Part shown: one piece after another, positions 1-64,000 of the stretch
Layout: every line of letters begins with the position of its first letter
Position numbering within the stretch: position 1 is the first letter of the stretch
Source: Natronobacterium haloterrestre
Lineage (GTDB): Archaea > Halobacteriota > Halobacteria > Halobacteriales > Natrialbaceae
Direction of reading: 5' to 3'
DNA length: 64,000 nucleotides
Assembly: GCF_900112205.1 (NCBI RefSeq)
Contig: NZ_FOKW01000008.1
Span: 62,001-126,000 of the forward strand
Made by a program: the position numbers and the translations under genes
Notes under the pieces: generated by a model
The model's input: only the letters and a program-made list of their open reading frames with translations
Databases searched by the model: none
What the model was told of the DNA's origin: nothing

Positions 1-1353
1 GGCGATGGCCTCGTTCTCGAGTCTTTCCGCACGGTCGAACAGTTCGTCGGCCCGCTCCCGGAGTTCGAGCCACTCGGCCATCTCCTCGATCTTCTCCGGC
101 GGGATACCCCGCGAGCCCCGTCCTTCCTCGGCGAGTTGCTTGATACGCTCGTCCGAGAGACCGCGCCGCCAGCGGCCCGACGGGGCCGTCAGCTCGTCTT
201 GCTCGTCCAGCAGGTCGAACGCCTCGTCGCGGACCTCGCGGGATTCCCGGTAGGTCTCGTTGTCCTCGAGGCGCGCGTCGAGCGTGTGCTCGCGCAGCGT
301 CGGCGTCACCCGCGCGGGGTGGCCGACCCGGAGCGGTTCGTGGTCGCCCGCGGCGAGGAACTCGACGACGTTGTCGACCGCGGTGTTCGACGCCGCGGTC
401 GCCAGCACGGAGTCGCCGCGGTCGACGGCCTGCCGGATCGCCTCGACGGCGGTCGTCGTCTTGCCCGTCCCCGGCGGGCCGTGGATCAGGTGGACGTCGT
501 CGGTCGCGACGGCCCGTTCGACGGCACGGCGTTGCGAGTCGTTGAGCGCGTCGTCGTGCCAGTCGTCGATCTCCGCACGGAGCGGCGCGGCCGCGACCGC
601 CCCCGGATCCTCGAGGCCGACGATCACGTCCCGGAGGTGTTTCCGCGGGACGTCGTCTTCGGGACGCTCCTCGGCCTCGAGGAGGCGCTCCAGCGCCTCG
701 AGCATCCGCTGGTAGGTGACGTCGTTGACGTACAGATCCAGCCGGACCCCGTCGTCGAGCAGCCAGCCCGGCGGCTTCGTCTCGAACGAAACCGTGACGG
801 AGTGGTTCGTCACCTGCGTCACCGTCGCCGTCGGGTTGTCGTCGCGCAGCGGGTCCTGCTTCGAGACCATCACGAGGTCGCCGACGCCGATCTCCGTGTC
901 GGGGAGGGCGTCGCCGTCCCGTTTCGTGAACTTGACGAGGTGGCCCGACAGCCCCTCGCCCCCGTCGCGACCTCCCATTCCGAGCAGGGCCCGTCCCTTC
1001 GACTCGCGTTCCCGACCCGATAGCTGGCGGATCTCGCGCTCGTGGCGCTCCATCTCGGCCTCGCGCTCGAGTTCGACGAGCCGCGACCGGTACTCGACGT
1101 ACGCCCGCACGGCCCGCGTCTCGTCGTCCAGCGGCGTCACCGACACCTCGGAGCGACCGACGCGATTGCCGTCCATGCGCTCGACGAACTCCCCGAGTTC
1201 GTCGTCGGGGAGGTCGAGGTCGACGCGGGCCTCCTCGCCCTCGATCTCGATCTCCCCGATACGGTCGGGATCGACGTCCGCTTCACCGGCGAACGCCCCG
1301 ACGACGTCGCCGGGTCCCTCATCCGCGAGACCGCGAACCAGCACCGTCGGCAT
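1..1353 (-). CDS. UPF1/IGHMBP2-like superfamily 1 helicase, 3' end outside window
   Basis: Predicted ATP-dependent DNA/RNA helicase of the haloarchaeal UPF1/SMUBP2-like group. The first 451 codons are present and the reading frame runs off the left edge. Residues 292-299 form a Walker A motif (GPPGTGKT), preceded by a Q-motif-like stretch (LNDSQRRAVERAV) and followed by the SF1 motif Ia-like segment (LATAASNTAVDNV). The roughly 280 residues before it are acidic and probably hold the OB-like accessory domain of this family. After the P-loop comes a charged helical segment rich in Glu/Arg. The ATG at 1353 is the first in frame and lies back-to-back with the ferredoxin gene. Helicase identity is firm; the nucleic-acid substrate cannot be told, because motifs III-VI lie outside the window. 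Confidence 0.9.
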   Translation of the reverse strand, partial: MPTVLVRGLADEGPGDVVGAFAGEADVDPDRIGEIEIEGEEARVDLDLPDDELGEFVERMDGNRVGRSEVSVTPLDDETRAVRAYVEYRSRLVELEREAEMERHEREIRQLSGRERESKGRALLGMGGRDGGEGLSGHLVKFTKRDGDALPDTEIGVGDLVMVSKQDPLRDDNPTATVTQVTNHSVTVSFETKPPGWLLDDGVRLDLYVNDVTYQRMLEALERLLEAEERPEDDVPRKHLRDVIVGLEDPGAVAAAPLRAEIDDWHDDALNDSQRRAVERAVATDDVHLIHGPPGTGKTTTAVEAIRQAVDRGDSVLATAASNTAVDNVVEFLAAGDHEPLRVGHPARVTPTLREHTLDARLEDNETYRESREVRDEAFDLLDEQDELTAPSGRWRRGLSDERIKQLAEEGRGSRGIPPEKIEEMAEWLELRERADELFDRAERLENEAIA

Positions 1354-1470
1354 ACTCGCGCGACGGTAGGGGATTCGACGCCGTAGGTGCAACGGTTCGG
1401 GACGGCCCCATCGGCCGACGGCTGCCCGCAGCAGGCTTTTCGGTCGTCGCTTCCGACCCACACACGATTC

Positions 1471-1851
1471 GTGACAGCCTCGACGTCGACGACCTGGACG
1501 GTCGAACTCCGCGTCCCCGAGGACGCCGACCTCGAGGCGGCCGGCGAGAGCCGGACCATCGAGGTCCAGGAGAACCAGTCGATCCTCTCGGCCGCCCGCG
1601 GGGCCGGCCTCTGGCTCTCCGCGGACTGCCAGCAGGGGTGGTGTATCACCTGCGGCGCACGGCTCCTCGAGGGGGAGGTCGACCACCCCAACGCCAAGCG
1701 GTACTATCCCGAGGACGAGGCGGCGGGGTTCGTGCTCACCTGCGTCGCCCAACCCCGCTCCGACTGCGTCCTCGAGGTCGAGCGGTACGACGAACTGCTG
1801 GAACACCGGGCGGAGCACGACCGGCCGCCGGGCCGGTCGAAACTCGGGTGA
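1471..1851 (+). CDS. 2Fe-2S ferredoxin (plant/halobacterial type)
   Basis: Small acidic electron carrier of 126 residues from the GTG at 1471. Cys53, Cys58 and Cys61 (C-x4-C-x2-C, DCQQGWCITC) and Cys91 (LTC) are the four ligands of a [2Fe-2S] cluster in the beta-grasp ferredoxin fold. The frame is open further upstream to an ATG at 1387, but those extra 28 residues do not look like ferredoxin sequence and would abut the divergent helicase start, so the GTG is preferred. The partner enzyme is unknown; no reductase or oxygenase lies next to it. The next gene on the same strand is a thiol protein that starts 69 nt later. Confidence 0.88.
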   Translation: MTASTSTTWTVELRVPEDADLEAAGESRTIEVQENQSILSAARGAGLWLSADCQQGWCITCGARLLEGEVDHPNAKRYYPEDEAAGFVLTCVAQPRSDCVLEVERYDELLEHRAEHDRPPGRSKLG

Positions 1852-1919
1852 CCGGCACGGGCATTGATGGCCCGCGGCGTCGAAGCGGGGTCTACCGCCG
1901 ATCCGATCTACTCGCCAGT

Positions 1920-2357
1920 ATGACCGATACGAACGAGTTCACCGGCATCCTCATCTACGACGGCGACTGCCCGTTCTGCTCGGCCGCCTCGACCGCCATG
2001 CGTCAACGCGAGGACGTCGGCGTCGTCCCCTGGGACGACCCGAGCGCCCAGGCGTTCCTCGAGGCACAGTTCGGCGAGGCCCCGTTCGCGCTGTTCTTCG
2101 CCGACCGCGAGGCCGGGCGGATCCGGGCCGGTCGCGCCGCGGCGAGCGAACTGTGTCACCGCGCGGGGATGCCGGTCCTGATTCAGGACGTCGTCGGCGA
2201 GAACTACGAGCGGATGGCCGACGCGATCCGGTTCGTCTCGGGGATCGACCGCGAGATCGATCCCTACCACGGCGACTACCCGCTCGCCGACGGGGCGAGA
2301 GCGCGGTTCGACGAACTGGCCGCCAGCGGGGCCGCCACGCACGTACCGACGGACTGA
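1920..2357 (+). CDS. DCC-family thiol-disulfide oxidoreductase-like protein (DUF393)
   Basis: 145 residues. The N-terminal YDGDCPFC (residues 13-20) is the signature of the DCC/DUF393 family, which has a thioredoxin-like CxxC (Cys17, Cys20) right after the first beta strand. A third cysteine follows near the middle (ELCHRAG). Members are predicted to be redox proteins; substrates are mostly unknown. The ATG at 1920 is chosen because it puts the motif at the usual distance from the N-terminus; the frame is open upstream but overlaps the ferredoxin gene in another frame. It is probably in the same transcription direction as the ferredoxin, but co-transcription is only inferred. Confidence 0.82.
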   Translation: MTDTNEFTGILIYDGDCPFCSAASTAMRQREDVGVVPWDDPSAQAFLEAQFGEAPFALFFADREAGRIRAGRAAASELCHRAGMPVLIQDVVGENYERMADAIRFVSGIDREIDPYHGDYPLADGARARFDELAASGAATHVPTD

Positions 2358-2370
2358 CGCCGGATCCGTA

Positions 2371-3747
2371 TCAGACGTCCATCCGCGTCTCGAGCGTCCG
2401 CCGCAGGTCCTCGGTTTTCGCCTCGAGCGCGTCGCTGATCCGCACCTCGTAGGGCTCGGGGTCCTCGATCCGCCGGTGTTCGACCGGGAGCCGCCGCCGG
2501 CGGTCGGCCGCGCGCTCGCGGATCGTCTCGAGGTCGGGGAGGTCGACGACCCGCTCGCCGTCCTCGACGACGGTCTCGAGCAGTTCCTCGCCGGGGAGGT
2601 CGTCGCTCTCCTCGCGCAGGCCGACGACGTCGCCGGCGTACTCGCCGCCCTCGGTCGTCCGACGGACGCTCTTGGCGCCGGGGTAGGTGACCTTCCCCGT
2701 GGAGAGTTTCATCGTCGGTTGCATCTCGCCGTCGCGTTCGACGGCCACGAGTTTGTAGACGCCCTCGACCTTCGGCGAGTCGGTGCTCGTCACCAGCGCC
2801 GTTCCCGGCCCGAAGCCGGATCCGACGCCCTCTCGCTCGAGGAACTCCCGGATCGCGTACTCGTCGATCCCCGACGAGATGAACTCGTCGACCTCGGGGA
2901 ACACCTCGTCGACGGCCTTCGAGAGCGCGGGCAGATCCCCCGAATCGAGTCGAACGCCGCGCAGGTCGACGCCCGTCTCCTCGGCGACCGCCTTCGCCGT
3001 CTCGGCCCCGGCGACCGTGTCGTAGGTGTCGATCAACAGGACGCTGTCCGGCCCGTACTCGTCGACGAACGCCTCGAAGGAGTCGCGTTCGTGCTCGAAG
3101 CTCTGGACCCACGAGTGGGCCATCGTCCCGAAGACGGGGACGTCGAAGGCCTCCCCCGCGGCGACGTTCGACGTCCCGTCGAAGCCGCCGACGTAGGCCG
3201 CCCGCGCCGCCTTGATCCCCGCGTCGGTGCCGTGGGAGCGCCGCGAGCCGAAATCGACGAGCCGCTGGCCGTCGCCCTCCCGGTCGATCACGTCCCGCAT
3301 CCGGGCGGCCTTCGTCGCGATCAGCGTCTGGAACCCGATCTGGTTGATGACCGCCGTCTCGAACAGTTGCGCCTGCGAGATGGGGGCCGTCACCTCGAGC
3401 AGCGGCTCGTTTTCGAAGACGGGTGTCCCCTCCGGCAGCGCGCGGATCTCGCCGGTGAACTCGAACGACTCGAGGTAGTCCAGAAACGCCGGGTCGAACT
3501 CGAGTTCGGTCAGGTACTCGATCGCCCGGTCGCCGAACTCGAGGGTCTCGACGTAGTGCAGCGCCTGCTCGAGGCCGGCGGCGATCATGTACCCGCGGTT
3601 CGCCGGCAACTCGCGGGTGAAGAGGCTGAACGTCGCCGTCGGGTCGTGTCCCTGATTACGGTAGGCCTGCATCATCCGCAACTCGTACAGGTCGGTGAAC
3701 AGGGGGAGGGTCTCCGGGGTCAGGTAGCCGAAGCTGGGCTGGGACAT
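2371..3747 (-). CDS. pncB: Nicotinate phosphoribosyltransferase
   Basis: 458 residues. Joins nicotinate to PRPP to give nicotinate mononucleotide in NAD salvage (Preiss-Handler route). Family signs are the N-terminal TDLYELRMMQAY, the central DFGSRRSHGTDAG segment that carries the active-site His/Arg region, GTMAHSWVQSF, and RLDSGDL followed by SSGIDEY, all in the order usual for NAPRTase. The start at 3747 (MSQPSFGYL) is preferred over an ATG 10 codons upstream because it fits the family N-terminus. The gene is divergent from the ferritin-like gene, with 151 nt between them that should hold both promoters. Confidence 0.92.
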   Translation of the reverse strand: MSQPSFGYLTPETLPLFTDLYELRMMQAYRNQGHDPTATFSLFTRELPANRGYMIAAGLEQALHYVETLEFGDRAIEYLTELEFDPAFLDYLESFEFTGEIRALPEGTPVFENEPLLEVTAPISQAQLFETAVINQIGFQTLIATKAARMRDVIDREGDGQRLVDFGSRRSHGTDAGIKAARAAYVGGFDGTSNVAAGEAFDVPVFGTMAHSWVQSFEHERDSFEAFVDEYGPDSVLLIDTYDTVAGAETAKAVAEETGVDLRGVRLDSGDLPALSKAVDEVFPEVDEFISSGIDEYAIREFLEREGVGSGFGPGTALVTSTDSPKVEGVYKLVAVERDGEMQPTMKLSTGKVTYPGAKSVRRTTEGGEYAGDVVGLREESDDLPGEELLETVVEDGERVVDLPDLETIRERAADRRRRLPVEHRRIEDPEPYEVRISDALEAKTEDLRRTLETRMDV

Positions 3748-3898
3748 GTCAACGAACGCTACGACGTTCTCCGGCAAAGGTGTTGCATCAAATATCGCAT
3801 GTATTCAAGGGCGAACGGAACCGATCGCTCGCGCCAACGGTCTGGAAATCGTGTAAACGCCAAGCACTTTACGTGGAGTTATGGCAGTCCACTGGTGC

Positions 3899-4555
3899 AT
3901 GTCCGATGATAAACCGCACGCGGCTGGCAACGTCGACACGGGAGATACGAGCGAGCGAGTCGGGATGGCCGTCCTCCGCGAACGCGGTCTCGAGCCCGAA
4001 GAACTCCGGGAGAAACTCATCGACGCTATCGGCGCCGAGTTTACGACGTACTACTACTACACGAACCTCCGGATGCACCTCGCCGGCCACGAGGACTACA
4101 AGGAGATCACCGAGGACGCCCGCCTCGAGGACCGGGCCCACTTCGAACTGGTCGCGCCGCGGGTGTACGAACTCGGCGGGAGCCTCCCGAACGACATCCG
4201 CGAGTTCGCCGACCGGGCGTCCTGTCCCGACGCGGAACTGCCGGTCCCCTACGAGACGGAGGGGCCGGAGCTCGACGAACTCTCGGCCGAGGCGATCCTC
4301 GAGGTACTGCTCGAGGCCGAACGCTGTGCCATCCGGACGTGGTCCGAGATCTGTGACATGACACACGGGGTCGATCCCCGAACGTACGATATGGCCCAGC
4401 GGATCCTCCAGGAGGAGGTCGAACACGAGGCCTGGTTCGTCGAACTGCTCTCGATGGAACGCGACGGCGAGATCAACCCCGCCGGCCACTTCGTCCGGGG
4501 CGAACCCGGCGACGCGCCGTACTCGACGAACCGCCGGTTCAACGACAGCGCCTGA
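3899..4555 (+). CDS. Ferritin-like / DPS-like diiron protein
   Basis: 218 residues with a four-helix ferritin-like layout: helix 1 [14 protein letters not shown], helix 2 EDRAHFE (ExxH-type ligand pair), helix 3 ending in [13 protein letters not shown], helix 4 [10 protein letters not shown] (ExxH). These are the expected carboxylate/histidine ligands of a diiron site. Two cysteines eight residues apart in helix 3 recall the extra cysteines of archaeal DPS-like (thioferritin) proteins; whether they act in the same way is inference. Likely role: iron storage or peroxide detoxification. The start was chosen at MSDDKPH; the frame is open 6 codons further upstream. Confidence 0.8.
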
Positions 4556-4696
4556 GCCTCGCGGCTACGGTCTCGCGGCCGGGGAGCGGACACAGCCGTT
4601 GCCCGTCGCAGCGACCCGGTTTTCGCCGACTCGCGACGTTACGGCGGGGACGGCCGACCGACACAAGGATACACCGGCGACACGTCAGTTGGTACC

Positions 4697-5170
4697 ATGG
4701 AACACATCGAAACGTTCGAGGAGATCGACGCCCCGCCCGACGTCGTCTGGGAGGTGTTACTCGAGTTCGACAGCTACCCCGAGTGGAACCCGTTCATTCG
4801 GGCGATCGAGGGCGCCCCCTCGACCGGCGAACGGCTCCGGGTTCGGATCGAACCGCCGGAGTCCCGCGGCATGACGTTCCGGCCGACGGTCGTCGCCGTC
4901 GAACCGGGGCGTCGGCTCGCCTGGCGCGGACGGCTGGTCGTCCCCTTCGCCTTCGACGGCGCCCACGAGTTCCACCTCGAGCCGATCGACGGGGACCGCA
5001 CGCGGCTGCTCCACCGGGAGACGTTCCGTGGCGCGCTCGTTCCGCTGTTGCTCGACGGGCGACGGATCCGACGCGGGTTCGAGGCGATGAACGCGGCGGT
5101 CAAGGAACGAGCCGAGGGACGGGTCGCGACCGAAACGTCCGAAACGTCCGAAACCGCGGCCTCGAGCTAG
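4697..5170 (+). CDS. SRPBCC (START-like) domain protein
   Basis: 157 residues. N-terminal ETFEEIDAPPDVVWEVLLEF and YPEWNPF are the typical opening of polyketide-cyclase/SRPBCC proteins, which form a helix-grip fold around a hydrophobic pocket. The middle LVVPFAFDGAHEFHLEP and C-terminal long helix (RRGFEAMNAAVKERAE) fit the fold. No catalytic residue can be named, so ligand binding is all that can be proposed. The last residues repeat TSE three times. The stop codon TAG shares the tetranucleotide CTAG (5167-5170) with the stop of the convergent HAD gene. Confidence 0.8.
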   Translation: MEHIETFEEIDAPPDVVWEVLLEFDSYPEWNPFIRAIEGAPSTGERLRVRIEPPESRGMTFRPTVVAVEPGRRLAWRGRLVVPFAFDGAHEFHLEPIDGDRTRLLHRETFRGALVPLLLDGRRIRRGFEAMNAAVKERAEGRVATETSETSETAASS

Positions 5171-5826
5171 AGGATCCGCTCGAGGGCCGTCAGCGACTCG
5201 ATCTCGTAGTCGGGGTCGGTCGGCAACTCGTATCCCCGTCGGTGGTCCCGTCGCAGGAACGCCGCGTCGATCCCCGCCGCCTCGGCCGCCAGGACGTCTA
5301 CCCGGCTGTCGCCGACGTACAGCGGATTCGAGGCCGCGAGGTCGTCGATCGCCGACTCGAGGTAGTAGGGGGTCGGCTTCTTTCGCTCGACGCCGCGGAT
5401 CGTCGGCTCGCGACCGTACCACGTCTCGAACCCGTACTCGGTCAGTTCGCAGTGTTCGAGGACGTTCTCGATCGTGCGGTGCTGATTGTTGCTGACGATC
5501 GCGGTCGGGGCCTCGAGACGCCGTAGGGCGTCGATGTCGTCGTACGGTCGTTTCCGGCCCGCGCGCATCTCTTCGAGCTGGACGGCGATCGCGGCTTCCT
5601 CGCGTGCGGTCCACAGGTCTCCCGGCTCGAGGCCGTGTTCCTCGGCGACGCGATGCACGGCGTCGACGGTCGGCCCGAGCAGCGTCTCGACGTGGTCCCT
5701 CGGCGGGTCGGTCACGCCACAGGTCGCGAACGCGTCGCGGATGGCCTCGACGAGGACGTCGCAATCCGTCGGGGTCGTCAGTACGCCGTCGTTGTCGAAG
5801 AGGACGGCGTCGTACTCCGTTGCCAT
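5167..5826 (-). CDS. HAD-superfamily hydrolase (phosphoglycolate phosphatase-like)
   Basis: 219 residues. Motif I is FDNDGVL (Asp11 nucleophile, Asp13 acid/base), motif II is the Ser of IVSNNQ, motif III is the Lys of ERKKPTPYY, and motif IV is VGDSRVDV. The cap domain sits between motifs I and II, as in subfamily IA phosphatases. The natural substrate cannot be read from sequence. The start at 5826 puts motif I at the usual distance from the N-terminus; an upstream in-frame ATG at 5898 would add a disordered acidic tail. Convergent with the SRPBCC gene, sharing a CTAG stop. Confidence 0.86.
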   Translation of the reverse strand: MATEYDAVLFDNDGVLTTPTDCDVLVEAIRDAFATCGVTDPPRDHVETLLGPTVDAVHRVAEEHGLEPGDLWTAREEAAIAVQLEEMRAGRKRPYDDIDALRRLEAPTAIVSNNQHRTIENVLEHCELTEYGFETWYGREPTIRGVERKKPTPYYLESAIDDLAASNPLYVGDSRVDVLAAEAAGIDAAFLRRDHRRGYELPTDPDYEIESLTALERIL

Positions 5827-5940
5827 TCGAGTTCGGAGAACGGTAGGGGTCGCGGGGTTTTCGTCGTTGCGTTCCTCCGGGCTCGAGTCCGCCGTCACGT
5901 CTCCGTGGGTTCAAATACGGATACGGGGCCAAGCCCGGCG

Positions 5941-6084
5941 ATGGCTTGCCACTGCTGTCACTACTCCCACCGCCCTACCCCCGACCCACATCACCGTCAC
6001 CGCCGTCGCGGCGCGAGCGACATCGGCGCCCGAACTAGCGCCCTCGACCGGGACGACGCCTGCGGGGGGACGGATGGGACATAG
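5941..6084 (+). CDS. Possible His/Cys-rich microprotein
   Basis: 47-codon frame starting ATG at 5941 and overlapping the next gene's start by 11 nt. The N-terminus carries Cys3, Cys5 and Cys6 with four His in the first 20 residues (CHCCHYSH), which could bind metal. A TATA-like CAAATACGG lies about 24 nt upstream, the spacing used by leaderless genes in this window. Against it: the C-terminal half has no distinctive features, and the frame is open upstream as in many chance frames of G+C-rich DNA. It may simply be the 5' leader of the DUF6735-like gene. Confidence 0.22.
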   Translation: MACHCCHYSHRPTPDPHHRHRRRGASDIGARTSALDRDDACGGTDGT

Positions 6085-6736
6085 AGCCCTCGTCGCCTAC
6101 CGCCGCCCGGATCGGCTCTACGACCTGCGGTACAGCCACTGGGGCGGGGCCGACCTCTCGCTCGCGGAGGCGATCGACGACGGGTCGCCCCTCGCCGACG
6201 GCACCGTCGACGCCGGCCTGCTCGCGGACTCGATCGCGCGCGAGCGGATCCTCACCGGCTACCTCGACCCCTGCATCTACGAGGCGCTGTACCTCGTCGC
6301 CCCGGGACGGGAGTACGCCGTCGACGCCTACCGGGTCTGCTGGCTCGAGTGGGGCGACGGCCGCGACGGCGGCCGGGGTGCGATCGTGGCTGCGGATCCC
6401 TCGGCGGACGAGCCCCGGATCCGGACCTGGTTCCGCGCCACCAAGACGACCCTCGGCGACGCCGTCGAGATGGGCGCGCTCTCGCGGCGGGCCGCGCAGG
6501 CGTACCTCGAGGCCCGCGTCTGCGAGGACGAGGACGGGACGGTGTACACGTACACGGGTCGCGGAACGGAAAACGGGACCCGCGACGGGTCGGCCGGCGA
6601 CGGGGACGCGTACGAACCGACGCCCGACCGCTGGCTCGAGCGCGACCGCGGTCCCGAGGCCGACGTCGATCGGGAGTTCGGCGACCCCGACTCGAACGGG
6701 GACCGGGACGACCGCGACCGCGACGGCGTCGGCTGA
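6074..6736 (+). CDS. Haloarchaeal conserved protein, DUF6735-like
   Basis: 220 residues. The N-terminus MGHRALVAYRRPD followed by YDLRYSHWG is the conserved opening of a haloarchaea-restricted family that I believe is DUF6735. The first 150 residues look like a compact globular domain (CIYEALYLV, YRVCWLEWG, RTWFRATKTTLGD). The last 60 residues are low-complexity Asp/Arg/Gly and probably disordered. No catalytic motif, signal peptide or membrane segment is visible, so no function is assigned. It stands between the divergent HAD gene and the convergent MutS-like gene. Confidence 0.7.
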   Translation: MGHRALVAYRRPDRLYDLRYSHWGGADLSLAEAIDDGSPLADGTVDAGLLADSIARERILTGYLDPCIYEALYLVAPGREYAVDAYRVCWLEWGDGRDGGRGAIVAADPSADEPRIRTWFRATKTTLGDAVEMGALSRRAAQAYLEARVCEDEDGTVYTYTGRGTENGTRDGSAGDGDAYEPTPDRWLERDRGPEADVDREFGDPDSNGDRDDRDRDGVG

Positions 6737-6756
6737 GTGCCGGGGCAGGACGGTCG

Positions 6757-8631
6757 TCAGTCGGTGCCCGCGTTGCCCTCGCCGGACCAGCGCGCGTCGG
6801 CGAGCGTCCGCTGGACCACGTCGTTGCCCACGGCCTCGCCCAGCGTCTCGAACCCCGCGCGTTCGCGTCGGTCCGAGGCGTTCGCGACGAGTCGCGAGAC
6901 GATGAACTCCGGCGTCGACCGGCCAACGGTGTCGAACCGGGGCTGGTAGTCGACGCGCAACTCGAGGTCGGGATCGAGCCCTTCCGCGAAGATGCCGTCG
7001 ACGCGGGCCTCGGGCGGCAGGGGCTCGAGGTCGTCCGCGAGGTGAGTGACGAACACGCCCATCGCGTCCCGGTCGACGGTCAGGGTGACCAGCCCGTGCA
7101 GCAGGTCCGCCGCGCTGCCCGGTTCGGTGATCGCCTCGAACTCGTCGACCAGCATCAGCGTCCGCCCGCCGGAGGTCAGCGGCGGTACGATCGACCGCAG
7201 CGTCGACTCGAGGACCCCGGCGTTGAAACTCGCGTGCCGGCGGTGGAAGACGAGCGAGTCGACGGGCGTGACCTCGGCCCGCTCGGCGGGGACGGGCAGC
7301 CCCATCGAGGCTAGCAGGACGACCTGGCACAGCGTCTCGAGCAGCGTCGTCTTCCCGCCGCTGTTGGCGCCGGTGAGGACGGCGACCTGCTCCCGACCGG
7401 GAGCGTCGAGGTCGGGATCGGCCTCGTCCGGGACCGACGTCACCCCGTGATCGCCAAGCGCGTAGGTCACCGGCTGGACGGACTCGTCGTCGCGGGCCGC
7501 GAGCGTGAGGTTCCGCGCGTCGACGACCGAGACGGCGGCGTCCCCGCCGTCGGGTTCTACGAACTCCGGGCGCGTGCAGTCGTACTCGAGGGCGAAGCGC
7601 GCGAGCGACAGCTGGAGGGCGATGTCGTCGACGGCCTCGACGGCCCGATCGACGGCCGTTCGGGCGTCCGCGAGGGTCTCCTGGAACTCCTCGGCGACGG
7701 TCTCTTCCCGCTCGTCGATCGCTTCCGTCAGGTCCGACCTGAGCGCCCGGAGGGTCCCGCCGACGAAGTCGGTCGCGTCGGCGGCGTTCTCCGGCATCGC
7801 GGCGCGTACCCGGTCGATCGTCACGTCGGTCTCCGAGAGCAGGCGATCCTCGAACGCCTGGCGGAACGCCGCCACGTCGCGAACGCCGTCGTCGCGCAGG
7901 TCCTCGATCACCTCGAGCGCGTTGGCGTCCATGTCCTCGACCGCGCCCAGGGTCTCCCGCAGGCGGTCGAGTTCCTCGTCGGCACCCTCGCGGACGCGAA
8001 CCCGGGAGCCGGTTTCGTACCCCTCGAGCGCCGCCAGCGCCTCCGCGGCCGCCTCGAGCCGATCGCGCTCGAGGTCGGCAATCGCGGCGAACGGGCCGGA
8101 GTCGACTCCGGCCTCGAGCAGGGCGAGCGCGGCGTCGACGGCCGCGCGTTCGCTGCCCTCGCGCTCGTCGTAGCGCTCGTAGGCCGCGAGCACGGCTTCG
8201 CGGTCGTCCTCGGACAGCCCGGCCCAGGCGTCCCGGGCCGCGAGCACGTCGTCGAGCCGTTCTTCCATCTCCTCGCGGGTCGACAGGGGCGTCAGCACAC
8301 GGATGCGGTCGGCCGCTCGCTGCGTGACCGCGTGGTCGCTCGCCAGCTCGAGCAGGTCCTTGTACGCCGAGCGGGCGTCGCTCGTCGCCAGCGTGTCGAT
8401 GCCGTCGCCGCCGGTCGCGCGACGGAGGATGCGCGTCGCGCGGCCGCGGGCCAGCCCCGCGTCCGCGAGCGCCCGGACGTTCCCGTTCTCGATGGCCCGG
8501 ATCGCCCGCTCGCGCCCGAGTTCGTCGACCAGCGTCTCCCGCGTCTTCGGACCGACCCCCCAGTACTCCTCGAGTCGCATATCCAAGGGGTTCGAGCCGA
8601 CGTTCTTCAAGACTTCGTCGTGCAGTTCCAC
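6757..8631 (-). CDS. MutS-related ATPase with N-terminal helix-hairpin-helix (archaeal MutS5-like)
   Basis: 624 residues. The N-terminus (LEEYWGVGPKTRETLVDELG) is a helix-hairpin-helix DNA-binding motif, a long helical clamp/lever region follows, and the C-terminal third is a MutS ATPase: Walker A GANSGGKTT near residue 420, Walker B LMLVDEF near 490, and the H-loop-like VFVTHL. The mismatch-recognition domain of MutS1 is absent, as is a C-terminal Smr nuclease, so this is closer to archaeal MutS2/MutS5-like proteins of recombination or translation quality control than to mismatch-repair MutS1. Exact role unknown. It is divergent from the acyl-CoA ligase. Confidence 0.82.
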   Translation of the reverse strand: MELHDEVLKNVGSNPLDMRLEEYWGVGPKTRETLVDELGRERAIRAIENGNVRALADAGLARGRATRILRRATGGDGIDTLATSDARSAYKDLLELASDHAVTQRAADRIRVLTPLSTREEMEERLDDVLAARDAWAGLSEDDREAVLAAYERYDEREGSERAAVDAALALLEAGVDSGPFAAIADLERDRLEAAAEALAALEGYETGSRVRVREGADEELDRLRETLGAVEDMDANALEVIEDLRDDGVRDVAAFRQAFEDRLLSETDVTIDRVRAAMPENAADATDFVGGTLRALRSDLTEAIDEREETVAEEFQETLADARTAVDRAVEAVDDIALQLSLARFALEYDCTRPEFVEPDGGDAAVSVVDARNLTLAARDDESVQPVTYALGDHGVTSVPDEADPDLDAPGREQVAVLTGANSGGKTTLLETLCQVVLLASMGLPVPAERAEVTPVDSLVFHRRHASFNAGVLESTLRSIVPPLTSGGRTLMLVDEFEAITEPGSAADLLHGLVTLTVDRDAMGVFVTHLADDLEPLPPEARVDGIFAEGLDPDLELRVDYQPRFDTVGRSTPEFIVSRLVANASDRRERAGFETLGEAVGNDVVQRTLADARWSGEGNAGTD

Positions 8632-8705
8632 CCCGTGTCCCGAGAAGAGAGAGCATCTGTGTATTCGTCGGTAGAATTATGCGGGAACGTGTGCCGATAT
8701 AACAT

Positions 8706-10346
8706 ATGGCAGGATACGATCAGACGCTCCGACCGTTCCTCTGGCGCGCGGAACGGCTCCACCCGGACCGGGAAGTCGTCTCTCGAACACACGAGGGAAT
8801 CGTCCGCAACACCTACGAAGAGTACGCCGATCGGACGCGACAACTGGCGAACGCGCTCGAGGACGCCGGGATCGGTGATGGCGACCGCGTCGGGACGTTC
8901 TGCTGGAACCACCACCGGCACGCCGAGGTCTACTTCGCAGCGCCGAACGTCGGGGGACAACTCCACACGATCAACCCGCTGCTTCCGGCCGAACACATCC
9001 AGTACATCGTCGAGAACGCCGCGGATCGACTGCTGTTCGTCGACCAGTCGCTGCTCGAGGCGCTCGAGGGAGCCCACGACGCGGCGGCCTTCGAATCCGT
9101 CGAGCAGTACGTCGTCATGGGCTCGGAGGTGCCGGAGACGGACCTCGAGCCGGTTACCGACTACGAGTCGTTCATCGGCGCCCACGGGACGGAGTACGAC
9201 TGGCCGGAACTCGACGAGGACCAGCCCGCGGGGATGTGTTACACCTCCGGGACGACGGGCAAGCCGAAAGGGGTCGAGTACACCCAGCAGATGCTGTGGT
9301 CGCACACGATGGCGAGCCTGACGCCCCAGGCGCTCGAGATCGACGAGGACGACGTCGTCATGCCGGTCGTCCCGATGTTCCACGTCAACGCCTGGGGGAT
9401 GCCGTTCGCGACGACCGCTGCCGGTGGGAAACACGTCTATCCCGGCCCCTCGCCAGAGCCCGAGGACCTGGTTCGACTCATCAGGGAGGAGGAGGTTACC
9501 CTCACGGCCGGCGTCCCGACCGTCTGGCTCGGCGTCCTCGAGTACGTACAGGAACACGACGTGGACCTCGACTCGCTCGAGCGGGTCGTCATCGGCGGGA
9601 GCGCCGCCCCCGAGAGCCTGATCCGCCAGTACGACGACCTCGGCGTCGAGGTCGTCCACGCCTGGGGGATGACCGAACTGTCGCCGCTGGGGACCGTCGC
9701 CCACCTCAAGAGCGACCTCGAGGATCGCTCGCCCGAACAGCAGTACGCGAAGCAGGCCAAGCAGGGCCTGATCGTCCCGGGACTGGAGTTCAAAGTCGTC
9801 GACGACGACGGCGAGGAGGTCCCGTGGAACGGCGAGGACTTCGGCGAACTGTGGGTCCGTGGCCCCTGGGTCACGGACTCGTACTTCGAGCGGCCCCAGG
9901 CCAACGAAGTCGACTTCGAGGGGTCGTGGCTCAAGACCGGCGACATCGTCACCGTCGACGAGGACGGCTACATCCAGATCGTCGACCGGACGAAGGACGT
10001 GATCAAGAGCGGCGGCGAGTGGATCTCCTCCGTCGAACTCGAGAACAAGATTATGGCTCACGAGGCGGTCAGCGAGGCCACCGTCGTCGGTGCCCCCCAC
10101 GAGAAGTGGCAGGAACGGCCGGTCGCGTTCGTCGTCCCGACCGACGACGCCGGGATGGACGAAGACGAGTTCCTGGCCGAACTCGAGGCGTTCATCGCAG
10201 AGGACTACCCCGACTGGTGGACGCCCGACGCCGTCGTCCACATCGACGAGGTTCCCAAGACCGCGACGGGCAAGTTCGACAAGAAGACGCTCCGCGAGGA
10301 ATACGCCGACGAGGACCTGCTGGTCACGGAGGAGTCGGACGACTGA
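8706..10346 (+). CDS. Long-chain fatty acid-CoA ligase family (AMP-forming)
   Basis: 546 residues, full length for the class. AMP-binding core YTSGTTGKPKG at about residues 179-189, VPMFHVNAWG, the A5-like AWGMTE, LKTGD and the C-terminal hinge IVDRTKDVIKSGGEWIS, and the catalytic Lys region PKTATGKFDKK. It activates a carboxylate as acyl-AMP and passes it to CoA; the FHVNAWG pattern fits medium- or long-chain ligases, but chain length is not decided. An AT-rich AATTATG element about 28 nt before the ATG may be its promoter, in which case the mRNA would be nearly leaderless. No beta-oxidation genes are adjacent. Confidence 0.9.
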   Translation: MAGYDQTLRPFLWRAERLHPDREVVSRTHEGIVRNTYEEYADRTRQLANALEDAGIGDGDRVGTFCWNHHRHAEVYFAAPNVGGQLHTINPLLPAEHIQYIVENAADRLLFVDQSLLEALEGAHDAAAFESVEQYVVMGSEVPETDLEPVTDYESFIGAHGTEYDWPELDEDQPAGMCYTSGTTGKPKGVEYTQQMLWSHTMASLTPQALEIDEDDVVMPVVPMFHVNAWGMPFATTAAGGKHVYPGPSPEPEDLVRLIREEEVTLTAGVPTVWLGVLEYVQEHDVDLDSLERVVIGGSAAPESLIRQYDDLGVEVVHAWGMTELSPLGTVAHLKSDLEDRSPEQQYAKQAKQGLIVPGLEFKVVDDDGEEVPWNGEDFGELWVRGPWVTDSYFERPQANEVDFEGSWLKTGDIVTVDEDGYIQIVDRTKDVIKSGGEWISSVELENKIMAHEAVSEATVVGAPHEKWQERPVAFVVPTDDAGMDEDEFLAELEAFIAEDYPDWWTPDAVVHIDEVPKTATGKFDKKTLREEYADEDLLVTEESDD

Positions 10347-10383
10347 CCGAGCGGAGACTGCAAGAGACCGGCCTCCCTCTCTC

Positions 10384-10938
10384 TCACTCGAGTCGCGACA
10401 GCGCCCGCTCTTTCGCGGTGTCGTCCCCGCCGAATGGACCGTCGCCGATCTCGATCGCCGACACCCACTTGACGCTCTCCCAGCAGTCGTCGTCACCGTC
10501 CAGCGGTACGAGGCGGGCCGGGCCGCCGTGCTCGAGCGGGAGCGGTTCGCCGTCCAGTTCGAGGGCGAGCAGCGCCGTCGACAGGCGCTCGAGCGGGAAC
10601 GAACACGCGTAGTCCCCGTCGAGCGCACGAACGAGCGCGTGCGATTCGTCGGCGACGGGGCGGGCCCGCCCCAGCACCCGTTCGACCCGGACCCCGCGCC
10701 ACGCGAGGTCGTCGGCCCGCCACCCCTCCACGCAGTCGAAGTCCTCCGTCGCCGTCTCGAGCGGAAACGACTCGAGGTCCCGCCGGGAGAGACGCAGGGG
10801 GTCCGCCACGGCACCCGAGATCTCGAGTCGCCACCCGTCGTAATCGACGGTGTGGGGACCGAACGCGCCCGAACCCTCCTCGAGACCGAGCGCCTCGAGG
10901 ACCGCGTCGGGCACCGCGTGGGGTTCCAGGTCGCTCAT
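10384..10938 (-). CDS. Sulfite-oxidase-like molybdopterin-binding domain protein
   Basis: 184 residues, a stand-alone oxidoreductase molybdopterin-binding (SUOX) domain. The short DFDCVEGW segment provides the conserved Cys69 that ligates molybdenum, followed by W(R)GV and the PLEHGGPARLVPLD loop that contacts the cofactor; KWVSAIEI closes the domain. It lacks the dimerisation domain of sulfite oxidases and has no Tat signal, so it looks cytoplasmic, similar to small haloarchaeal SUOX-fold proteins of unknown substrate. It is divergent from a MOSC-domain gene with 111 nt between starts, which suggests shared molybdenum-cofactor chemistry. Confidence 0.82.
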   Translation of the reverse strand: MSDLEPHAVPDAVLEALGLEEGSGAFGPHTVDYDGWRLEISGAVADPLRLSRRDLESFPLETATEDFDCVEGWRADDLAWRGVRVERVLGRARPVADESHALVRALDGDYACSFPLERLSTALLALELDGEPLPLEHGGPARLVPLDGDDDCWESVKWVSAIEIGDGPFGGDDTAKERALSRLE

Positions 10939-11049
10939 CGTCTTCCGTACGACGCGACCGGCGGAAACCGTTCGGCCGAACGTGTGCGGCGACCGCGCGG
11001 TTTCGCTGGAACGAACACCTATATCCCGTCCGCCGGCCACGGCACTCCC

Positions 11050-11835
11050 ATGGCACGGCTCGAGCGCATCCGAACGTATCCCGTGAAGTCCCTCGACGGC
11101 GTCGACCGCGAGGAAGCGACGATCCGCGAGAACGGTACCCTCGCCGGCGACCGGGCGTTCGCCATCTTCGACGCCGACGGCGACGCCGTTACCGGAACCC
11201 GGACCGACCGCGTACACGACGTCAGGACCGAGTACGACCCCGGGACGGGAACCTTGACCGTCGACGTAACCGGGACCGGCGCGGACGGCCCACAGCAGTT
11301 CGACCTCGAGAGCGACGGCGGGCGAGAGCGTGCGGCGGCGTGGTTCTCCGAGGTCTTCGACTTCGGTGACCTCACGCTCGTGCGCGACGAGGGCGGCTAC
11401 GTCGACCGGGACGGAATGGGCCCGTCCGTGATCAGCACCGCGACGCTTGAGACGGTCGCCGACTGGTTCGACGACCTCACCGTCGACGGCGTTCGTCGGC
11501 GGATGCGGGCGAACCTCGAGGTATCGGGCGTCGAACCGTTCTGGGAGGACCGGTTCGTCGGCCCGGACGCGCCGGCTTTCGCCGTCGGCGACGTCCGCCT
11601 CGAGGGGGTCACGCCCTGTGCGCGCTGTGTCGTCCCGGAGCGGGATCCGGACACTGGCGAGGCACTCCCCGAGTTCCGCGAGCGATTCGTCGAGAAGCGC
11701 CGGGAGACGTTCCCCGAGTGGGCCGACGAGGCGGCCTTCGACCACTACTACACGCTGATGCTCATCGCCGACGTCGTCGAAGGAGACCGGGGGCAGACGG
11801 TCGCCGTCGGCGATCCCGTGGAAACGCTCGACTGA
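11050..11835 (+). CDS. MOSC-domain protein (mARC-like)
   Basis: 261 residues. N-terminal MOSC-N beta barrel (LERIRTYPVKSLDGV, GDRAFAIFD) and C-terminal MOSC domain with RANLEVSG, FWED and the conserved cysteine segment GVTPCARC (Cys190, Cys193). In mARC and YiiM-type proteins one conserved Cys in this segment ligates Mo-cofactor and the enzyme reduces N-hydroxylated bases. A sulfur-carrier role is the alternative. The ATG at 11050 sits right after the AT-containing CACCTATATCCC, a plausible promoter or leader. The divergent neighbour is a SUOX-fold protein. Confidence 0.85.
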   Translation: MARLERIRTYPVKSLDGVDREEATIRENGTLAGDRAFAIFDADGDAVTGTRTDRVHDVRTEYDPGTGTLTVDVTGTGADGPQQFDLESDGGRERAAAWFSEVFDFGDLTLVRDEGGYVDRDGMGPSVISTATLETVADWFDDLTVDGVRRRMRANLEVSGVEPFWEDRFVGPDAPAFAVGDVRLEGVTPCARCVVPERDPDTGEALPEFRERFVEKRRETFPEWADEAAFDHYYTLMLIADVVEGDRGQTVAVGDPVETLD

Positions 11836-11895
11836 CGGACTCGGCGCTCGAGGCGTCGGAAACGGATAGAGAACAGAACGGGCGAGTCGCTCGCG

Positions 11896-12243
11896 TCAGG
11901 CTTGCGCTTCCGAATCGGATTCGGATTCCGTGCCCGTCTCGAGTTCGTACTCCCACTCCCGGTAGCCGCCCTCCATGCTCGCGACGGCGTCGCTTTCGGC
12001 GTCCTCGTAGCTACCGATCAGCCGGGCCGCCTGGATCGAACTCTGGCCGATCGGACAGGCGACGACCACGTCGTCGCCCCAGTCGTACTCGTCGATCCGG
12101 GAAGGCAGTTCGCTCATCGGGATGTTGATCGCGCCGGGGATGTGGCCCTGTTCGAACTCCGATTCCGGCCGGATGTCGACGACCTGTACGTCGTCGTCCT
12201 CGAGCTTTTCCTTGACTTCGTCGGGGGTGACTTCGTCGACCAT
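11896..12243 (-). CDS. Rhodanese-domain protein (single domain)
   Basis: 115 residues. Single rhodanese module: VVDIRPESEFEQGHIPGAINIP is the CH2A-type motif and VACPIGQSS the active-site loop with catalytic Cys63, which would carry a persulfide. The acidic 15-residue tail (SESDSE) is a haloarchaeal adaptation. It lies 9 nt downstream of a TusA-like gene on the same strand, an arrangement that suggests a sulfur relay from rhodanese persulfide to TusA, as known for bacterial rhodanese-TusA pairs; the transfer here is inferred. Confidence 0.88.
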   Translation of the reverse strand: MVDEVTPDEVKEKLEDDDVQVVDIRPESEFEQGHIPGAINIPMSELPSRIDEYDWGDDVVVACPIGQSSIQAARLIGSYEDAESDAVASMEGGYREWEYELETGTESESDSEAQA

Positions 12244-12252
12244 GGATGTGGA

Positions 12253-12552
12253 TTACTTCTTGGAGAGGAAAATACGATACAGTCCCGACCCGCTCTTCCA
12301 GACCTTCGCGTCGGCGAGGTCCTCGACCGCCTTCGGGACGTTTTCGGTACTCGGTACGTGGTCGGTCTCCTGGACGAGCAGGTCGCCCGACTCAAGCCCC
12401 TGGATCGCCTTCTTGGCTTCCAGTTGCGGGTACGGACAGACCTCGCCCGTCATGTCCTGGAGTTCGTCGGCCTCCTCGTAGAGCTGTTCGGCCGTTTCGT
12501 CGTCGAGTTCGTCCGGCAGGTCGACGACGTCGTCCCAGGTCGGTTTGCTCAT
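12253..12552 (-). CDS. TusA/SirA-family sulfurtransferase
   Basis: 99 residues. The motif GEVCPYPQLEAKKAI (Cys39 in CPxP) is the sulfur-accepting site of TusA-type carriers. An N-terminal 30-residue acidic helix-rich extension precedes the usual 70-residue fold. The last residues (GSGLYRIFLSKK) match the closing beta strand. First gene of a two-gene unit with the rhodanese. Candidate pathways are tRNA thiolation and Mo-cofactor sulfuration; the molybdenum-type genes just upstream make the second attractive but do not prove it. Confidence 0.86.
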   Translation of the reverse strand: MSKPTWDDVVDLPDELDDETAEQLYEEADELQDMTGEVCPYPQLEAKKAIQGLESGDLLVQETDHVPSTENVPKAVEDLADAKVWKSGSGLYRIFLSKK

Positions 12553-12798
12553 GTGGTCTCGCTTCGAGTTGGTGTCGGAGCCCGTTAACCGCTTTCGGTC
12601 GGGTCAGTTCTCTCTCGTATCTGCGACGCCCGGCCGGCGCTCATCGTCTCCACGCCGACCGGCAAACGGCCCTCGAGGCCCACATACGGCCGTCGCGTGG
12701 CCGATCCGCTCGAGCCTTCGGGACGACGTCAGAACCGAGATTCCTGCGGAGACGTCCGGTTCCGTCGGACCCATATTCGGTCCGGGGAAAGGACCGCT

Positions 12799-13902
12799 AT
12801 GACCGACGAGCGGATGCCGGACGAGTCGGCCGGCGGGACCGAGACCGGGACCACCGGGACTGGGACTGGGACCGAGACCGGGACCGAGACCGGGACCGGG
12901 ACCGGGATCGACGAGTCGACGATCTTCGAGACCCCGCTGCTCGAACTCGACGTCGACGTCCCCGGCACCGTCTACGGCAAGGCCGAGTGGTTCAACCTCC
13001 CGGAGGCACCCCACGGCGGCGGCTCCATCAAGTCCCGCATCGCCAAGGGCATGCTCGACGGGGCCGAGGAACGTGGCGAACTCGAGGCCGACGTGACGAT
13101 CATCGAGCCGACCTCGGGCAACACGGGCAGCGAGATCGCCCGGCTCGCCACGGCGCGTGGGTACGACGTGGAGATCGTGATGCCGGACAATGCAAGCGGC
13201 GGCAAGATCGACGCGGTCCGGGACGCCGGCGCGGAGATCCACTTCGTCGACGCCGACCTCGGCTACGACGCCGTCATCGAGCGTTGCGAGGAACTGATCG
13301 CCGAGAACCCCGACGACTACTACCGGCCGAACCAGTACGAGAACCCCGACAACCCGGGCACCCACGAGCGGACGACCGCCCGGGAGATCCTCGAACAGAC
13401 GGACGGGGAGGTCACCCACTTCGTCGCGGGGGCCGGAACCGGCGGCACCGTCACGGGGACGGGCCGGGGACTCCACGACCGCGGCGACGACGTCACCGTC
13501 GTCGGCTTCGAGCCGAAGGAGGCGCTGCACGCCATCGACGGCCTGAAATTCCTCCGGACCGGCGACCACTACCACCCCGAGACGTACGACGAGTCCGTCC
13601 TCGACCGCAAGGAGTACGTCTCGACGGGCGACGCCTACGACCGCGCCCGGGATCTCCGGGATCGCTACCAGGACGCGGCGGTCGACGTCCACGATCCGGG
13701 CCAGCACGACCCCGAAACGGTCGAGCACCACCTCCGGGTCGACGGCCAGTTCGTCGTCGGCACCTCGAGCGGGGCCGGGATCCAGGCCGTCCACCAGTTA
13801 GCCGGGGACGGGGCGCTCGACGAGGACTCGGTGACCGTCGTGATGCTCTGTGATCGGGGCGACAAGTACGCCGACATCCCGCTGTGGGAGGAGTACCTCT
13901 GA
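12799..13902 (+). CDS. PLP-dependent cysteine synthase family protein
   Basis: 367 residues, fold type II beta-family. GSIKSR (Lys78) holds the PLP Schiff-base lysine, PTSGNTGSE is the substrate-binding loop, GAGTGGTVTGTG the phosphate-binding loop, and GTSSGAG the C-terminal Ser that contacts the PLP ring nitrogen. Makes cysteine from O-acetyl- or O-phosphoserine, or cystathionine-type products; CysK, CysM and CBS-like cannot be separated here. The C-terminus is degenerate against CysK (no CBS domain). The N-terminal 35 residues are a Thr-Gly-Glu repeat encoded by a hexanucleotide tract, unlike anything in the enzyme family, and likely disordered. Confidence 0.87.
   Translation: MTDERMPDESAGGTETGTTGTGTGTETGTETGTGTGIDESTIFETPLLELDVDVPGTVYGKAEWFNLPEAPHGGGSIKSRIAKGMLDGAEERGELEADVTIIEPTSGNTGSEIARLATARGYDVEIVMPDNASGGKIDAVRDAGAEIHFVDADLGYDAVIERCEELIAENPDDYYRPNQYENPDNPGTHERTTAREILEQTDGEVTHFVAGAGTGGTVTGTGRGLHDRGDDVTVVGFEPKEALHAIDGLKFLRTGDHYHPETYDESVLDRKEYVSTGDAYDRARDLRDRYQDAAVDVHDPGQHDPETVEHHLRVDGQFVVGTSSGAGIQAVHQLAGDGALDEDSVTVVMLCDRGDKYADIPLWEEYL
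12838..12909. repeat. GGGACC hexanucleotide tract in the cysteine-synthase-like gene
   Basis: Some twelve degenerate units of GGGACC/GGGACT/GAGACC that encode the Thr-Gly-Glu N-terminus. Confidence 0.75.
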
Positions 13903-13909
13903 CCGCCGG

Positions 13910-15190
<1,281 letters not shown>

Positions 15191-15309
15191 ACGGGCTCGT
15201 ACGATATCGGGGGCAAAGAAACCGCACGGACGGGACGGAAGGCGACGGCGATGGGACGGCGGGTCGGGAAACGGAATTCTCATCGGCCTCGAGCGACAAC
15301 GGACGCCTA

Positions 15310-15753
15310 ATGCGACTCGAACTCCGTGTCTGCCAGCACTGTCTCGACGGCGACCACCCGGGCCACGAGGACAAGACCGCTTTGCTCCAGGACATGGTCG
15401 CCTGCGCCGAGCGGATCGAGGAGTACAAGGAGGTACTCGACCTCGACGCGGTCCACATCCGCAAGGTCCGCGACGACGAGCCCGGCAAGCCGGCGGCGCT
15501 GCCGGTCGTCTCGGCGACCATCCAGAACGACCAGGTCGTGTTGAACGACACCCAGCTCGTCGCCGAAGGGCAGGACGGGACGATGCTCCTGTACGCGAAC
15601 CCGGACGACATCCTGACGGTGCTCGCCGGGAACGTCGACGAGATCAGCAAGGCCGTCCCCGAAGACGTCACCGTCGACCTCTCGGAGCCGGGTGCACAGA
15701 TCGTCTCGGAGGCGGACCTCGGGGCCGACCCCGATCGACAGCCGGACCAGTAA
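15310..15753 (+). CDS. Uncharacterised haloarchaeal protein with CxxC near the N-terminus
   Basis: 147 residues. Function not recognised. The first beta strand is followed by CQHC (Cys8, Cys11) and a His-rich turn (DGDHPGHED), a possible metal site, then a helix with one more Cys. The remainder (LLYANPDDILTVL, AVPEDVTVDLSEP) looks like a compact alpha/beta domain. No signal peptide or membrane segment. It is divergent from the RNA ligase with 119 nt between starts and precedes, on the same strand, another unknown gene and the RNA ligase partner, so a link to RNA repair is possible by position only. Confidence 0.72.
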   Translation: MRLELRVCQHCLDGDHPGHEDKTALLQDMVACAERIEEYKEVLDLDAVHIRKVRDDEPGKPAALPVVSATIQNDQVVLNDTQLVAEGQDGTMLLYANPDDILTVLAGNVDEISKAVPEDVTVDLSEPGAQIVSEADLGADPDRQPDQ

Positions 15754-15920
15754 CACCGTTTCGTCCCCTCTTTTCGGCCGGCGTCGGGCCGCCTGCTTCG
15801 TCGGCTCGTTCTCTCGAGCCGACCTGAGCGCAGCTGCGAGAGTCGGACGCACTGATAAACTGATACTTTTAACCACGGCGGCAGTGCCCGCGCTACTACC
15901 GACGCCGTCTCACTCGAGCA

Positions 15921-16595
15921 ATGACAGACTCCGAATCACCGCCGCGAGAACCGCTCCGCGTAGATCTCTACCTCCGCGGGCGGGCACCGGCCGAAGCCGT
16001 GGACCGACTCCTCGCAGTGGTCGAGCGGGCACGCAGGCTGGAGGAGATCGATCGCGTCTCGGACGTAACGGTGACGACGTGGAGTTCGGTCCGACCCGTG
16101 CTCGAAACGATCGCCGACGGCCCCGCGTCGGTGACTGCGACCGTCGCGGCCTTCCGGTCGTGGGCCGACAGCGAGGGGTACAGCCTCGAGCCGGCGTTCG
16201 GGCGTCGCGAGGTATCGTCGATGCTCGAGGTGGGGGGCGCGACGGAGACGGGGACGGAGACGGGGACAGGGACTGGGACGGAAAGTCACCCGTTCCCGGG
16301 CTCAAACTCTGCCTCCGATCCCGACACCGACGCCCTTCGAGAGCTTCGCGTCCCGACCGTCTGTGCCGCTATTTACGCCGACGAGACCCTCGAGTGCGTC
16401 GTCCCTTGTTCGGACGACGAACGCACGTACTCCGTCGAGGAGTGTTTGCAAGCGCTCGAGACTGGGGTCCTCGAACACCTCCCTGGACCGATGACGCATC
16501 GGGAGTGGGCACGAGGGGCGAACCCCGACGCCTCGCGGGACGGCTCCGACGTCGTTTCCCGCGAAGACACCGAACCGTCCACGTCCGACGGGTAG
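15921..16595 (+). CDS. Haloarchaeal conserved protein of the small HTH-like family
   Basis: 224 residues. The opening LRVDLYLRGRAPAEAVDRLLAV and the DRVSDVTVTTW strand resemble a haloarchaeal family annotated as HTH-domain proteins; I cannot see a convincing recognition helix. The centre is interrupted by a Thr-Gly-Glu stretch encoded by a GGGACGGAGAC tract (16241-16281), after which a Cys-containing domain resumes (VCAAIYADETLECVVPC). A TATA-like ATACTTTTAACC lies about 50 nt before the ATG, giving a short leader. Two unknown genes including this one separate the RNA ligase from its partner. Confidence 0.62.
   Translation: MTDSESPPREPLRVDLYLRGRAPAEAVDRLLAVVERARRLEEIDRVSDVTVTTWSSVRPVLETIADGPASVTATVAAFRSWADSEGYSLEPAFGRREVSSMLEVGGATETGTETGTGTGTESHPFPGSNSASDPDTDALRELRVPTVCAAIYADETLECVVPCSDDERTYSVEECLQALETGVLEHLPGPMTHREWARGANPDASRDGSDVVSREDTEPSTSDG
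16241..16281. repeat. GGGACG/GGAGAC hexanucleotide tract
   Basis: Interrupts the uncharacterised gene at 15921 with a Thr-Gly-Glu stretch resembling the one in the cysteine-synthase-like gene. Confidence 0.7.
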
Positions 16596-16646
16596 GTACC
16601 CCGCGGACGGCCCACTTATTTCTCCGTTCGCCCCCAATCTCGCACC

Positions 16647-17321
16647 ATGTCCACGGAGACGTTCAAACAGCGGTTCGTCCTCGACACCTCGCTGTTCGTC
16701 ACCGAGGAGATCCGCCGGGCGGACGAGTCGCTCGAGGAGGCCGTCCTGCGGCTCCTCGATCTGATCGCCCACGCACGGCTCAACCTCGACATCTCCTGTT
16801 ACGTCCCGCCGACGATCCACGACGAACTCACGACGATGCTCGAGGCCCGCGGGGTCGACGAGGAGGTCTACGCGAAGCTCAACACCTGGGTCGTCCGCAA
16901 ACACCCCGACCGGTACGGACTCGAGATCCCGGCCAACGTCGTCTACAGCTTCGTCGACGAGATGAGCGACCGGGTCGACCGCGGGCTCCGGGTCTCCGAG
17001 GAGGCCGTCCGCCGGGCCGAGCGGGCGTCGGACGAACCGCTCGAGGACCACGAGCACAAGACGGAGGTCGACGCGGTGATCTCCGACCTGCGCGACAAGT
17101 ACCGCGGCGCGATGCGGACCGGGGTGCTCGACTCGCGGGAGGACTTCGACCTCCTGATCCTCGCCCGCGAACTCGACGCGGGGGTCGTCACCGAAGATCG
17201 GGGGATCATCGACTGGACCGAGGACTTCGGCCTGCGGTACATCCGCGGGCGGGAGTTCCCGGACCTGCTCGAGCAGTACCTCGCGACGGTCGATCCCGAG
17301 GAGAAGCGAACGATCGATTGA
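16647..17321 (+). CDS. RNA ligase partner protein (PIN-like, MJ0950/UPF0278 family)
   Basis: 224 residues. The family is known for co-occurring with and neighbouring the archaeal RNA ligase gene. The N-terminal [10 protein letters not shown] gives the first PIN-type acidic residue (Asp13), HDEL and the C-terminal [21 protein letters not shown] with [12 protein letters not shown] provide the remaining Asp/Glu cluster of a metal-dependent nuclease fold. Catalytic activity has not been assigned for the family that I know of. The AT-rich CTTATTTCTCC about 30 nt before the ATG is a likely promoter. Confidence 0.86.
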
Positions 17322-17364
17322 TCCCCCGGCCGTCACTATTGCGCCGAACCGCCTTCGATCCCTG

Positions 17365-17940
17365 TCAGGAATCCGCCCGCCAGACGCCGCCGATCTCCTC
17401 GCGCTCGAAATCGACGTAGTCGCCGTCCTGGAAGATCGAGACGCGGCCGCTCTCCTCGCTGAGCGTTACGGTGGCGACCACCTCCTCCCGCGCGGAGGTG
17501 TCCATCGCGCTCATGTGGCGTGCTCCCATCCACTCGGCGTAGGAGTGATCCGCACTCACGGGCAGTGCCTCGAGTTCGTCCGCCGAGAGGTCCTTGAGCC
17601 GAACCATCTGCTCGTGGATCGTCCCGTCGACCGTGACGACGACCGCGCCGTCGCGCTCGAGCGCGACCGACCGGGCGACGTCGTAGAAAGACTCCAGCCG
17701 TCCGCTGACCGATGGACACTCGTCGGTCGGCCACCGGTTCTCGCCCATCGGGTCGGCGTACTCCTCGATCGACGTTCCGGCGACGACCACGAAGTACAGA
17801 CCCGGCCCCTGCACGTAGGGTTCGTCCCACCGATCGAACGAGAGACTGATCCCTTCGACACAGTACGTGATGACGTCGATGAGTTCCGTGACGGCTTCGT
17901 GGTCGATGTAGTCGATCGAGAGCGTCTCGTCGCTCGCCAT
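17365..17940 (-). CDS. dacZ: Diadenylate cyclase (DacZ-type, DisA_N domain)
   Basis: 191 residues. Makes cyclic di-AMP from two ATP. The DisA_N/DAC signatures are DGTIHEQMVRL, where the family has the DGA-type loop, and GARHMSAMDTS, corresponding to the GxRHRxA nucleotide loop; the second differs by having Met where most bacterial enzymes have Arg. This minimal one-domain cyclase is the haloarchaeal form, essential and tightly controlled in Haloferax. Start at MASDETL is preferred over an ATG 8 codons upstream. No phosphodiesterase or c-di-AMP receptor lies next to it, though the antiporter with TrkA-C at 18.9 kb is of a class that often senses it. Confidence 0.84.
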   Translation of the reverse strand: MASDETLSIDYIDHEAVTELIDVITYCVEGISLSFDRWDEPYVQGPGLYFVVVAGTSIEEYADPMGENRWPTDECPSVSGRLESFYDVARSVALERDGAVVVTVDGTIHEQMVRLKDLSADELEALPVSADHSYAEWMGARHMSAMDTSAREEVVATVTLSEESGRVSIFQDGDYVDFEREEIGGVWRADS

Positions 17941-18102
17941 ACACCCCCGTTCGTCGCCACTCACAAAGGCCTTCAGTCACCCGGTCGACCCCGGAGGATC
18001 CAGCGAGTCGAGCGTACCGACCGCCGTCCGGCAGAGCACGCTCGAGACGCGTCGCTTCGCGGTTCGACTCCGAAAAACCGCAAGTCGCGACCGCGAGTGG
18101 GT

Positions 18103-18369
18103 TCAGATACGGCCGACGTTATCGACGTCGACGCTCTCGACGCCCTCGACGTCCGCGAAGTTCTCCTCGACCGTCTCCGTGCCGCCCGCACCGTCCGGGA
18201 CGATCACGGTCGGGTAGAGCGCGGTGAGGCCGAACGCGACTTCCTCGCGCTCGACGCCGTTGATCTTCGCACCCTCGGGGAGCGCGCTCTCGAGGCGTTC
18301 CTGGAGCGCGTCGAGGTCCATCTCGGGGCTGTCCGGCATGACCTTGATCTTGGCTGCTACTTTTCCCAT
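18103..18369 (-). CDS. Translation elongation factor 1-beta (aEF-1beta)
   Basis: 88 residues, the usual length. Nucleotide-exchange factor that reloads aEF-1alpha with GTP. The alpha/beta sandwich is clear: [16 protein letters not shown] at the start, [22 protein letters not shown] in the centre and the C-terminal [20 protein letters not shown], a highly conserved ending. It follows the zinc-protein gene at 18376 by 6 nt, so they are almost surely one transcript, the gene order commonly seen in haloarchaea. Confidence 0.95.
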
Positions 18370-18375
18370 GGTGTA

Positions 18376-18555
18376 TCAGGGTCCGGTGAATCCGCAGTCC
18401 GGGCACTCGTAGAGGTTGCTCTGCTTGCGACACTTGGCACAGCGGTAGATCTGCTGGCCACAGTCGGGGCACTTGAACGACGCGGCGTTCGTTCCCGCGA
18501 TGTTGAGCCCACAGGAGACGCACGAGCGCGTCTCTCGGTCGTTCGTCGTACTCAT
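18376..18555 (-). CDS. HVO_2753-type small zinc-finger protein
   Basis: 59 residues with eight cysteines in four CxxC pairs (Cys12/15, 29/32, 39/42, 51/54), two of them CPxCG knuckles, so one or two zinc ions can be bound. The Haloferax volcanii relative HVO_2753 has been studied as a small zinc protein needed for swarming and biofilm formation. A TATA-like GTTAAAAACG about 26 nt before the ATG supports a leaderless start. A longer upstream frame exists but lacks any conserved residues. First gene of the unit with aEF-1beta. Confidence 0.92.
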
Positions 18556-18574
18556 ACCCCTCCTTTCCCGCCCG

Positions 18575-18586
18575 GCGTTTTTAACG
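18575..18586 (-). promoter_or_regulatory. TATA element of the zinc-finger/aEF-1beta unit
   Basis: On the minus strand the sequence reads CCGTTAAAAACG, centred about 26 nt before the ATG at 18555. This is the spacing expected for a leaderless haloarchaeal transcript. Confidence 0.5.
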
Positions 18587-18658
18587 GTTGTCTTTCGACT
18601 GCTCGCCTGCTCGCCGGGGAGCCGTGGAGTCCTCTTGCGCGCGAGTCGATGCACGTGG

Positions 18659-18685
18659 GGGCGTTTTCTCGTTCGGAAAACGCCC
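18659..18685. other. 10-bp perfect inverted repeat in a 371-bp gene-free stretch
   Basis: Arms GGGCGTTTTC and GAAAACGCCC with a 7-nt loop. It sits in the gap between the zinc-protein start (18555) and the antiporter stop (18927). On the minus strand a TATAA-like element (18690-18699) precedes it by about 10 nt, so it could form a 5' stem of a longer leader for the zinc-protein mRNA; on the plus strand it could be part of a terminator-like structure. The rest of the gap shows no convincing gene. Confidence 0.45.
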
Positions 18686-18926
18686 TGACGGCTATTTTAT
18701 GCCCCCCGAGGTATAGACGAGTGCGGCCCACCGTCGAGTTCGACGGAGTGCCCGACGCCGGTGGGGCCGTGCCTCTGACAACAGTACGGACAGCCGCGGA
18801 CGCCGGGACGACACGGCGTCCGCCAGTCCGTCCGCTCGGCCGATTCTTGTCACGAACTCGAGACGCGAGCGTCCAGTCCGGCGATCCCGTTCGGCGGCCG
18901 ACCGCGAGCGTTCGACTCGCCAGTCG

Positions 18927-20774
18927 TCAGTCGTGCGGATGGAACCGCCGAACCGCGTCACGAACCGCCTCCTCGCGGCCGAGGAACGTCACCTTGTCCT
19001 CCTCCTCGAGAACCGTATCGGCCTCGGGAACGTGAGTCTCGCCGTCGCGAGCGATAACCCCAACGATGACGCCGTCCGGGATCTCCGCGTCGAGTTCGGC
19101 GATCGTCGAGCCGACCAGATCGGTCGCGGTGACCGTGATCTCCTGGGCGTCGTGGCCTTCGCCGAGTTCGTTCATCCAGTGGGCCAGCGCGGGCCGTTCG
19201 ATCTCGTTGTCGAGCGACCAGGCGGTCGCGCTCGCGACGTCGATCGCCTGCACGTCGAGTGCCTCGAATGAGTCGACGTTGTCCGGCTGGTTGACCCTGG
19301 CGACGACCGTCTCGACCCCGAACTTGGTTCGTGCGAGCTGGGAAACGAGCAGGTTGGTATCGTCGTCGGCCGTCGTCGCGGCCACGATGCAGGCTCGTTC
19401 GATGTCGGCCTCCTCGAGCGTATTGGCGTCCGTTCCGTCTCCCTCGACGACGGTGTACCCGTCCTGGCGTAACCGTTCGACTTCGTCCTCGGATTCGTCG
19501 ATGATGACGACGTTTTCGCCCCGGTTCTCCAGTCGCGTGGCGAGAGCACGGCCGACGCGGCCCCCGCCGACGATGATCGTTGGCATTGGTATCACTCCGA
19601 AGTATTCGGCGATCTGGCGGGCGAATCCCGCCTGAATGACGACGGTGATGAAGATCACCAGAAAGACGGTCCCCGCGAGCGTCTGGGCGGCCTCGAACTG
19701 GCCCGCAGTCTCCAGTTCGATCGCGAACAAGGTCGCCACGGAGGCCGGGATGATGCCGCGAGGACCGACGAACGAGAGGAAGAGCCGCTCCTCGCGGCTG
19801 AAGTGGGGATCGGTCGTCGAGAGCGCGACGAGGATCGGGCGGACGAACAGCGTGACCGCGACGACGACGGCGATACCGCCGGTGCCCAGCCCGATCAGCG
19901 AATCGAAGTCGATCAGCGCCGCGAGCGAGATGAACACGAACGCGAGAACGACAAGCGTCAGGTCGCGGTTGAACGCGAGGATCTCGTCTCTGTGTGGAAG
20001 GTCGACGTTGCCGAGGATGAGCCCGCTGGTCGCCACCGCGGCGACGCCAGTCTCTGGAAAGATCGACTCCGCGAGGCCGAACGCGACCAGCGCCCCCGTC
20101 AGCGTCACCAGCCGCGCCATCTGCGGGGCGTCGCCCGCCGGCGGCCTGACCCGTACCAGGAGAAACCAGACGACGGCCGCGACGACGACGCCGATCCCGA
20201 TCCCGGAGACCAGCCGCTGGAGGAACTCCACGGGCACCGACTCGGGGGAGTTCCCGACGACGACGGCCTCGAAGATAACGATCGCCAGCACGGCCGCGGT
20301 CACGTCGTTGATGATCCCTTCCGCCTCGAGCGCGGTCTCGACGTGTTCCCGGACCGTGATCACCTCGAGGATGGGGGTAACGACGGTCGGTCCGGTCGCC
20401 ACGAGCAACGCGCCCACGAGGAAGGCGATGTCCCACTCGGTGCCGAGAAACACCCGGACGGCGACGGCCGTCCCGGTGAACGCCAGCGCCGCGCCGACCG
20501 TCGTCAACCGCCCGACCGATTGGAGCGCCGTCTCGAGTTCGTCCCGGCGGAGGTGGAATGCCCCGTCGAAGATGATGATGGCGACGCTGACGCCGACGAT
20601 CGTCTCGAGTCCGTCGCCGAACGTCTCGATCGTCACGAAACCCAGCCCCTCCGGACCGACGATGACACCGATGATGATGAGAAAGAGAACGCTGGGAATC
20701 CTGAGCCGCTTCGCGACTATCTGCACTCCGATTCCCAGCGCGAGAATCCCGATGACGACTGGCAGAACGTCCAC
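18927..20774 (-). CDS. Cation/proton antiporter with C-terminal TrkA-N and TrkA-C domains (CPA family)
   Basis: 615 residues from the GTG at 20774. About twelve hydrophobic segments cover residues 1-380 (PVVIGILALGIGVQIV, SVLFLIIIGVIVGPEGLG, VGALLVATGPTVVTPIL with the transport-site region). The cytoplasmic part starts with a Rossmann NAD-binding TrkA-N (TIIVGGGRVGRALATRL, VVEGDGTDA), then TrkA-C (ITVTATDLVGSTIAEL), a domain that often binds nucleotides such as c-di-AMP. Exports Na+ or K+ against protons. The GTG is favoured over an ATG 25 codons upstream because ACTTATAGG lies about 27 nt before it. Confidence 0.87.
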   Translation of the reverse strand: MDVLPVVIGILALGIGVQIVAKRLRIPSVLFLIIIGVIVGPEGLGFVTIETFGDGLETIVGVSVAIIIFDGAFHLRRDELETALQSVGRLTTVGAALAFTGTAVAVRVFLGTEWDIAFLVGALLVATGPTVVTPILEVITVREHVETALEAEGIINDVTAAVLAIVIFEAVVVGNSPESVPVEFLQRLVSGIGIGVVVAAVVWFLLVRVRPPAGDAPQMARLVTLTGALVAFGLAESIFPETGVAAVATSGLILGNVDLPHRDEILAFNRDLTLVVLAFVFISLAALIDFDSLIGLGTGGIAVVVAVTLFVRPILVALSTTDPHFSREERLFLSFVGPRGIIPASVATLFAIELETAGQFEAAQTLAGTVFLVIFITVVIQAGFARQIAEYFGVIPMPTIIVGGGRVGRALATRLENRGENVVIIDESEDEVERLRQDGYTVVEGDGTDANTLEEADIERACIVAATTADDDTNLLVSQLARTKFGVETVVARVNQPDNVDSFEALDVQAIDVASATAWSLDNEIERPALAHWMNELGEGHDAQEITVTATDLVGSTIAELDAEIPDGVIVGVIARDGETHVPEADTVLEEEDKVTFLGREEAVRDAVRRFHPHD

Positions 20775-20795
20775 AGTTATAGTTTGAGCGGAATG

Positions 20796-20805
20796 ACCTA
20801 TAAGT
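20796..20805 (-). promoter_or_regulatory. TATA element of the antiporter gene
   Basis: Minus-strand ACTTATAGGT centred near 20801, about 27 nt from the GTG at 20774. This decides the leaderless GTG start over the upstream in-frame ATG, which would lie before the promoter. Confidence 0.55.
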
Positions 20806-20875
20806 AACGCCTCCGTGACTCGGTTTCTGGACCGAAGCTCAAGATTCAAGCCCGCCCGATCCGTACGCCCGGTGA

Positions 20876-22216
20876 ATGCGCCTCGACGAGTACATCGAGG
20901 ATCTCGAGCCCGACGAGGAGGCCGAGCGTCGCCGCCTCGCCAAGGAGAAGTCCTACGAGATCACGGACCACCTCGAGGAGTTCGAGCGCCGGTTCGACGA
21001 CGCGCTCTCCGGGGACACCCTCGTGGGCTCGACCTCGCCCTCGATCTTCGTCGGGCGGTCGAACTATCCGGACATCCCCGTCGGCCTGCTCTCGCCCGTC
21101 GGGGACGAGGACGACGCCGAGGAGTACGTCACCGACGGCGACTGGTATCGGCAGGGGTACGCGATCGACGACGTGCTCCAGCGGCGGACGAGCCTGCTGA
21201 ACTCGAACAAACGCGCGAACGTCGACTCGCCGTCGATCGCGAGCCGGTTGACGCCGTCGGTACACGACGCCTGGGAGGGGTTCGTCGGCGTCCAGCGCGA
21301 GGTCGCCATCGCGGATCGACCGGTCGACCTCGAGATCGGGCTCGACGACACGCCGGATCTCGGGATCGACCCCGGAACTGACGTCGCGACCCCACGGGGG
21401 CCGCGGGCCAACGCCCGCAACGCCGAACTCCGGGAGAACCCCTACGTCCCGAAGCCGGTCAAGAAGACCCTCGAGGACGACGACTGGCAGGCACAGGGGG
21501 CGATGACATACCTCTATCGTCGCGGGTTCGACGTCTACGACATCAACTCCATCCTCTCGGCCGGTGCGCTGGGTGAGACCGAACAGCGCCGGCTCGTTCC
21601 GACTCGATGGTCGATCACGGCCGTCGACGACACGATCGGCCAGTTCCTTCGGGGTCGTATCCGGAACGAGCCGAGCGTCGACGAGGTCCAGGTCTGGGTC
21701 AACGAGTACATGGGCAACCGCTACTGGGTGATCCTCGCACCCGGCAGCTGGGAGTTCGAACTCGTCGAAATGAAAGCGCCCGGCAGCATCTGGAACCCCA
21801 ACCCCGAGGACGACGTCTGGCTCCAGAGCGCCAGCGAGGGGTACGACGGCCGCTCGAGTTACGTCGACGAAACCGCGGGCGCGTATTACGCCGCCCGCCT
21901 GGGCGTCCTGGAACACCTCGAGTCGATCGGCAGACAGGCGAAGTGTCTCGTCCTGCGGGAGGTGAGCGACGACTACTGGGCACCGGTCGGGGTCTGGCAG
22001 GTCCGTGAGAGCGTCCGTAACGCCTTCGACGGCGTTCCCGGAAACGCTGGCGGCCGGGAATCGCTCGCCGGCGAGTACGGCGAGGCCGAGACGTTCCACG
22101 GAGCGGTCGCACAGGTCGCGAAACGGCTCCCGGTTTCCTACGAACGGCTGCAGCGAAAGTCCGAACTCGCGGCGGGGTTGCAGTCGAATCTCGACGCGTT
22201 TTCCCGCTCGAAGTGA
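20876..22216 (+). CDS. nreA: DNA repair protein NreA
   Basis: 446 residues. Conserved archaeal Nre family, shown in Haloferax to act in the response to DNA damage and to touch PCNA. Family landmarks here are VGSTSPSIFVGRSNYPDIPVG (in sections), the central VHDAWEGFVGVQREVAIADRPVD, NPYVPKPVKKTLEDDDW, VNEYMGNRYWVILAPGSWEFE and YYAARLGVLEHLE. The C-terminus ends in QSNLDAF (residues 436-442), a PCNA-binding PIP-box of the QxxLxxF form four residues from the end. No N-terminal zinc finger, which separates NreA from NreB. Confidence 0.92.
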   Translation: MRLDEYIEDLEPDEEAERRRLAKEKSYEITDHLEEFERRFDDALSGDTLVGSTSPSIFVGRSNYPDIPVGLLSPVGDEDDAEEYVTDGDWYRQGYAIDDVLQRRTSLLNSNKRANVDSPSIASRLTPSVHDAWEGFVGVQREVAIADRPVDLEIGLDDTPDLGIDPGTDVATPRGPRANARNAELRENPYVPKPVKKTLEDDDWQAQGAMTYLYRRGFDVYDINSILSAGALGETEQRRLVPTRWSITAVDDTIGQFLRGRIRNEPSVDEVQVWVNEYMGNRYWVILAPGSWEFELVEMKAPGSIWNPNPEDDVWLQSASEGYDGRSSYVDETAGAYYAARLGVLEHLESIGRQAKCLVLREVSDDYWAPVGVWQVRESVRNAFDGVPGNAGGRESLAGEYGEAETFHGAVAQVAKRLPVSYERLQRKSELAAGLQSNLDAFSRSK

Positions 22217-22420
22217 GCCGGTGAGTGCCGTCAGCGACGGCTGTTCGGGGGCCGTGTCCACTTGCTGGCGGACCGATGTCGCGACGGTCGCATTCGCGGT
22301 GATACTTCTCAGGGCTGCCGACTCCGTACTGGCACTCGAGTCTTTCATCGGCTCCGATCGTATGCCTCGTGAGGCCATGGTTCTCGGTACCGGATTGCAT
22401 GCCCTCTAGTAATGAAACGC

Positions 22421-22431
22421 CAAATATTTAT
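22421..22431 (+). promoter_or_regulatory. TATA element of the nhaC gene
   Basis: CAAATATTTAT, centred about 26 nt before GTG 22453 and 29 nt before ATG 22456, in an AT-rich pocket of G+C-rich DNA. Suggests a leaderless or nearly leaderless mRNA. Confidence 0.6.
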
Positions 22432-22452
22432 TCTCCATATGCATAACCCGGA

Positions 22453-23892
22453 GTGATGACACTGGACTTTACACCGACGACGATCGACGACCTCGATCCG
22501 GATCGGCGCCCCTCGTTCCGTCTCGCGCTCGTTCCGGTGCTCGCGGTCGTTCTCTTTCTCGGGATCGGGTCCGCACTCCTCGGGCTCGACCCCCACGTAC
22601 CGCTGCTGTGGAGTATTATCGTAACCGGTGCGTTCGGCCGGTATCTCGGCTATACCTGGAACGACCTCTCGCAGGGGATCACGAACGGGCTCCTGATGGG
22701 GATGCAGGCCCTGCTGATCCTCTTTACGATCTACGCCCTGATCGCGACCTGGGTCGATGCCGGCACCATCCCGGCGATGATGTACTACGGCCTCGAGTTG
22801 CTCTCGCCGCAGGTGTTCCTGCCCGCGGCGGCGATCCTGGCGGCCGTCGTCGCGTTCTCGATCGGCTCCTCGTGGACGACGGTCGGGACGCTCGGCGTCG
22901 CGTTCGTCGGGATCGGCGCGGGGCTCGACATCGACCCGGCGATGACCGTCGGTGCGGTCATCTCCGGCGCGTACGCGGGCGACAAGCAGTCGCCACTCTC
23001 GGATACCACGAACCTCGCTGCCGGCGTGACGAACACGCCGCTGTACGAGCACATCTACCGCATGCGAACCGGGACTGCCGTCGCCTTCGGCCTCTCGGTG
23101 CTCGGCTTCGCCGCGCTCGGGCTCCGGGCCAGCGGCGCCGTCCCGGCCGGGCAGGTCGCCGAGATCCAGACCGCACTCGCGGGGACGTACTCGCTGTCCC
23201 TGCTCGCGTTCCTGCCGCTCGTGGTCACGTTCGGCCTCGCGCTTCGCGGCTATCCCGCTTTGCCGACGCTGGTCTCCGGCGTCCTCGCCGGCGTCGGCAC
23301 GTCGATCATCGTCCAGGGAACGGGTTTCGTCCCGGCCTGGGAGATCTTCATGTACGGCACCGCGCCGGAGACGGGTTCGGAACTCGTGAACGATCTCCTC
23401 GGCACCGGCGGGCTCACGGGCTCGGCCTGGACGATTACCGTCGTCGTCGCGGCGCTCGCCCTCGGCGGCCTGCTCGAGAAAACCGGCGTACTCGCCGTGC
23501 TCGCTCACCGCCTCTCCCAGGGCGTCAGTAGCTCCGGGAGCCTGATCGCCGGCACCGGCGCGTCCGCGATCCTCATCAACGCGCTCACCGCCCAGCAGTA
23601 CATGAGCATCGTCCTGCCGGGCATGACGTTGCGCAACCTCTACGACGAGTTCGGGCTGAGCAGCGACGAACTCTCGCGTGCGGTCGAGGCGGCCGGTACG
23701 CCGACCGGCGCGCTCCTCCCGTGGCACGCCGGCGGCGTCTTCATGGCGTCGGCGACCGGCGTCCCGACGCTCTCGTACGCCCCGTTCTATCTGTTCGGCT
23801 TCCTCTCGCCGCTCGTGCTGTTCGCCATGGCGAGCAGCGGTCGCGGGATTCCGACGACCACGCGCGCCGAGCGTGCACAGCATGCCGACTGA
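22453..23892 (+). CDS. nhaC: Na+/H+ antiporter NhaC family
   Basis: 479 residues (GTG at 22453; an ATG one codon later is equally likely). About eleven membrane helices without a signal peptide. The NhaC signatures are WSIIVTGAFGRYLGY, SIGSSWTTVGTLGVAFVG, and ISGAYAGDKQSPLSDTTNLA, where the acidic/polar residues of the transport site sit, and a repeat in the second half (GTGASAILINALTAQQYMSIVLPGM). Exchanges internal Na+ for external H+. It ends 48 nt before an IS200/IS605-like remnant. Confidence 0.9.
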   Translation: MMTLDFTPTTIDDLDPDRRPSFRLALVPVLAVVLFLGIGSALLGLDPHVPLLWSIIVTGAFGRYLGYTWNDLSQGITNGLLMGMQALLILFTIYALIATWVDAGTIPAMMYYGLELLSPQVFLPAAAILAAVVAFSIGSSWTTVGTLGVAFVGIGAGLDIDPAMTVGAVISGAYAGDKQSPLSDTTNLAAGVTNTPLYEHIYRMRTGTAVAFGLSVLGFAALGLRASGAVPAGQVAEIQTALAGTYSLSLLAFLPLVVTFGLALRGYPALPTLVSGVLAGVGTSIIVQGTGFVPAWEIFMYGTAPETGSELVNDLLGTGGLTGSAWTITVVVAALALGGLLEKTGVLAVLAHRLSQGVSSSGSLIAGTGASAILINALTAQQYMSIVLPGMTLRNLYDEFGLSSDELSRAVEAAGTPTGALLPWHAGGVFMASATGVPTLSYAPFYLFGFLSPLVLFAMASSGRGIPTTTRAERAQHAD

Positions 23893-23939
23893 CGTGTCCG
23901 ACGTTCCGGTCGAGCGGTAGTCGTTTCACTATCTTTCTT

Positions 23940-24302
23940 CAAGGAGAGAATCCCGTCCTTCAGGACGGGCGTGAATCCGACACCGCCGACACAGTCCATG
24001 TTCGGTAACAATACGGATATTTAAGTAGAATCGCAACATAGTATGACGTACACCGAGGCGGCTACACCGCCCACTCAAATGCACAATATCGGGACTCCGA
24101 GACCCAGAACGTTCGAGACACCCTCTCGAACCGCTGTGGTGTCTCGGTCAAGATAACTCCAAGTCCCTTGCCGGGATAGGAGTAACGGCGGTGTGGCCCC
24201 GCCATCGGCCTGTCATGCCGACAGGTCGTGAACCAGCAAATATCCCAACTCAACGGCACGGTGCCGTGGGAAGACTCGCCGTTTACGGCGAGGAGGAGGT
24301 CA
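23940..24302 (+). mobile_element. IS200/IS605-like remnant without transposase
   Basis: A 363-bp stretch without a credible long gene. It opens with a hairpin CCCGTCC-TTCA-GGACGGG (23952-23969) and closes with ACTCGCCG-TTTA-CGGCGAG plus GAGGAGGTCA (hairpin 24275-24292), the kind of subterminal hairpins and right end seen at haloarchaeal IS200/IS605 and IS1341-type (tnpB-bearing) elements. Between them are more stems: GGCGG/CCGCC (24187-24203), CCTGTC/GACAGG (24209-24225) and ACGGCAC/GTGCCGT (24253-24267), resembling the scaffold RNA that overlaps the end of tnpB. No tnpA or tnpB codons are identifiable with confidence. Boundaries are approximate. Confidence 0.5.
24018..24027 (+). promoter_or_regulatory. 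Strong TATA-like element inside the IS-like remnant
   Basis: TATTTAAGTA is one of the best TATA matches of the window. About 22 nt on stands ATG (24043) that opens a 37-codon frame ending at 24156; the frame has no recognisable protein features. The promoter could instead drive an RNA across the downstream hairpins. Confidence 0.4.
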
Positions 24303-25442
24303 CTCTCCGGCGCTCGCCCCTGTCCCGGACCCAGTTCCTGCCCCAGTTCCGGCTCCGCTCTCGCCTTCCGCCGTCCCGTCGAGACGGCGACCGCCGCGTC
24401 GCGACCCCGGGCGTCCCGTCGGATCCTCGCCGTACCCGTTCACCCGGCTGAAGACGGTCACGCCCGCTTTGAACACCGCAAGCAGGACCGGGCCGAGGAA
24501 CAACCCCATGATTCCGAGCAGGTAGATGCCGCCGATAACGCCCACGAGGACGACCGCGGGATGGAGTCCCGATCCCCGGTCGACGAAGATCGCCCGCAGG
24601 TAGTTGTCGACCAGCGAGAGCGCGGTGATCCCGTACAGGAACAACACCGCGGCCTCGAGTAGCGTCCCCGTCGTCGCGAGATAGAGAACCGCTGGCCCCC
24701 AGATGAGCCAGACACCGACGGCGGGCAGGAACGAGGCGACGATCATCACGACCGTCCAGAACGCCACGTTCGGGAGTCCGAGCAGGTAGAACCCGAGCCC
24801 GCCGAGCAATCCTTCGACGAGCGCGACGAGGACGTGACTCCGAATCACCGCCCAGGTAACGACCTCGATCTCCGCGAAGAGTTCGTCGCGCACCTCGTCG
24901 GAGATCGGCACGACGGCCTCGATCCAGTCGATAAACGCGTCCCCGTCGACGAGCATGTAGTAGAGGACGAACACGAGGACCAGCAGTCCGACGCTCATCC
25001 GGATACTCGCGTTCAACAGCCGCACCAGTTCCATGAGGACGAGCTCGACGGCGTTACCGAGCGTATTTTCGATCTCCGCGAGGAGTTCGGCCTCGATCGA
25101 GGCGAGGACGTCTTCTTCGATTCCGGCCTCGAACGCCGCCTCGCGGAGCGCCTCGATCGCGGCCAGTTCGTCGAACGAATCCAGGTATCCGAAGACCGAC
25201 TGGAGGATGACGACCGAGAAGTAGAGGATCGGAACGACCGCGCCCGCGACCGCGAGGGCGGTGAGCACGATCGCGGCGAGTCGTTCGGGGACGCGTTCCT
25301 CGAGTCGCACCTGTGCGGGGTAGAGGACGAACGCGAGCAGCCCGGCCGCCAGCACGTACTGTAACAGCGGCGCGACGAGCAGGGCGGCGATCGTACCCAG
25401 GGCGACGAGCAACAGCCCGAAGAACGCGGTGCGGACGTCCAT
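24300..25442 (-). CDS. AI-2E-family permease (YdiK/TqsA-like)
   Basis: 380 residues with eight predicted membrane helices in the 2+1+4 layout of the family: two N-terminal helices (ALGTIAALLVAPLLQYVL, AAIVLTALAVAGAVVPILY), a long extracellular amphipathic region (residues about 95-160), and the C-terminal bundle (LLGGLGFYLLGLPNVAF, GVWLIWGPAVLYL, GIYLLGIMGLFLGPVLLAV). Archaeal members are also linked to Na+/H+ exchange; autoinducer export is not established. The C-terminal 45 residues are Gly/Thr/Ala-rich and end exactly at the right end of the adjacent IS-like remnant, whose GGTCA supplies the TGA stop. Confidence 0.85.
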   Translation of the reverse strand: MDVRTAFFGLLLVALGTIAALLVAPLLQYVLAAGLLAFVLYPAQVRLEERVPERLAAIVLTALAVAGAVVPILYFSVVILQSVFGYLDSFDELAAIEALREAAFEAGIEEDVLASIEAELLAEIENTLGNAVELVLMELVRLLNASIRMSVGLLVLVFVLYYMLVDGDAFIDWIEAVVPISDEVRDELFAEIEVVTWAVIRSHVLVALVEGLLGGLGFYLLGLPNVAFWTVVMIVASFLPAVGVWLIWGPAVLYLATTGTLLEAAVLFLYGITALSLVDNYLRAIFVDRGSGLHPAVVLVGVIGGIYLLGIMGLFLGPVLLAVFKAGVTVFSRVNGYGEDPTGRPGSRRGGRRLDGTAEGESGAGTGAGTGSGTGASAGE

Positions 25443-25627
25443 GGCCCGATGTGATCCGTCCAATACGTAAGTATTGACATTTCCTGCCGTCGACCGTGCC
25501 GCCGCGTTCGGTCGGTTGCCGATGGCCGGGACGCTACCGGGAGGAAATCGCGGCGAGAACGGGACCTCGAGCGCCACGACCGCGAACCGACGGCGAAACG
25601 GGAACGGGGCGCGACTCGGGTCGACGG

Positions 25628-26092
25628 TCAGTCCGTGCTCTCCGTCTCGACCGAGTCGAAGCGTTCGAACGCTTCCTCGACGTAGTCGCCCGTCTCGTCG
25701 ATGATCTCGGCCCACGCCTCGTTGTCCGGAGCGGTTCCGAGCAGTCGCGCGATCTTCATGATGGAGACGTGGTAGACGCGCTGTCGGCCCGGTTCTTCCT
25801 CCCAGACGATCATGTTACAGGGGAAGAGGCCGCCGATCTTCGGCGTTTCCTCGAGAGCCCGGTCCGCGATTTCGGGGTTGCACGCGCCCAGGACGTAGTA
25901 CGGGTCCCGATCGGCGTCGACTTTCTCGTTGAGCAGTTCCGAGGGCGAGAACTCGACGGGGATGCCGAACCCGACGTCCGTACAGACCTCGCGGACGTGT
26001 TCGATCGCCTCCTCGTGGTTCATCTCGAGGACGGCCTGTTTCTCTCCGTACTCCTCGGGGTCGATCGTCGCGGGGTCGATCGGGAGACTCAT
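25628..26092 (-). CDS. DUF302-domain protein
   Basis: 154 residues. The segment VLEMNHEEAIEHVREVCTDVGFGI, followed by YYVLGACNPEIADRALEETPKIGGLFPCNMIVWEE in pieces, is the DUF302 (TT1751-like) fold; members have an ACNP strand and a conserved Cys in FPCN. The function is unknown, though the fold is often linked with membrane or sulfur-related proteins. Start at MSLPIDP; the upstream frame is not conserved-looking. No operon partner within 150 nt. Confidence 0.83.
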   Translation of the reverse strand: MSLPIDPATIDPEEYGEKQAVLEMNHEEAIEHVREVCTDVGFGIPVEFSPSELLNEKVDADRDPYYVLGACNPEIADRALEETPKIGGLFPCNMIVWEEEPGRQRVYHVSIMKIARLLGTAPDNEAWAEIIDETGDYVEEAFERFDSVETESTD

Positions 26093-26259
26093 GGATCGGC
26101 GTTCGTCGCGGGGACTCTTAGTCTGTCCGCTGTCGCCCGCGCCGGTTGCCGCGACCACTCTCGAGCGACGAAAACGAGCGAAAATGGACGCCAAGTCGAC
26201 TCAAACCGGCGATACGGCCGCCCCGATTGAATACCGTGACTGTCACAGTGACTGATGCA

Positions 26260-26589
26260 ATGGTTCGACGCGCACTGCTCGTCGTGACGATGGCAGCGGT
26301 CGTATCGATCGGCGCAACCGGCGCGGTAGCCGCGGTCCCGGGACAAGGAGAGGGAGACGGACAGGGAGGCGGTCCCCCGACGGACCTTCCCGATCAGGTC
26401 CCGGACTTCGTAACGGACATCCACGAGGCGATCAACTCCTTCGTGGACGACGCTGCTGAGACGACGACGTCGCTGGGCGACACGGTCAGCGACCTCACGC
26501 CCGACGACGACCCCGATCCCAACGAATCGAACGACGGGGACGAAGACGATAGCGGTACCGACTCCCGGGCCAGTCTCGGTGTTCGGTAA
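26260..26589 (+). CDS. Small secreted acidic protein
   Basis: 109 residues. The N-terminus MVRRALLVVTMAAVVSIGAT ending in AVAAVPG is a Sec signal peptide with a probable cleavage after AVA. The mature part is Gly/Asp-rich with a predicted amphipathic helix in the centre (DFVTDIHEAINSFVDDAAE) and a tail of Asp-Pro-Asn acidic residues. No conserved enzyme motif. The frame is open upstream, but the ATG at 26260 places the signal peptide correctly. Function unknown. Confidence 0.6.
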   Translation: MVRRALLVVTMAAVVSIGATGAVAAVPGQGEGDGQGGGPPTDLPDQVPDFVTDIHEAINSFVDDAAETTTSLGDTVSDLTPDDDPDPNESNDGDEDDSGTDSRASLGVR

Positions 26590-26660
26590 CGACAGGACAG
26601 TCAGTCGATGAACACTTTCCGTTTCGCACGTTTTATGCGCCCGAAGTCTCTGCAACCAGT

Positions 26661-27821
26661 ATGAATTTCCGGGTCGTCTCTCTGGTTGTGCTCGTGCTGA
26701 CGGCGACGCTTGCGGGCGCTGCGGTCCCAGGCGCGGGCGCGAGCGGGGCGGACGGCGACGGGGTCGAGACGGAACCCCTGTCGGCCCAGTTCGACGACGC
26801 CGACGCCGACGACGTTCGCCTCGAGGTCGCGCTCCAGCCGGACGGGTCGGCCGAATGGACCGTCGAGTTCTGGATGCGACTCGACGACGACGAGAGCGTC
26901 GAGGCGTTCGACACGCTCGAGGCCGACATCGAGTCGGATCCGGACAACTACACCGCGGAGTTCGCCGGTCGCATGGAGGAGACGGCGGCCGCAGCGAGCG
27001 ACGCGACCGGCCGCGAGATGGCCGTCGACGAGTTCCGGGTCGACACCGAGCGCCAGACGCTCGGGCCGGAGTACGGCGTCGTCAGATACGAGTTCCGGTG
27101 GGACGGGTTCGCCGCGGTCGACGGCGACGAACTCCGTGCCGGCGACGCGATTTCGGGGCTGTACCTCGACGATCGGACGCAACTGCTGATCAGCTGGCCC
27201 GAGGAGTACGAACTCGTCTCCGTCTCACCCGAGCCCGACGACGAGCGCGACCGGACCGTCGTCTGGCAGGGGACCGACACCGACTTCCTCGCCGACGAAC
27301 CCCGCGTCACCGTCTCGAGCGGCGGTATCGGCGGCACCTCGACCCTCGGCGCGATCGCGGGGGCGATCGCCGTCGCGACGCTCGGTCTCGGCGCAGCGTG
27401 GTGGGTTCGTCGGGGCCGAAACGGTTCGGACGACACACCGGCCGGAAGCCCCGGCGCCGACCCCGACGTGACTACGGAGGCGGATGCCGCCGACGCGACG
27501 GGAGCCGAAGCGGGAGAGGACGACGCCGCCGACGACTCCGACCGACCGGATCCGCGCGACGAACTGCTGAGCAACGAGGAACAGGTGTTGCTCTTGCTCG
27601 AGGAGTACGACGGCCGGATGAAACAACAGACCGTCGTCGAGGAACTCGACTGGACCGACGCCAAGACGAGCAAGGTCGTCAGCGGCCTCCGCGAGGAGGG
27701 CGAACTCGAGTCGTTCCGGCTGGGCCGGGAGAACGTGCTCTCGCTGCCGGACGAGGACCCCCCGTCCGAGTCGGGCACTCTCGGCGACAAACCAGACGAC
27801 GGCGACGACGCCGAGGAGTAG
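26661..27821 (+). CDS. Membrane-anchored protein with C-terminal winged helix (haloarchaeal DUF7345/7343-like)
   Basis: 386 residues. Signal peptide (residues 1-28), an extracellular beta-rich domain (about 30-215, e.g. DVRLEVALQPDGSAEWTVEFWM), one membrane helix (about 228-250, LGAIAGAIAVATLGLGAAWWV), an acidic linker, and a cytoplasmic winged-helix domain (about 305-365: NEEQVLLLLEEYDGRMKQQTVVEELDW). The order is typical of haloarchaeal one-component membrane regulators, in which an outer domain senses a signal and the inner wHTH binds DNA. Target genes are unknown; the small secreted gene just upstream is a neighbour to consider. Confidence 0.75.
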   Translation: MNFRVVSLVVLVLTATLAGAAVPGAGASGADGDGVETEPLSAQFDDADADDVRLEVALQPDGSAEWTVEFWMRLDDDESVEAFDTLEADIESDPDNYTAEFAGRMEETAAAASDATGREMAVDEFRVDTERQTLGPEYGVVRYEFRWDGFAAVDGDELRAGDAISGLYLDDRTQLLISWPEEYELVSVSPEPDDERDRTVVWQGTDTDFLADEPRVTVSSGGIGGTSTLGAIAGAIAVATLGLGAAWWVRRGRNGSDDTPAGSPGADPDVTTEADAADATGAEAGEDDAADDSDRPDPRDELLSNEEQVLLLLEEYDGRMKQQTVVEELDWTDAKTSKVVSGLREEGELESFRLGRENVLSLPDEDPPSESGTLGDKPDDGDDAEE

Positions 27822-27900
27822 GCCCTCGGTCGGCCGATTCGGATGCGACCGACAGTGGTGACTCCGCGGTTCCGTTTCTTCCCTCTCGACTCCTAACCCG

Positions 27901-28848
27901 TTAGTCGCCCGGCTGGCTCGCTGGAAGCGCCTCCGACGTCTCCGCCGGGCTAGCGGCGAGCCGCCGCACGAGGGAACTGCTCACGAGCTGCTGGGTGACG
28001 TGAAACGCGGTGATTGCGGCGATGATCGCCCCGCCGCCGAACATCGCTCCGACCATCACGGCCACGCTCAAATTCTTCATCGAACTCGAGAACAGCACCG
28101 AGATGCAGTCGTCGTCGTGATACCCGCGGGCGGACAGCGCGTAGGCGAGCCCCACGCTGAGGCCAAGCGCCGCGACTGCGATGCCGACGACGAACGCGAG
28201 GCTGGAAGGGGCGATCGAGAGGGTCGATCCACCGACCCCGACGTAGATCAGCGCGCCCATCGTCGCGACGGAGAACCCGTCGAGCTGGCGGTCGGAGACG
28301 GTTCCGCCCGGGACGAGGACCGCGAAGACGGCGGCGATCACTACGATAGCGCCGAGCTCGAGGAACAGTTCGCCGGCGGCGATGTCGGCCGCGGAGTCGC
28401 CGAGGACCGAGATGATCGCCGGCATCACGAGCGGCGCGAGCAGCATCGACGCGAGGACGATCACCGTCGACAGGAGCGTGTTCCCGCCGCTCAGGCGCGT
28501 CCAGACGATCGAACTCCCGGCGGCTACCGGTGCCGAGAGGACGACGAGGACGCCGAGCAACAGTTCGCCGGAGAGGGCGACGGTCGCGACCGGGTACAGC
28601 ACGAGGGGGACGAGCACGTACACGCTGGCGAGCGAGACGAGGATCGGCGTCGACAGGCGTCTCATCTCGAGGCCGACGTCGGCGAACTCGAACCCGTAGA
28701 AGGCCGTGAACACCAGGCCGACGACCAGTGCGGGGATCGTCGGTTGCAGGGGTGAGGCGAGGGTCGGAAACGCCACGCCCGCGACCGTGGCGGCGACGAC
28801 GACGAGCAACGACTGCTGTGATTTGACGGTTTGCCGGAGGGAGACCAT
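27901..28848 (-). CDS. Bile acid:Na+ symporter (BASS) family transporter
   Basis: 315 residues with about nine or ten hydrophobic helices: LLVVVAATVAGVAFPTLA, TIPALVVGLVFTAFYGFEF, VLVVLSAPVAAGSSIVW and SSSMKNLSVAVMVGAMFG. The SSMKN-like stretch matches the family's unwound Na+-site region (in ASBT a polar NxS motif). Substrate in archaea is unknown; pantoate- or organic-acid-type transport is as likely as any bile acid. The C-terminal tail is short and cytoplasmic. It stands alone, divergent from the secreted coiled-coil gene with 312 nt between. Confidence 0.82.
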   Translation of the reverse strand: MVSLRQTVKSQQSLLVVVAATVAGVAFPTLASPLQPTIPALVVGLVFTAFYGFEFADVGLEMRRLSTPILVSLASVYVLVPLVLYPVATVALSGELLLGVLVVLSAPVAAGSSIVWTRLSGGNTLLSTVIVLASMLLAPLVMPAIISVLGDSAADIAAGELFLELGAIVVIAAVFAVLVPGGTVSDRQLDGFSVATMGALIYVGVGGSTLSIAPSSLAFVVGIAVAALGLSVGLAYALSARGYHDDDCISVLFSSSMKNLSVAVMVGAMFGGGAIIAAITAFHVTQQLVSSSLVRRLAASPAETSEALPASQPGD

Positions 28849-29160
28849 GTATCGGGCGATGACCGCGAGTATTCGAAACCGGACACATAGGTCTTTTCAA
28901 TGGCGGATTACTCGGGATCCGTGGACGCTCGGAACGCCACAAGGCGAGGGGCCGGCGATCGGATGTCCCCGACGGACCGTGCCGACCGATCGTCCGCGAA
29001 ACGGGATCGGCCCGACGGGGAACCGTTCCGATTCCGGTCTCGAGGCCGAAACCGCAAGAGGGAACCGGGACGAAAATCGCGTAAACGATCGTTGATAGTC
29101 GTTGAATCGGGGCTATCGTCTCGAGCGTATATGTGCCCGGAACCCTAGAACTCAGGTGAG
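28849..29160. other. 312-bp gene-free stretch between divergent genes
   Basis: Contains the divergent promoters of the BASS gene and the secreted coiled-coil gene. CGTATATGTG (29128-29137) is a TATA-like element 24-33 nt before the ATG at 29161. Nothing else is recognised. Confidence 0.4.
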
Positions 29161-30072
29161 ATGAAACGAAACACGACGATCGCGCTGGTCGGCGTACTGG
29201 TCGTCGCCCTCGCGGCGATGCCGCTCGGTGCGGCCAGCGTGGGGACAGCCCTGCAGGACGAAACCGACGATACCGACAACGATGAAATCGCCCCCGGCGA
29301 ACGTCTCTCCGGCGTCGTTGCGGTCCAGGACGCCGAGCTTTCGGGCGAGGTGAGCGAGCGGGCCTACGGCGTGAAACTGGCTCAGGCCGAGACCGACGAG
29401 GCGAAAGCTGCCGTCGTAGACGAACAGGTCGAGGACGTCGACGAGCGGCTGACGGCCATCGAGGAGCGCCTCGAGGAACTCGAGGCGGCCCGCGAGGCCG
29501 GCGAGATCAGCCACGGGCAGTACCGCGCCGAGGTCGCCAAACTCGCCGCCGAGCGAGCGACGGCCGAACGGCTCGCCGAGGGCGCGAACGCGACGGCGAG
29601 CGACCTGCCCGCCGACCTCCTCGAGGAACGCGGCGTGGACGCCGAGGCTATCGGCGAACTCCGCGAGCGAGCCGACGAACTGAACGGCTCCGAAGTTTCC
29701 GAGATCGCCCGGTCGATCGCCGGTGAGGGCGTCGGACAGCCCCCGGTCGCGGACCGCGAGCCGGGCGCGCCGCTCGAGACACCCGGACAGAGCGGGGACG
29801 AGACGCCCGGTGACGGGCCGGCGGCATCCGGCAACGAGTCCGACGATCGGCCCGGGGCTGGCGATCCGGCGGACGCGCCGGGTAACGGCTCCGACGGCTC
29901 GTCCGGTCACGGCGGTCCGGACGGTGATTCCGACTCCGGTCCCGATGTTGACGACTCCGATGCTAACGACTCCGATGCTAACGACTCCGAGAACGCCGGC
30001 GCTGAAGACACCGAGAACGACTCCGCCGGGGAACCCGAGGAACCCGAGGAATCCAGGGACCACGAGGCGTAA
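29161..30072 (+). CDS. Secreted coiled-coil protein with acidic repeat tail
   Basis: 303 residues. Signal peptide MKRNTTIALVGVLVVALAAM then GAAS. Residues about 75-165 form a Glu/Ala-rich coiled coil (VDERLTAIEERLEELEAAREAGEISHGQY). The last 110 residues are low complexity: Gly-Asn-Asp-Ser with three copies of Asp-Ser-Asp-Ala-Asn from a 15-bp tandem unit (29950-29990). No cell-wall sorting motif is seen. Haloarchaeal secreted proteins of this general design exist, but the function is unknown. ATG 29161 starts exactly where the signal peptide begins. Confidence 0.68.
   Translation: MKRNTTIALVGVLVVALAAMPLGAASVGTALQDETDDTDNDEIAPGERLSGVVAVQDAELSGEVSERAYGVKLAQAETDEAKAAVVDEQVEDVDERLTAIEERLEELEAAREAGEISHGQYRAEVAKLAAERATAERLAEGANATASDLPADLLEERGVDAEAIGELRERADELNGSEVSEIARSIAGEGVGQPPVADREPGAPLETPGQSGDETPGDGPAASGNESDDRPGAGDPADAPGNGSDGSSGHGGPDGDSDSGPDVDDSDANDSDANDSENAGAEDTENDSAGEPEEPEESRDHEA
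29950..29990. repeat. 15-bp tandem repeat in the secreted protein gene
   Basis: Unit GACTCCGATGCTAAC, present nearly three times, encoding Asp-Ser-Asp-Ala-Asn in frame. Confidence 0.7.
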
Positions 30073-30203
30073 TCCACTCTCCCGCTGATTCGCACTCGAA
30101 CGTCGACTTCTGGGACAGGACACTCTTTCTCGTCTCGAGGTAAAACCCGGTCGCAAGCGCAGTGACTCACTCCGGCCGACTCGGTCACCTGCACTGAACG
30201 CCG

Positions 30204-30908
30204 TTAGATGGGGACCGGCAGCCACTCGAGGAGCCGCAGGAACGGCGTCGGATCGAACAGCGGATCGTGGAGGACGAGCCAGTCCAGGAGGACGAGCCCG
30301 GCCCCGTGAGCGATCACCGACGGCAGGATCGAGCCGGACTCGTAGTCGACCGCGCCGAAGAGGACGTCCGTCGGCCCGGACAGCAGGAACTCGACGGGCG
30401 GCTTCGTGGAGTGGTGCAGCATGTAGACGACTGGGCTGATGAACACGGCCTTGAAGCCGATCTCTCGGACGCCGACACAGAGCAGCCCGCGGTAGTAGGT
30501 CTCGGCGGCCAACGCGAGGACGAACAGCTTCAGCGCGTGCGGGACGAACTCGCCGGGGGCCGCCGTGGTCTCCCACATCGGGTAGAACGCCCGGATCGTC
30601 GGCAGGGTCGACCCGACCAGGTAGAACGGCAGGACGAAAAGCGCGAGTAACACGGCGTTACGGACGGCAGTGCGGTTGATCGTCCACCCGATCCGTCTGC
30701 CGTGGGAAAACCCCAGCGTGAGGGGCCCGCCGATCAGGACGACGGCGTCGACGATCGCCCGTCCAAACAGATCGCCGGGGACGTACCGCATCCATATCAG
30801 CGTCAGGACGGCCCCGGTCAGCAGCGACTTCTGGACCCAGGACAGCCGATCGAACTGGTCGCGGAACCAGCCGAGATCAGATCGCGTACGGCTCTCCTCG
30901 GTTGCCAC
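30204..30908 (-). CDS. CPBP-family intramembrane protease
   Basis: 234 residues with about six membrane helices. Motif 1 is AETYYRGLL, with Glu136 and Arg140-Gly141, corresponding to the EExxxRG of Rce1/CPBP glutamic proteases but with the first Glu replaced by Ala (AE in place of EE). Motif 2 is PVVYMLHHS (His165/166), motif 3 IAHGAGLVLLD. Such enzymes process membrane peptides or immunity proteins; substrates here are unknown. Because one of the two motif-1 Glu residues is missing, activity should be checked. It follows the DUF5789 gene by 6 nt, so the two are probably one transcript. Confidence 0.76.
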   Translation of the reverse strand: MATEESRTRSDLGWFRDQFDRLSWVQKSLLTGAVLTLIWMRYVPGDLFGRAIVDAVVLIGGPLTLGFSHGRRIGWTINRTAVRNAVLLALFVLPFYLVGSTLPTIRAFYPMWETTAAPGEFVPHALKLFVLALAAETYYRGLLCVGVREIGFKAVFISPVVYMLHHSTKPPVEFLLSGPTDVLFGAVDYESGSILPSVIAHGAGLVLLDWLVLHDPLFDPTPFLRLLEWLPVPI

Positions 30909-30914
30909 AGGTAG

Positions 30915-31199
30915 TTATTCGTCCGCGGTCGGGATCGGTCCCGTGCCGATGACCTCCCGGACGTGCGTTTCGAACTCCTGACGACGCTGGAAGTAGGTCT
31001 CGTCGACCTCCTCGAGGACGGCCGACAGTTCCCGCGGACCGTCGGGCGTCCGGATGGTGCTGTCACCCTCGAGGCGGTCGACCTCGCTTTTCTCCTTGGG
31101 CCAGGTCAGCCTGGACGTGACCCGGGCAAGCGGTGCGCCCTCGACGGGGGTTCGGTCACCGAGCGTGACGGCGGGCTCCTCCTCGTCCTCGTCGCTCAT
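30915..31199 (-). CDS. DUF5789-family protein
   Basis: 94 residues. The central PLARVTSRLTWPKEKSEVDRLEG with TIRTPDGPRELSAVLEEVD is the hallmark of this small haloarchaeal family. It is acidic, soluble and lacks cysteines or a signal peptide. Function not known. ATG 31199 fits the family length; a longer frame upstream would overlap the gap after the aminotransferase. Followed at 6 nt by the CPBP gene. Confidence 0.78.
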   Translation of the reverse strand: MSDEDEEEPAVTLGDRTPVEGAPLARVTSRLTWPKEKSEVDRLEGDSTIRTPDGPRELSAVLEEVDETYFQRRQEFETHVREVIGTGPIPTADE

Positions 31200-31254
31200 G
31201 GGCGGGAGTTGGCCGGCCCGTCGATTCAAGGTTTCGTTTGGGCGGCGATCGGTC

Positions 31255-32433
31255 TCACCACCAGCGGTTCTCGACCAGTCGGTCGACGGCCTCCCGGATC
31301 GTCGACTCGCTGCGCGAGAAGGTAAACCGGACCCAGTCGGCATCGGCGTCCGGATCAGTGTAGAAGCTGCTGCCCGGGACGGCAGCGACACCGGCCTCCC
31401 GGATCAGCCGGTAGCAGAACTCGAGGTCGTCCTCGTCGGTCGGATACCGGGTCATCACGTAGTAGGCCCCGTCGGGCTCGACGGGATCGAGGCCGGCCTC
31501 GCGCAGCCCCTCGACGAGGACGTCCCGGCGGCGCTCGTAAGAGTCGGAGAGGTCCTCGTAGTACTCGTCGGGCAGGGAAAGCGCCTCGACGCCGGCCCGC
31601 TGGAACGGCGTCGGCGCGCAGATGCTCGTGTAGTCGTGGACCTTCCGCAACTCCTTGGCGAGGTACTCGGGCGCGAGACAGAAGCCGATCCGCCAGCCGG
31701 TGACGCTGAAGGTCTTGGACATCCCCGTACAGACGACGGTCCGTTCCGCGAGATCCCCGACCTCGACCGGGCTGACGTAGTCGTCGGTGTAGACGATGTG
31801 CTCGTAGATCTCGTCGGTCAGTACGATCAGGTCGTGCTCGAAGACGATCTCCTCGATGCGCTCGAGTTCCGTCCGAGTGAACACCTTCCCGGTCGGGTTC
31901 ATCGGCGTGTTGAGCACGATGATCCGGGCGCTCTCGGCGGCCGCCTCGAGCGCCTCGTAATCGGGCTCGAGCCCGTCGGTCATGTCCAGCGGGACGGCCT
32001 CGGCCCCGGCGAACTGGCTCGCGGGGATGTAGCTCTCGTAGACGGGTTCGAAGTAGATCACCTCGTCACCGGGGCCGGCCAGTGAGAGCATCGTCGACAT
32101 GATCGCCTCGCTGGTGCCGCTGGTGATCGTCACCTCGCGTTCGGGGTCGTACTCGATCCCCTTCCACTCGGCGTACCGTTCGGAGACGGCCTCGCGCAGT
32201 TCGGGCAGCCCCCAGGTAATGGTGTACTGGCTGTCGGTGTCGATCGCCTCCTTCGCGGCGCGTTTGATCTCGGGCGGGGTCTCGTCCTCGTCGGGAATCC
32301 CCTGCGAGAGGTTGATTGCCCCCTGATCGATCGCCTCGCGGGTCATCTCCCTGATGACCGACTCGGCGACGCCGTCGGTACGTCCGGTCCCGACCGCGCC
32401 TTCCGGCAGCGGTCCGTTGCTCGTGTGTTTCAT
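31255..32433 (-). CDS. Pyridoxal-phosphate aminotransferase, class I/II
   Basis: 392 residues, fold type I. NLSQGIPDEDETP and ITSGTSEAIMSTML open the PLP-binding domain; TPMNPTGKVFTR, VLTDEIYEHIVY (the DEIY Asp/Tyr pair) and GMSKTFSVTGWRIGF hold the Schiff-base Lys near residue 242; RFTFSRSE has the substrate-carboxylate Arg. It starts 5 nt after agmatinase ends and is almost surely co-transcribed with it, which suggests it transaminates a product of arginine or polyamine breakdown; aspartate or kynurenine-type specificity is equally open from sequence alone. Confidence 0.87.
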   Translation of the reverse strand: MKHTSNGPLPEGAVGTGRTDGVAESVIREMTREAIDQGAINLSQGIPDEDETPPEIKRAAKEAIDTDSQYTITWGLPELREAVSERYAEWKGIEYDPEREVTITSGTSEAIMSTMLSLAGPGDEVIYFEPVYESYIPASQFAGAEAVPLDMTDGLEPDYEALEAAAESARIIVLNTPMNPTGKVFTRTELERIEEIVFEHDLIVLTDEIYEHIVYTDDYVSPVEVGDLAERTVVCTGMSKTFSVTGWRIGFCLAPEYLAKELRKVHDYTSICAPTPFQRAGVEALSLPDEYYEDLSDSYERRRDVLVEGLREAGLDPVEPDGAYYVMTRYPTDEDDLEFCYRLIREAGVAAVPGSSFYTDPDADADWVRFTFSRSESTIREAVDRLVENRWW

Positions 32434-32438
32434 AGTAG

Positions 32439-33473
32439 TTACTCCGCGAACGCTCGTTCCAGCAGCGTGACCAGCAGGTACGCCGCGAGTCGCTGTGTCC
32501 CCTCCGTCGAGTCGTACCGCGGCGCGACCTCCATCAGGTCCGCCGCGCCGACGGCCTCGTGGGCGCCGACTACCTCCATGATCTCCAGCGCCTGGTGGGC
32601 CGACAGTCCGCCGGGCGTCGGCGTCCCGGTGCCGGGTGCGACGCTCGGATCGACGCCGTCGATGTCGAAACTGACGTACACCGCGTCGGTGTCCTCGGCG
32701 GCCGCGGCCACGGCGTCCTCAATCACCGGACGGACGCCGCGGTCCTCGATCTCCCGCATCGTATAGAGGTTCAGGCCCGTCTCGTCGGCGAACTCGAAGA
32801 ACTCGGGGGACTCGTAGCCGCGGATGCCGACCTGGCTCACGGAGTCGTAATCGACGTACGGCGAGTCGGCGATCCGTGCCGTACTCGAGCCGTGGAACTC
32901 CGAGCCGAACACCGGACTTTCGGAGACGGTATCGGTGTGGGCGTCGATCTGGACGAATCCGACGCTGTCGTGGCCTGCCCCCTCCGCGAACCCGCGGACG
33001 GCGGGGAACGTACAGTAGTGGTCGCCGCCGAGGGTGACGGGGAACGTCTGGGCGGCGACCGCGGCCAGGTGGGCCGTGATGCTCTCGGCGGTCGTCTCGC
33101 GGTCCATCGGGAAGACGGGGACGTCGCCGCAGTCGGCGACCGAGAGGTCGTCGAAGTCGACGGTCTTCCCGGTCTGCATGTTCGTGAGTCCGCCCTTGTA
33201 GTCCGAGAGGTAGGCCCACCAGCCGCTGGCGTGACGGATCGCCTCGGGGCCGTACCGCGCGCCGGGCCTGTTCGAGACCGCGCCGTCGTATGGGACGCCG
33301 ACCACCGCCGCATCGACGTCGTCGACGTCGTCGACGTCGCGCCGGTCGCCCTTCATGAACGTCTTGATGCCCGCGTACGCGAGTTCGACGTTCGCGCCGG
33401 TCACCGACTCGCGAAAGGCGGCCGCACGGTCACGCTCCCGTTCGGGGCCAGGGCCGGGGCCGGGACCGCTCAT
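32439..33473 (-). CDS. speB: Agmatinase-family ureohydrolase
   Basis: 344 residues. Binuclear Mn2+ ureohydrolase. Metal ligands are visible as GGDH near residue 150, DAHTD near 176 and SFDIDGVDPS near 271, and the opening has VGVPYDGAVSNRPGARYGPEAIR. Hydrolyses agmatine (or a similar guanidino acid or arginine-like compound) to a diamine and urea. Archaeal polyamine routes use agmatinase; guanidinobutyrase-type specificity is the alternative. The ATG overlaps the TGA of a 29-codon upstream frame. The aminotransferase follows at 5 nt and a Pot-type importer lies 2 kb away. Confidence 0.87.
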   Translation of the reverse strand: MSGPGPGPGPERERDRAAAFRESVTGANVELAYAGIKTFMKGDRRDVDDVDDVDAAVVGVPYDGAVSNRPGARYGPEAIRHASGWWAYLSDYKGGLTNMQTGKTVDFDDLSVADCGDVPVFPMDRETTAESITAHLAAVAAQTFPVTLGGDHYCTFPAVRGFAEGAGHDSVGFVQIDAHTDTVSESPVFGSEFHGSSTARIADSPYVDYDSVSQVGIRGYESPEFFEFADETGLNLYTMREIEDRGVRPVIEDAVAAAAEDTDAVYVSFDIDGVDPSVAPGTGTPTPGGLSAHQALEIMEVVGAHEAVGAADLMEVAPRYDSTEGTQRLAAYLLVTLLERAFAE

Positions 33474-33559
33474 CGCGTTCCCACCTCCTGCGCCGGCGAG
33501 ACGCGCTCGCCGCGGGGCTCAACTCCCAGGTCCTCGATCCGTGTCGTGTGGAATGCCAT
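33470..33559 (-). CDS. Possible 29-residue leader peptide of the agmatinase unit
   Basis: A 29-codon frame starting at 33559 and ending in TGA that overlaps the agmatinase ATG (ATGA). It is acidic-to-neutral with four Arg (AFHTTRIEDLGVEPRG opens it) and has an AT-richer CAATAGATTG about 24 nt upstream, which would make it leaderless. The overlap fits translational coupling, so it may be a regulatory leader peptide. Conservation is unknown, and chance open frames of this size are common; hence low confidence. Confidence 0.35.
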   Translation of the reverse strand: MAFHTTRIEDLGVEPRGERVSPAQEVGTR

Positions 33560-33724
33560 ACAGTAACAATCCGGCAATCTATTGCCACCTGTTCGGTTGA
33601 CGGACGGAGCACAAAAGCGTATCTCCGAGCCCCGACCGCGCGGCCCGATCGTCGACCCTGAGTTCGATCCCTCGAGCACCCCAAACGTTACCGTTACGCC
33701 CGTCCGCTCCTAATCGGAGATCGA

Positions 33725-34831
33725 ATGCCACCGGACCTCGATCGGCGGATGTACGACATCCTCCGGCTGGTCGACCACCACGGCCCGATCGGGAGCATCC
33801 AGCTGGTCGAACTGATGCAGCTCCACGGGTACGACATCAAGGATCGCACGATCAGGCTGGCGCTCTCAGAACTCGACGAACTCGGGCTCACCGAGAAGGT
33901 CCCCGGCCAGGGTCGCCGACTCACCGAGCGCGGCCGCCGCGAACTCGAGCAGGGCGACGTCAACGCCCGTCTCGAGCGAATTCGGGCCCGCATCGCGACC
34001 CTCTCGAGCCGCGTGACCTACGACCCGGGCGAGGACGGGGGTGACGTCATCGCGTCCTGCGTGTTCCTCGAGGAGGACATCGTCGACGACGCGCTCGACC
34101 TCGTCGCCCGGCTCGACGCGCTCCCGCTTGGCCCGGTTCCGATCAGGCTCGAGGAGAGCAACGCCGAGGAGCCCGGCGACCGCCGGCTGCTTGCCCCCTC
34201 GAGCATCACGCTCGACGGCGTGTTGCTCACCCGCGGGATCGACGCGCGCCTGACCAACGCCGCGGTCCTCGAGTACGAGCCGGTCGAGAGCCGGTCCGAT
34301 CCGAGCGGCCCCGCGGACGCGCTCGACCCGGACGCGAACCCGCCGTCCAGCGCCGGCGGTCGTATTCTCCGGCACGTCGACGTCATCGACGGCGAGGGGT
34401 CGTCGATCGACGTCGTCACGCTGTTGATCGAGGCCGGACGGAACGATGTCGCGGGGATTCTCGAGGCCGACGGGGCGGACGGAGAAGCCGACTCCGAATC
34501 CGACCGACCACGCGGAACCGGCCTCCTCGTCGGCGACGACCGGGAGTTTCCGATCAACCGGCTCGAGGAAGCCCGCGACCTGACCGTCGCGACCCGGGAC
34601 GCGCTGGGGGGCGTCGTCGACTTCCAGCGCCCGCGGGAACGCGATCGGCTGCCCGGCGGCGATCCGACCTGGGCCTTTGGCTCGGTCACCCACGTCGGCA
34701 GCGGCGAACTGTTGCTCGCTGCGCTGGACGAGTACGGGCTCGCGACCTCGTGGGAGACGTTGTACGGAACGATGCCGCGGCGAGAATTCGAGTCGGTGAC
34801 GCGGGTGACGACGGAAACGGCCGACGACTAG
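33725..34831 (+). CDS. nrpR: NrpR-type regulator (winged helix plus NrpR domain, DUF128)
   Basis: 368 residues. N-terminal winged helix (MYDILRLVDHHGPIGSIQLVELM, KDRTIRLALSELDELGLTEK) and a C-terminal NrpR regulatory domain in two parts (VIDGEGSSIDVVTLLIEAGR, GLLVGDDREFPINRLEEA). In methanogens NrpR represses nitrogen-assimilation genes and leaves DNA when 2-oxoglutarate is bound. Haloarchaeal relatives are less studied. Its position between agmatinase and the Pot-type importer with amidohydrolase suggests it controls this nitrogen island, which is inference. TAG shares CTAG (34828-34831) with the amidohydrolase stop. Confidence 0.82.
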   Translation: MPPDLDRRMYDILRLVDHHGPIGSIQLVELMQLHGYDIKDRTIRLALSELDELGLTEKVPGQGRRLTERGRRELEQGDVNARLERIRARIATLSSRVTYDPGEDGGDVIASCVFLEEDIVDDALDLVARLDALPLGPVPIRLEESNAEEPGDRRLLAPSSITLDGVLLTRGIDARLTNAAVLEYEPVESRSDPSGPADALDPDANPPSSAGGRILRHVDVIDGEGSSIDVVTLLIEAGRNDVAGILEADGADGEADSESDRPRGTGLLVGDDREFPINRLEEARDLTVATRDALGGVVDFQRPRERDRLPGGDPTWAFGSVTHVGSGELLLAALDEYGLATSWETLYGTMPRREFESVTRVTTETADD

Positions 34832-35655
34832 CCCAGGTCGTAGACCTCGGGCCGACGATCCGCGAGCGCGTCGTCCCGCGGGGTCAGTGACTTGTCCCGC
34901 GCTCGAGCGAGGTCGCAATCGACCGCGAGCACGTGCTCGCCGTCGGCCGGCGCGGGACCGGCCGCCGGCACGCCGTCGGGCGCGACGACGACGCTCTGTC
35001 CTTCGAACGCGGTCCCGCGCTCGGTGCCGGCGCGGTCCGCGCAGGCGATCCACACGCGGTTCGCGTCGGCGTGGGCGACGGCCTGGTGGACGCCGGCCGT
35101 CCAGTCGCCCGGCCGCCCGTCGCCGTCGGGGTTCGGCACCCAGTTCGTCGGCACGGCGATCAGGTCGGCGCCCGCCCGAGCCTGCGTGATCGTCGCCTCG
35201 GGGAACCACTGGTCGTTGCAGATCTGGACGCCGAGCCGGCCGAACGGCGTCTCGAAGACTGGCAGGTCCGATCCGGCGGCGAACCAGCGTTTCTCCTCGT
35301 TCCAGGGGTGGACCTTCCGGTAGACGCCCTCGAGGCCGTCCGGGGAGACGACGAGGGCACTGTTGTAGTAGCTTGCCCCGGCACGCTCGGCGACCCCGCC
35401 GACGATCCAGGTGCCGGTCTCGGCCGCCGCCTCGGCCCAGGCCGACGCCGTCTCGCCGTCCCGGGGCTCCGCGAGGTCCGCGAGTTCGCTTTCGGACTCG
35501 AAGACGTACCCCGTCGTCGCGAGTTCCGGCAACACGACGAGGTCGGCATCGGCGTTCTTCCGGACGATCTCGAGCGTCCGGCGCCGGTTCCGGTCGACGG
35601 CCCCGAACTCGGGGACGGTCTGGGCGACCGCGACGCGGACGCTCTCGGTCGTCAC
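34828..35655 (-). CDS. Carbon-nitrogen hydrolase (nitrilase superfamily)
   Basis: 275 residues. Catalytic triad as expected: Glu44 in VVLPELATTGY, Lys114 in VYRKVHPW, Cys146 in GVQICNDQWFPE. Close in layout to omega-amidase and N-carbamoylputrescine amidase; the WNEEKRWF stretch after Lys is unusual. A cytoplasmic enzyme that hydrolyses an amide or carbamoyl group. GTG at 35655 is inside the stop of the ABC permease (GTGA overlap), so it is translationally coupled to the importer, and its substrate is likely what the importer brings in or a derivative. Confidence 0.86.
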   Translation of the reverse strand: MTTESVRVAVAQTVPEFGAVDRNRRRTLEIVRKNADADLVVLPELATTGYVFESESELADLAEPRDGETASAWAEAAAETGTWIVGGVAERAGASYYNSALVVSPDGLEGVYRKVHPWNEEKRWFAAGSDLPVFETPFGRLGVQICNDQWFPEATITQARAGADLIAVPTNWVPNPDGDGRPGDWTAGVHQAVAHADANRVWIACADRAGTERGTAFEGQSVVVAPDGVPAAGPAPADGEHVLAVDCDLARARDKSLTPRDDALADRRPEVYDLG

Positions 35656-37553
35656 TCCCAGATCCCCCCGGACATGCGGTCGATCGAGGTCATCACGACG
35701 ACGGTCAGCGCGATGAAGACCACGCTCGCGGCCGCGATCGTCGGCGAGTAGCCGTACCGCAGCGAGTTGAAGATCTGGATCGGGATCGTCTCGACTAAGA
35801 ACAGCGACAGGAGCCACGCGATGATGTACTCGTTCAGCGAGAGGATGAACGCGAACAGGGCCCCGGAGACGACGTTGGCCCGCAACAGCGGGTACGTGAC
35901 CGTCCGGATCGTCCGGCGGGGTGACGCGCCCAGGTTCATCGCGGCCTCCTCGTAACTGCGGTCGATCTCGCCGAGCCCCTGCGAGATCAGGATGAACGGG
36001 AACGGCGCGTAGAAGATCCCGTGGGCGACGATGATACTCAGCCGGGAGCCGGCGAGCCCGAGTTCCAGGAAGAACACGAGGAACGCAACCCCGACGATCA
36101 CCGGCGGCACGAGGATCGGCAGGACGCCGAACGTGCCGAAGATCGCCCCCAGCCGGTAGTCGAAGCGATCGAGCGCGAACGCCAGGCTGCCCCCGATCGT
36201 CGTGCTCAACAGCGCGACCGCGGCGGCGATCCCGAGGCTGTTGACGAGCGCCAGCACCCAGTCCGGGTCGGTGAAGAACTCGACGTACCACCGCAGGGAG
36301 AACCCGCCCGGCGGGAACGTGAGGAACTGCTCGGGAGTGACCGAGACCGCGACGATGATGGCAAGCGGCGCGGCGATGAACACCATCACCGCCGTCGCGT
36401 AGGCCTTGCTGACGACCGAGAGGATCCGCTCCCGGGTCCGCGCATCGACGACGGTGACGGCCGAGCCGATTCCGGCGGCAACACGAGTCAGGCCGAGGGC
36501 ACCGGCGAGCGTGCCGAGTCCGTTCCGGACTCGGCCGAAGACGCCGCTCGAGGGGCCCGTCGCGGTCGTCGTTCCGCCGTCGGTCGCGGCCGGTTCCGAG
36601 CCGCCGAGGCTCGCGGTCGTGAGGTTCGTGAACTGGACCAGCACCCACAGGAAGGCGACGACGACGACGATCAGGCCGATGCTCATGGCGGCGCCGAAGG
36701 GGTAGTTCGCCTCGCTCATGATCTGTTGTTCGATCAGTACGGGGAGGGTCCGTTCGGCGGAACTCCCGAGCAGCCGCGGCAGGACGTACGAGCCAAGCGC
36801 CAGGATGAACACGAGCGAGGAGCCGCTCATGATTCCGTTTTTCGATAGCGGTAGCGTCACGCGGCGGAACGTTCTGGTCGGGCCCGCACCGAGGTTCTTC
36901 GAAGCCTCGAGCAACTCGCCGTCGATGTTGCGGATGCTACTGTAGAGGGTGAGGATCATGAACGGCAGGAAGACGTACACCATGCCGACGATCAGTCCCC
37001 AGTAGCCGGGGTAAAACGACTGGGGTTCGGACAGGAGCCCCAGTGAGACCCCGATCGAACTCAGGATGCCGCCCGAGGCGAGGATCACCTGCCACGCGTA
37101 GGCGCGAATGACGTACGTCACCCACAGCGAGGAGATGATCGTGATCAACAGCACGCTGCGCAGCCACGCCCGCTTCATCTGCGCGAGGTAGTACGCGATG
37201 GGGTACCCGAGCAGCAAGGACAGCGCCGCCGTGACCAGCGAGATCTCGATCGTCAGCCACATCTGGCGGAGATAGAGTCGGGTGGTCAGGAACCGGACGT
37301 AGTTCTCGAGCGTGAGGCCGGCCTCGTACCGGCCACCGGGGATGTTCACGTAGAAGCTGAACACGAACAGCATCCCCAGCGGGACGAGGAAGATCAGCCC
37401 CAGCCAGAACATCGGGTACGAGACGATGTACCACTTCGCGTTGGCCTTCAGGCCGGCGCGGCCGGACTCGCCGGCCTCCGACTCCGGCCCCTCGGGGCCG
37501 CCCGCTCCCGTGCCCGCGCTATCGGCGTCCGTCGGTGGCGTTTCCGTCGCCAT
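35652..37553 (-). CDS. Fused ABC importer permease (PotB-PotC type)
   Basis: 633 residues; two complete permease halves in one chain, each with six membrane helices. First half (about 40-310): NLGAGPTRTFRRVTLPLSKNG is the EAA loop. A 50-residue Gly/Thr/Ala linker follows, then the second half (about 385-630) with its own EAA loop, MNLGASPRRTIRTVTYPLL. In most genomes these are separate PotB and PotC proteins of spermidine/putrescine importers. Its stop overlaps the amidohydrolase GTG, and the ATPase gene ends just upstream (gap 0-1 nt), consistent with one operon. Confidence 0.88.
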   Translation of the reverse strand: MATETPPTDADSAGTGAGGPEGPESEAGESGRAGLKANAKWYIVSYPMFWLGLIFLVPLGMLFVFSFYVNIPGGRYEAGLTLENYVRFLTTRLYLRQMWLTIEISLVTAALSLLLGYPIAYYLAQMKRAWLRSVLLITIISSLWVTYVIRAYAWQVILASGGILSSIGVSLGLLSEPQSFYPGYWGLIVGMVYVFLPFMILTLYSSIRNIDGELLEASKNLGAGPTRTFRRVTLPLSKNGIMSGSSLVFILALGSYVLPRLLGSSAERTLPVLIEQQIMSEANYPFGAAMSIGLIVVVVAFLWVLVQFTNLTTASLGGSEPAATDGGTTTATGPSSGVFGRVRNGLGTLAGALGLTRVAAGIGSAVTVVDARTRERILSVVSKAYATAVMVFIAAPLAIIVAVSVTPEQFLTFPPGGFSLRWYVEFFTDPDWVLALVNSLGIAAAVALLSTTIGGSLAFALDRFDYRLGAIFGTFGVLPILVPPVIVGVAFLVFFLELGLAGSRLSIIVAHGIFYAPFPFILISQGLGEIDRSYEEAAMNLGASPRRTIRTVTYPLLRANVVSGALFAFILSLNEYIIAWLLSLFLVETIPIQIFNSLRYGYSPTIAAASVVFIALTVVVMTSIDRMSGGIWE

Positions 37554-38654
37554 CTATGCCTCCACGATCCGGCAGTCGTCGGCCTCGACCCGGACCGACA
37601 CGCGTTCGCCGGCCGTTCGTTCGTCGTGGCCGCTCCGCCGGACGACCACGAGTTCCCGTCCCTCGAGCGTCTCGAGGTGGTACTCGATGCTGCTGCCGAG
37701 GTGCCGCCGGAAGGTGATCTCGCCCTCGAAAACGTTGAGGTCGGCACCATCCGCCTCGGCGGTCGTCCCGCCGTCGGTCGTCGCGGTCGAGAGTTCGAAC
37801 CGCTCGGGCCGGATCACGACGGAGACGTCGTCGCCCGTCTTGACGCCGCTCGCCGCTCGTGTCCGGAGCGTTACGTCGTCACACTCGACGGTCGCGCGGC
37901 CGTTCTCGACGGCGCGGACGGAGCCGTCGAAGATGTTGGCCGTGCCGAGGAAGTCCGCGACGAACCGGGTCTTGGGCTCGTCGTAGACCTCGCCCGGCGG
38001 GCCGACCTGTTCGAAGCGGCCGTCGTTCATCACGGCGATCCGGTCGGACATCGTCAGCGCCTCCTCCTGGTTGTGCGTGACGAAGACGGTCGTGATGCCG
38101 ACCTCCTGCTGGATCCGCCGGAGTTCGACCTGCATCTGCTCGCGGAGCTTCTTGTCGAGGCTCGCGAGCGGTTCGTCGAGCAACAGCGCCTGCGGCTTCG
38201 GCGCGAGCGCCCGCGCCAGCGCCACTCGCTGTTGCTGGCCGCCCGACAGCTGGTCCGGCGTCCGGTCGCCCATCTCCGGCAGTTCGACGAGTTCGAGCAT
38301 CTCCGCCACGCGGGCGTCGATCTCCTCGTCGGTGTAGCCCCCGTCGGCCTCCATTCCGTAGGCGACGTTCTCGTGGATGGTCATGTGCGGGAACAGCGCG
38401 AAGTCCTGGAAGACCATCCCCGTGTCGCGTTCGTACGGCGGCAGGTCGGTGACCTCCTCGTCGGCGATCGACACCGTGCCGTCGGTCGGTCGCTCGAAGC
38501 CGGCGATCGTCCGCAGCGTCGTCGTCTTCCCACAGCCCGAGGGGCCGACGAGCGTGACGAACTCGCCGCTCTCGATGTCGATATCGACGCCCTTGACCGC
38601 GAGTACGCCGCCCGGATACCGCTTCCTGACGCCGTCGAGTGTGATAGCGCTCAT
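37554..38654 (-). CDS. ABC importer ATP-binding protein (PotA-type)
   Basis: 366 residues. Walker A GPSGCGKTT, Q-loop MVFQDFALFPHMT, signature LSGGQQQRVALARAL, Walker B LLLDEPLASLD, H-loop VTHNQEEAL, and a C-terminal TOBE domain (about 260-360) that ends in RVSVRVEADDCRIVEA. ATP hydrolysis drives the fused permease encoded directly downstream. Overlap or near overlap with both neighbours supports a tightly coupled unit. Iron- or thiamine-type importers have the same ATPase class, so substrate comes from context. Confidence 0.92.
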   Translation of the reverse strand: MSAITLDGVRKRYPGGVLAVKGVDIDIESGEFVTLVGPSGCGKTTTLRTIAGFERPTDGTVSIADEEVTDLPPYERDTGMVFQDFALFPHMTIHENVAYGMEADGGYTDEEIDARVAEMLELVELPEMGDRTPDQLSGGQQQRVALARALAPKPQALLLDEPLASLDKKLREQMQVELRRIQQEVGITTVFVTHNQEEALTMSDRIAVMNDGRFEQVGPPGEVYDEPKTRFVADFLGTANIFDGSVRAVENGRATVECDDVTLRTRAASGVKTGDDVSVVIRPERFELSTATTDGGTTAEADGADLNVFEGEITFRRHLGSSIEYHLETLEGRELVVVRRSGHDERTAGERVSVRVEADDCRIVEA

Positions 38655-38657
38655 CGA

Positions 38658-39758
38658 TTAGCCGATGATGAACTCTTCCCAGCGTTCGTTCACCCACTCT
38701 TCCTCCTCGAGGTAGAGTTCGTAGTGGGGGACGATCGCTTCCTCGGGGCCCGGACCGGCGATCTCCTCGTAGGTCTCGTCGTCGATTTCGGAGTGCTCGC
38801 GGTCGATCGTCGGCGCCGTATAGAGGCTCTCGGCAACGCGGTCCTGGACCTCGGGTCGGCTGGCGTAGTCGATGAACTGGCGGGCTTCCTCGGTCAACTC
38901 TGTAGTCTCGAGTGCCACCCACGAGCCGGAGTCGAGTACCGACCCCTCCTCGACGAAGTTCGACTGAACGGGTGCGCCGTCGTCCTGCATCACCTTCGTG
39001 ATGTCACTGTAGAGCATCCCGGCCGGCACCTCGCCGTCCCGGAGCCGTTGCTGGAACTCCGCCTCGTTCTCGTACCAGAAGTTCGCCTGGTCGGTGACCC
39101 CCTCGAGTTGCTCGAAGACCTCCTCGACGCCTTCCCGGTCCTGCAGGGTCTCCTGGCCGTCGAAGTAGACCTCGGCGGTGATATCCAGCAGGAACGAGTT
39201 CGACGCGAGTCCGAGCAGCCCGAAGGTGTCCTCGTACTCCTCGTCCCAGAGGGCTTCCCAGCTATCCAGCGACTCCTCGATGACCTCGGTGTTCTGGACG
39301 AGGTTGATGTACCACGAGAGCGCGCCGACGCTGGCGATGCCGCCGTCGGCCTCCTCGATCAGGTCGTCGCTGATGTACTGGAGGTTCTCGAACTCCTCTT
39401 CGCTCTCCCAGATGTGCCACAGATCGGAGTTGAGTCCCCGCAGAACGCCGACCGTGGACATGATCGCGACGTCGACCGGCGCTTCGCCCGCGTCGACGGC
39501 GCTCTCGTACTGGGCCAGCGCCTCCTCGGCAGTCGGCTGTTCCTGGGAGGTCGCCTCGAAGTCGACTTCCTCGTTGAACGGTTCGAACAGTTCGTCGTCC
39601 AGTACGTCCTGGAAAACGCCGCCGTAGACGGCGACGGTCAGGCTCTGGTCCTCGAGGAATCCCGTACAGCCTGCGATCCCCCCGAGCGTCGCCGCGGTCC
39701 CGGTCGCCGCGGCAGTCCTCAGGAACGCACGTCGGTTCTGTCTCGATTGTCCTGGCAT
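38658..39758 (-). CDS. ABC importer substrate-binding lipoprotein (PotD-like)
   Basis: 366 residues. Tat signal with RRAFLRT (twin Arg) followed by a lipobox GIAGC, so a Cys-anchored lipoprotein exported folded, as usual in haloarchaea. The body is a spermidine/putrescine-type periplasmic-binding fold: LTVAVYGGVFQDVLDDE near the start, DVAIMSTVGVL, and a C-terminal EEAIVPHYELYLEEEEW. First gene of the import operon (3 nt before the ATPase), with a TATA element about 40 nt before its ATG. Ligand could be a polyamine or another small cation. Confidence 0.88.
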   Translation of the reverse strand: MPGQSRQNRRAFLRTAAATGTAATLGGIAGCTGFLEDQSLTVAVYGGVFQDVLDDELFEPFNEEVDFEATSQEQPTAEEALAQYESAVDAGEAPVDVAIMSTVGVLRGLNSDLWHIWESEEEFENLQYISDDLIEEADGGIASVGALSWYINLVQNTEVIEESLDSWEALWDEEYEDTFGLLGLASNSFLLDITAEVYFDGQETLQDREGVEEVFEQLEGVTDQANFWYENEAEFQQRLRDGEVPAGMLYSDITKVMQDDGAPVQSNFVEEGSVLDSGSWVALETTELTEEARQFIDYASRPEVQDRVAESLYTAPTIDREHSEIDDETYEEIAGPGPEEAIVPHYELYLEEEEWVNERWEEFIIG

Positions 39759-39791
39759 GTCATTGCCACCTACGCCTCATTATCCATGTGA

Positions 39792-39803
39792 CCAGTATAA
39801 ACC
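39792..39803 (-). promoter_or_regulatory. TATA element of the Pot-type import operon
   Basis: Minus-strand GGTTTATACTGG, centred about 40 nt from the ATG at 39758. This leaves a short leader of roughly 14 nt for the operon mRNA. Confidence 0.55.
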
Positions 39804-39977
39804 TTCGCACACTGTTCCCACACCGGATGACGACAGCCCCGGCCACGACCGCGTGGATCGGATGCCCGCTCCGGACAGCCCACCGACCGACAGTCGCCCT
39901 CGAGCCCGCGTCACCTCTCCGACTCTCGAGGTGTGTCTGACGTACCGTTTTGTGACGGGAGGTCGAACGGACCGGGT

Positions 39978-40946
39978 ATGACAAGCCTGACGGAGGTCTA
40001 CGAGGGGACCGAACGAGAGGTGACGAGCCTCCGGCGGCTGTACGCGGGCACGGCGCTCGTTCTGCTGGGGGCGGCGCTTGCGATCGTCGCCGTCCTCGTG
40101 GCGACGACCGATCTGTTCGCCGGCCTCGCGATCGGCGTCGTCGACTGGGGGATGGCCGACCAGTTCGTCGTCGTCCAGGTCGCCGGCGTCCTGGCGGGGC
40201 TGGGCGTCCCGGCCGCGCTCGTCGGCGTCTTCATCGTCCTGCCGGCCGGCCCGCGGGTCCGGGCCGCGGCCGCGATCAGCGCCAGCCTCTGCCTGCTCGG
40301 GGTCAGCCTCTTCTGGTACGCCTACCCCGAAAACTGGCGCTACGGCAGCGACCAGCTCACACTCGAGGTCTCCGCGATCTACCTTCTCGGACTCTTTACG
40401 GCCGTCTGGTGTCTGTTCACCGCCGTCGTCAACTTCAAGACGCGCAACGATCCCGGCGGAATGCTCGAGATGAACGTCACCCGGAAGAACAAGACGGTCC
40501 TCGAGGTCGACGAGAGCGAGGAGAGCGGCGGCCTGGGCGGGGTCGGCTTCCTCGGCTCGACCCCGGACGGCGACGTCGAGACCCAGACGAACACGGACAC
40601 GGACGCCGAGTCCGGAAACGCCGGTTCGGTCGGTGGAACTCCCGGAGCCGGAACCGGTTCTGGGGGACCGATCGCCGACGCCGCCGGCCCGGCCACGAGC
40701 GACGGGGGATCGGCCGCCGCCGATATCACCTCGCCGATCGACGACGGTGCGGGCGGCGCGGAAATCGTCGGCTCCCCCGGTTCCGCATCGGAGGCCGAAC
40801 CGGCCGACCGCTACTGTGGCAACTGCCGCCACTTCGAGTACGCGCGGTCGTCCTCCGGCATGGTCCCCTACTGTACCCGCCACGAGACCGCGATGGACGA
40901 CATGGACGCCTGCGACGAGTGGGTTCCGAACCGGAACCGCGACTAG
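39978..40946 (+). CDS. Haloarchaeal membrane protein with C-terminal CxxC domain (DUF7139-like)
   Basis: 322 residues. Four membrane helices in the first 150 residues (ALVLLGAALAIVAVLVA, VQVAGVLAGLGVPAALVGVFIVLP, AAISASLCLLGVSLFWYA, YLLGLFTAVWCLFTAVVN). A 110-residue acidic Gly/Ser/Ala linker follows, then a small C-terminal zinc-ribbon-like domain: CGNCRHFEYAR, YCTRH and DACDEW with four Cys plus His. I recognise it as a haloarchaeal-only family, probably DUF7139; function unknown. The domain order suggests a membrane anchor for a cytoplasmic zinc module. Confidence 0.72.
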   Translation: MTSLTEVYEGTEREVTSLRRLYAGTALVLLGAALAIVAVLVATTDLFAGLAIGVVDWGMADQFVVVQVAGVLAGLGVPAALVGVFIVLPAGPRVRAAAAISASLCLLGVSLFWYAYPENWRYGSDQLTLEVSAIYLLGLFTAVWCLFTAVVNFKTRNDPGGMLEMNVTRKNKTVLEVDESEESGGLGGVGFLGSTPDGDVETQTNTDTDAESGNAGSVGGTPGAGTGSGGPIADAAGPATSDGGSAAADITSPIDDGAGGAEIVGSPGSASEAEPADRYCGNCRHFEYARSSSGMVPYCTRHETAMDDMDACDEWVPNRNRD

Positions 40947-40999
40947 CCTGACGGCGAAATTACGGGCGGCTTTTTGTCTCCGGCTTCGTATCCGCTCGC

Positions 41000-41914
41000 A
41001 TGTCCCGCGGTATCGGCGGAGTCGAGCTAGTCCAGCAGTACCTCCCCGAGTGGGGAGCCGTGGTCCTCGCTTTACTCACGCAACTGGGCGATATCTGGTT
41101 TCTCGCGACGGTCTTCGCCGCCCTCTACTGGTTCGGCGTGCCGAACCGCGACGACGTCGCCACGCTCGCGGGGGTCTGGCTCTCGGGCATCGGCTTCTAC
41201 AACGGGCTCAAGGAACTGTTCGGGTTCCCGCGACCGGACCGGCCGCTGCTCGAGACTGAACTCCTGCCGCCGGTCGTCCAGCCCCTCTACGAGGCGACCG
41301 CCTTCGCGACCGGCTACGGCTTCCCCAGTGGGCACGCCGTCAACGCGACGATCGTCTACGTCGGCCTGGCGGCGCTCCTGCCTGTCGGAACGGCCCGAAC
41401 GCGGTTCGGCGCGGCCGCGGCGGTCGTCGCGACGGTCTCGTTCACCCGCGTCGCCCTCGGCGTCCACTACGTGATCGACGTCGTCGTCGGCGCCGCCGTC
41501 GGCCTGACTCTGCTCGCGGGAACGTGGCTCCTCGTGCGCCGCCTGCCGGTCGACGGCGCGACGGTCTCGTTCGGCCTGGCCGTCGTCTTCGGGGGATTCT
41601 TCCTCGCGACCCTCGGCACCGACACCGCGGTCGAGGGCTTTGCCGTGCTGGGGGCCGCCCTCGGCGCGTTCGGCGGGTGGCAACTCGTCGCGCTCGAGCG
41701 CCACCTGGGCGCGGAGCCGCGTTCGACCCGTCGATCGGCGCTGAAGTCCCGGCCCGCCGCCGTCAGAGGGGGGCTCGCCGCGCTGGCGTTGCTCCCGCTG
41801 CTCGCGGCGCTCGCGCTGGTCGTGCTTTCGTCGGCGTACGCCGCGGGCGGCGCCGCGGGCCTCGCGACGGCCGCGGCCGTCTTCGTCCCGACCCGCTTCT
41901 CGAGTCGCCGATGA
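41000..41914 (+). CDS. PAP2-family phosphatase
   Basis: 304 residues, about eight membrane helices. Phosphatase motifs in order: KELFGFPRPDRP (KxxxxxxRP), GFPSGHAV (PSGH) and VALGVHYVIDVVVG (SRxxxxxHxxxD-type with His/Asp). Removes phosphate from lipid or isoprenoid phosphates in the membrane. The C-terminal 90 residues hold extra helices that are not part of the core. Starts 53 nt after the zinc-module membrane gene on the same strand. Confidence 0.87.
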   Translation: MSRGIGGVELVQQYLPEWGAVVLALLTQLGDIWFLATVFAALYWFGVPNRDDVATLAGVWLSGIGFYNGLKELFGFPRPDRPLLETELLPPVVQPLYEATAFATGYGFPSGHAVNATIVYVGLAALLPVGTARTRFGAAAAVVATVSFTRVALGVHYVIDVVVGAAVGLTLLAGTWLLVRRLPVDGATVSFGLAVVFGGFFLATLGTDTAVEGFAVLGAALGAFGGWQLVALERHLGAEPRSTRRSALKSRPAAVRGGLAALALLPLLAALALVVLSSAYAAGGAAGLATAAAVFVPTRFSSRR

Positions 41915-42043
41915 CGAATCTTCGCCGCGCTCCGCGGGAGCCTCGCTGGACACCCCGGGGAGATCGGTACCGCTCCCTCGAGATCGCCTCGAGATCGCCT
42001 CGAGAACGCGGCCACGGATCGAGAAACGAGCGACGGCCCGACG

Positions 42044-42529
42044 CTACAGTCCGACCGATTGTCGAGCCATCTGGACCCCGTACTGCGGAACGTCGTAGAC
42101 GACGAGCGCGGCGATGGCGAGTTCAAGCGCCGTCACGAACACCGTCATCAGGTCCGAGCGACTGCTGCTGACCGGGACGCCAAGCGGCAGCCCGAACTCC
42201 TTCTTCCAGACCGGGTAGAACAGCGCGATGCCGCGTTTGCTCCCCGCGACGTCGAGTACGTAGTGGGTGAGCACGCCGATCCAGACGTACTCGAGGTTGC
42301 CGAACAGTTCCGGGAAGACGACGAACCCGACCAGCAGCGGGAGGTTGTGCAGCGTCTTGCGGTGCTTGCCGAAGGCGGTGTCGACGTCGGGGACCAGCGC
42401 GCCGAGCGTGACGGGCACCCCGATCATGACGATCGTTCGGAACGTCTCGAGGTTCCCGGCGGGTTCGAGGAGATACCCCAGCCCGAGACTGAGGAGCACG
42501 GCGTTGAGAACGTGGCCTCGCTTGTTCAT
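42044..42529 (-). CDS. YdjM-like membrane metal-dependent hydrolase (DUF457)
   Basis: 161 residues. MNKRGHVLNAVLLSLGLGYLLEP, LGALVPDVDTAFGKHRKTLHN (DVD with R-x-x-H) and THYVLDVAGSKRGIALFYP hold the conserved His/Asp ligands of the LexA-regulated YdjM family. About four membrane helices. Enzymatic activity for the family is predicted and not shown. Alone between convergent PAP2 and the CinA gene. Confidence 0.83.
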   Translation of the reverse strand: MNKRGHVLNAVLLSLGLGYLLEPAGNLETFRTIVMIGVPVTLGALVPDVDTAFGKHRKTLHNLPLLVGFVVFPELFGNLEYVWIGVLTHYVLDVAGSKRGIALFYPVWKKEFGLPLGVPVSSSRSDLMTVFVTALELAIAALVVYDVPQYGVQMARQSVGL

Positions 42530-42690
42530 TATCCGCTACTGGAGAGTCGAGTTCCGAATAGTTTTCCTCTCGAGGGAAGGTCGGGCGAGGGTGAGAATGA
42601 GGGTGAGAGAGGCCTCGAGTACCCGACGGCCCGACTGCCCAGCGGTCTCGACGCTCTCGACGGAACGTCCCGACCACGTAGCGGCCAGCG

Positions 42691-43233
42691 TCAGTCGTCC
42701 GCGCCGTCTGCCTCCGTCGATCGAACCCGCTCGAGTTCCGCGAGCAGTTCCTCGAGCGCGCGGTCGACCGTCTTCGCGCGGACCGCGGCGCGGTCGCCGT
42801 CGAACTCGTAGCGGGAAACGGTCGCGTAGGAGGACTCGCTTCCCCACGGGCCGGCGTAGGCGACGCCGATGTAGACCGTGCCGACGGGGTTCTCCTCGGT
42901 GCCGCCCGTCGGGCCGGCGATTCCCGTGGTGGAGACGCCCCAGGTGACGTCCGCGACGTCGCGGACCCCGCGAGCCATCTGACGGGCGACGGGTTCGGAG
43001 ACGGCCCCGTGTTCGTCGAGTGCCTCGCGGCTGACGCCCAGTCGGCGGCGCTTGGCGTCGTAGGCGTAGGTGGTCGACCCCGAGTGGAAGTAGTCGCTCG
43101 CGCCGGGGACGGCGGTGAGTGCCGCGCCGATCAGTCCACCCGTACAGGATTCGGCCACGGCGACCGTTCCGTCGGTCTCTCGGAGGGCGTCCGCGACGTC
43201 CATCGGGAGTTCCCGATCGATGTCGTCGTTCAT
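42691..43233 (-). CDS. CinA C-terminal family protein (nicotinamide-nucleotide amidase type)
   Basis: 180 residues, a single CinA-C domain. TVAVAESCTGGLIGAALTAVPGASDYF carries the nucleophile-type Ser/Cys-Thr region, and GVSTTGIAGPTGGTEENPVGTVYIGVA the second conserved block. Family enzymes deamidate NMN to nicotinate mononucleotide, recycling NAD breakdown products; the window also has nicotinate phosphoribosyltransferase at 2.4-3.7 kb. Start at MNDDIDRE; a longer frame would read through a hexanucleotide tract. Confidence 0.83.
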   Translation of the reverse strand: MNDDIDRELPMDVADALRETDGTVAVAESCTGGLIGAALTAVPGASDYFHSGSTTYAYDAKRRRLGVSREALDEHGAVSEPVARQMARGVRDVADVTWGVSTTGIAGPTGGTEENPVGTVYIGVAYAGPWGSESSYATVSRYEFDGDRAAVRAKTVDRALEELLAELERVRSTEADGADD

Positions 43234-43301
43234 ACGCGAGCGAACGGGCCGGATCGTTGTCAAAGCGTGGACTGCAGGAGAGACCGCGGACTCGAGGCGA
43301 T

Positions 43302-43351
43302 GGGAACGGGAACGGGAACGGGAACGGGAACGAGAACGGGATCGAGAACGG
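43302..43351. repeat. GGGAAC hexanucleotide tract between cinA-like and aminotransferase genes
   Basis: Five tandem GGGAAC units followed by variant GAGAAC/GGGATC units. Lies in the divergent promoter region, 35 nt before the aminotransferase start. Confidence 0.75.
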
Positions 43352-43386
43352 AAAGACCGACGTAGGACCGGCCCCCAGACTCCCCC

Positions 43387-44487
43387 ATGGAGTACGAGAC
43401 GCCGCTTTTCTTCCGCGTGATGGAGTACGCCTCGCAGGCCGAGGGAGACGTCATCGACATGGTCAGTGGCAACCCCGACTGGGAGCCGCCAGAATCGCTT
43501 CGCGACGGGCTCCGTGAGTACGCCGACCTCGAGCCCGACGCGTTCCAGTACCCGCCCAGCCCGGGCCTGCACGAACTCCGCGAGGAGATCGCCGCGCGAC
43601 GGGGCGTGGACGCCGAACAGGTCGTCGTCACGAACGGGGCCGGCGAGGCCAACTACCTCGCGATGGCCCGCGCGTTAGAGCGCGACCGCGGCGACGAGAT
43701 CGTTCTCGCCGATCCCGTCTACCCCTACTACCCCGGCAAGACGACGATGCTCGGGGGGACCCAGACCTACGTCTCGACCGCCGAAAACGGTCAACTCGAT
43801 CCCGCGGCCGTCCGCGAGGCCGCAAGCGAGGACACCGCCGCGATCGTCGCCAACTCGCCGAACAACCCGACAGGCGCGGTCTACCCCGAGGAGACGGTTC
43901 GGGAACTCGTCGCCATCGCCGAGGAGTACGACGCCGTCCTGGTCAGCGACGAGGTGTACGACCACTTCGACCTCGCGGGGAACTTCTCGAGCGCGCTCGA
44001 GGTCGAGTCGGACCACCGGATCGTCACCAACGCCTTCTCGAAGTCGCTGGCGATCACCGGATTCCGTGTCGGTTACGCGATATTCCCGCCGGAACTGGTC
44101 GAGAACGCCAAGAGCCGGCACATGCTCGTCAACGTGGCCGGCAGCCGCCCCTCCCAGTACGCCGTCCTGCAGGCGCTGCGCGAGACCGACCCCGACTACT
44201 ACGAGCGGAACCGCGACCTGCTCCGGGAACGCGTCGACGCCTTTACTGACGCCCTGGATGCCGCGGGAGCGTCCTACACCGAACCCGAGGGTGCGTTCTA
44301 CGTGATGGCTCGCTTCGAGGACTACCCCGGGACCCTCGAGAACGTCTTCGAGTTGATCGACGAGGCCGGCGTCGCGGGGATGCCGGGCACCGCGTTCGGC
44401 GACTCCCGGTCGGACTGGATCCGCTTTGCCCTGGTCACCCCGCGGGTCGAGGAGGCGGCCGACAGGCTGGCGGCGTACTTCGAGTGA
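43387..44487 (+). CDS. Pyridoxal-phosphate aminotransferase, class I/II
   Basis: 366 residues. MVSGNPDWEPP, VVVTNGAGEANYLAM, NSPNNPTGAVYPEE, VSDEVYDHFD and NAFSKSLAITGFRVGYAI (Schiff-base Lys in FSKS) define fold type I aminotransferase, and WIRFALVTP has the substrate Arg. About 40 residues shorter than the agmatinase-linked aminotransferase and only distantly similar to it. Alanine, aspartate or aromatic specificity cannot be settled. The upstream hexanucleotide tract sits where its promoter should be. Confidence 0.87.
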   Translation: MEYETPLFFRVMEYASQAEGDVIDMVSGNPDWEPPESLRDGLREYADLEPDAFQYPPSPGLHELREEIAARRGVDAEQVVVTNGAGEANYLAMARALERDRGDEIVLADPVYPYYPGKTTMLGGTQTYVSTAENGQLDPAAVREAASEDTAAIVANSPNNPTGAVYPEETVRELVAIAEEYDAVLVSDEVYDHFDLAGNFSSALEVESDHRIVTNAFSKSLAITGFRVGYAIFPPELVENAKSRHMLVNVAGSRPSQYAVLQALRETDPDYYERNRDLLRERVDAFTDALDAAGASYTEPEGAFYVMARFEDYPGTLENVFELIDEAGVAGMPGTAFGDSRSDWIRFALVTPRVEEAADRLAAYFE

Positions 44488-44505
44488 GCCGATCCGGGCG
44501 GGTCG

Positions 44506-44703
44506 CTACCCGCCCCACTCGCCCTCCATGTCCTCTCGAACCCGCTCGAGCCAGTCTCGGAAGCGTTCGTTACAGACCGACGTCTCGTCGACGTGGTCCA
44601 TGAATCCACCGCCTCCGTCGGGGAGCGTCGCCCCGCAGAACGGACAGCAGTCGGGATTGTCCCAGTCGGCCGAGTCCCGCGGTGGGTGGGAATCCGTCGT
44701 CAT
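44506..44703 (-). CDS. Small zinc-finger protein (DUF7501-like)
   Basis: 65 residues. PDCCPFCGATLPDGGGGFMDHVDETSVC in overview is a C-x2-C then H and C site, a one-zinc finger of the haloarchaeal type I think is DUF7501. Short helical C-terminus (FRDWLERVREDMEG). Convergent with the aminotransferase (18 nt between stops) and divergent from the ArsA-type ATPase. Function unknown. Confidence 0.72.
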   Translation of the reverse strand: MTTDSHPPRDSADWDNPDCCPFCGATLPDGGGGFMDHVDETSVCNERFRDWLERVREDMEGEWGG

Positions 44704-44846
44704 GTCTCCGTCCCGATCCACGTCGGCGACCGGCGTATACGTTCGGAGGGGTCGGATCCCGTGAACGTTCGGGGCGTCGTCCCGTCCGTCTTCGCGAGTG
44801 ACTCGAGACCGACGAATACTCGTGTGCGGCCCGGAAACGAGGTGGT

Positions 44847-46034
44847 ATGAGCGGAATCGACGTCGAGCCGGTCGACGAGGAGGGGGATACCGGAACCGAT
44901 GTGGACGCGGGCTCGGACGACAACACCATCGAAGTGACGCCGACCGAGTCGGTCGGCGACGAGCGGGAAACGATCGACGTCGAGCCCTCCGACGAGCCGA
45001 TCGACGGCCCCGACTACGTCCTCTACGGCGGCAAGGGCGGCGTCGGGAAGACGACGATGGCGGCCGCGACGGCGCTTGACAGCGCCCGCTCGGGCGTTCG
45101 CACCCTCGTCGTCTCGACGGACCCCGCACACTCCCTGTCGGACACGTTCGAGACGGACGTCCCCGCCGAACCCGCGCGTCTCCGGGACGACGTCCCGCTC
45201 TACGGGGCCGAGATCGACCCCGAAGCAGCGATCGAACGCGGCGAGGCGGCGTTCGTGGGCGGCGACGGAGCGGAGTCGGGACCGGGACTGGGGTCCGGCG
45301 GCGGCCCCCTCGGCGGCCTCGGCGAAATGTTCGGCGACGACTCCCCGATGGACGCGCTGTTCGGCGGCTCCATGCCCGGCGCGGACGAGGCCGCCGCGAT
45401 GCAACTCCTGCTCGAGTACATGGACGACGATCGGTTCGACCGGGTCGTCGTCGACACGGCCCCGACCGGGCACACTCTCCGCCTGCTCGAGTTGCCCGAG
45501 ATCATGGACACGATGGTCGGGCGCATCCTCCAGTTCCGCCAGCGGATCGGCGGCGTGTTCGAGAACATGAAGGGGATGTTCGGGGGCGAACAGCCGGAGC
45601 CGGAGCCCGAGGAGTCGGCCGACCTCGAGGACCTGCAGGTCCTCCGTGAACGGATCGAACGGCTCCGCGCGGCGCTGCAGGATCCGACGCGGACGGACTT
45701 CCGGATCGTCCTGATCCCCGAGGAGATGAGCGTTTTCGAGTCCAAACGGCTGCGCGAGCAACTCGAGGAGTTCTCGATCCCGGTCGGAACCGTCGTCGTC
45801 AACCGGGTCATGGAACCGCTGTCGGACGTCACCGACGACGTGCAGGGTGCCGAGTTCCTCCAGCCCAACCTGGACGACTGCGAGTTCTGTCAGCGACGCT
45901 GGGACGTTCAGCAGTCCGCGCTGGCCGAAGCCCAGGACCTGTTCCGGGGCACCGACGTCAAACGCGTCCCCCTGTTCGCCGAGGAGGTCCGCGGCGAGGA
46001 CATGCTCGAGGTCGTGGCGGCCTGTCTCCGGTAG
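44847..46034 (+). CDS. ArsA/Get3-family ATPase
   Basis: 395 residues. After a 55-residue acidic tail, the deviant Walker A GGKGGVGKTT (residues 61-70) with the signature Lys, switch I STDPAHSLSD, switch II VVVDTAPTGHTLRLL and VNRV. DDCEFC gives the CxxC that ligates zinc in Get3 dimers, and FENMKGMF plus the acid-rich loop are in the place of the TRC40/Get3 client-binding groove. Archaeal Get3 delivers tail-anchored membrane proteins; no arsenite pump gene is near, so arsenic export is less likely. Confidence 0.88.
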   Translation: MSGIDVEPVDEEGDTGTDVDAGSDDNTIEVTPTESVGDERETIDVEPSDEPIDGPDYVLYGGKGGVGKTTMAAATALDSARSGVRTLVVSTDPAHSLSDTFETDVPAEPARLRDDVPLYGAEIDPEAAIERGEAAFVGGDGAESGPGLGSGGGPLGGLGEMFGDDSPMDALFGGSMPGADEAAAMQLLLEYMDDDRFDRVVVDTAPTGHTLRLLELPEIMDTMVGRILQFRQRIGGVFENMKGMFGGEQPEPEPEESADLEDLQVLRERIERLRAALQDPTRTDFRIVLIPEEMSVFESKRLREQLEEFSIPVGTVVVNRVMEPLSDVTDDVQGAEFLQPNLDDCEFCQRRWDVQQSALAEAQDLFRGTDVKRVPLFAEEVRGEDMLEVVAACLR

Positions 46035-46106
46035 TCGCGGCCGCTCGTCACCTCCCGCCCGGCTCGGGGCGGACCTTCGTTTCGAAAGAGCTTTACCGCC
46101 CGTAAC

Positions 46107-46120
46107 TGACTACTTAGTCA
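46107..46120. promoter_or_regulatory. Palindrome TGACTA-CT-TAGTCA upstream of the MATE gene
   Basis: Perfect 6-bp arms with a 2-bp centre, 105 nt before the MATE start. Such short palindromes are typical operators of TetR or MarR-type repressors of exporters. The right half (TACTTAGTCA) matches TATTTAGTCA in the TetR/ABC promoter at 58013-58022 at 9 of 10 positions. Confidence 0.5.
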
Positions 46121-46225
46121 GCAGGCGCGACCGGTCCCCGATAGGACGCAGTTGCTGGCAGTGATCGTTCGTGCCACGGATTTCCTGTCGGCGGACGTCG
46201 TCGGACCGACGCCGTAGAGTGAGAG

Positions 46226-47842
46226 ATGAGTCCAGAGCAACCACCTTCCGGCCCCGACGAGGACCCCCTCGCGGACGACGAGTCCGCCGAGGAGGGGACG
46301 CCCAGCGACGGCGCTCCCGACGAAGGGTCGAAAGCGAATCCCGACATGAAGTCGGTTCCCGGCGGGAGTTCGATCACCCGCGGGAGCCTCGTGAAGCCGC
46401 TCTTTCACCTGGCCTGGCCGATCGTCGTCATCCAGTTGCTCCAGGTCACCTACAACGTCGTCGACACGCTGTATCTGGGGCGGCTCTCGGCGGAGGCCGT
46501 CGGGGCGATCAGTCTCGCGTTCCCGCTGATCTTCCTGCTGATCGCCGTCGCCGGCGGGTTCACTACCGCCGGAGCCATCCTCGTCGCCCAGTATACCGGC
46601 GCGACCGGCGACCGGTCGGCGGGTCTGGTCGCCGGCCAGACCGTCTCGTTCGTCGGCGGCCTCTCGATCCTGCTCGGCATCGCCGGCTACTTCTACACGC
46701 GGCCGGCGCTCGAACTCCTGCCCAGCGATCCGGAGACTTCCGCGAGCGTCATTCCACTGGCGGCGGACTACATGGAGGTCATCTTCCTCGGCCTCCCGCT
46801 GATGTTCGGGTTCTTCATCTTCTCGTCGCTGATGCGGGGATACGGCGACACGCGGACGCCGATGCTGGTGATGGTCGTCTCCGTCGCCGTCAACGTCGTT
46901 CTCGACCCGATCTTCATCTTCGGGTTCCAGGACAACCCCCTGTTCGCGTGGCTCGGGTTGACCGCCCTCGAGGAGAGTCTGTTCGCCGCGGTCGGCTTTA
47001 CGGGGCTGGGAATCGAGGGTGCCGCCCTCGCGACGGTCCTCGCTCGCGGAGTCGGGACCGGAATCGGCCTCTGGCTGCTGTTCGGGACCGGACTGGGGCC
47101 CACGGTCGACCTCGCACACCTCCGGCCCGACTTCGGGTTCATCGAGGACATCGTCCGACTGGGAACGCCGAGCATGGTCGAACAGAGCACGAGCGCGCTG
47201 GCGATGATCGCCCTGACGGCGATCGTCGTCACGTTCTCGCCCCCGGTCGTCTCGGCCTACGGGCTGGGCAACCGGCTGATCTCGCTGGTCTTCCTGCCGG
47301 CGATGGGGCTGGGACGCGCGATCGACACGATGGTCGGACAGAACCTCGGGGCGGATCGGGCGGACCGGGCCGCCCGGTCGGCGTGGCTCGCCGCCTCGAC
47401 GGGCGCCGGCGTCATGCTGCTGGTCGCCGTGATCGCCGTGGCGTTCACGGAACCGATCGTCAGCGCGTTCCTCGGGGACGTCCCCGACGCACCCGAGACG
47501 ATCGCGCTCGGGGTCGAGTACGTCCGGATTCGGTCGGTCGAGTTCGCGTTCATCGGCGTCTCGCAGGTGATGCTCGGGGCGTTCCGCGGGGCTGGCAACA
47601 CGAAGACCGCGATGGTCATCTCGATCATCACGCTGTGGGTCGGGCGCGTCGGAACCGTCTTCACCCTCGTATTCATCCTGGGCTGGGGCGAAACCGGGAT
47701 CTGGGTCGGCATGGCCGTCGGCAACGTCCTCGGCGCGATCGTCGGCGCGACCTGGTTCGCCCGCGGGACCTGGAAGGAGAAGTACATCGACGAGGATCGC
47801 GTCGACGAACAGGAGCCGGTTTCGGACAGCGCGGCCGGATAG
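46226..47842 (+). CDS. MATE-family efflux transporter
   Basis: 538 residues. About 60 acidic, probably disordered residues precede twelve membrane helices. Internal duplication: FHLAWPIVVIQLLQVTYNVVDTLYLGRLSAEAVGAISLAFPL in the first half and GTPSMVEQSTSALAMIALTA with VSAYGLGNRLISLVFLPAMGLGRAIDTMVGQNLGA in the second. Exports drugs or toxic metabolites in exchange for Na+ or H+. A 14-bp palindrome sits in the 191-nt upstream gap. Confidence 0.9.
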   Translation: MSPEQPPSGPDEDPLADDESAEEGTPSDGAPDEGSKANPDMKSVPGGSSITRGSLVKPLFHLAWPIVVIQLLQVTYNVVDTLYLGRLSAEAVGAISLAFPLIFLLIAVAGGFTTAGAILVAQYTGATGDRSAGLVAGQTVSFVGGLSILLGIAGYFYTRPALELLPSDPETSASVIPLAADYMEVIFLGLPLMFGFFIFSSLMRGYGDTRTPMLVMVVSVAVNVVLDPIFIFGFQDNPLFAWLGLTALEESLFAAVGFTGLGIEGAALATVLARGVGTGIGLWLLFGTGLGPTVDLAHLRPDFGFIEDIVRLGTPSMVEQSTSALAMIALTAIVVTFSPPVVSAYGLGNRLISLVFLPAMGLGRAIDTMVGQNLGADRADRAARSAWLAASTGAGVMLLVAVIAVAFTEPIVSAFLGDVPDAPETIALGVEYVRIRSVEFAFIGVSQVMLGAFRGAGNTKTAMVISIITLWVGRVGTVFTLVFILGWGETGIWVGMAVGNVLGAIVGATWFARGTWKEKYIDEDRVDEQEPVSDSAAG

Positions 47843-48005
47843 CGACCTCGCTCCTTTCCCGCCGTTTTGGAGGTCGGAGCATACATAAAATACCGTCATT
47901 TGACCTCCTGCCCGTACCGGTATCGGAGAACCGCACCACCACTCCCAGTAACTGAGAACGGCGACGCCGATTGATACCGGAACGCGCCAATACGTCTCAC
48001 ACCTG

Positions 48006-48323
48006 ATGGCGACCGACGACCACCCCACGGAACCGGAGCCGGAACCGAACCGGTCCAGTCCGGACGACAGGACGCTTCTGGAGACGATTGCGGACACCGA
48101 GCCGACGACGATCCCCGAGCTCGCCGACGGACTCGGGGTCCACCCGGCGACGATCGAACGGCGGTGTCTCGAGTTGCAGCGACGCGGGCTGGTTCGGCAG
48201 TGTACCGGCGGCCATCTGACCGTCGCCGATTCGACCGCGGACGAACGGTCGAACGCGAACGCGAACGCGAACGCGAGCCTCAGCCCCGATGGCGGCTCGA
48301 GCGAGCCTGTCGCCGGCGACTGA
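48006..48323 (+). CDS. Small winged-helix protein
   Basis: 105 residues. RTLLETIADTEPTTIPELADGLGVHPATIERRCLELQRRGLV is a clear winged-helix/HTH (about residues 22-65) of the DUF/MarR-like class, with the recognition helix at PATIERRCLEL. The wing ends at HLTVAD, and the last 30 residues contain Asn-Ala repeats encoded by GCGAAC hexamers (48251-48276). It is a candidate transcription regulator, but its targets are unknown. Follows the MATE gene by 163 nt on the same strand. Confidence 0.68.
   Translation: MATDDHPTEPEPEPNRSSPDDRTLLETIADTEPTTIPELADGLGVHPATIERRCLELQRRGLVRQCTGGHLTVADSTADERSNANANANASLSPDGGSSEPVAGD
48251..48276. repeat. GCGAAC hexanucleotide tract in the wHTH gene
   Basis: Four to five units, in frame, encoding Ala-Asn repeats in the disordered C-terminus. 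Confidence 0.7.
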
Positions 48324-48477
48324 CGGCGCGTCGCCGCACGTGGCCGGTCTCGTCTACGGCATCGATGTCCTGGCCGTCGCTGTCGGAATCACTGGCTCTA
48401 TTGAGATTCTCGAGTACGGACCGGTTTCAGTGTCGTGTTGAATAGAGAGCGACTATGCGGCGGACACTCCCTGTCCT

Positions 48478-49887
48478 CTATGATGTTCTCTTCGACTGTC
48501 TTTGCGAGCGAGAACGAAATCCCGTACCGATGTCCGAAGGGCTGGGTTTGAACACCCGCCAGACGATGCCGGGCCGCAGGAGCGTGGTCGGGGGCACCTC
48601 CATCGTGATGACGCGGTAGAAGGCTTCCCGCAACCCGGCGTCGGTGTGTGCTTTGCTGGTCAGCCGGGACAGATATCGGTTGAAGAAATCGGTCCCCCGG
48701 GGTTTCGGCCCCGTGGTTTGCGGAAACCCGAAGTCGGACCCCACGGCCATATTCCACGCGATGTCGATGACTTCTTCGGCCCGTTCGAAGAACGGGAGTG
48801 CGATATTCGTACGGTCGCCTGCCGCCAGCACGTGATGGAGTACGAGGGCCTCCAGGGCGGCGACCGACATACCCTGGCCGTAGATCGGATTGAAGCTGGT
48901 GATTGCGTCCCCGATGACGACCAGCCCGCTCGGAAACCGATCGAGTTTCGCGTAGCGGTACCGTCTGTTGGACGGGAAGGGGTAGTGATCGATCTCCTCG
49001 CCGATCCACGGCTGGGTGTCTACGAGTCGTTTCAGGTCGGGGACGGGGAGGGTTCCCGCGAACTCGGCGAACCCTTCGAAATCCGTCGGTGGATGATCAC
49101 CATGGACGCCGTGCATGTTCACCAGCCAGCGATCCGCTTCCACCGGGAACACTGCGCCACCGCGCGTGCGCGGCGCGGAGGCTGGCACGAAGAACGTCCG
49201 CCGGTCGTCCGGTGGTCGCTCGAAAAGGGCCGTGCTGTAGGCAATATCGATACGCACCTCCTCGACGGAAGGGGCCTCGTACCCGTGCTCCTCTAACCAG
49301 GTGGGGGTCCGACTCGTCCGGCCGGTTGCATCGACGGTCAGGTCAGCGGCGATTTCCTCCCGGGTGCCATCGTCGGTACGGACGACGACGCCGTCGACGC
49401 TCGTCGTTGCGTCGTCGACGAGATAGTCTAGCCACTGGCAGTTCGACCGGATGTGGATCCCGTCGAGATCGGAAAGACGCCGCCGGGTGATCAACTCGAA
49501 CAGCGGACGACTGGCAGCGTACATGGGTAATCGTGTCGACCCGTCGGCGAGGAAGTCTCCGTTCTCGTAGTGTCGAAAATCAGTCAATGCGTCGATCACT
49601 AACCCGCCGGCCGAAATGAGATCCTCGCCGTATCCCGGAAACAGGTCCTCGAGCGTGGCCCGGCCAGCCTCCAGCAGGGCGTGAGGGTGATCGGCTTGTG
49701 GGACCCCCTTGCGCGTCCGAAGCTGGTCGGATAGCGAGTCACGCTCGATGATCGTGACCGCTTCGAACCCGTCTGCCAGAACGCGGGCCGTCAGCAGTCC
49801 CGCCATACTCCCTCCGATTACCACCGCGTGTTCATCGCTTTCGGAGACGCGAGCCGGGTTATACCGCGACACGGTTTCCAGAGTCAT
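48478..49887 (-). CDS. FAD-dependent monooxygenase/oxidoreductase
   Basis: 469 residues. Rossmann FAD-binding VVIGGSMAGLLTARVLAD (about 21-40), TVDATGRTSRTPTWLEE in the middle, and the second flavin motif VVIGDAITSFNPIYGQGMS (about 325). That set is typical for group A flavin monooxygenases and FAD-dependent halogenase/epoxidase-like enzymes. The C-terminal domain has no Lys of halogenases that I can identify. The promoter may be the AT-richer GGATTTTATACAG just upstream of its ATG. It does not group with genes giving a substrate. Confidence 0.82.
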   Translation of the reverse strand: MTLETVSRYNPARVSESDEHAVVIGGSMAGLLTARVLADGFEAVTIIERDSLSDQLRTRKGVPQADHPHALLEAGRATLEDLFPGYGEDLISAGGLVIDALTDFRHYENGDFLADGSTRLPMYAASRPLFELITRRRLSDLDGIHIRSNCQWLDYLVDDATTSVDGVVVRTDDGTREEIAADLTVDATGRTSRTPTWLEEHGYEAPSVEEVRIDIAYSTALFERPPDDRRTFFVPASAPRTRGGAVFPVEADRWLVNMHGVHGDHPPTDFEGFAEFAGTLPVPDLKRLVDTQPWIGEEIDHYPFPSNRRYRYAKLDRFPSGLVVIGDAITSFNPIYGQGMSVAALEALVLHHVLAAGDRTNIALPFFERAEEVIDIAWNMAVGSDFGFPQTTGPKPRGTDFFNRYLSRLTSKAHTDAGLREAFYRVITMEVPPTTLLRPGIVWRVFKPSPSDIGTGFRSRSQRQSKRTS

Positions 49888-50154
49888 GCGGGAACGCCCA
49901 TCAGAGACTGTATAAAATCCGGCTCTAGGTGGTTCTAGGCACCACCGGGGGCGCAGTCTCGAGCGGGAGAAAACGGCGATTCAGAGGGGAAAACGGCGTC
50001 AAGAAGGCCCGAACGGTCCGGGATGGCGTCGCCGGAGCGGAACCATTCTCGGTCGAAACGATCACCTGGTGGGGGTCGCGGATCGGTAGAGGGGACGCTC
50101 GTTCCGGCTGGAAACGGGGCGACGGACCAGTACCGGCCCGGATAGCGGCATCCG

Positions 50155-51084
50155 TCAGACGAGTTTGCGAAGCAGCGCGTAGCCGGCGTCGCGCAGGCGA
50201 TCCGGCAGGTACTGGGCGTAGACGCCGTACTGTGCGAGCGGCCCGACCGGATAGCGGGCCGGCGGATCCGGCGTCGTGCTCGCCGTCAGGATCGCCTCCG
50301 CGACGTCTTCGGGTTCCGACGCGAACGGGCCGCCCGTGCCGCCGCCGATCAACTGCATCTCGTCGTACAACTCGTACAGGGTCTCGTAGGCCGGGGTCCG
50401 CTCCGATTCGGGCAACTCCTCGTCGACGCGATTCGTGAAGTTGGTCTCGACCGGACCGGGCTCGACGACGACCACGTCGACCCCGAACTCCTCGACTTCC
50501 GCCCGCAGGGAGTCGCTCATCGCCTCGAGGGCGAACTTCGAGCCCGAGTACGCGCCGGACCCGGGCAGGGAGATACGTCCGGCGACGCTCGAGACGTTGA
50601 TGATCCGGCCCGCGCCCTGGGCGCGCATGTGTGGCAGGGCAGCGCGGACGAGCCGGTGGGGGCCGTAGACGTTGACGTCGAACTGCCGGTGGAGATCGGC
50701 CGTCGGGACGTCCTCGAGCGGCCCCATCTGGGCGTAGCCGGCGTTGTTCACGACGCAGTCGATCGCGCCCCCGATCTCGACCGTGCGCTCGACGGCCCGC
50801 GCGACCTGGTCCGGGTCGGTGACGTCGAGTTCGAGCGTCGTACAGCCGGCGTCCTCGAGGTCCTCGATGTCGGCCGGGTTGCGGGCCGTGGCGAACACCT
50901 GCCAGTTCGACTCGAGGAACGCTTCGGCAGTCGCACGGCCGATCCCCGAAGAGCAGCCGGTGATCAGGACGGACTGTTTCCGGGTGTAGCGGTCGTCGGA
51001 GTCGGTCGTCGCCGTCGTACCCTCCGGATCGTCGCCGACGGAATCGGCGGCTCCGTCGGTGCCCTCGTCGTCAGCGGTAGCCAT
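50155..51084 (-). CDS. Short-chain dehydrogenase/reductase (SDR)
   Basis: 309 residues. After a 35-residue acidic tail, the TGCSSGIG cofactor loop (about 43-50), NNAG, the catalytic Ser in VSSVAG, and YSGSK (Tyr and Lys). Classical SDR; the ARN after the second strand favours NADP(H). Substrate unknown. Preceded by 267 nt of gene-free DNA (49888-50154) in which I see nothing distinct, and followed in the same direction upstream by EndoV. Confidence 0.87.
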   Translation of the reverse strand: MATADDEGTDGAADSVGDDPEGTTATTDSDDRYTRKQSVLITGCSSGIGRATAEAFLESNWQVFATARNPADIEDLEDAGCTTLELDVTDPDQVARAVERTVEIGGAIDCVVNNAGYAQMGPLEDVPTADLHRQFDVNVYGPHRLVRAALPHMRAQGAGRIINVSSVAGRISLPGSGAYSGSKFALEAMSDSLRAEVEEFGVDVVVVEPGPVETNFTNRVDEELPESERTPAYETLYELYDEMQLIGGGTGGPFASEPEDVAEAILTASTTPDPPARYPVGPLAQYGVYAQYLPDRLRDAGYALLRKLV

Positions 51085-51144
51085 GTGCGATCCGTTCGTG
51101 AGACGATACCTAAGTATCGACGGTTTGTCGCGCAGAGCGTACCG

Positions 51145-51978
51145 TCAGTTCTCGTGATCGGTTTCCGGTTCGACGAGTGACTTGGCCTCCTCGGCGTAGC
51201 TGTCGGCCAGCCGTACGGGTTCGGGCAGTTTGTAGCTCGTGGCCAGCGCCTCGACCACGTCGGCGGCCGTCTCCGGTCCGACACGGTGGCCGGGACTGAC
51301 GTACAGGGGGTTGATGTAGCGGTCCGGCGAGTCGTACTGGCGGGTCTGGAGAGCATACCCCAGCAGCGTCCCGTCGGGCGCGTCGACGCTCGAGTCGGCC
51401 TCGATGGGCACCCGCGTTCCGGCCGGAAGGTTCTCCGTGTCCTCGACCGGCTCCCCGCACAGCAGGCTCTTCGCGACGCCGACGCTCGGCACGTCCCGGA
51501 CGACGCCGATGTGGGTGGCGATGCCGGCCTGCCGGAAGTGGATGCGGCCGCTGCCGTCGAACAGCAGGATGTCGGGGGAGACCGACAGTTCCTCGAGCGC
51601 CGCCAGGATCGGCCCGCCCTCGCGGAACGCGAGTAGCCCGGGAACGTAGGGGATCTCGAGGGGCGTCACGGCGTGGACGCGTTCGATCACCTCGCCGGCG
51701 CGAGTCGCGACGACGGCTGAAAGCGCCCGGTCGTCGTCGAGAAACGACTGGTCGACGCCGGCGACGATCGGGGGTTGCGATCGGTCGGCGGCCTCCGGGG
51801 TCTCGAGGTCCGACGCGGCGGCGTTCGCGCTGGCCTCGAGCGGGTTCGTTATCGTGGCCGGATCGAACGGGAAGTCGTCCTCGAAGACGGCGGCGTCGGC
51901 GATCTCCCGCTGGAGGCGTTCCATCTCCTCGCGGGAGAGGCCGGGTTCGGGTGCGAGGTCGGAACGGGGTGTGCTCAT
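51145..51978 (-). CDS. nfi: Endonuclease V
   Basis: 277 residues. Cuts near deaminated bases (inosine) in DNA or RNA. Motifs: VAGVDQSF (metal Asp), PYVPGLLAFREGGPIL with the wedge PYxP and Glu of FRE, DGSGRIHFRQAGIATHIGV (Asp, His), VGVAKSLL and SPGHRV. Here the usual P-x-x-L between motifs is intact and all three acidic ligands are present. ATG at 51978 gives a 45-residue N-terminal extension, normal in haloarchaea. The neighbours polX and Mut7-C give a repair context. Confidence 0.9.
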   Translation of the reverse strand: MSTPRSDLAPEPGLSREEMERLQREIADAAVFEDDFPFDPATITNPLEASANAAASDLETPEAADRSQPPIVAGVDQSFLDDDRALSAVVATRAGEVIERVHAVTPLEIPYVPGLLAFREGGPILAALEELSVSPDILLFDGSGRIHFRQAGIATHIGVVRDVPSVGVAKSLLCGEPVEDTENLPAGTRVPIEADSSVDAPDGTLLGYALQTRQYDSPDRYINPLYVSPGHRVGPETAADVVEALATSYKLPEPVRLADSYAEEAKSLVEPETDHEN

Positions 51979-52024
51979 AGGGGCAGCGTTGGCGGCGCGG
52001 AAAAATCAGTGGTCGGGTTGCGAT

Positions 52025-52059
52025 CGAGCGAACGAACGAGTGAACGAACGAGCGAGCGG
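52025..52059. repeat. GAAC/GAGC-type low-complexity tract
   Basis: Run of degenerate GAGC and GAAC tetramers in the 124-nt gap between EndoV and the rhomboid gene; it may serve no coding role. Confidence 0.45.
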
Positions 52060-52102
52060 TAAGCGGCGACTGGCGAGCGGCGACCGGTCCGATACCGACG
52101 GG

Positions 52103-53068
52103 TCAGAAGCGGCGGCGACCGCCACCGGGACCGCCGGGCCCACCCGGTCCGCCGGGGCCGCCCGGCCCGCCGCCCAGCTGGAACTGGTTCGGCGTACGGA
52201 CGTTTTTCGTGCGTTTGATGTACTCGCCGTAGCCGAGTCCGACCAGCAGCCCGACGAGGTGGGCCGCGTGGGCGATGTTCCCGCCGCCGCCGACCCCGAC
52301 GAAGAAGACGCTGACGACGGCGATGCCGGCGGTCAGCACCCAGAGCGGCATCGGGATCATGAACATCAGGTAGACCCGGAGGTTCGGGTTCAGGATCGTG
52401 ATGACGCCCATGATCGCCAGTGCGGCACCGCTGGCGCCGAGGACGCCGCCGACGCCCGGTACCGAGGCGTATCCCTGCGTGATCTGGATCGCCGTCTGTG
52501 CGAGGCCGGCGAGCGCGCCGCTGACGACGAACAGGATCGCGAACTTCTTCGACCCGACGTAGCGCTCGACGATGGGGCCGAAGAAGAATATCACGATGCT
52601 GTTGAAGACGATGTGGAAGATGTTGCCCGGATCGTGGGCGAAGATGGACGTCACCCACGTCCAGACGTACTCGGGGTTCTGTGGCGCCAGGATGAACAGC
52701 GTTCGGTGGACGACCGCACCCCCGATCAGGAGCGTGACCCACTGGAGCAGGAACGTGACCCACATCAGCGCCAGCAGGGTATACGTCATGTTCCCGCGGA
52801 AGTACGCCAGCGGACCGCCGGGACCCGTGTCGATCGGCAGTTTATCGAGCGCCTTCGATGCCGTCGATTTCGACGTCCTCGAGCTGTTTCCAGTCTGGAC
52901 GCTGTCGTCGAAGCCGCTCCCGAAGACGCCGCTTGGGTCGTTCCAGTTCTCGAGCCCGGAGCAGTTGTGGTTCTCCGGGAGCCGATGGTCGGCACAGTAG
53001 GTGCCGCCGCAGTGCCGACAGTTGTACGGCATATTGTCGTCTTTCCCACACACGTCGCACTGGGCCAT
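52103..53068 (-). CDS. Rhomboid-family intramembrane serine protease with N-terminal zinc finger
   Basis: 321 residues. N-terminal AN1-like zinc finger (CDVCGKDDNMPYNCRHC, YCADHR, HNC; residues 4-36), then six membrane helices. Catalytic Ser in GASGA and His in NIAHAAHLVGLL, with the Asn-containing HIVFNSI loop. The C-terminal GGPGG repeats form a flexible tail. A zinc-finger-rhomboid fusion is a common haloarchaeal form. Cuts membrane proteins; substrate unknown. It is divergent from DUF5788-polX. Confidence 0.88.
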   Translation of the reverse strand: MAQCDVCGKDDNMPYNCRHCGGTYCADHRLPENHNCSGLENWNDPSGVFGSGFDDSVQTGNSSRTSKSTASKALDKLPIDTGPGGPLAYFRGNMTYTLLALMWVTFLLQWVTLLIGGAVVHRTLFILAPQNPEYVWTWVTSIFAHDPGNIFHIVFNSIVIFFFGPIVERYVGSKKFAILFVVSGALAGLAQTAIQITQGYASVPGVGGVLGASGAALAIMGVITILNPNLRVYLMFMIPMPLWVLTAGIAVVSVFFVGVGGGGNIAHAAHLVGLLVGLGYGEYIKRTKNVRTPNQFQLGGGPGGPGGPGGPGGPGGGRRRF

Positions 53069-53244
53069 TGGGCTGAGGTAAGGGGGGAGTCGTCAAGGGA
53101 TTTGGGGTTCCGTCTCAGGACCCAGGACGACGACCGCCGAGGCATCGAACGCCGCGAAGCACCACTGACGTCGCCGACGGCCGGGCCCGCCGGTACCGCT
53201 CGACGGACTGTACACTTTTGGCTCCCCGGACCCCATATCGAGGC

Positions 53245-53685
53245 GTGCAAGAGTACGAGCGCAAGCAACTGCTCGAGCGCGTCGAGCGCGAGGGCGCGAC
53301 CGTCGGCGCGGACATCCCGGAGACCATCGAGGTCCAGGGCGAGGAGATCGATCTCCGGACCTTCGTCTTCGAGATCAAGCGCCGTGACACGGTCCCGCCC
53401 GGGGAGCGCGACCGCGTCGAGCAGGCCAAGAAGAACCTGCGACGCGAACGGCTCGAGCGCCTCGAGCAAATCGAGGAGGGCGACATCTCCCGCGAGAGGG
53501 GCGAGGAACTCGCCGGCAGCATCATCGGGATCGACCGGGCACTGAACGCCCTGGAGAGCCTGGGGCCGACCGACCTCGAGCGCGAGCAGAAGGCAAAGCA
53601 GGCCCAGGATCGCAAACGCTGGATGTCGTTCCTGAAGAAAGCCCTGGGTCAGGACGACGATCAGGGCAAACGGAGGGGTCGGTGA
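53245..53685 (+). CDS. DUF5788-family protein
   Basis: 146 residues from GTG 53245. Coiled, charged protein (EYERKQLLERVEREGATVGADIPETIEV, then RDRVEQAKKNLRRERLERLEQIEEGDISRE). It ends in Lys/Arg-rich LKKALGQDDDQGKRRGR. No enzyme motif. Its stop TGA lies 5 nt before the polX ATG (or overlaps an alternative polX GTG at 53682), so it is translated together with polX; the family may be an accessory to repair, which is inference. Confidence 0.78.
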   Translation: MQEYERKQLLERVEREGATVGADIPETIEVQGEEIDLRTFVFEIKRRDTVPPGERDRVEQAKKNLRRERLERLEQIEEGDISRERGEELAGSIIGIDRALNALESLGPTDLEREQKAKQAQDRKRWMSFLKKALGQDDDQGKRRGR

Positions 53686-53690
53686 TACCG

Positions 53691-55442
53691 ATGGCGACCA
53701 ACGCCGAAATCGCCGGCCGGTTCGAGGAGTTCGCCGACCTGCTCGAGGCCGACGACGTCGAGTACAAACCCCGGGCGTACCGGCGCGCGGCCGAAAACGT
53801 CCGCTCGCACCCGACGCCGATCGCCGACTACGTCGCCGAGGGCGACCGCGACGCCATCGAGGACATCGACGGCGTCGGCGACGCCATCGCCTCGAAGATC
53901 GTCGAGTACGTCGAGACCGGGTCGATCGACGAACTCGAGGAACTGCGCGCCGAGTTGCCGATCGACATCGCCGACATCACCCGCGTCGAGGGCGTCGGCC
54001 CGAAGACGGCCGGCAAACTGTACCGCGAACTCGGGATCGAGACCTTAGACGACCTCGAAGAGGCCGCCGAGAACGGCGAGATCCAGGAAGTCAAGGGGTT
54101 CGGCCCCAAGACCGAGCAGAACATCCGGGACAACCTCGAGTTCGCCCGCCAGGTCGGCCAGCGCTACCTGCTCGGCGAGGGACGCCCGCTCGCCGACGAC
54201 GTACTCGCCTTCCTCGAATCCCTCGAGGAAGTCGATCGCTGTGAAGTCGCGGGCTCGATCCGCCGGTGGCGCGAGACGATCGGCGACGTGGACGTGCTCG
54301 CGGCGACGGACTCCCCGGAAGCGGTCGTCGAACGGTTCGTCGACTGGGACTCCGTCGACGGCGAGATCGAGTCCGGACCCGCGAAGGCCAGCGTCCGGGT
54401 CGGCGAAATTCGGATCGACCTCCGGGTTGTCGCACCCGAGGAGTTCGGCTCCGCCCTGCAGTATTTCACCGGGAGCAAGGACCACAACGTCACCCTGCGC
54501 AACTACGCGATCGACCGCGGGATGAAACTGAACGAGTACGGCGCCTTCGACGTCAGCGACCTCGAGGACGCCGAGGAGGGCCAACGCGTCGGCGACCGCG
54601 TCGCGGGCGAAACCGAGGAAGGAATGTACGAGGCCCTCGGGCTCCCCTGGATCCCGCCGGAACTCCGCGAGGACCGCGGCGAGATCGAGGCCGCCGAGAA
54701 CGGCGACCTGCCGGACCTGCTGACCCGGGCGGACGTCCGAGGCGACCTCCACACCCACACCGAGTGGTCCGACGGGAACAACACCGTCGCAGCGATGATC
54801 GCCGGGGCCGAAGAGCGAGGCTACGACTACTTCGGGATCGCGGACCACGCCGAAGGGCCGGGCGTCGTCGGCGACATGGGCCTCTCCGACGAGGAGATCC
54901 TGGAGCAGGTCGAGGTCGTCCGCGAGGCCGGGGAGGACAGCGACCTCGAGGTCTTCGCGGGGATCGAGGCCAACGTCGACGCGACCGGCGAGATCGATCT
55001 CGGCGAGCCAGTCATCGACGCGCTCGACGTCGTCGTCGCCTCGCCCCACAGCGCGCTCGACCAGGACGCCGAGACCGCGACCGAGCGGCTCGTCCGAGCG
55101 ATCGAGAACCCCGCGATCGACGTGCTCGGCCACCCCAGCGGCCGACTGCTCAACGAGCGCTCGGGCCTCGAGTTCGACGCCGCCGAACTCGGCCGGGCCG
55201 CGGCCGCCCACGACACCGCCCTCGAGGTCAACAGCAATCCCCGCCGGCTCGACCTGTGGGGGAGCGCCGTCCAGGCCGCCGTCGAGGAGGGCGCACCGAT
55301 CGCGATCAACACCGACGCCCACCGGCCGGCGACCCTCGAGTACGTCCGCTGGGGCGTTCACACGGCCCGACGCGGGTGGGCCGAGCCCGCGGACGTGATC
55401 AACACCTGGGACCTCGAGGACCTGCGCGCGTTCCTGCACTGA
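53691..55442 (+). CDS. polX: DNA polymerase/3'-5' exonuclease PolX
   Basis: 583 residues. N-terminal helix-hairpin-helix pair (IDGVGDAIASKI, VEGVGPKTAGKLYRELG, VKGFGPKTEQNI), the polymerase beta-like palm with GSIRRWRETIGDVDVLAATD (Asp-x-Asp) and RIDLRVV (third Asp), and a C-terminal PHP domain (DLHTHTEWSDGNN, ADHAEGPG, GIEANV, NTDAH) with intact metal ligands, so a 3'-5' exonuclease or AP-lyase partner activity is expected. Base-excision repair enzyme. ATG 53691 is preferred over GTG 53682. Its TGA overlaps the next gene's ATG. Confidence 0.94.
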   Translation: MATNAEIAGRFEEFADLLEADDVEYKPRAYRRAAENVRSHPTPIADYVAEGDRDAIEDIDGVGDAIASKIVEYVETGSIDELEELRAELPIDIADITRVEGVGPKTAGKLYRELGIETLDDLEEAAENGEIQEVKGFGPKTEQNIRDNLEFARQVGQRYLLGEGRPLADDVLAFLESLEEVDRCEVAGSIRRWRETIGDVDVLAATDSPEAVVERFVDWDSVDGEIESGPAKASVRVGEIRIDLRVVAPEEFGSALQYFTGSKDHNVTLRNYAIDRGMKLNEYGAFDVSDLEDAEEGQRVGDRVAGETEEGMYEALGLPWIPPELREDRGEIEAAENGDLPDLLTRADVRGDLHTHTEWSDGNNTVAAMIAGAEERGYDYFGIADHAEGPGVVGDMGLSDEEILEQVEVVREAGEDSDLEVFAGIEANVDATGEIDLGEPVIDALDVVVASPHSALDQDAETATERLVRAIENPAIDVLGHPSGRLLNERSGLEFDAAELGRAAAAHDTALEVNSNPRRLDLWGSAVQAAVEEGAPIAINTDAHRPATLEYVRWGVHTARRGWAEPADVINTWDLEDLRAFLH

Positions 55443-56002
55443 TGCGGCTCCTCCTCGACGTCATGTGCGGCGGGCTCGTCCCCTATCTGCGGCTGTGTAA
55501 TCACGACACCGCCTACGCCGGCGAGCGGGGCCGGGACCTCGAGGGCGACGACGCCGTGGTGGTCGTCGCCGAAGACGAGGACCGGACGGTCGTAACCCGC
55601 GACGTCGCGCTCGCGAACCGGACCGCCGACTCCCCGGGGTCGATCCTCCTCGAGGCCCACGAAGTCGAGGCCCAGCTGGTGGAGCTGGCGACGGCCGGCG
55701 TTCCCCTCGATATCGCGGCCGAACCACGGTTTTGCGGTCGGTGTAACGGTCAGCTCGAGCGAGTCGATCCGGACGCCGTAGACGACCTTCCCGACTACGT
55801 TCCGGGTCCACCCTCGCGAGGGGTCGACGCGAGCGGGAACGGAACGGGCGACGGAACGAACGCCGATCGCGACCGGCCGTCCGACCTCTGGCGATGCATG
55901 GATTGTGGCCAATACTTCTGGCGCGGCAGCCACTGGGATCGCATGGCGGCGACGCTGCGAGCGGTCCGGTCCGACGGAGGGGAGAAAGGGGGCGACGGGT
56001 AA
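55442..56002 (+). CDS. Mut7-C RNase-domain protein
   Basis: 186 residues. RLLLDVMCGGLVPYLRL and VVTRDVALANR are the PIN-like Mut7-C nuclease core with Asp at positions 6 and 51; a zinc ribbon follows with FCGRC and CMDCG (four Cys) and HWDRM. Mut7-C proteins are predicted RNases. ATG overlaps polX stop (TGATG) by one base, showing coupled translation. Between the two CxxC pairs an acidic Gly-Asn insert is present. Convergent with the PHP gene. Confidence 0.86.
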   Translation: MRLLLDVMCGGLVPYLRLCNHDTAYAGERGRDLEGDDAVVVVAEDEDRTVVTRDVALANRTADSPGSILLEAHEVEAQLVELATAGVPLDIAAEPRFCGRCNGQLERVDPDAVDDLPDYVPGPPSRGVDASGNGTGDGTNADRDRPSDLWRCMDCGQYFWRGSHWDRMAATLRAVRSDGGEKGGDG

Positions 56003-56031
56003 CCGACGCTCGAGTCGACCGAAGCGTGGAC

Positions 56032-56886
56032 TCAGTACACCGCGACGTCTTCGAACCGCCCGTCGTAGGCGATGTGTCGGGGATGGGTCGGCTCGATCCC
56101 CGATAGAAAGAGCCGATCCACCTTCTTCCAGGTGTTCTCGTAGGCGAGATGGCCGAGTTCGCCCGCCGTCGTCGTCCACCGCCCGAGACCGTTCCGGTAC
56201 ACGATCCGCCGCCGGACACCGTCTTCGAGGGCGGCACGGAGGTCCGCCACCGTCTCGATCGCGGCGCCGAGGACCGTGTGGGAGATCCCGACGGTCCGCG
56301 GGAGGTGGGCGTACGACGACGTAAACGGCGGCAGATCGACCGACTCGGCGATCTCGCGCGCCCGACGATTGTGCATCGGGAGGTGTTTCGGGTTGAAGAT
56401 CTCGACGGCGTCGATCAGGCCGGCGTACCGGCCGACGTCGGTCCCGGTGAGACTCACGTTGGCGAACTCGGGGTGGGGAGCGAGCACCGTCGCGTCCTGG
56501 CGCTCGAACTCGTCCATCGCGGTCTCGAGCGGGATGAAGTCCGGGACCGGCTCCTCGAGGCCGATCGCGAGGACGTGTTTGCGTTCGTACCAGGGGCCGG
56601 TGAAGACCTCCCGAGCGGGCACGACCAGCAAGTCGTCGGTCGAGTAGCGCTCGGCTTCGCGCCGGATTTCCGGGAGCCGGGTGAAGTGTGGAGCGTAGAC
56701 GATCGCGTCGAGGCCTGCCTGCTCGGCCCGCGCCACGACCTCGTCGTCGAGCACTTTCACGTGGCAGTCGACTCGGGTGATGCCGTCGGCGTCGCTGTCT
56801 CGGTTGGCGTCGATCCCATCGGCGTCGTGGTCCTCCTCGACGCCGTCTCCGTCGCCGTCGTCACCATCGCCTTCGCTCTCGCTCAC
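56032..56886 (-). CDS. PHP-domain phosphoesterase
   Basis: 284 residues from GTG 56886. RVDCHVKVLDDEVV, VYAPHFTRLPEIRREAE, VPAREVFTG, VLAPHPEF and SYAHLPRTVG show the metal-site His/Asp/Glu of the PHP fold. The first 28 residues are an Asp-Gly-rich insert. PHP proteins hydrolyse phosphodiesters or phosphomonoesters such as histidinol phosphate; the DNA-repair neighbours make a nucleic-acid role plausible. The GTG is favoured by GTTATTCG about 28 nt before; the longer ATG form would start before that element. Confidence 0.82.
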   Translation of the reverse strand: MSESEGDGDDGDGDGVEEDHDADGIDANRDSDADGITRVDCHVKVLDDEVVARAEQAGLDAIVYAPHFTRLPEIRREAERYSTDDLLVVPAREVFTGPWYERKHVLAIGLEEPVPDFIPLETAMDEFERQDATVLAPHPEFANVSLTGTDVGRYAGLIDAVEIFNPKHLPMHNRRAREIAESVDLPPFTSSYAHLPRTVGISHTVLGAAIETVADLRAALEDGVRRRIVYRNGLGRWTTTAGELGHLAYENTWKKVDRLFLSGIEPTHPRHIAYDGRFEDVAVY

Positions 56887-57051
56887 GCCCGACGATAACG
56901 GGACAAACGAGTTATTCGTTCTGATTCCACCGTTCCGGTCCGCTCGAGTCGTCCGTCGACCTCGGCGGGTTGTCAACGCCGGAGCGAACGGTTATATCGA
57001 CTCGAGCGGACGACGAAAAGACCATTAGGTCGGCCCACCGACTACCCCCAA

Positions 57052-57339
57052 ATGGCCTGGGAATGCGGAATCGACGGCTGCGGGGAGGTGTTCGCCGACG
57101 TCGAGTCGGCCGTGGTCCATCAGGCGACCGAACACGAGCGCCGGGAGTGCAAGGTCTGTGGCACCGTCGTTCCGGACGGCTACCTTGCGATCCGCCACGC
57201 GTTCAACGAGCACAGCCGCGCGGAGTACGTCCGGGCCTACGGGGCCGACGCCGAGGACGTCCGCGAGCGCGAGGAACTCCTGGACGAGATCGAGTCCGAA
57301 GCGGACATGGAGACGATCGCGACCGAACTGAAACGCTAG
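57052..57339 (+). CDS. Small C2H2-type zinc-finger protein (DUF7565-like)
   Basis: 95 residues. Two C2H2-like fingers: ECGIDGCGEVFADVESAVVHQATEH and CKVCGTVVPDGYLAIRHAFNEH. C-terminal helix with acidic residues. Haloarchaeal family of unknown role; RNA or DNA binding is a guess from the fold. TAG shares CTAG (57336-57339) with the TetR gene on the other strand. Confidence 0.76.
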   Translation: MAWECGIDGCGEVFADVESAVVHQATEHERRECKVCGTVVPDGYLAIRHAFNEHSRAEYVRAYGADAEDVREREELLDEIESEADMETIATELKR

Positions 57340-57992
57340 GCCGGCGTGCGTGGCGGTACCGTCAGTCCTCTCGCGAGCGACGTGATGGCCAGATCGACGA
57401 CGTCGTCGTAGTATCCCTCCCGGTAATTGTCGAACTCCTCCCGGTGGATGGCGAGGTAGCCGATCGTCCCCATCACTCCGAGAACGGTGATAGGATCGTG
57501 TTCTGCGAGCGGACCGTCGCTCCGTTCCTGTAGCGATTCGACGATCGGGACGTAGTCGTCCATCTTCTTCTGACCGATCTCCTCCATCTGTTCCTGGGAG
57601 AGGCCGTTCAGGAACTCCTCGCGGTACTGGATCAGCGGGTTCTGCTCGGCGAACTCGACGTAACACCTGAACAGCCGTTCGAGCCCCTCCCGTGGCTCGT
57701 CGACGCCCTCGAGTTCCCCCTCGAGTTCCTCCAGAAACTCCTCGGATTCGCGTTCGATGATCTCCGCGTAGAGTTCGGACTTGGAGTCGAAAAATCGGTA
57801 GAACGTGCTCTTGGCGATCCCGACCGGTTCGGTAACGTCGTCGACGTTCGTCTTCCGTGGCCCGTACAGCCGTAGCAGTTCGCGGCCGGTTTCGACGAGT
57901 TCGTCCCGGATTCGGTCCCGTTCGTCGTCGCTGAACCCGCGCATATCTACAGGTGGGTGCTGAAACTCAAAAACAGATCGGTCGTCATTCAT
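57336..57992 (-). CDS. TetR-family transcriptional regulator
   Basis: 218 residues. N-terminal HTH (about residues 20-65): RDELVETGRELLRLYGPRKTNVDDVTEPVGIAKSTFYRFFDSKSELY with the recognition helix AKSTFYRFF. The C-terminal ligand domain is helical with an acid-rich loop. It is divergent from a two-gene ABC exporter, so autoregulation and control of export are likely. ATG 57992 is chosen because a TATA lies 24 nt upstream; the internal ATG at 57944 (MRGFSDDE) fits family length and is the alternative. Confidence 0.85.
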   Translation of the reverse strand: MNDDRSVFEFQHPPVDMRGFSDDERDRIRDELVETGRELLRLYGPRKTNVDDVTEPVGIAKSTFYRFFDSKSELYAEIIERESEEFLEELEGELEGVDEPREGLERLFRCYVEFAEQNPLIQYREEFLNGLSQEQMEEIGQKKMDDYVPIVESLQERSDGPLAEHDPITVLGVMGTIGYLAIHREEFDNYREGYYDDVVDLAITSLARGLTVPPRTPA

Positions 57993-58030
57993 GACTTCAT
58001 GACCACAAGAAGTATTTAGTCATAGAGTCA
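57988..58030. promoter_or_regulatory. Divergent TetR/ABC promoter with candidate operator
   Basis: AGTATTTAGTC (58011-58021) reads as a TATA element on both strands and its centre is 24 nt from both the TetR ATG (57992) and the ABC ATG (58040). Next to it are two direct TTCATGAC copies (57988-58003) and AGTCATAGAGTCA, which could be bound by the TetR protein. Confidence 0.5.
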
Positions 58031-58039
58031 AACCCGATC

Positions 58040-58957
58040 ATGGCATCGATCGAAGTGACGGATCTGACGAAGGAGTACGGGGATCTGGTGGCGGTGGACT
58101 CGCTGTCGTTCTCGGTCGAGGAGGGGGAGGTATTCGGCTACCTCGGACCGAACGGGGCCGGTAAGACCACGACGATCCGGACGATTCTCGGATTGCTCGC
58201 ACCGACCTCGGGGACCGTCTCGGTCCTGGGGACGGACGTGCGCGACGAGGACGCGCTCGTCGAGACGAAACGACGAATCGGCTACCTGCCCGCGACGCTC
58301 GGGTTCGACGAGGACGTGACCGGAAATCGGGTGCTCGACTACCACGCATCGCTCAAAGGTGATCCGCGGCGCTCGGAACTGGTCGATACCTTCACGCCGC
58401 CGCTGGACCGCCCGATCCGCGAGTACTCGACCGGGAACGAGCAGATGCTCGGGCTCATCCAGGCGTTCATGCACGACCCCGACCTCGTCATCATGGACGA
58501 GCCGACCTCCGGACTGGATCCGCTGAAACAGGAGCAGTTCAACGAGTTCGTCGACGCCGAGCGCGAGCGAGGGACGACGATTTTCTTCTCCTCGCACGTC
58601 CTGAGCGAGGTGCGCCGCGTCTGCGATCGGGTCGCCATCCTGCGGGACGGCCAGCTCGTCGCGCTCGAGGACGTCGAGTCGTTGCTCGAGAAAGGCGGCA
58701 AGCGGGTTCGCGTCCGGACTCCGGACGACGTCGCGACCGCGGTCGAGGGGCTGGACGGTGCCGTCGACGTCGTCGAACTCGAGGACGGCGTGCAGTTCAC
58801 GTACGTCGGCGAGTACAACGCCTTGCTCGAGCACCTGACGAACTACGACGTATTCGACATCGACATCAGCGAACCGCCGCTCGAGGACGTCTTCATGCAC
58901 TACTACGGCGCCGACGCTACGACCGCCGTTCGCGACGCGGAGGGTATCGATGCTTGA
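58040..58957 (+). CDS. ABC exporter ATP-binding protein
   Basis: 305 residues. Walker A GPNGAGKTTT, Q-loop IGYLPATL, LIQAFMHDP and IMDEPTSGLDPLK (Walker B), and FSSHVLSEVRRV (H-loop). The signature region reads STGNEQMLGLIQA: the usual LSGGQ is replaced (STGNEQ), which may weaken or change coupling. The last 70 residues (VRTPDDVATAVEGLDG) match the DUF4162-like tail. Drives the permease that overlaps its end by 8 nt. Drug or lipid export is the usual role of this ABC-2 class. Confidence 0.87.
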   Translation: MASIEVTDLTKEYGDLVAVDSLSFSVEEGEVFGYLGPNGAGKTTTIRTILGLLAPTSGTVSVLGTDVRDEDALVETKRRIGYLPATLGFDEDVTGNRVLDYHASLKGDPRRSELVDTFTPPLDRPIREYSTGNEQMLGLIQAFMHDPDLVIMDEPTSGLDPLKQEQFNEFVDAERERGTTIFFSSHVLSEVRRVCDRVAILRDGQLVALEDVESLLEKGGKRVRVRTPDDVATAVEGLDGAVDVVELEDGVQFTYVGEYNALLEHLTNYDVFDIDISEPPLEDVFMHYYGADATTAVRDAEGIDA

Positions 58958-59741
58958 GACGTTCTACTACGAGACGGACCGGAACGTTCGCGGAACGCTC
59001 GTCTTCGTCGCACTGGTGAGCGTCTACACCGCGTTCATCGTCGCCCTGTTCCCCTCGATCGAGGCGGCGGGCGTCGACATCGACCAGGTCGTCGAGGCCT
59101 ACCCCGAGGCAGTTCGACAGGCGATGGGCGTTCAGTCGATGTCCACCATCGAGGGGTTCCTCGCGACCCAGATCTACACGTTCATCTGGGTGCTGTTGAT
59201 GGGACTGTACTTCGCCTACCGATCCGCCGGACTCGTCGCAGACGACGTGGAACGGGATCGGATGGATCTGTTGCTCTCGCTTCCGATCTCCCGGTCGCGT
59301 CTCGTCCTCGAGAAGTTCGCCTCGGTGCTGGTCCCGATCGTCGCGCTCAACGTCGGCGTCGGCGCCGTCATCTACGCGGTCGGGTTCGCCATCGGCGAGT
59401 CGATCGACCTGCTCGATATGACGATGGTCCACTTGCTTTCGATTCCATACTTGCTCGCGTGTGCGGGGATCGGACTCGTCCTCTCGACGGCGGTCGACCG
59501 GGCAGACGTCGCACAGCGCGTCGCGATCGGCATCGTGTTCGCGCTCTACCTGGTCGAGACGATCGCGGCGAGTACCGACGGGTTCGAACCACTGCAGTAC
59601 GTCAGCCCCACCCACTACTACGATCCGACGGCGATCCTCCTCGAGGAAAGCTACGCCTACGGTGACACACTCGTCTTGCTCGCCGTCACTGCGCTGCTCG
59701 TCGTCGCCGCCCAGTTCGTATTCCAGCGACGAGACATCTAA
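58950..59741 (+). CDS. ABC-2-type exporter permease
   Basis: 263 residues, six membrane helices. GTLVFVALVSVYTAFIVALF, TQIYTFIWVLLMGLYFAY, RDRMDLLLSLPISRSRLVLEKF, the typical ABC-2 coupling segment LLLSLPISR, and LLACAGIGLVLSTAV. ATG overlaps the ATPase stop, so the pair is co-translated. Its TetR neighbour probably responds to the exported compound. 59742-59849 then follows with no gene. Confidence 0.87.
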   Translation: MLETFYYETDRNVRGTLVFVALVSVYTAFIVALFPSIEAAGVDIDQVVEAYPEAVRQAMGVQSMSTIEGFLATQIYTFIWVLLMGLYFAYRSAGLVADDVERDRMDLLLSLPISRSRLVLEKFASVLVPIVALNVGVGAVIYAVGFAIGESIDLLDMTMVHLLSIPYLLACAGIGLVLSTAVDRADVAQRVAIGIVFALYLVETIAASTDGFEPLQYVSPTHYYDPTAILLEESYAYGDTLVLLAVTALLVVAAQFVFQRRDI

Positions 59742-59849
59742 CGCTCAGTCGTTCTCGAGGTTCGTATTCAGTGGATAGCGCGGAGCAGTCGAGCAAAGAG
59801 CGTCGATACTCGCCAGTTCGGTTTGGTCGTCCGCGTAGTAATCGACGAA

Positions 59850-59918
59850 CTACCGCTCGTCACTGTCCAGCACGCGGATCTGGTCGCCCCGCACCGTCAC
59901 CGGAATCGGGACCGTCGC
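59850..59918 (-). pseudogene. Displaced, diverged spt5 3' end (22 codons plus stop)
   Basis: Read on the minus strand it encodes the same 22 residues that end Spt5 (from ATVPIPVTV to SDER) and a TAG, but with about seven to ten base differences that are all synonymous. It has no start or upstream part. It looks like an original spt5 terminus shifted away from the gene by insertion. Confidence 0.85.
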
Positions 59919-60063
59919 GCTCCTAAATTTTACTGCGTCGGGTTCGCTCACGGCGTTCGCTCACCGCTCCTTGCAAAATTTAGTACAAAACTTCCCCGGC
60001 GTTCGCTTCGAGGATCTCGCGTCGCTCGATCCTCGTATCGCTCACGTCGAGCGAACCGACTCG
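59919..60063. repeat. 145-bp non-coding module, copy 1
   Basis: Contains the inverted repeat CTAAATTTT (59923-59931) and AAAATTTAG (59975-59983), two direct GTTCGCTCAC copies between them, and a second stem GAGGATC/GATCCTC. It resembles a small REP- or MITE-like element. Confidence 0.6.
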
Positions 60064-60132
60064 CTATCGCTCGTCGGAATCGAGGACGCGGATCTGGTCT
60101 CCCCGCACCGTCACGGGAATCGGGACCGTCGC
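60064..60132 (-). pseudogene. Second, identical spt5 3' end copy
   Basis: Identical over 69 bp to the real spt5 end at 60278-60346 and exactly 214 bp from it. Not connected to a start. Confidence 0.85.
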
Positions 60133-60277
60133 GCTCCTAAATTTTACTGCGTCGGGTTCGCTCACGGCGTTCGCTCACCGCTCCTTGCAAAATTTAGTAT
60201 AAAACTTCCTCGACGTTCGCTTCGAGGATCTCGCGTCGCTCGATCCTCGTATCGCTCACGTCGAGCGAACCGACTCG
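60133..60277. repeat. 145-bp non-coding module, copy 2
   Basis: Same module, with CTAAATTTT at 60137-60145 and AAAATTTAG at 60189-60197; it differs from copy 1 at about three bases near TATAAAACTTCCTCGACG. It ends directly at the spt5 stop codon. Confidence 0.6.
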
Positions 60278-60715
60278 CTATCGCTCGTCGGAATCGAGGA
60301 CGCGGATCTGGTCTCCCCGCACCGTCACGGGAATCGGGACCGTCGCCTCGTACAGTTCGACGGTCACCTGGTCTTTGCCCTCGTCGATGCGCTGGACCTG
60401 CGCCTTCTCGCCCTTGAACGGGCCCGCGATGAGTTCCACGATGTCGCCCTCGGCGATCCCCTCGACGTCCGGCTTCGGCGAGAGGAAGTGCTCGACTTCC
60501 GAGATGTCGGACTCGCCGGGGACGATGCTCCGGGCGTGGGGAATGTCGTCTAAGACCCGCTGGAGGACGGCGTCGCCGTCGGACTCGACCATCACGTAGG
60601 AGGTCAGCGAGTCCGGCGCGAGCGCGGCGTGGATCTCGGGCTCCTCGCGGTTGATGATCATGTCCGCGACGGTGCGTTCCTGGCTCGCGGTCGTCTTGAC
60701 TGCGTAGATACCCAT
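60278..60715 (-). CDS. spt5: Transcription elongation factor Spt5 (NusG family)
   Basis: 145 residues, full length. NGN domain ([37 protein letters not shown]) and KOW domain ([33 protein letters not shown]). Binds the RNA polymerase clamp with Spt4 for processivity. ATG overlaps the TGA of secE (ATGA), the classical archaeal secE-spt5 pair. Its last 69 bp lie in a tandem array of three copies; the present terminus is probably of element origin although the protein is unaltered. Confidence 0.95.
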
Positions 60716-60891
60716 CAGACGCCACCACCGGTCAGCACGAGCATTATCGCGCCGATGAGGAATCCCATCAACCCGACGAGCAGGATGCCAGCACCGGCGA
60801 TCTTCGACACCTGAAGGAACTCGTTCGTCGTGGGTGTCGTCGCCATCTTCAACACCCTGACGTACGAGCTGAGATCGTAGGGAACGTCCAT
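60715..60891 (-). CDS. secE: SecE/Sec61-gamma protein translocase subunit
   Basis: 58 residues, too short for usual cut-offs but clear. N-terminal amphipathic helix ([20 protein letters not shown]) and one C-terminal membrane helix ([20 protein letters not shown]), the form of archaeal SecE. Works with SecY as the clamp of the translocation pore. TATA-like GATAAAAG about 28 nt before the ATG. Overlaps spt5 by 1 nt. Confidence 0.93.
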
Positions 60892-60914
60892 ATCTATGTG
60901 TTCACAACGCGGGG

Positions 60915-60923
60915 CCTTTTATC
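60915..60923 (-). promoter_or_regulatory. TATA element of secE-spt5
   Basis: Minus-strand GATAAAAGG, centred about 28 nt before the secE ATG. Confidence 0.5.
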
Positions 60924-61056
60924 TGTCTTTCGTGTCGGCTGGACGGTTCGTTCGATCTGAATCCGAGACGGGACGCGAGACGGGGCCGTTCGACTGGATC
61001 GACGTTGCACTCGACGGCCGGAGGTCCACGTCACTGGACGACGAACGACCGGTGTC

Positions 61057-61272
61057 ATGGCCGAAGACGATAGCGACAGAACCAGCGAACGCGAGGCGGA
61101 ACGGGAGGCCGAAATCGAGGACGAACTCGAGCGAATCGACCGTGATCCGGACGAGGTCGACGGCGGCGACGGCGACCTCGGGACACAGAACGCGCCGCGG
61201 GACGAGGAGATCGAGGACCTCGAGGACGCGGAAGAGCAACCGGAGGAGAGCGCGGAAACCGGCGGCGACTGA
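61057..61272 (+). CDS. Small highly acidic protein of unknown function
   Basis: 71 residues with about half Asp/Glu (DEEIEDLEDAEEQPEE) and Arg in the first helix. No hydrophobic core, Cys or signal; probably disordered. Convergent with the HtrA-like gene (6 nt between stops). Codon use resembles the neighbours, so it may be real. Confidence 0.5.
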   Translation: MAEDDSDRTSEREAEREAEIEDELERIDRDPDEVDGGDGDLGTQNAPRDEEIEDLEDAEEQPEESAETGGD

Positions 61273-61278
61273 CGACTC

Positions 61279-62358
61279 TCAGGGGCCCTCTACCGGCGGT
61301 CGTTCCTCGAGGGTCAACTCGACCGTCTCCCGCTCGCCGTCGCGAACGACGTCGACGTCGATCGTCTCCCCCGGCGACGTCTCGAGCGCCAGGTACGACG
61401 CGAGTCGCTCCTCGTTCGGGATCTCCTCGTCGTCGATGGCGACGATCACGTCGCCGCCCGCGGGAACCGGCACGCCGTCGACGGTCGCCACCTCGTCGGC
61501 CGGTTCGAGCACGCCACTGGCCGGCCCATCTGGCCTGACCTCGCGGACGAGGACGCCCCGCGGCTCGTCCAGTTCGTTCGCCTCGGCGATACGCGGATCG
61601 ACGGGGTCGACCCCGACGCCGACGTAGGAGTGGGGGTACTCGCCGTCCGCGGCGAGCGCCGGCACCACCCGCGCGGCCAGTTGGGAGGAGATCGCGAACC
61701 CGATGGTCTGTCCGGCCCCGGCGAAGACCACGCCCAGCACCGACCCCTCGAGGTCGACGAGCGGGCCGCCGCTGTTGCCCGGGTTGACGGGCGCATCAGT
61801 CTGGATCGCCGCCGGAATGGAGAACCCGGTGGGACTCGGCAGCGAGCGATCGACCCCGCTGACGATCCCCTGTGTAATCGAGGCGTCGAGTCCGAGCGGG
61901 TTGCCCAGCGCGACGACTTCCTGCCCGACCGCCGGCCGCTCGTCGGCCAGCGAAAGCCCGTCGACGACGTCCGGGAAGTCGTCGACCTCGAGGACGGCGA
62001 GGTCGCTGTACTCGTCGGTGCCGAGGACCGTGGCGGTTCGCCACTGCTCGTCGGTGAACTGGAGTTCGACTTCGTCCGCGTCCCGGACCACGTGTGCGTT
62101 CGTGACGACGTGGTCGTCGACGACGAACCCGGAGCCGAGTCCGCCGGGACCCGGCCCGTCCATCCCCGAGACGGAGACAAGGACGACGTCGTCGATGATC
62201 GACTCGTAGACGTCGACGTAGCGCCCGTCGCTTGCGTCCTCGCCTTCGTCGTCCTGTGCGGCTCCACTGGCGACCGCCGTGCCGGAGCCGACGATTCCGA
62301 ACCCGACGGCGGCCCGGAGCAATCCGCGACGTGTGGTGTCGATCGGAGTCTGCGTCAC
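61279..62358 (-). CDS. HtrA/DegP-like trypsin-type serine protease with PDZ domain
   Basis: 359 residues from GTG 62358. Tat signal with TTRRGLLRAAVGFG. Protease triad: His in VVTNAHVV, Asp in EYSDLAVLEV, Ser in NPGNSGGPLV. A PDZ domain follows (about 260-350: GVLVREVRPDGPASGVLEPADEV). Exported protein-quality-control protease. GTTTTATACC about 27 nt before the GTG marks a leaderless start; a longer ATG form would start upstream of that promoter. Confidence 0.88.
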   Translation of the reverse strand: MTQTPIDTTRRGLLRAAVGFGIVGSGTAVASGAAQDDEGEDASDGRYVDVYESIIDDVVLVSVSGMDGPGPGGLGSGFVVDDHVVTNAHVVRDADEVELQFTDEQWRTATVLGTDEYSDLAVLEVDDFPDVVDGLSLADERPAVGQEVVALGNPLGLDASITQGIVSGVDRSLPSPTGFSIPAAIQTDAPVNPGNSGGPLVDLEGSVLGVVFAGAGQTIGFAISSQLAARVVPALAADGEYPHSYVGVGVDPVDPRIAEANELDEPRGVLVREVRPDGPASGVLEPADEVATVDGVPVPAGGDVIVAIDDEEIPNEERLASYLALETSPGETIDVDVVRDGERETVELTLEERPPVEGP

Positions 62359-62380
62359 GCGCGCTTCCACCTCGAGCAGT

Positions 62381-62390
62381 GGTATAAAAC
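62381..62390 (-). promoter_or_regulatory. TATA element of the HtrA-like gene
   Basis: Minus-strand GTTTTATACC, centred about 27 nt before GTG 62358. The rest of the 329-bp gap to the GH15 start shows no gene. Confidence 0.6.
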
Positions 62391-62687
62391 CGAGGCCAGC
62401 ACGGCCATCCCGTCGAATTGTGGGGCGACCGCGAACCACGACGACGTTCCGCCGGCCGAACTCGACGGGAACCGGCGGTTCAGTTCCTCGAGCGCGGGCC
62501 TCCCCCTCGAGGACCCCGAGACACACGCGACCGATCGCGGAGCGTCGTCGTGACTCGTACTCCCGGCCGCTGCCGGCCGACGCTTATTGGCTCGAGCCCC
62601 CGACGTATCGGGCACTGACACACGCCGGCCGAGGAATCGCCGTTCGACCGTTCCCGTAGCTTCACCCCACGTCCGAGCGCTCTCCAG

Positions 62688-64000
62688 ATGGACTACCCAC
62701 CGCTTCGCGATTACGGCGTCATCGGCAACGACGACCGCTGCGCGCTCGTCAGCAGAACCGGCTCGATCGACTGGTGTTGCTTCCCGCACCTCGAGGACGC
62801 GAGCGTCTTCGCCCGAATCCTCGACGCCGACCATGGCGGGCACTTCGCGGTCTCCCCGAGGGCGGCCCACGAGTCGAGCCACCGCTACGTCGACCGGACG
62901 AACGTCCTCGAAACGACCTTCGAGACCGAACGCGGGCAGGCGACCGTGACCGACTTCATGCCGATCCGGAACGGACGCAAACCCGGCTCCGGCCGCGGCC
63001 GCGACGGCGGCCACGACTACGCGTTCGACTTCGACGACGAGGACGACGCCAACCGCTTCCAGCAGGCGATCTACCGGCGGCTCGAGTGCGAACGCGGCGA
63101 CGTCGAGTTCGGCCTCGAGTTCGCGCCCCGGTTCGACTACGCCCGGGTGACGCCGACGTTCGAACGGATCGCGGACGGCGTCGTCGCCCGTGGCGACGAC
63201 CGGTCGCTGTTTCTGTACACGGGTTGGGAACCGCCGCTCGACGACCTCACGGTCTCGGAGTCCGACGCGACCGTCACCGGCACCGTCTCGCTCTCGGCCG
63301 GCGACCGCTGCTGGACCGGCGTCCAGTACGGCGGCCGGGGGCCGCTTTCGTCGATCGACCTCGAGACCTGCATCGACGAGACGAAACGCTACTGGCGCGA
63401 CTGGCTCGGCACCCGCGACGGCGCGCCCGGAACGATGCCCGAGCGGTGGTACGAGGCCGTCGTCCGGTCGGAACTCGTCCTGAAGCTACTGATCCACCAC
63501 GAGACGGGCGCGATCCCGGCGGCGGCGACGACGTCGATCCCCGAGAAGATCGGCTCCGACCGGACCTGGGACTACCGGTACAACTGGATCCGGGACGCAA
63601 AGTTCACCGTCCAGGCGTTACACGACACGGGCCACGAACGGGAGGGTCGGGAGTACTTCGACTGGTTCGCCGACGTCGCCCGCACGGACCCCGCCGAGAT
63701 CCGGCCCCTCTACAGTCTGCACGGTGAAACCGGCGACGCGGTCGCCGAGCGAACCCTCGAGCACCTCTCGGGGTACCGCGACACGGGTCCCGTCCGTGTC
63801 GGGAACGCCGCGGCCCCGCAGCAACAACTCGACGTCTACGGGACGATCGTCCAGGCCCTTTATGAGACGGTCCAGTTCGACGTGTCGGTCCCGATCGAGG
63901 ACGACTGGGACGCGATCCGCGACATCGTCGACTACGTCTGTGCACACTGGGACGAACGCGACGCCGGGATCTGGGAGTTTCGCGAGGAGCAGCGACACTT
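62688..64000 (+). CDS. GH15 glucoamylase/trehalase family protein, 3' end outside window
   Basis: First 437 residues are present. The N-terminal supersandwich domain starts YPPLRDYGVIGNDDRCALVSRTGSIDWCCFP, a hallmark of GH15 trehalase/glucoamylase-like proteins. The (alpha/alpha)6 barrel opens with TTSIPEKIGSDRTWDYRYNWIRDAKFTVQAL, including the sugar-binding WDYRYxWxRD. The general acid Glu region and base lie outside. Hydrolyses alpha-glucosides, perhaps trehalose. No signal peptide, so cytoplasmic. Confidence 0.9.
   Translation, partial: MDYPPLRDYGVIGNDDRCALVSRTGSIDWCCFPHLEDASVFARILDADHGGHFAVSPRAAHESSHRYVDRTNVLETTFETERGQATVTDFMPIRNGRKPGSGRGRDGGHDYAFDFDDEDDANRFQQAIYRRLECERGDVEFGLEFAPRFDYARVTPTFERIADGVVARGDDRSLFLYTGWEPPLDDLTVSESDATVTGTVSLSAGDRCWTGVQYGGRGPLSSIDLETCIDETKRYWRDWLGTRDGAPGTMPERWYEAVVRSELVLKLLIHHETGAIPAAATTSIPEKIGSDRTWDYRYNWIRDAKFTVQALHDTGHEREGREYFDWFADVARTDPAEIRPLYSLHGETGDAVAERTLEHLSGYRDTGPVRVGNAAAPQQQLDVYGTIVQALYETVQFDVSVPIEDDWDAIRDIVDYVCAHWDERDAGIWEFREEQRH

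Follow-up and report, generated by a model that had tools for sequence, protein, structure and literature searches.

A tnpB-free IS200/IS605-type mini-element as a candidate stand-alone guide-RNA transposon of haloarchaea

In the window, the 64,000-nt stretch of Natronobacterium haloterrestre DNA analyzed here, we characterized a 370-bp mini-element (PATE) on the plus strand that is complete, of the IS200/IS605 type, and protein-free (Table 1). We consider it probable that this element specifies a promoter-driven guide RNA that uses a resident TnpB in trans, and that the element itself is moved by TnpA in trans. This reading is drawn from the ends of the element, its mobility, its promoter-like and RNA features, the covariation in the RNA, the class match between core, ends, and TnpB, and the lack of tnpB. 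With somewhat less confidence, we favor the view that the element belongs to an old lineage of stand-alone guide-RNA transposons that spans the order. These would have their own promoter and 5' domain, lack tnpB, and live off resident TnpB and TnpA. Compensatory change in the pseudoknot of the guide RNA would adapt them to either of two end/TnpB specificities, CTATC-GTCAC or TTAC-GTCAA.

Ends, structure, and mobility of the mini-element

The initial annotation of positions 23940 to 24302 had described a left-end hairpin, a TATA element, a right-end hairpin, and further stems between them, with no transposase frame, and all of this was confirmed. The copies place its ends 6 bases further left and 1 base further right. 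With these copies and an empty site in the sister genome G081, the boundaries are certain to approximately 1 base. Subterminal palindromes are present at both ends and recur in the copies, without inverted terminal repeats. The palindrome of the left-end hairpin is retained in other copies, with differing letters.

Table 1. Features of the mini-element (window positions)
Feature	Position	Strand	Basis or role
Left flank motif CTATC	23929..23933	+	Transposase target; putative TnpB TAM by analogy
PATE, 370 bp	23934..24303	+	Ends from copies and the G081 empty site
Left-end subterminal hairpin CCCGTCCT-TC-AGGACGGG	23952..23969	+	
TATA box GGATATTTAAGT of the inferred promoter	24015..24026	+	Conserved beside a variable spacer, 53 copies
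5' RNA domain	24041..24149	+	Covariation; model R1, 142.6 bits on the window copy
Omega-RNA (sot) core	24150..24303	+	sot0042 match and helices in 48 copies
GTGGC in the loop of the second hairpin	24193..24197	+	Pseudoknot partner of GTCAC
Right-end hairpin CTCGCCGT-TT-ACGGCGAG, then GAGGAGGTCAC	24275..24292	+	
GTCAC	24299..24303	+	Transposon-encoded motif at the right end; one strand of the pseudoknot
Predicted guide, first ~20 bases of the right flank	24304..24323	+	Analogy with TnpB omega-RNAs

Three perfect hairpins (stem of at least 7 bp, loop of 3-5) were found in 23940-24302, compared with a mean of 0.061 in 1000 dinucleotide-preserving shuffles, none of which reached three. The plus strand of 24044-24303 folded with -118.8 kcal/mol (z = -5.98), and none of 200 shuffles was as low. 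Thus, the structure of the element is not due to chance. The list of open reading frames contained only short ORFs within the 370 bp and no transposase gene; in the other full copy of the genome, the frame starting from the ATG at 24043 is closed by a stop 7 codons on. On the minus strand, an ORF at 24300-25715 has its stop codon (24300-24302) inside the right end of the element. The neighboring genes presumably encode an NhaC-type antiporter and an AI-2E-type transporter.

The annotation had also called the element an orphan, which is contradicted by further copies in the same genome. A second full copy shows 88% identity. In addition, left-end sequence (89 bases) is present at two contig ends and right-end sequence (95 bases) at two others, at 99% identity in each case and with different flanks. 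On the simplest reading, these four contig ends are two more near-identical copies at which the assembly broke. In G081, the site is empty, and its flanks meet as CTAT followed by TCTCCGGCGCTCGCC (TCTCC); the window counterpart is CTATC-element-TCTCCGGCGCTCGCC, in which the C of CTATC is ambiguous, so that the precision is one base. There is no target duplication at the empty site; this site and the flank motifs counted in the copies (see below) show that insertion occurs beside a short, fixed target. The G081 empty site has the same 20 bases as the predicted guide, although it reads CTAT-T, not CTATC. For the copy at L002, the sister locus has 45 nt replacing the element plus flank and does not provide a further empty site, and no clean empty site was found for the flanks of L071 within its genus. 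Comparison of these sequences indicates that the element is mobile.

The 99% partial copies elsewhere in the genome and the empty site also bear on the proposal that the element is a decaying remnant of a single tnpB element, with neither mobility nor function. Its left end, CTATC flank, and omega core are indeed common to tnpB elements of the same genome. However, one architecture is kept over 93 copies, and the 5' domain is not tnpB sequence. A remnant is therefore very improbable, and we regard this proposal as largely refuted. The same word had been used in the initial annotation, whereas a family under maintenance is indicated by how the copies are conserved, covary, and are distributed.

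Extra palindromes are inserted in the near-terminal hairpins of L050, L056-L060, L068-L072, and others, and also of L162. These inserts are alike in mini-elements and a tnpB element (L162), and they resemble the SMR-A insertions in the available text of PMC3119063.

Conserved interior, promoter, and 5' RNA domain

Copies were aligned in several sets. The first alignment comprised 53 of 62 loci (query span of >230 nt), and set A1 is the 40 of those 53 left after removal of near-identical rows. R1 is a covariance model of the 5' domain. Set A2 combined 40 copies from the listed weaker R1 matches with 7 earlier loci, giving 46 distinct rows. The 93 copies referred to below are the 53 plus these 40, which were chosen by their 5' domain. 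Set A3 contains 48 of the 93 (both motifs found, at most 172 nt, nonidentical).

In the 53 copies, conservation in 15-nt blocks was 0.91-0.95 at 24089-24163 and 0.85-0.96 onward to 24283, and the interior is the most conserved part of the element. The terminal left end (23939-23968) reached 0.68-0.77, the adjoining 23969-23983 reached 0.91, and the flank 0.29-0.30; hairpin inserts in some copies depress the values at the ends. A loose TATA-like pattern was detected in 77 of 93 copies, and from its position in the window copy, an RNA is predicted to start near 24041-24047.

The first ~105 nt of such an RNA, upstream of the omega core, form a 5' domain unrelated to tnpB sequence. In its modeled helices, CCGA (24053-24056) pairs with TCGG (24089-24092) around a hairpin at 24057-24071, and a second stem (24097-24103 with 24141-24147) encloses an inner hairpin at 24111-24131. 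The closed hairpin of the domain carries a near-invariant CCGAGGCGG...CCGCC...AATATCGGG. The modeled pairs were formed in 93.8% of cells, compared with at most 53.1% when the pairing was slid, and the covariation score was 0.113 compared with at most 0.054. In the same test, nine pairs had double changes, hardly more than the eight found for each of the slides +1 and +2. In the divergent set (46 rows), 88.2% of cells were paired and the score was 0.425, compared with at most 0.155 for slides; this alignment was fitted to R1 and thus leans toward the model. Two helices of the domain were only 78.5-80.3% paired in this set.

RNAalifold favored an alternative stem, 24114-24122/24138-24146, which may compete with the modeled stem of the 5' domain. 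In the minimum-energy fold of the window copy, the region 24058-24069 pairs with 24187-24198, replacing the first hairpin. Owing to these two alternatives, the fold given here for the 5' domain is provisional. The domain is present in all 93 copies compared, 40 of which were selected by it.

We searched for a tnpB-bearing parent with the 5' domain and found none. Two loci were considered and rejected: in L155 (G080), the ends are ~1.1 kb apart, but L155 and L157 contain a different transposase-like gene, which we take to be of the IS1595 type. They are mini-elements that were interrupted or partly replaced by this other gene.

The conserved interior has to be weighed against a simpler alternative, in which the element is a MITE that needs only its ends, is moved by TnpA in trans, and carries its RNA-like interior as nonfunctional baggage from a tnpB element. 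The intact ends and the mobile copies agree with this alternative, and so does an element on the Halorubrum lacusprofundi plasmid NZ_KX906370, in which a promoter and start codon are fused to a tnpB end, showing that tnpB-deleted forms do arise. However, the interior of our element is more conserved than its terminal left end and its pairs covary; moreover, its pseudoknot matches the end class (see below), and TnpA would need little beyond the right-end hairpin. We therefore judge a MITE with a functionless interior to be improbable. The initial annotation had named a TnpB-less source of omega-RNA or reRNA and a MITE moved by TnpA in trans as two options; both gained support and fit together. 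In the plasmid locus L297 (790-1098; NZ_KX906370.1, pR1SE2), which is tnpB-deleted, promoter and start codon lie directly on the omega core, without a 5' domain.

Omega-RNA core and pseudoknot

A covariance search for an omega-RNA, which had been suggested with the first description, gave a match of Rfam RF02656 (sot0042) to 24151-24294 over the full model length (54.6 bits, E = 2e-13). This match is below the gathering score of 88, which was reached by nothing in the window or in 40 loci. The core does not lie at any tnpB 3' end, since the element is without tnpB. In 48 copies of both end classes, its helices were paired in 90.8% of cells, compared with at most 49.8% for slid pairings, and the covariation score was 0.214 compared with at most 0.076; one helix was weak (66.8% paired). 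The right-end hairpin was 93.2% paired in the 48 copies, and all seven counted pairs change on both sides in some copy. The pseudoknot between the GTGGC loop and the terminal GTCAC was paired in 97.9% of cells, also in the 48 copies.

HgcC RNA (Rfam RF00062) was tried as the right family and rejected: it matched 24184-24315 with 23.5 bits (gathering score of 50), with the 3' end of the match aligning to the right-end hairpin and GAGGAGGUCA. When used on 14 control genomes, the HgcC model had matches in 5, above the cutoff in 1.

Two end classes shared with tnpB elements

The ends of the 93 copies were combined as CTATC/GTCAC in 33, TTAC/GTCAA in 31, TTAC/GTCAC in 2, and CTATC/GTCAA in none; in another 5 of the 93, close left variants (TTATC, CTTTC, CTGTC) were paired with GTCAC, and the remaining copies were not callable at one end or both. 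Counted by left flank alone, there were 39 copies with CTATC, 34 with TTAC, the 5 variants with GTCAC, 2 with CTTTC and no called right end, and 13 that were uncallable. The pseudoknot pair switches between G-C and U-A with the end class (CTATC...GTCAC or TTAC...GTCAA). Among 94 copies (the 93 and one from NRC-1), 16 of which were not callable, the loop base and the last base of the element were G-C in 41, U-A in 30, and other in 7, a match in 71 of 78. Since copies within a class are related, the class switch may reflect few events.

We also scanned 54 tnpB loci for the scaffold. Fourteen rows matched, and because L125 repeats L120, 13 are distinct. The three tnpB omega cores with GTCAC have a G loop base and GACCAGCAAATATCCCA, and the 10 distinct cores with GTCAA have GGTTGGC. 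Mini-elements and tnpB cores thus share the class signature, and the core found in each mini-element is that of the TnpB class whose right end it has.

The genome contains 24 TnpB-domain matches and three Y1 transposases. The TnpB loci L129, L130, and L131 agree with the mini-element in their CTATC flank, left-end type, and omega core. A search for identical ends, likewise raised in the initial annotation, recovered the genomic copies as well as tnpB elements that are flanked by CTATC on the left and end in GTCAC, and the lack of similarity to any IS right end, which would have counted against the proposal, does not apply. Of the three TnpA loci of the genome, two carry TTAC close to their left end and the third has no clear motif, so that a use of CTATC was not evident at any of them.

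In L129-L131 and in the GTCAA-class TnpBs with the scaffold, there is no canonical RuvC-II Glu; a Glu is found before the TSK motif instead. This amounts to a correlated swap of the catalytic Glu in the scaffold-sharing TnpBs. Cutting by such partners is not assured, given the missing canonical residue. TnpB clades with a rearranged RuvC-II have been described, and inactivity is not presumed there, according to the accessible part of Nety et al. (PMC10278001). In L161, L162, L163, and other scaffold-sharing TnpBs, GDLS or SWPE stands in place of the canonical E-D-L.

The atypical RuvC-II is one of the points that would suit another role of the RNA, as a decoy, inhibitor, or other regulator acting via the 5' domain, either TnpB-bound or alone, instead of guiding cuts. 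None of the tnpB omega-RNAs seen has the 5' domain, which is conserved in the mini-elements, and in another species, tnpB mRNA inhibits cleavage, as stated in the portion of Nety et al. available (PMC10278001). Nevertheless, the scaffold is kept to the last base and adjoins unique flank, as a guide needs. We consider a purely regulatory RNA unlikely.

Spread across haloarchaea

Some match to the element was found in 110 of 125 genomes of the family, many being short end or tnpB-type matches. An exact 30-mer of the element occurs in 11 stretches (Halorubrum species, Halarchaeum acidiphilum, and brine MAGs). In the plasmid collection, nine records have at least 80% of the element in one place, with no gene annotation over it among the rows listed. 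R1 matched in 77 of 293 genomes and in 46 of 87 genera of the order; across the phylum, 25 of 392 genomes had matches, all 25 inside the same order.

The architecture was the same throughout the 93 copies. The 71 copies with both ends called have lengths of 342-527 nt and are thus too short for tnpB. Similarity to TnpB (39 query proteins, E up to 1e-6) was detected in the fetched flanks of 1 of the 93 copies. In this copy (L101, TTAC class), the TnpB frame begins at residue 136 directly at the right end, which suggests that the element was inserted in a tnpB gene. Halobacterium salinarum NRC-1 harbors a full-length copy of the TTAC/GTCAA class on pNRC200 (NC_002608.1:267907-268286), with no annotated gene and a 5' domain of 60.3 bits. 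In the phage collection, the TTAC class had no match and the window class had one 59-base left-end match.

At L014 (1180-1693; G000 contig C8, 246219-246732), close to the end of the contig, the 5' domain was matched weakly (30 bits) upstream of an omega-like core. Such loci, of which G051 has six (model positions 13-111), may represent a third subclass that is more divergent. Some part of the query L223:1365-1745 was matched by 22 Klebsiella plasmid records.

Proposed mechanism and implications

In the guide-RNA reading, the TATA promoter would start an RNA near 24041-24047 that contains the 5' domain and then the complete omega-RNA scaffold. Transcription would continue across the right end, and the ~20 flanking bases nearest to it would serve as guide. 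A Y1 transposase (TnpA) encoded elsewhere would move the element. At a resealed empty site (CTATC plus guide), a resident TnpB of the matching class, loaded with the RNA, would cut, and repair from a chromosome copy still holding the element would restore it (homing). Transcription, TnpB loading, guide position, cutting, homing, and the acting TnpA are the inferred parts of this scheme. Haloarchaea are often polyploid, which would favor repair from another genome copy.

If this is correct, a guide RNA that serves a Cas12-like nuclease can act as a selfish element in its own right, for which other loci supply the transposase and the nuclease. Such elements would be natural guide RNAs without coding constraint, and guide and nuclease would evolve as separate genes outside CRISPR. 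The pNRC200 copy of NRC-1 makes the guide-RNA reading directly testable. The reading would also offer a reason for the transposase-free PATEs outnumbering IS605-type elements in Haloquadratum (177 versus 99 and 194 versus 118, in the available text of PMC3119063).

Comparison with known systems

PATEs, and a PATE as a noncoding RNA, are already published. Stand-alone omega-RNAs of IscB have been reported. Our literature search, which covered mainly open-access papers, found no family of guide-RNA elements that lacks tnpB and has a 5' domain of this type. HgcC RNA (RF00062) bears a weak likeness, below the gathering score. A PATE-like element with a tnpB end in Halanaerobium appears in the part of PMC7290912 accessible to us.

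The closest expression evidence concerns HRTV-DL1, a Halorubrum virus. The PATE of this virus and its host is likewise tnpB-free and palindrome-ended, and it is reported, in the text available of PMC10544981, as strongly transcribed in virus and host and as a likely noncoding RNA. R1 gave at best 7.1 bits on the HRTV-DL1 PATE, which has no detectable 5' domain, so its expression is indirect support only. The same available text describes the transcript as antisense to an ORF, and this ORF has the orientation of the omega-RNA; taken literally, this does not fit a guide RNA in the omega direction. It further refers to Gomes-Filho 2015, where a PATE RNA of Halobacterium is said to be active, and part of the guide-RNA picture of PATEs may already be known through that work.

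The sot family has been equated with omega-RNA, and in H. salinarum omega-RNAs, the second hairpin loop forms a pseudoknot with a transposon-encoded motif (PMC12558985, accessible part). With the tnpB sot/omega-RNAs of RF02656 and of that text, our element has in common the helices, the right-end hairpin, the pseudoknot, and a 3' end at the right end. In contrast to them, its RNA has its own predicted promoter and an extra 5' domain and does not lie at a tnpB 3' end.

The PATEs of Haloquadratum walsbyi have the same near-terminal, IS605-related palindromes without inverted terminal repeats, and they likewise show no target duplication, are too short for a transposase, and are moved in trans (PMC3119063, as far as its text was available). 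Many of them are core deletions, and no guide RNA is described in that portion of the text, whereas the element analyzed here has a conserved RNA interior with a 5' domain, a putative promoter, and an order-wide spread.
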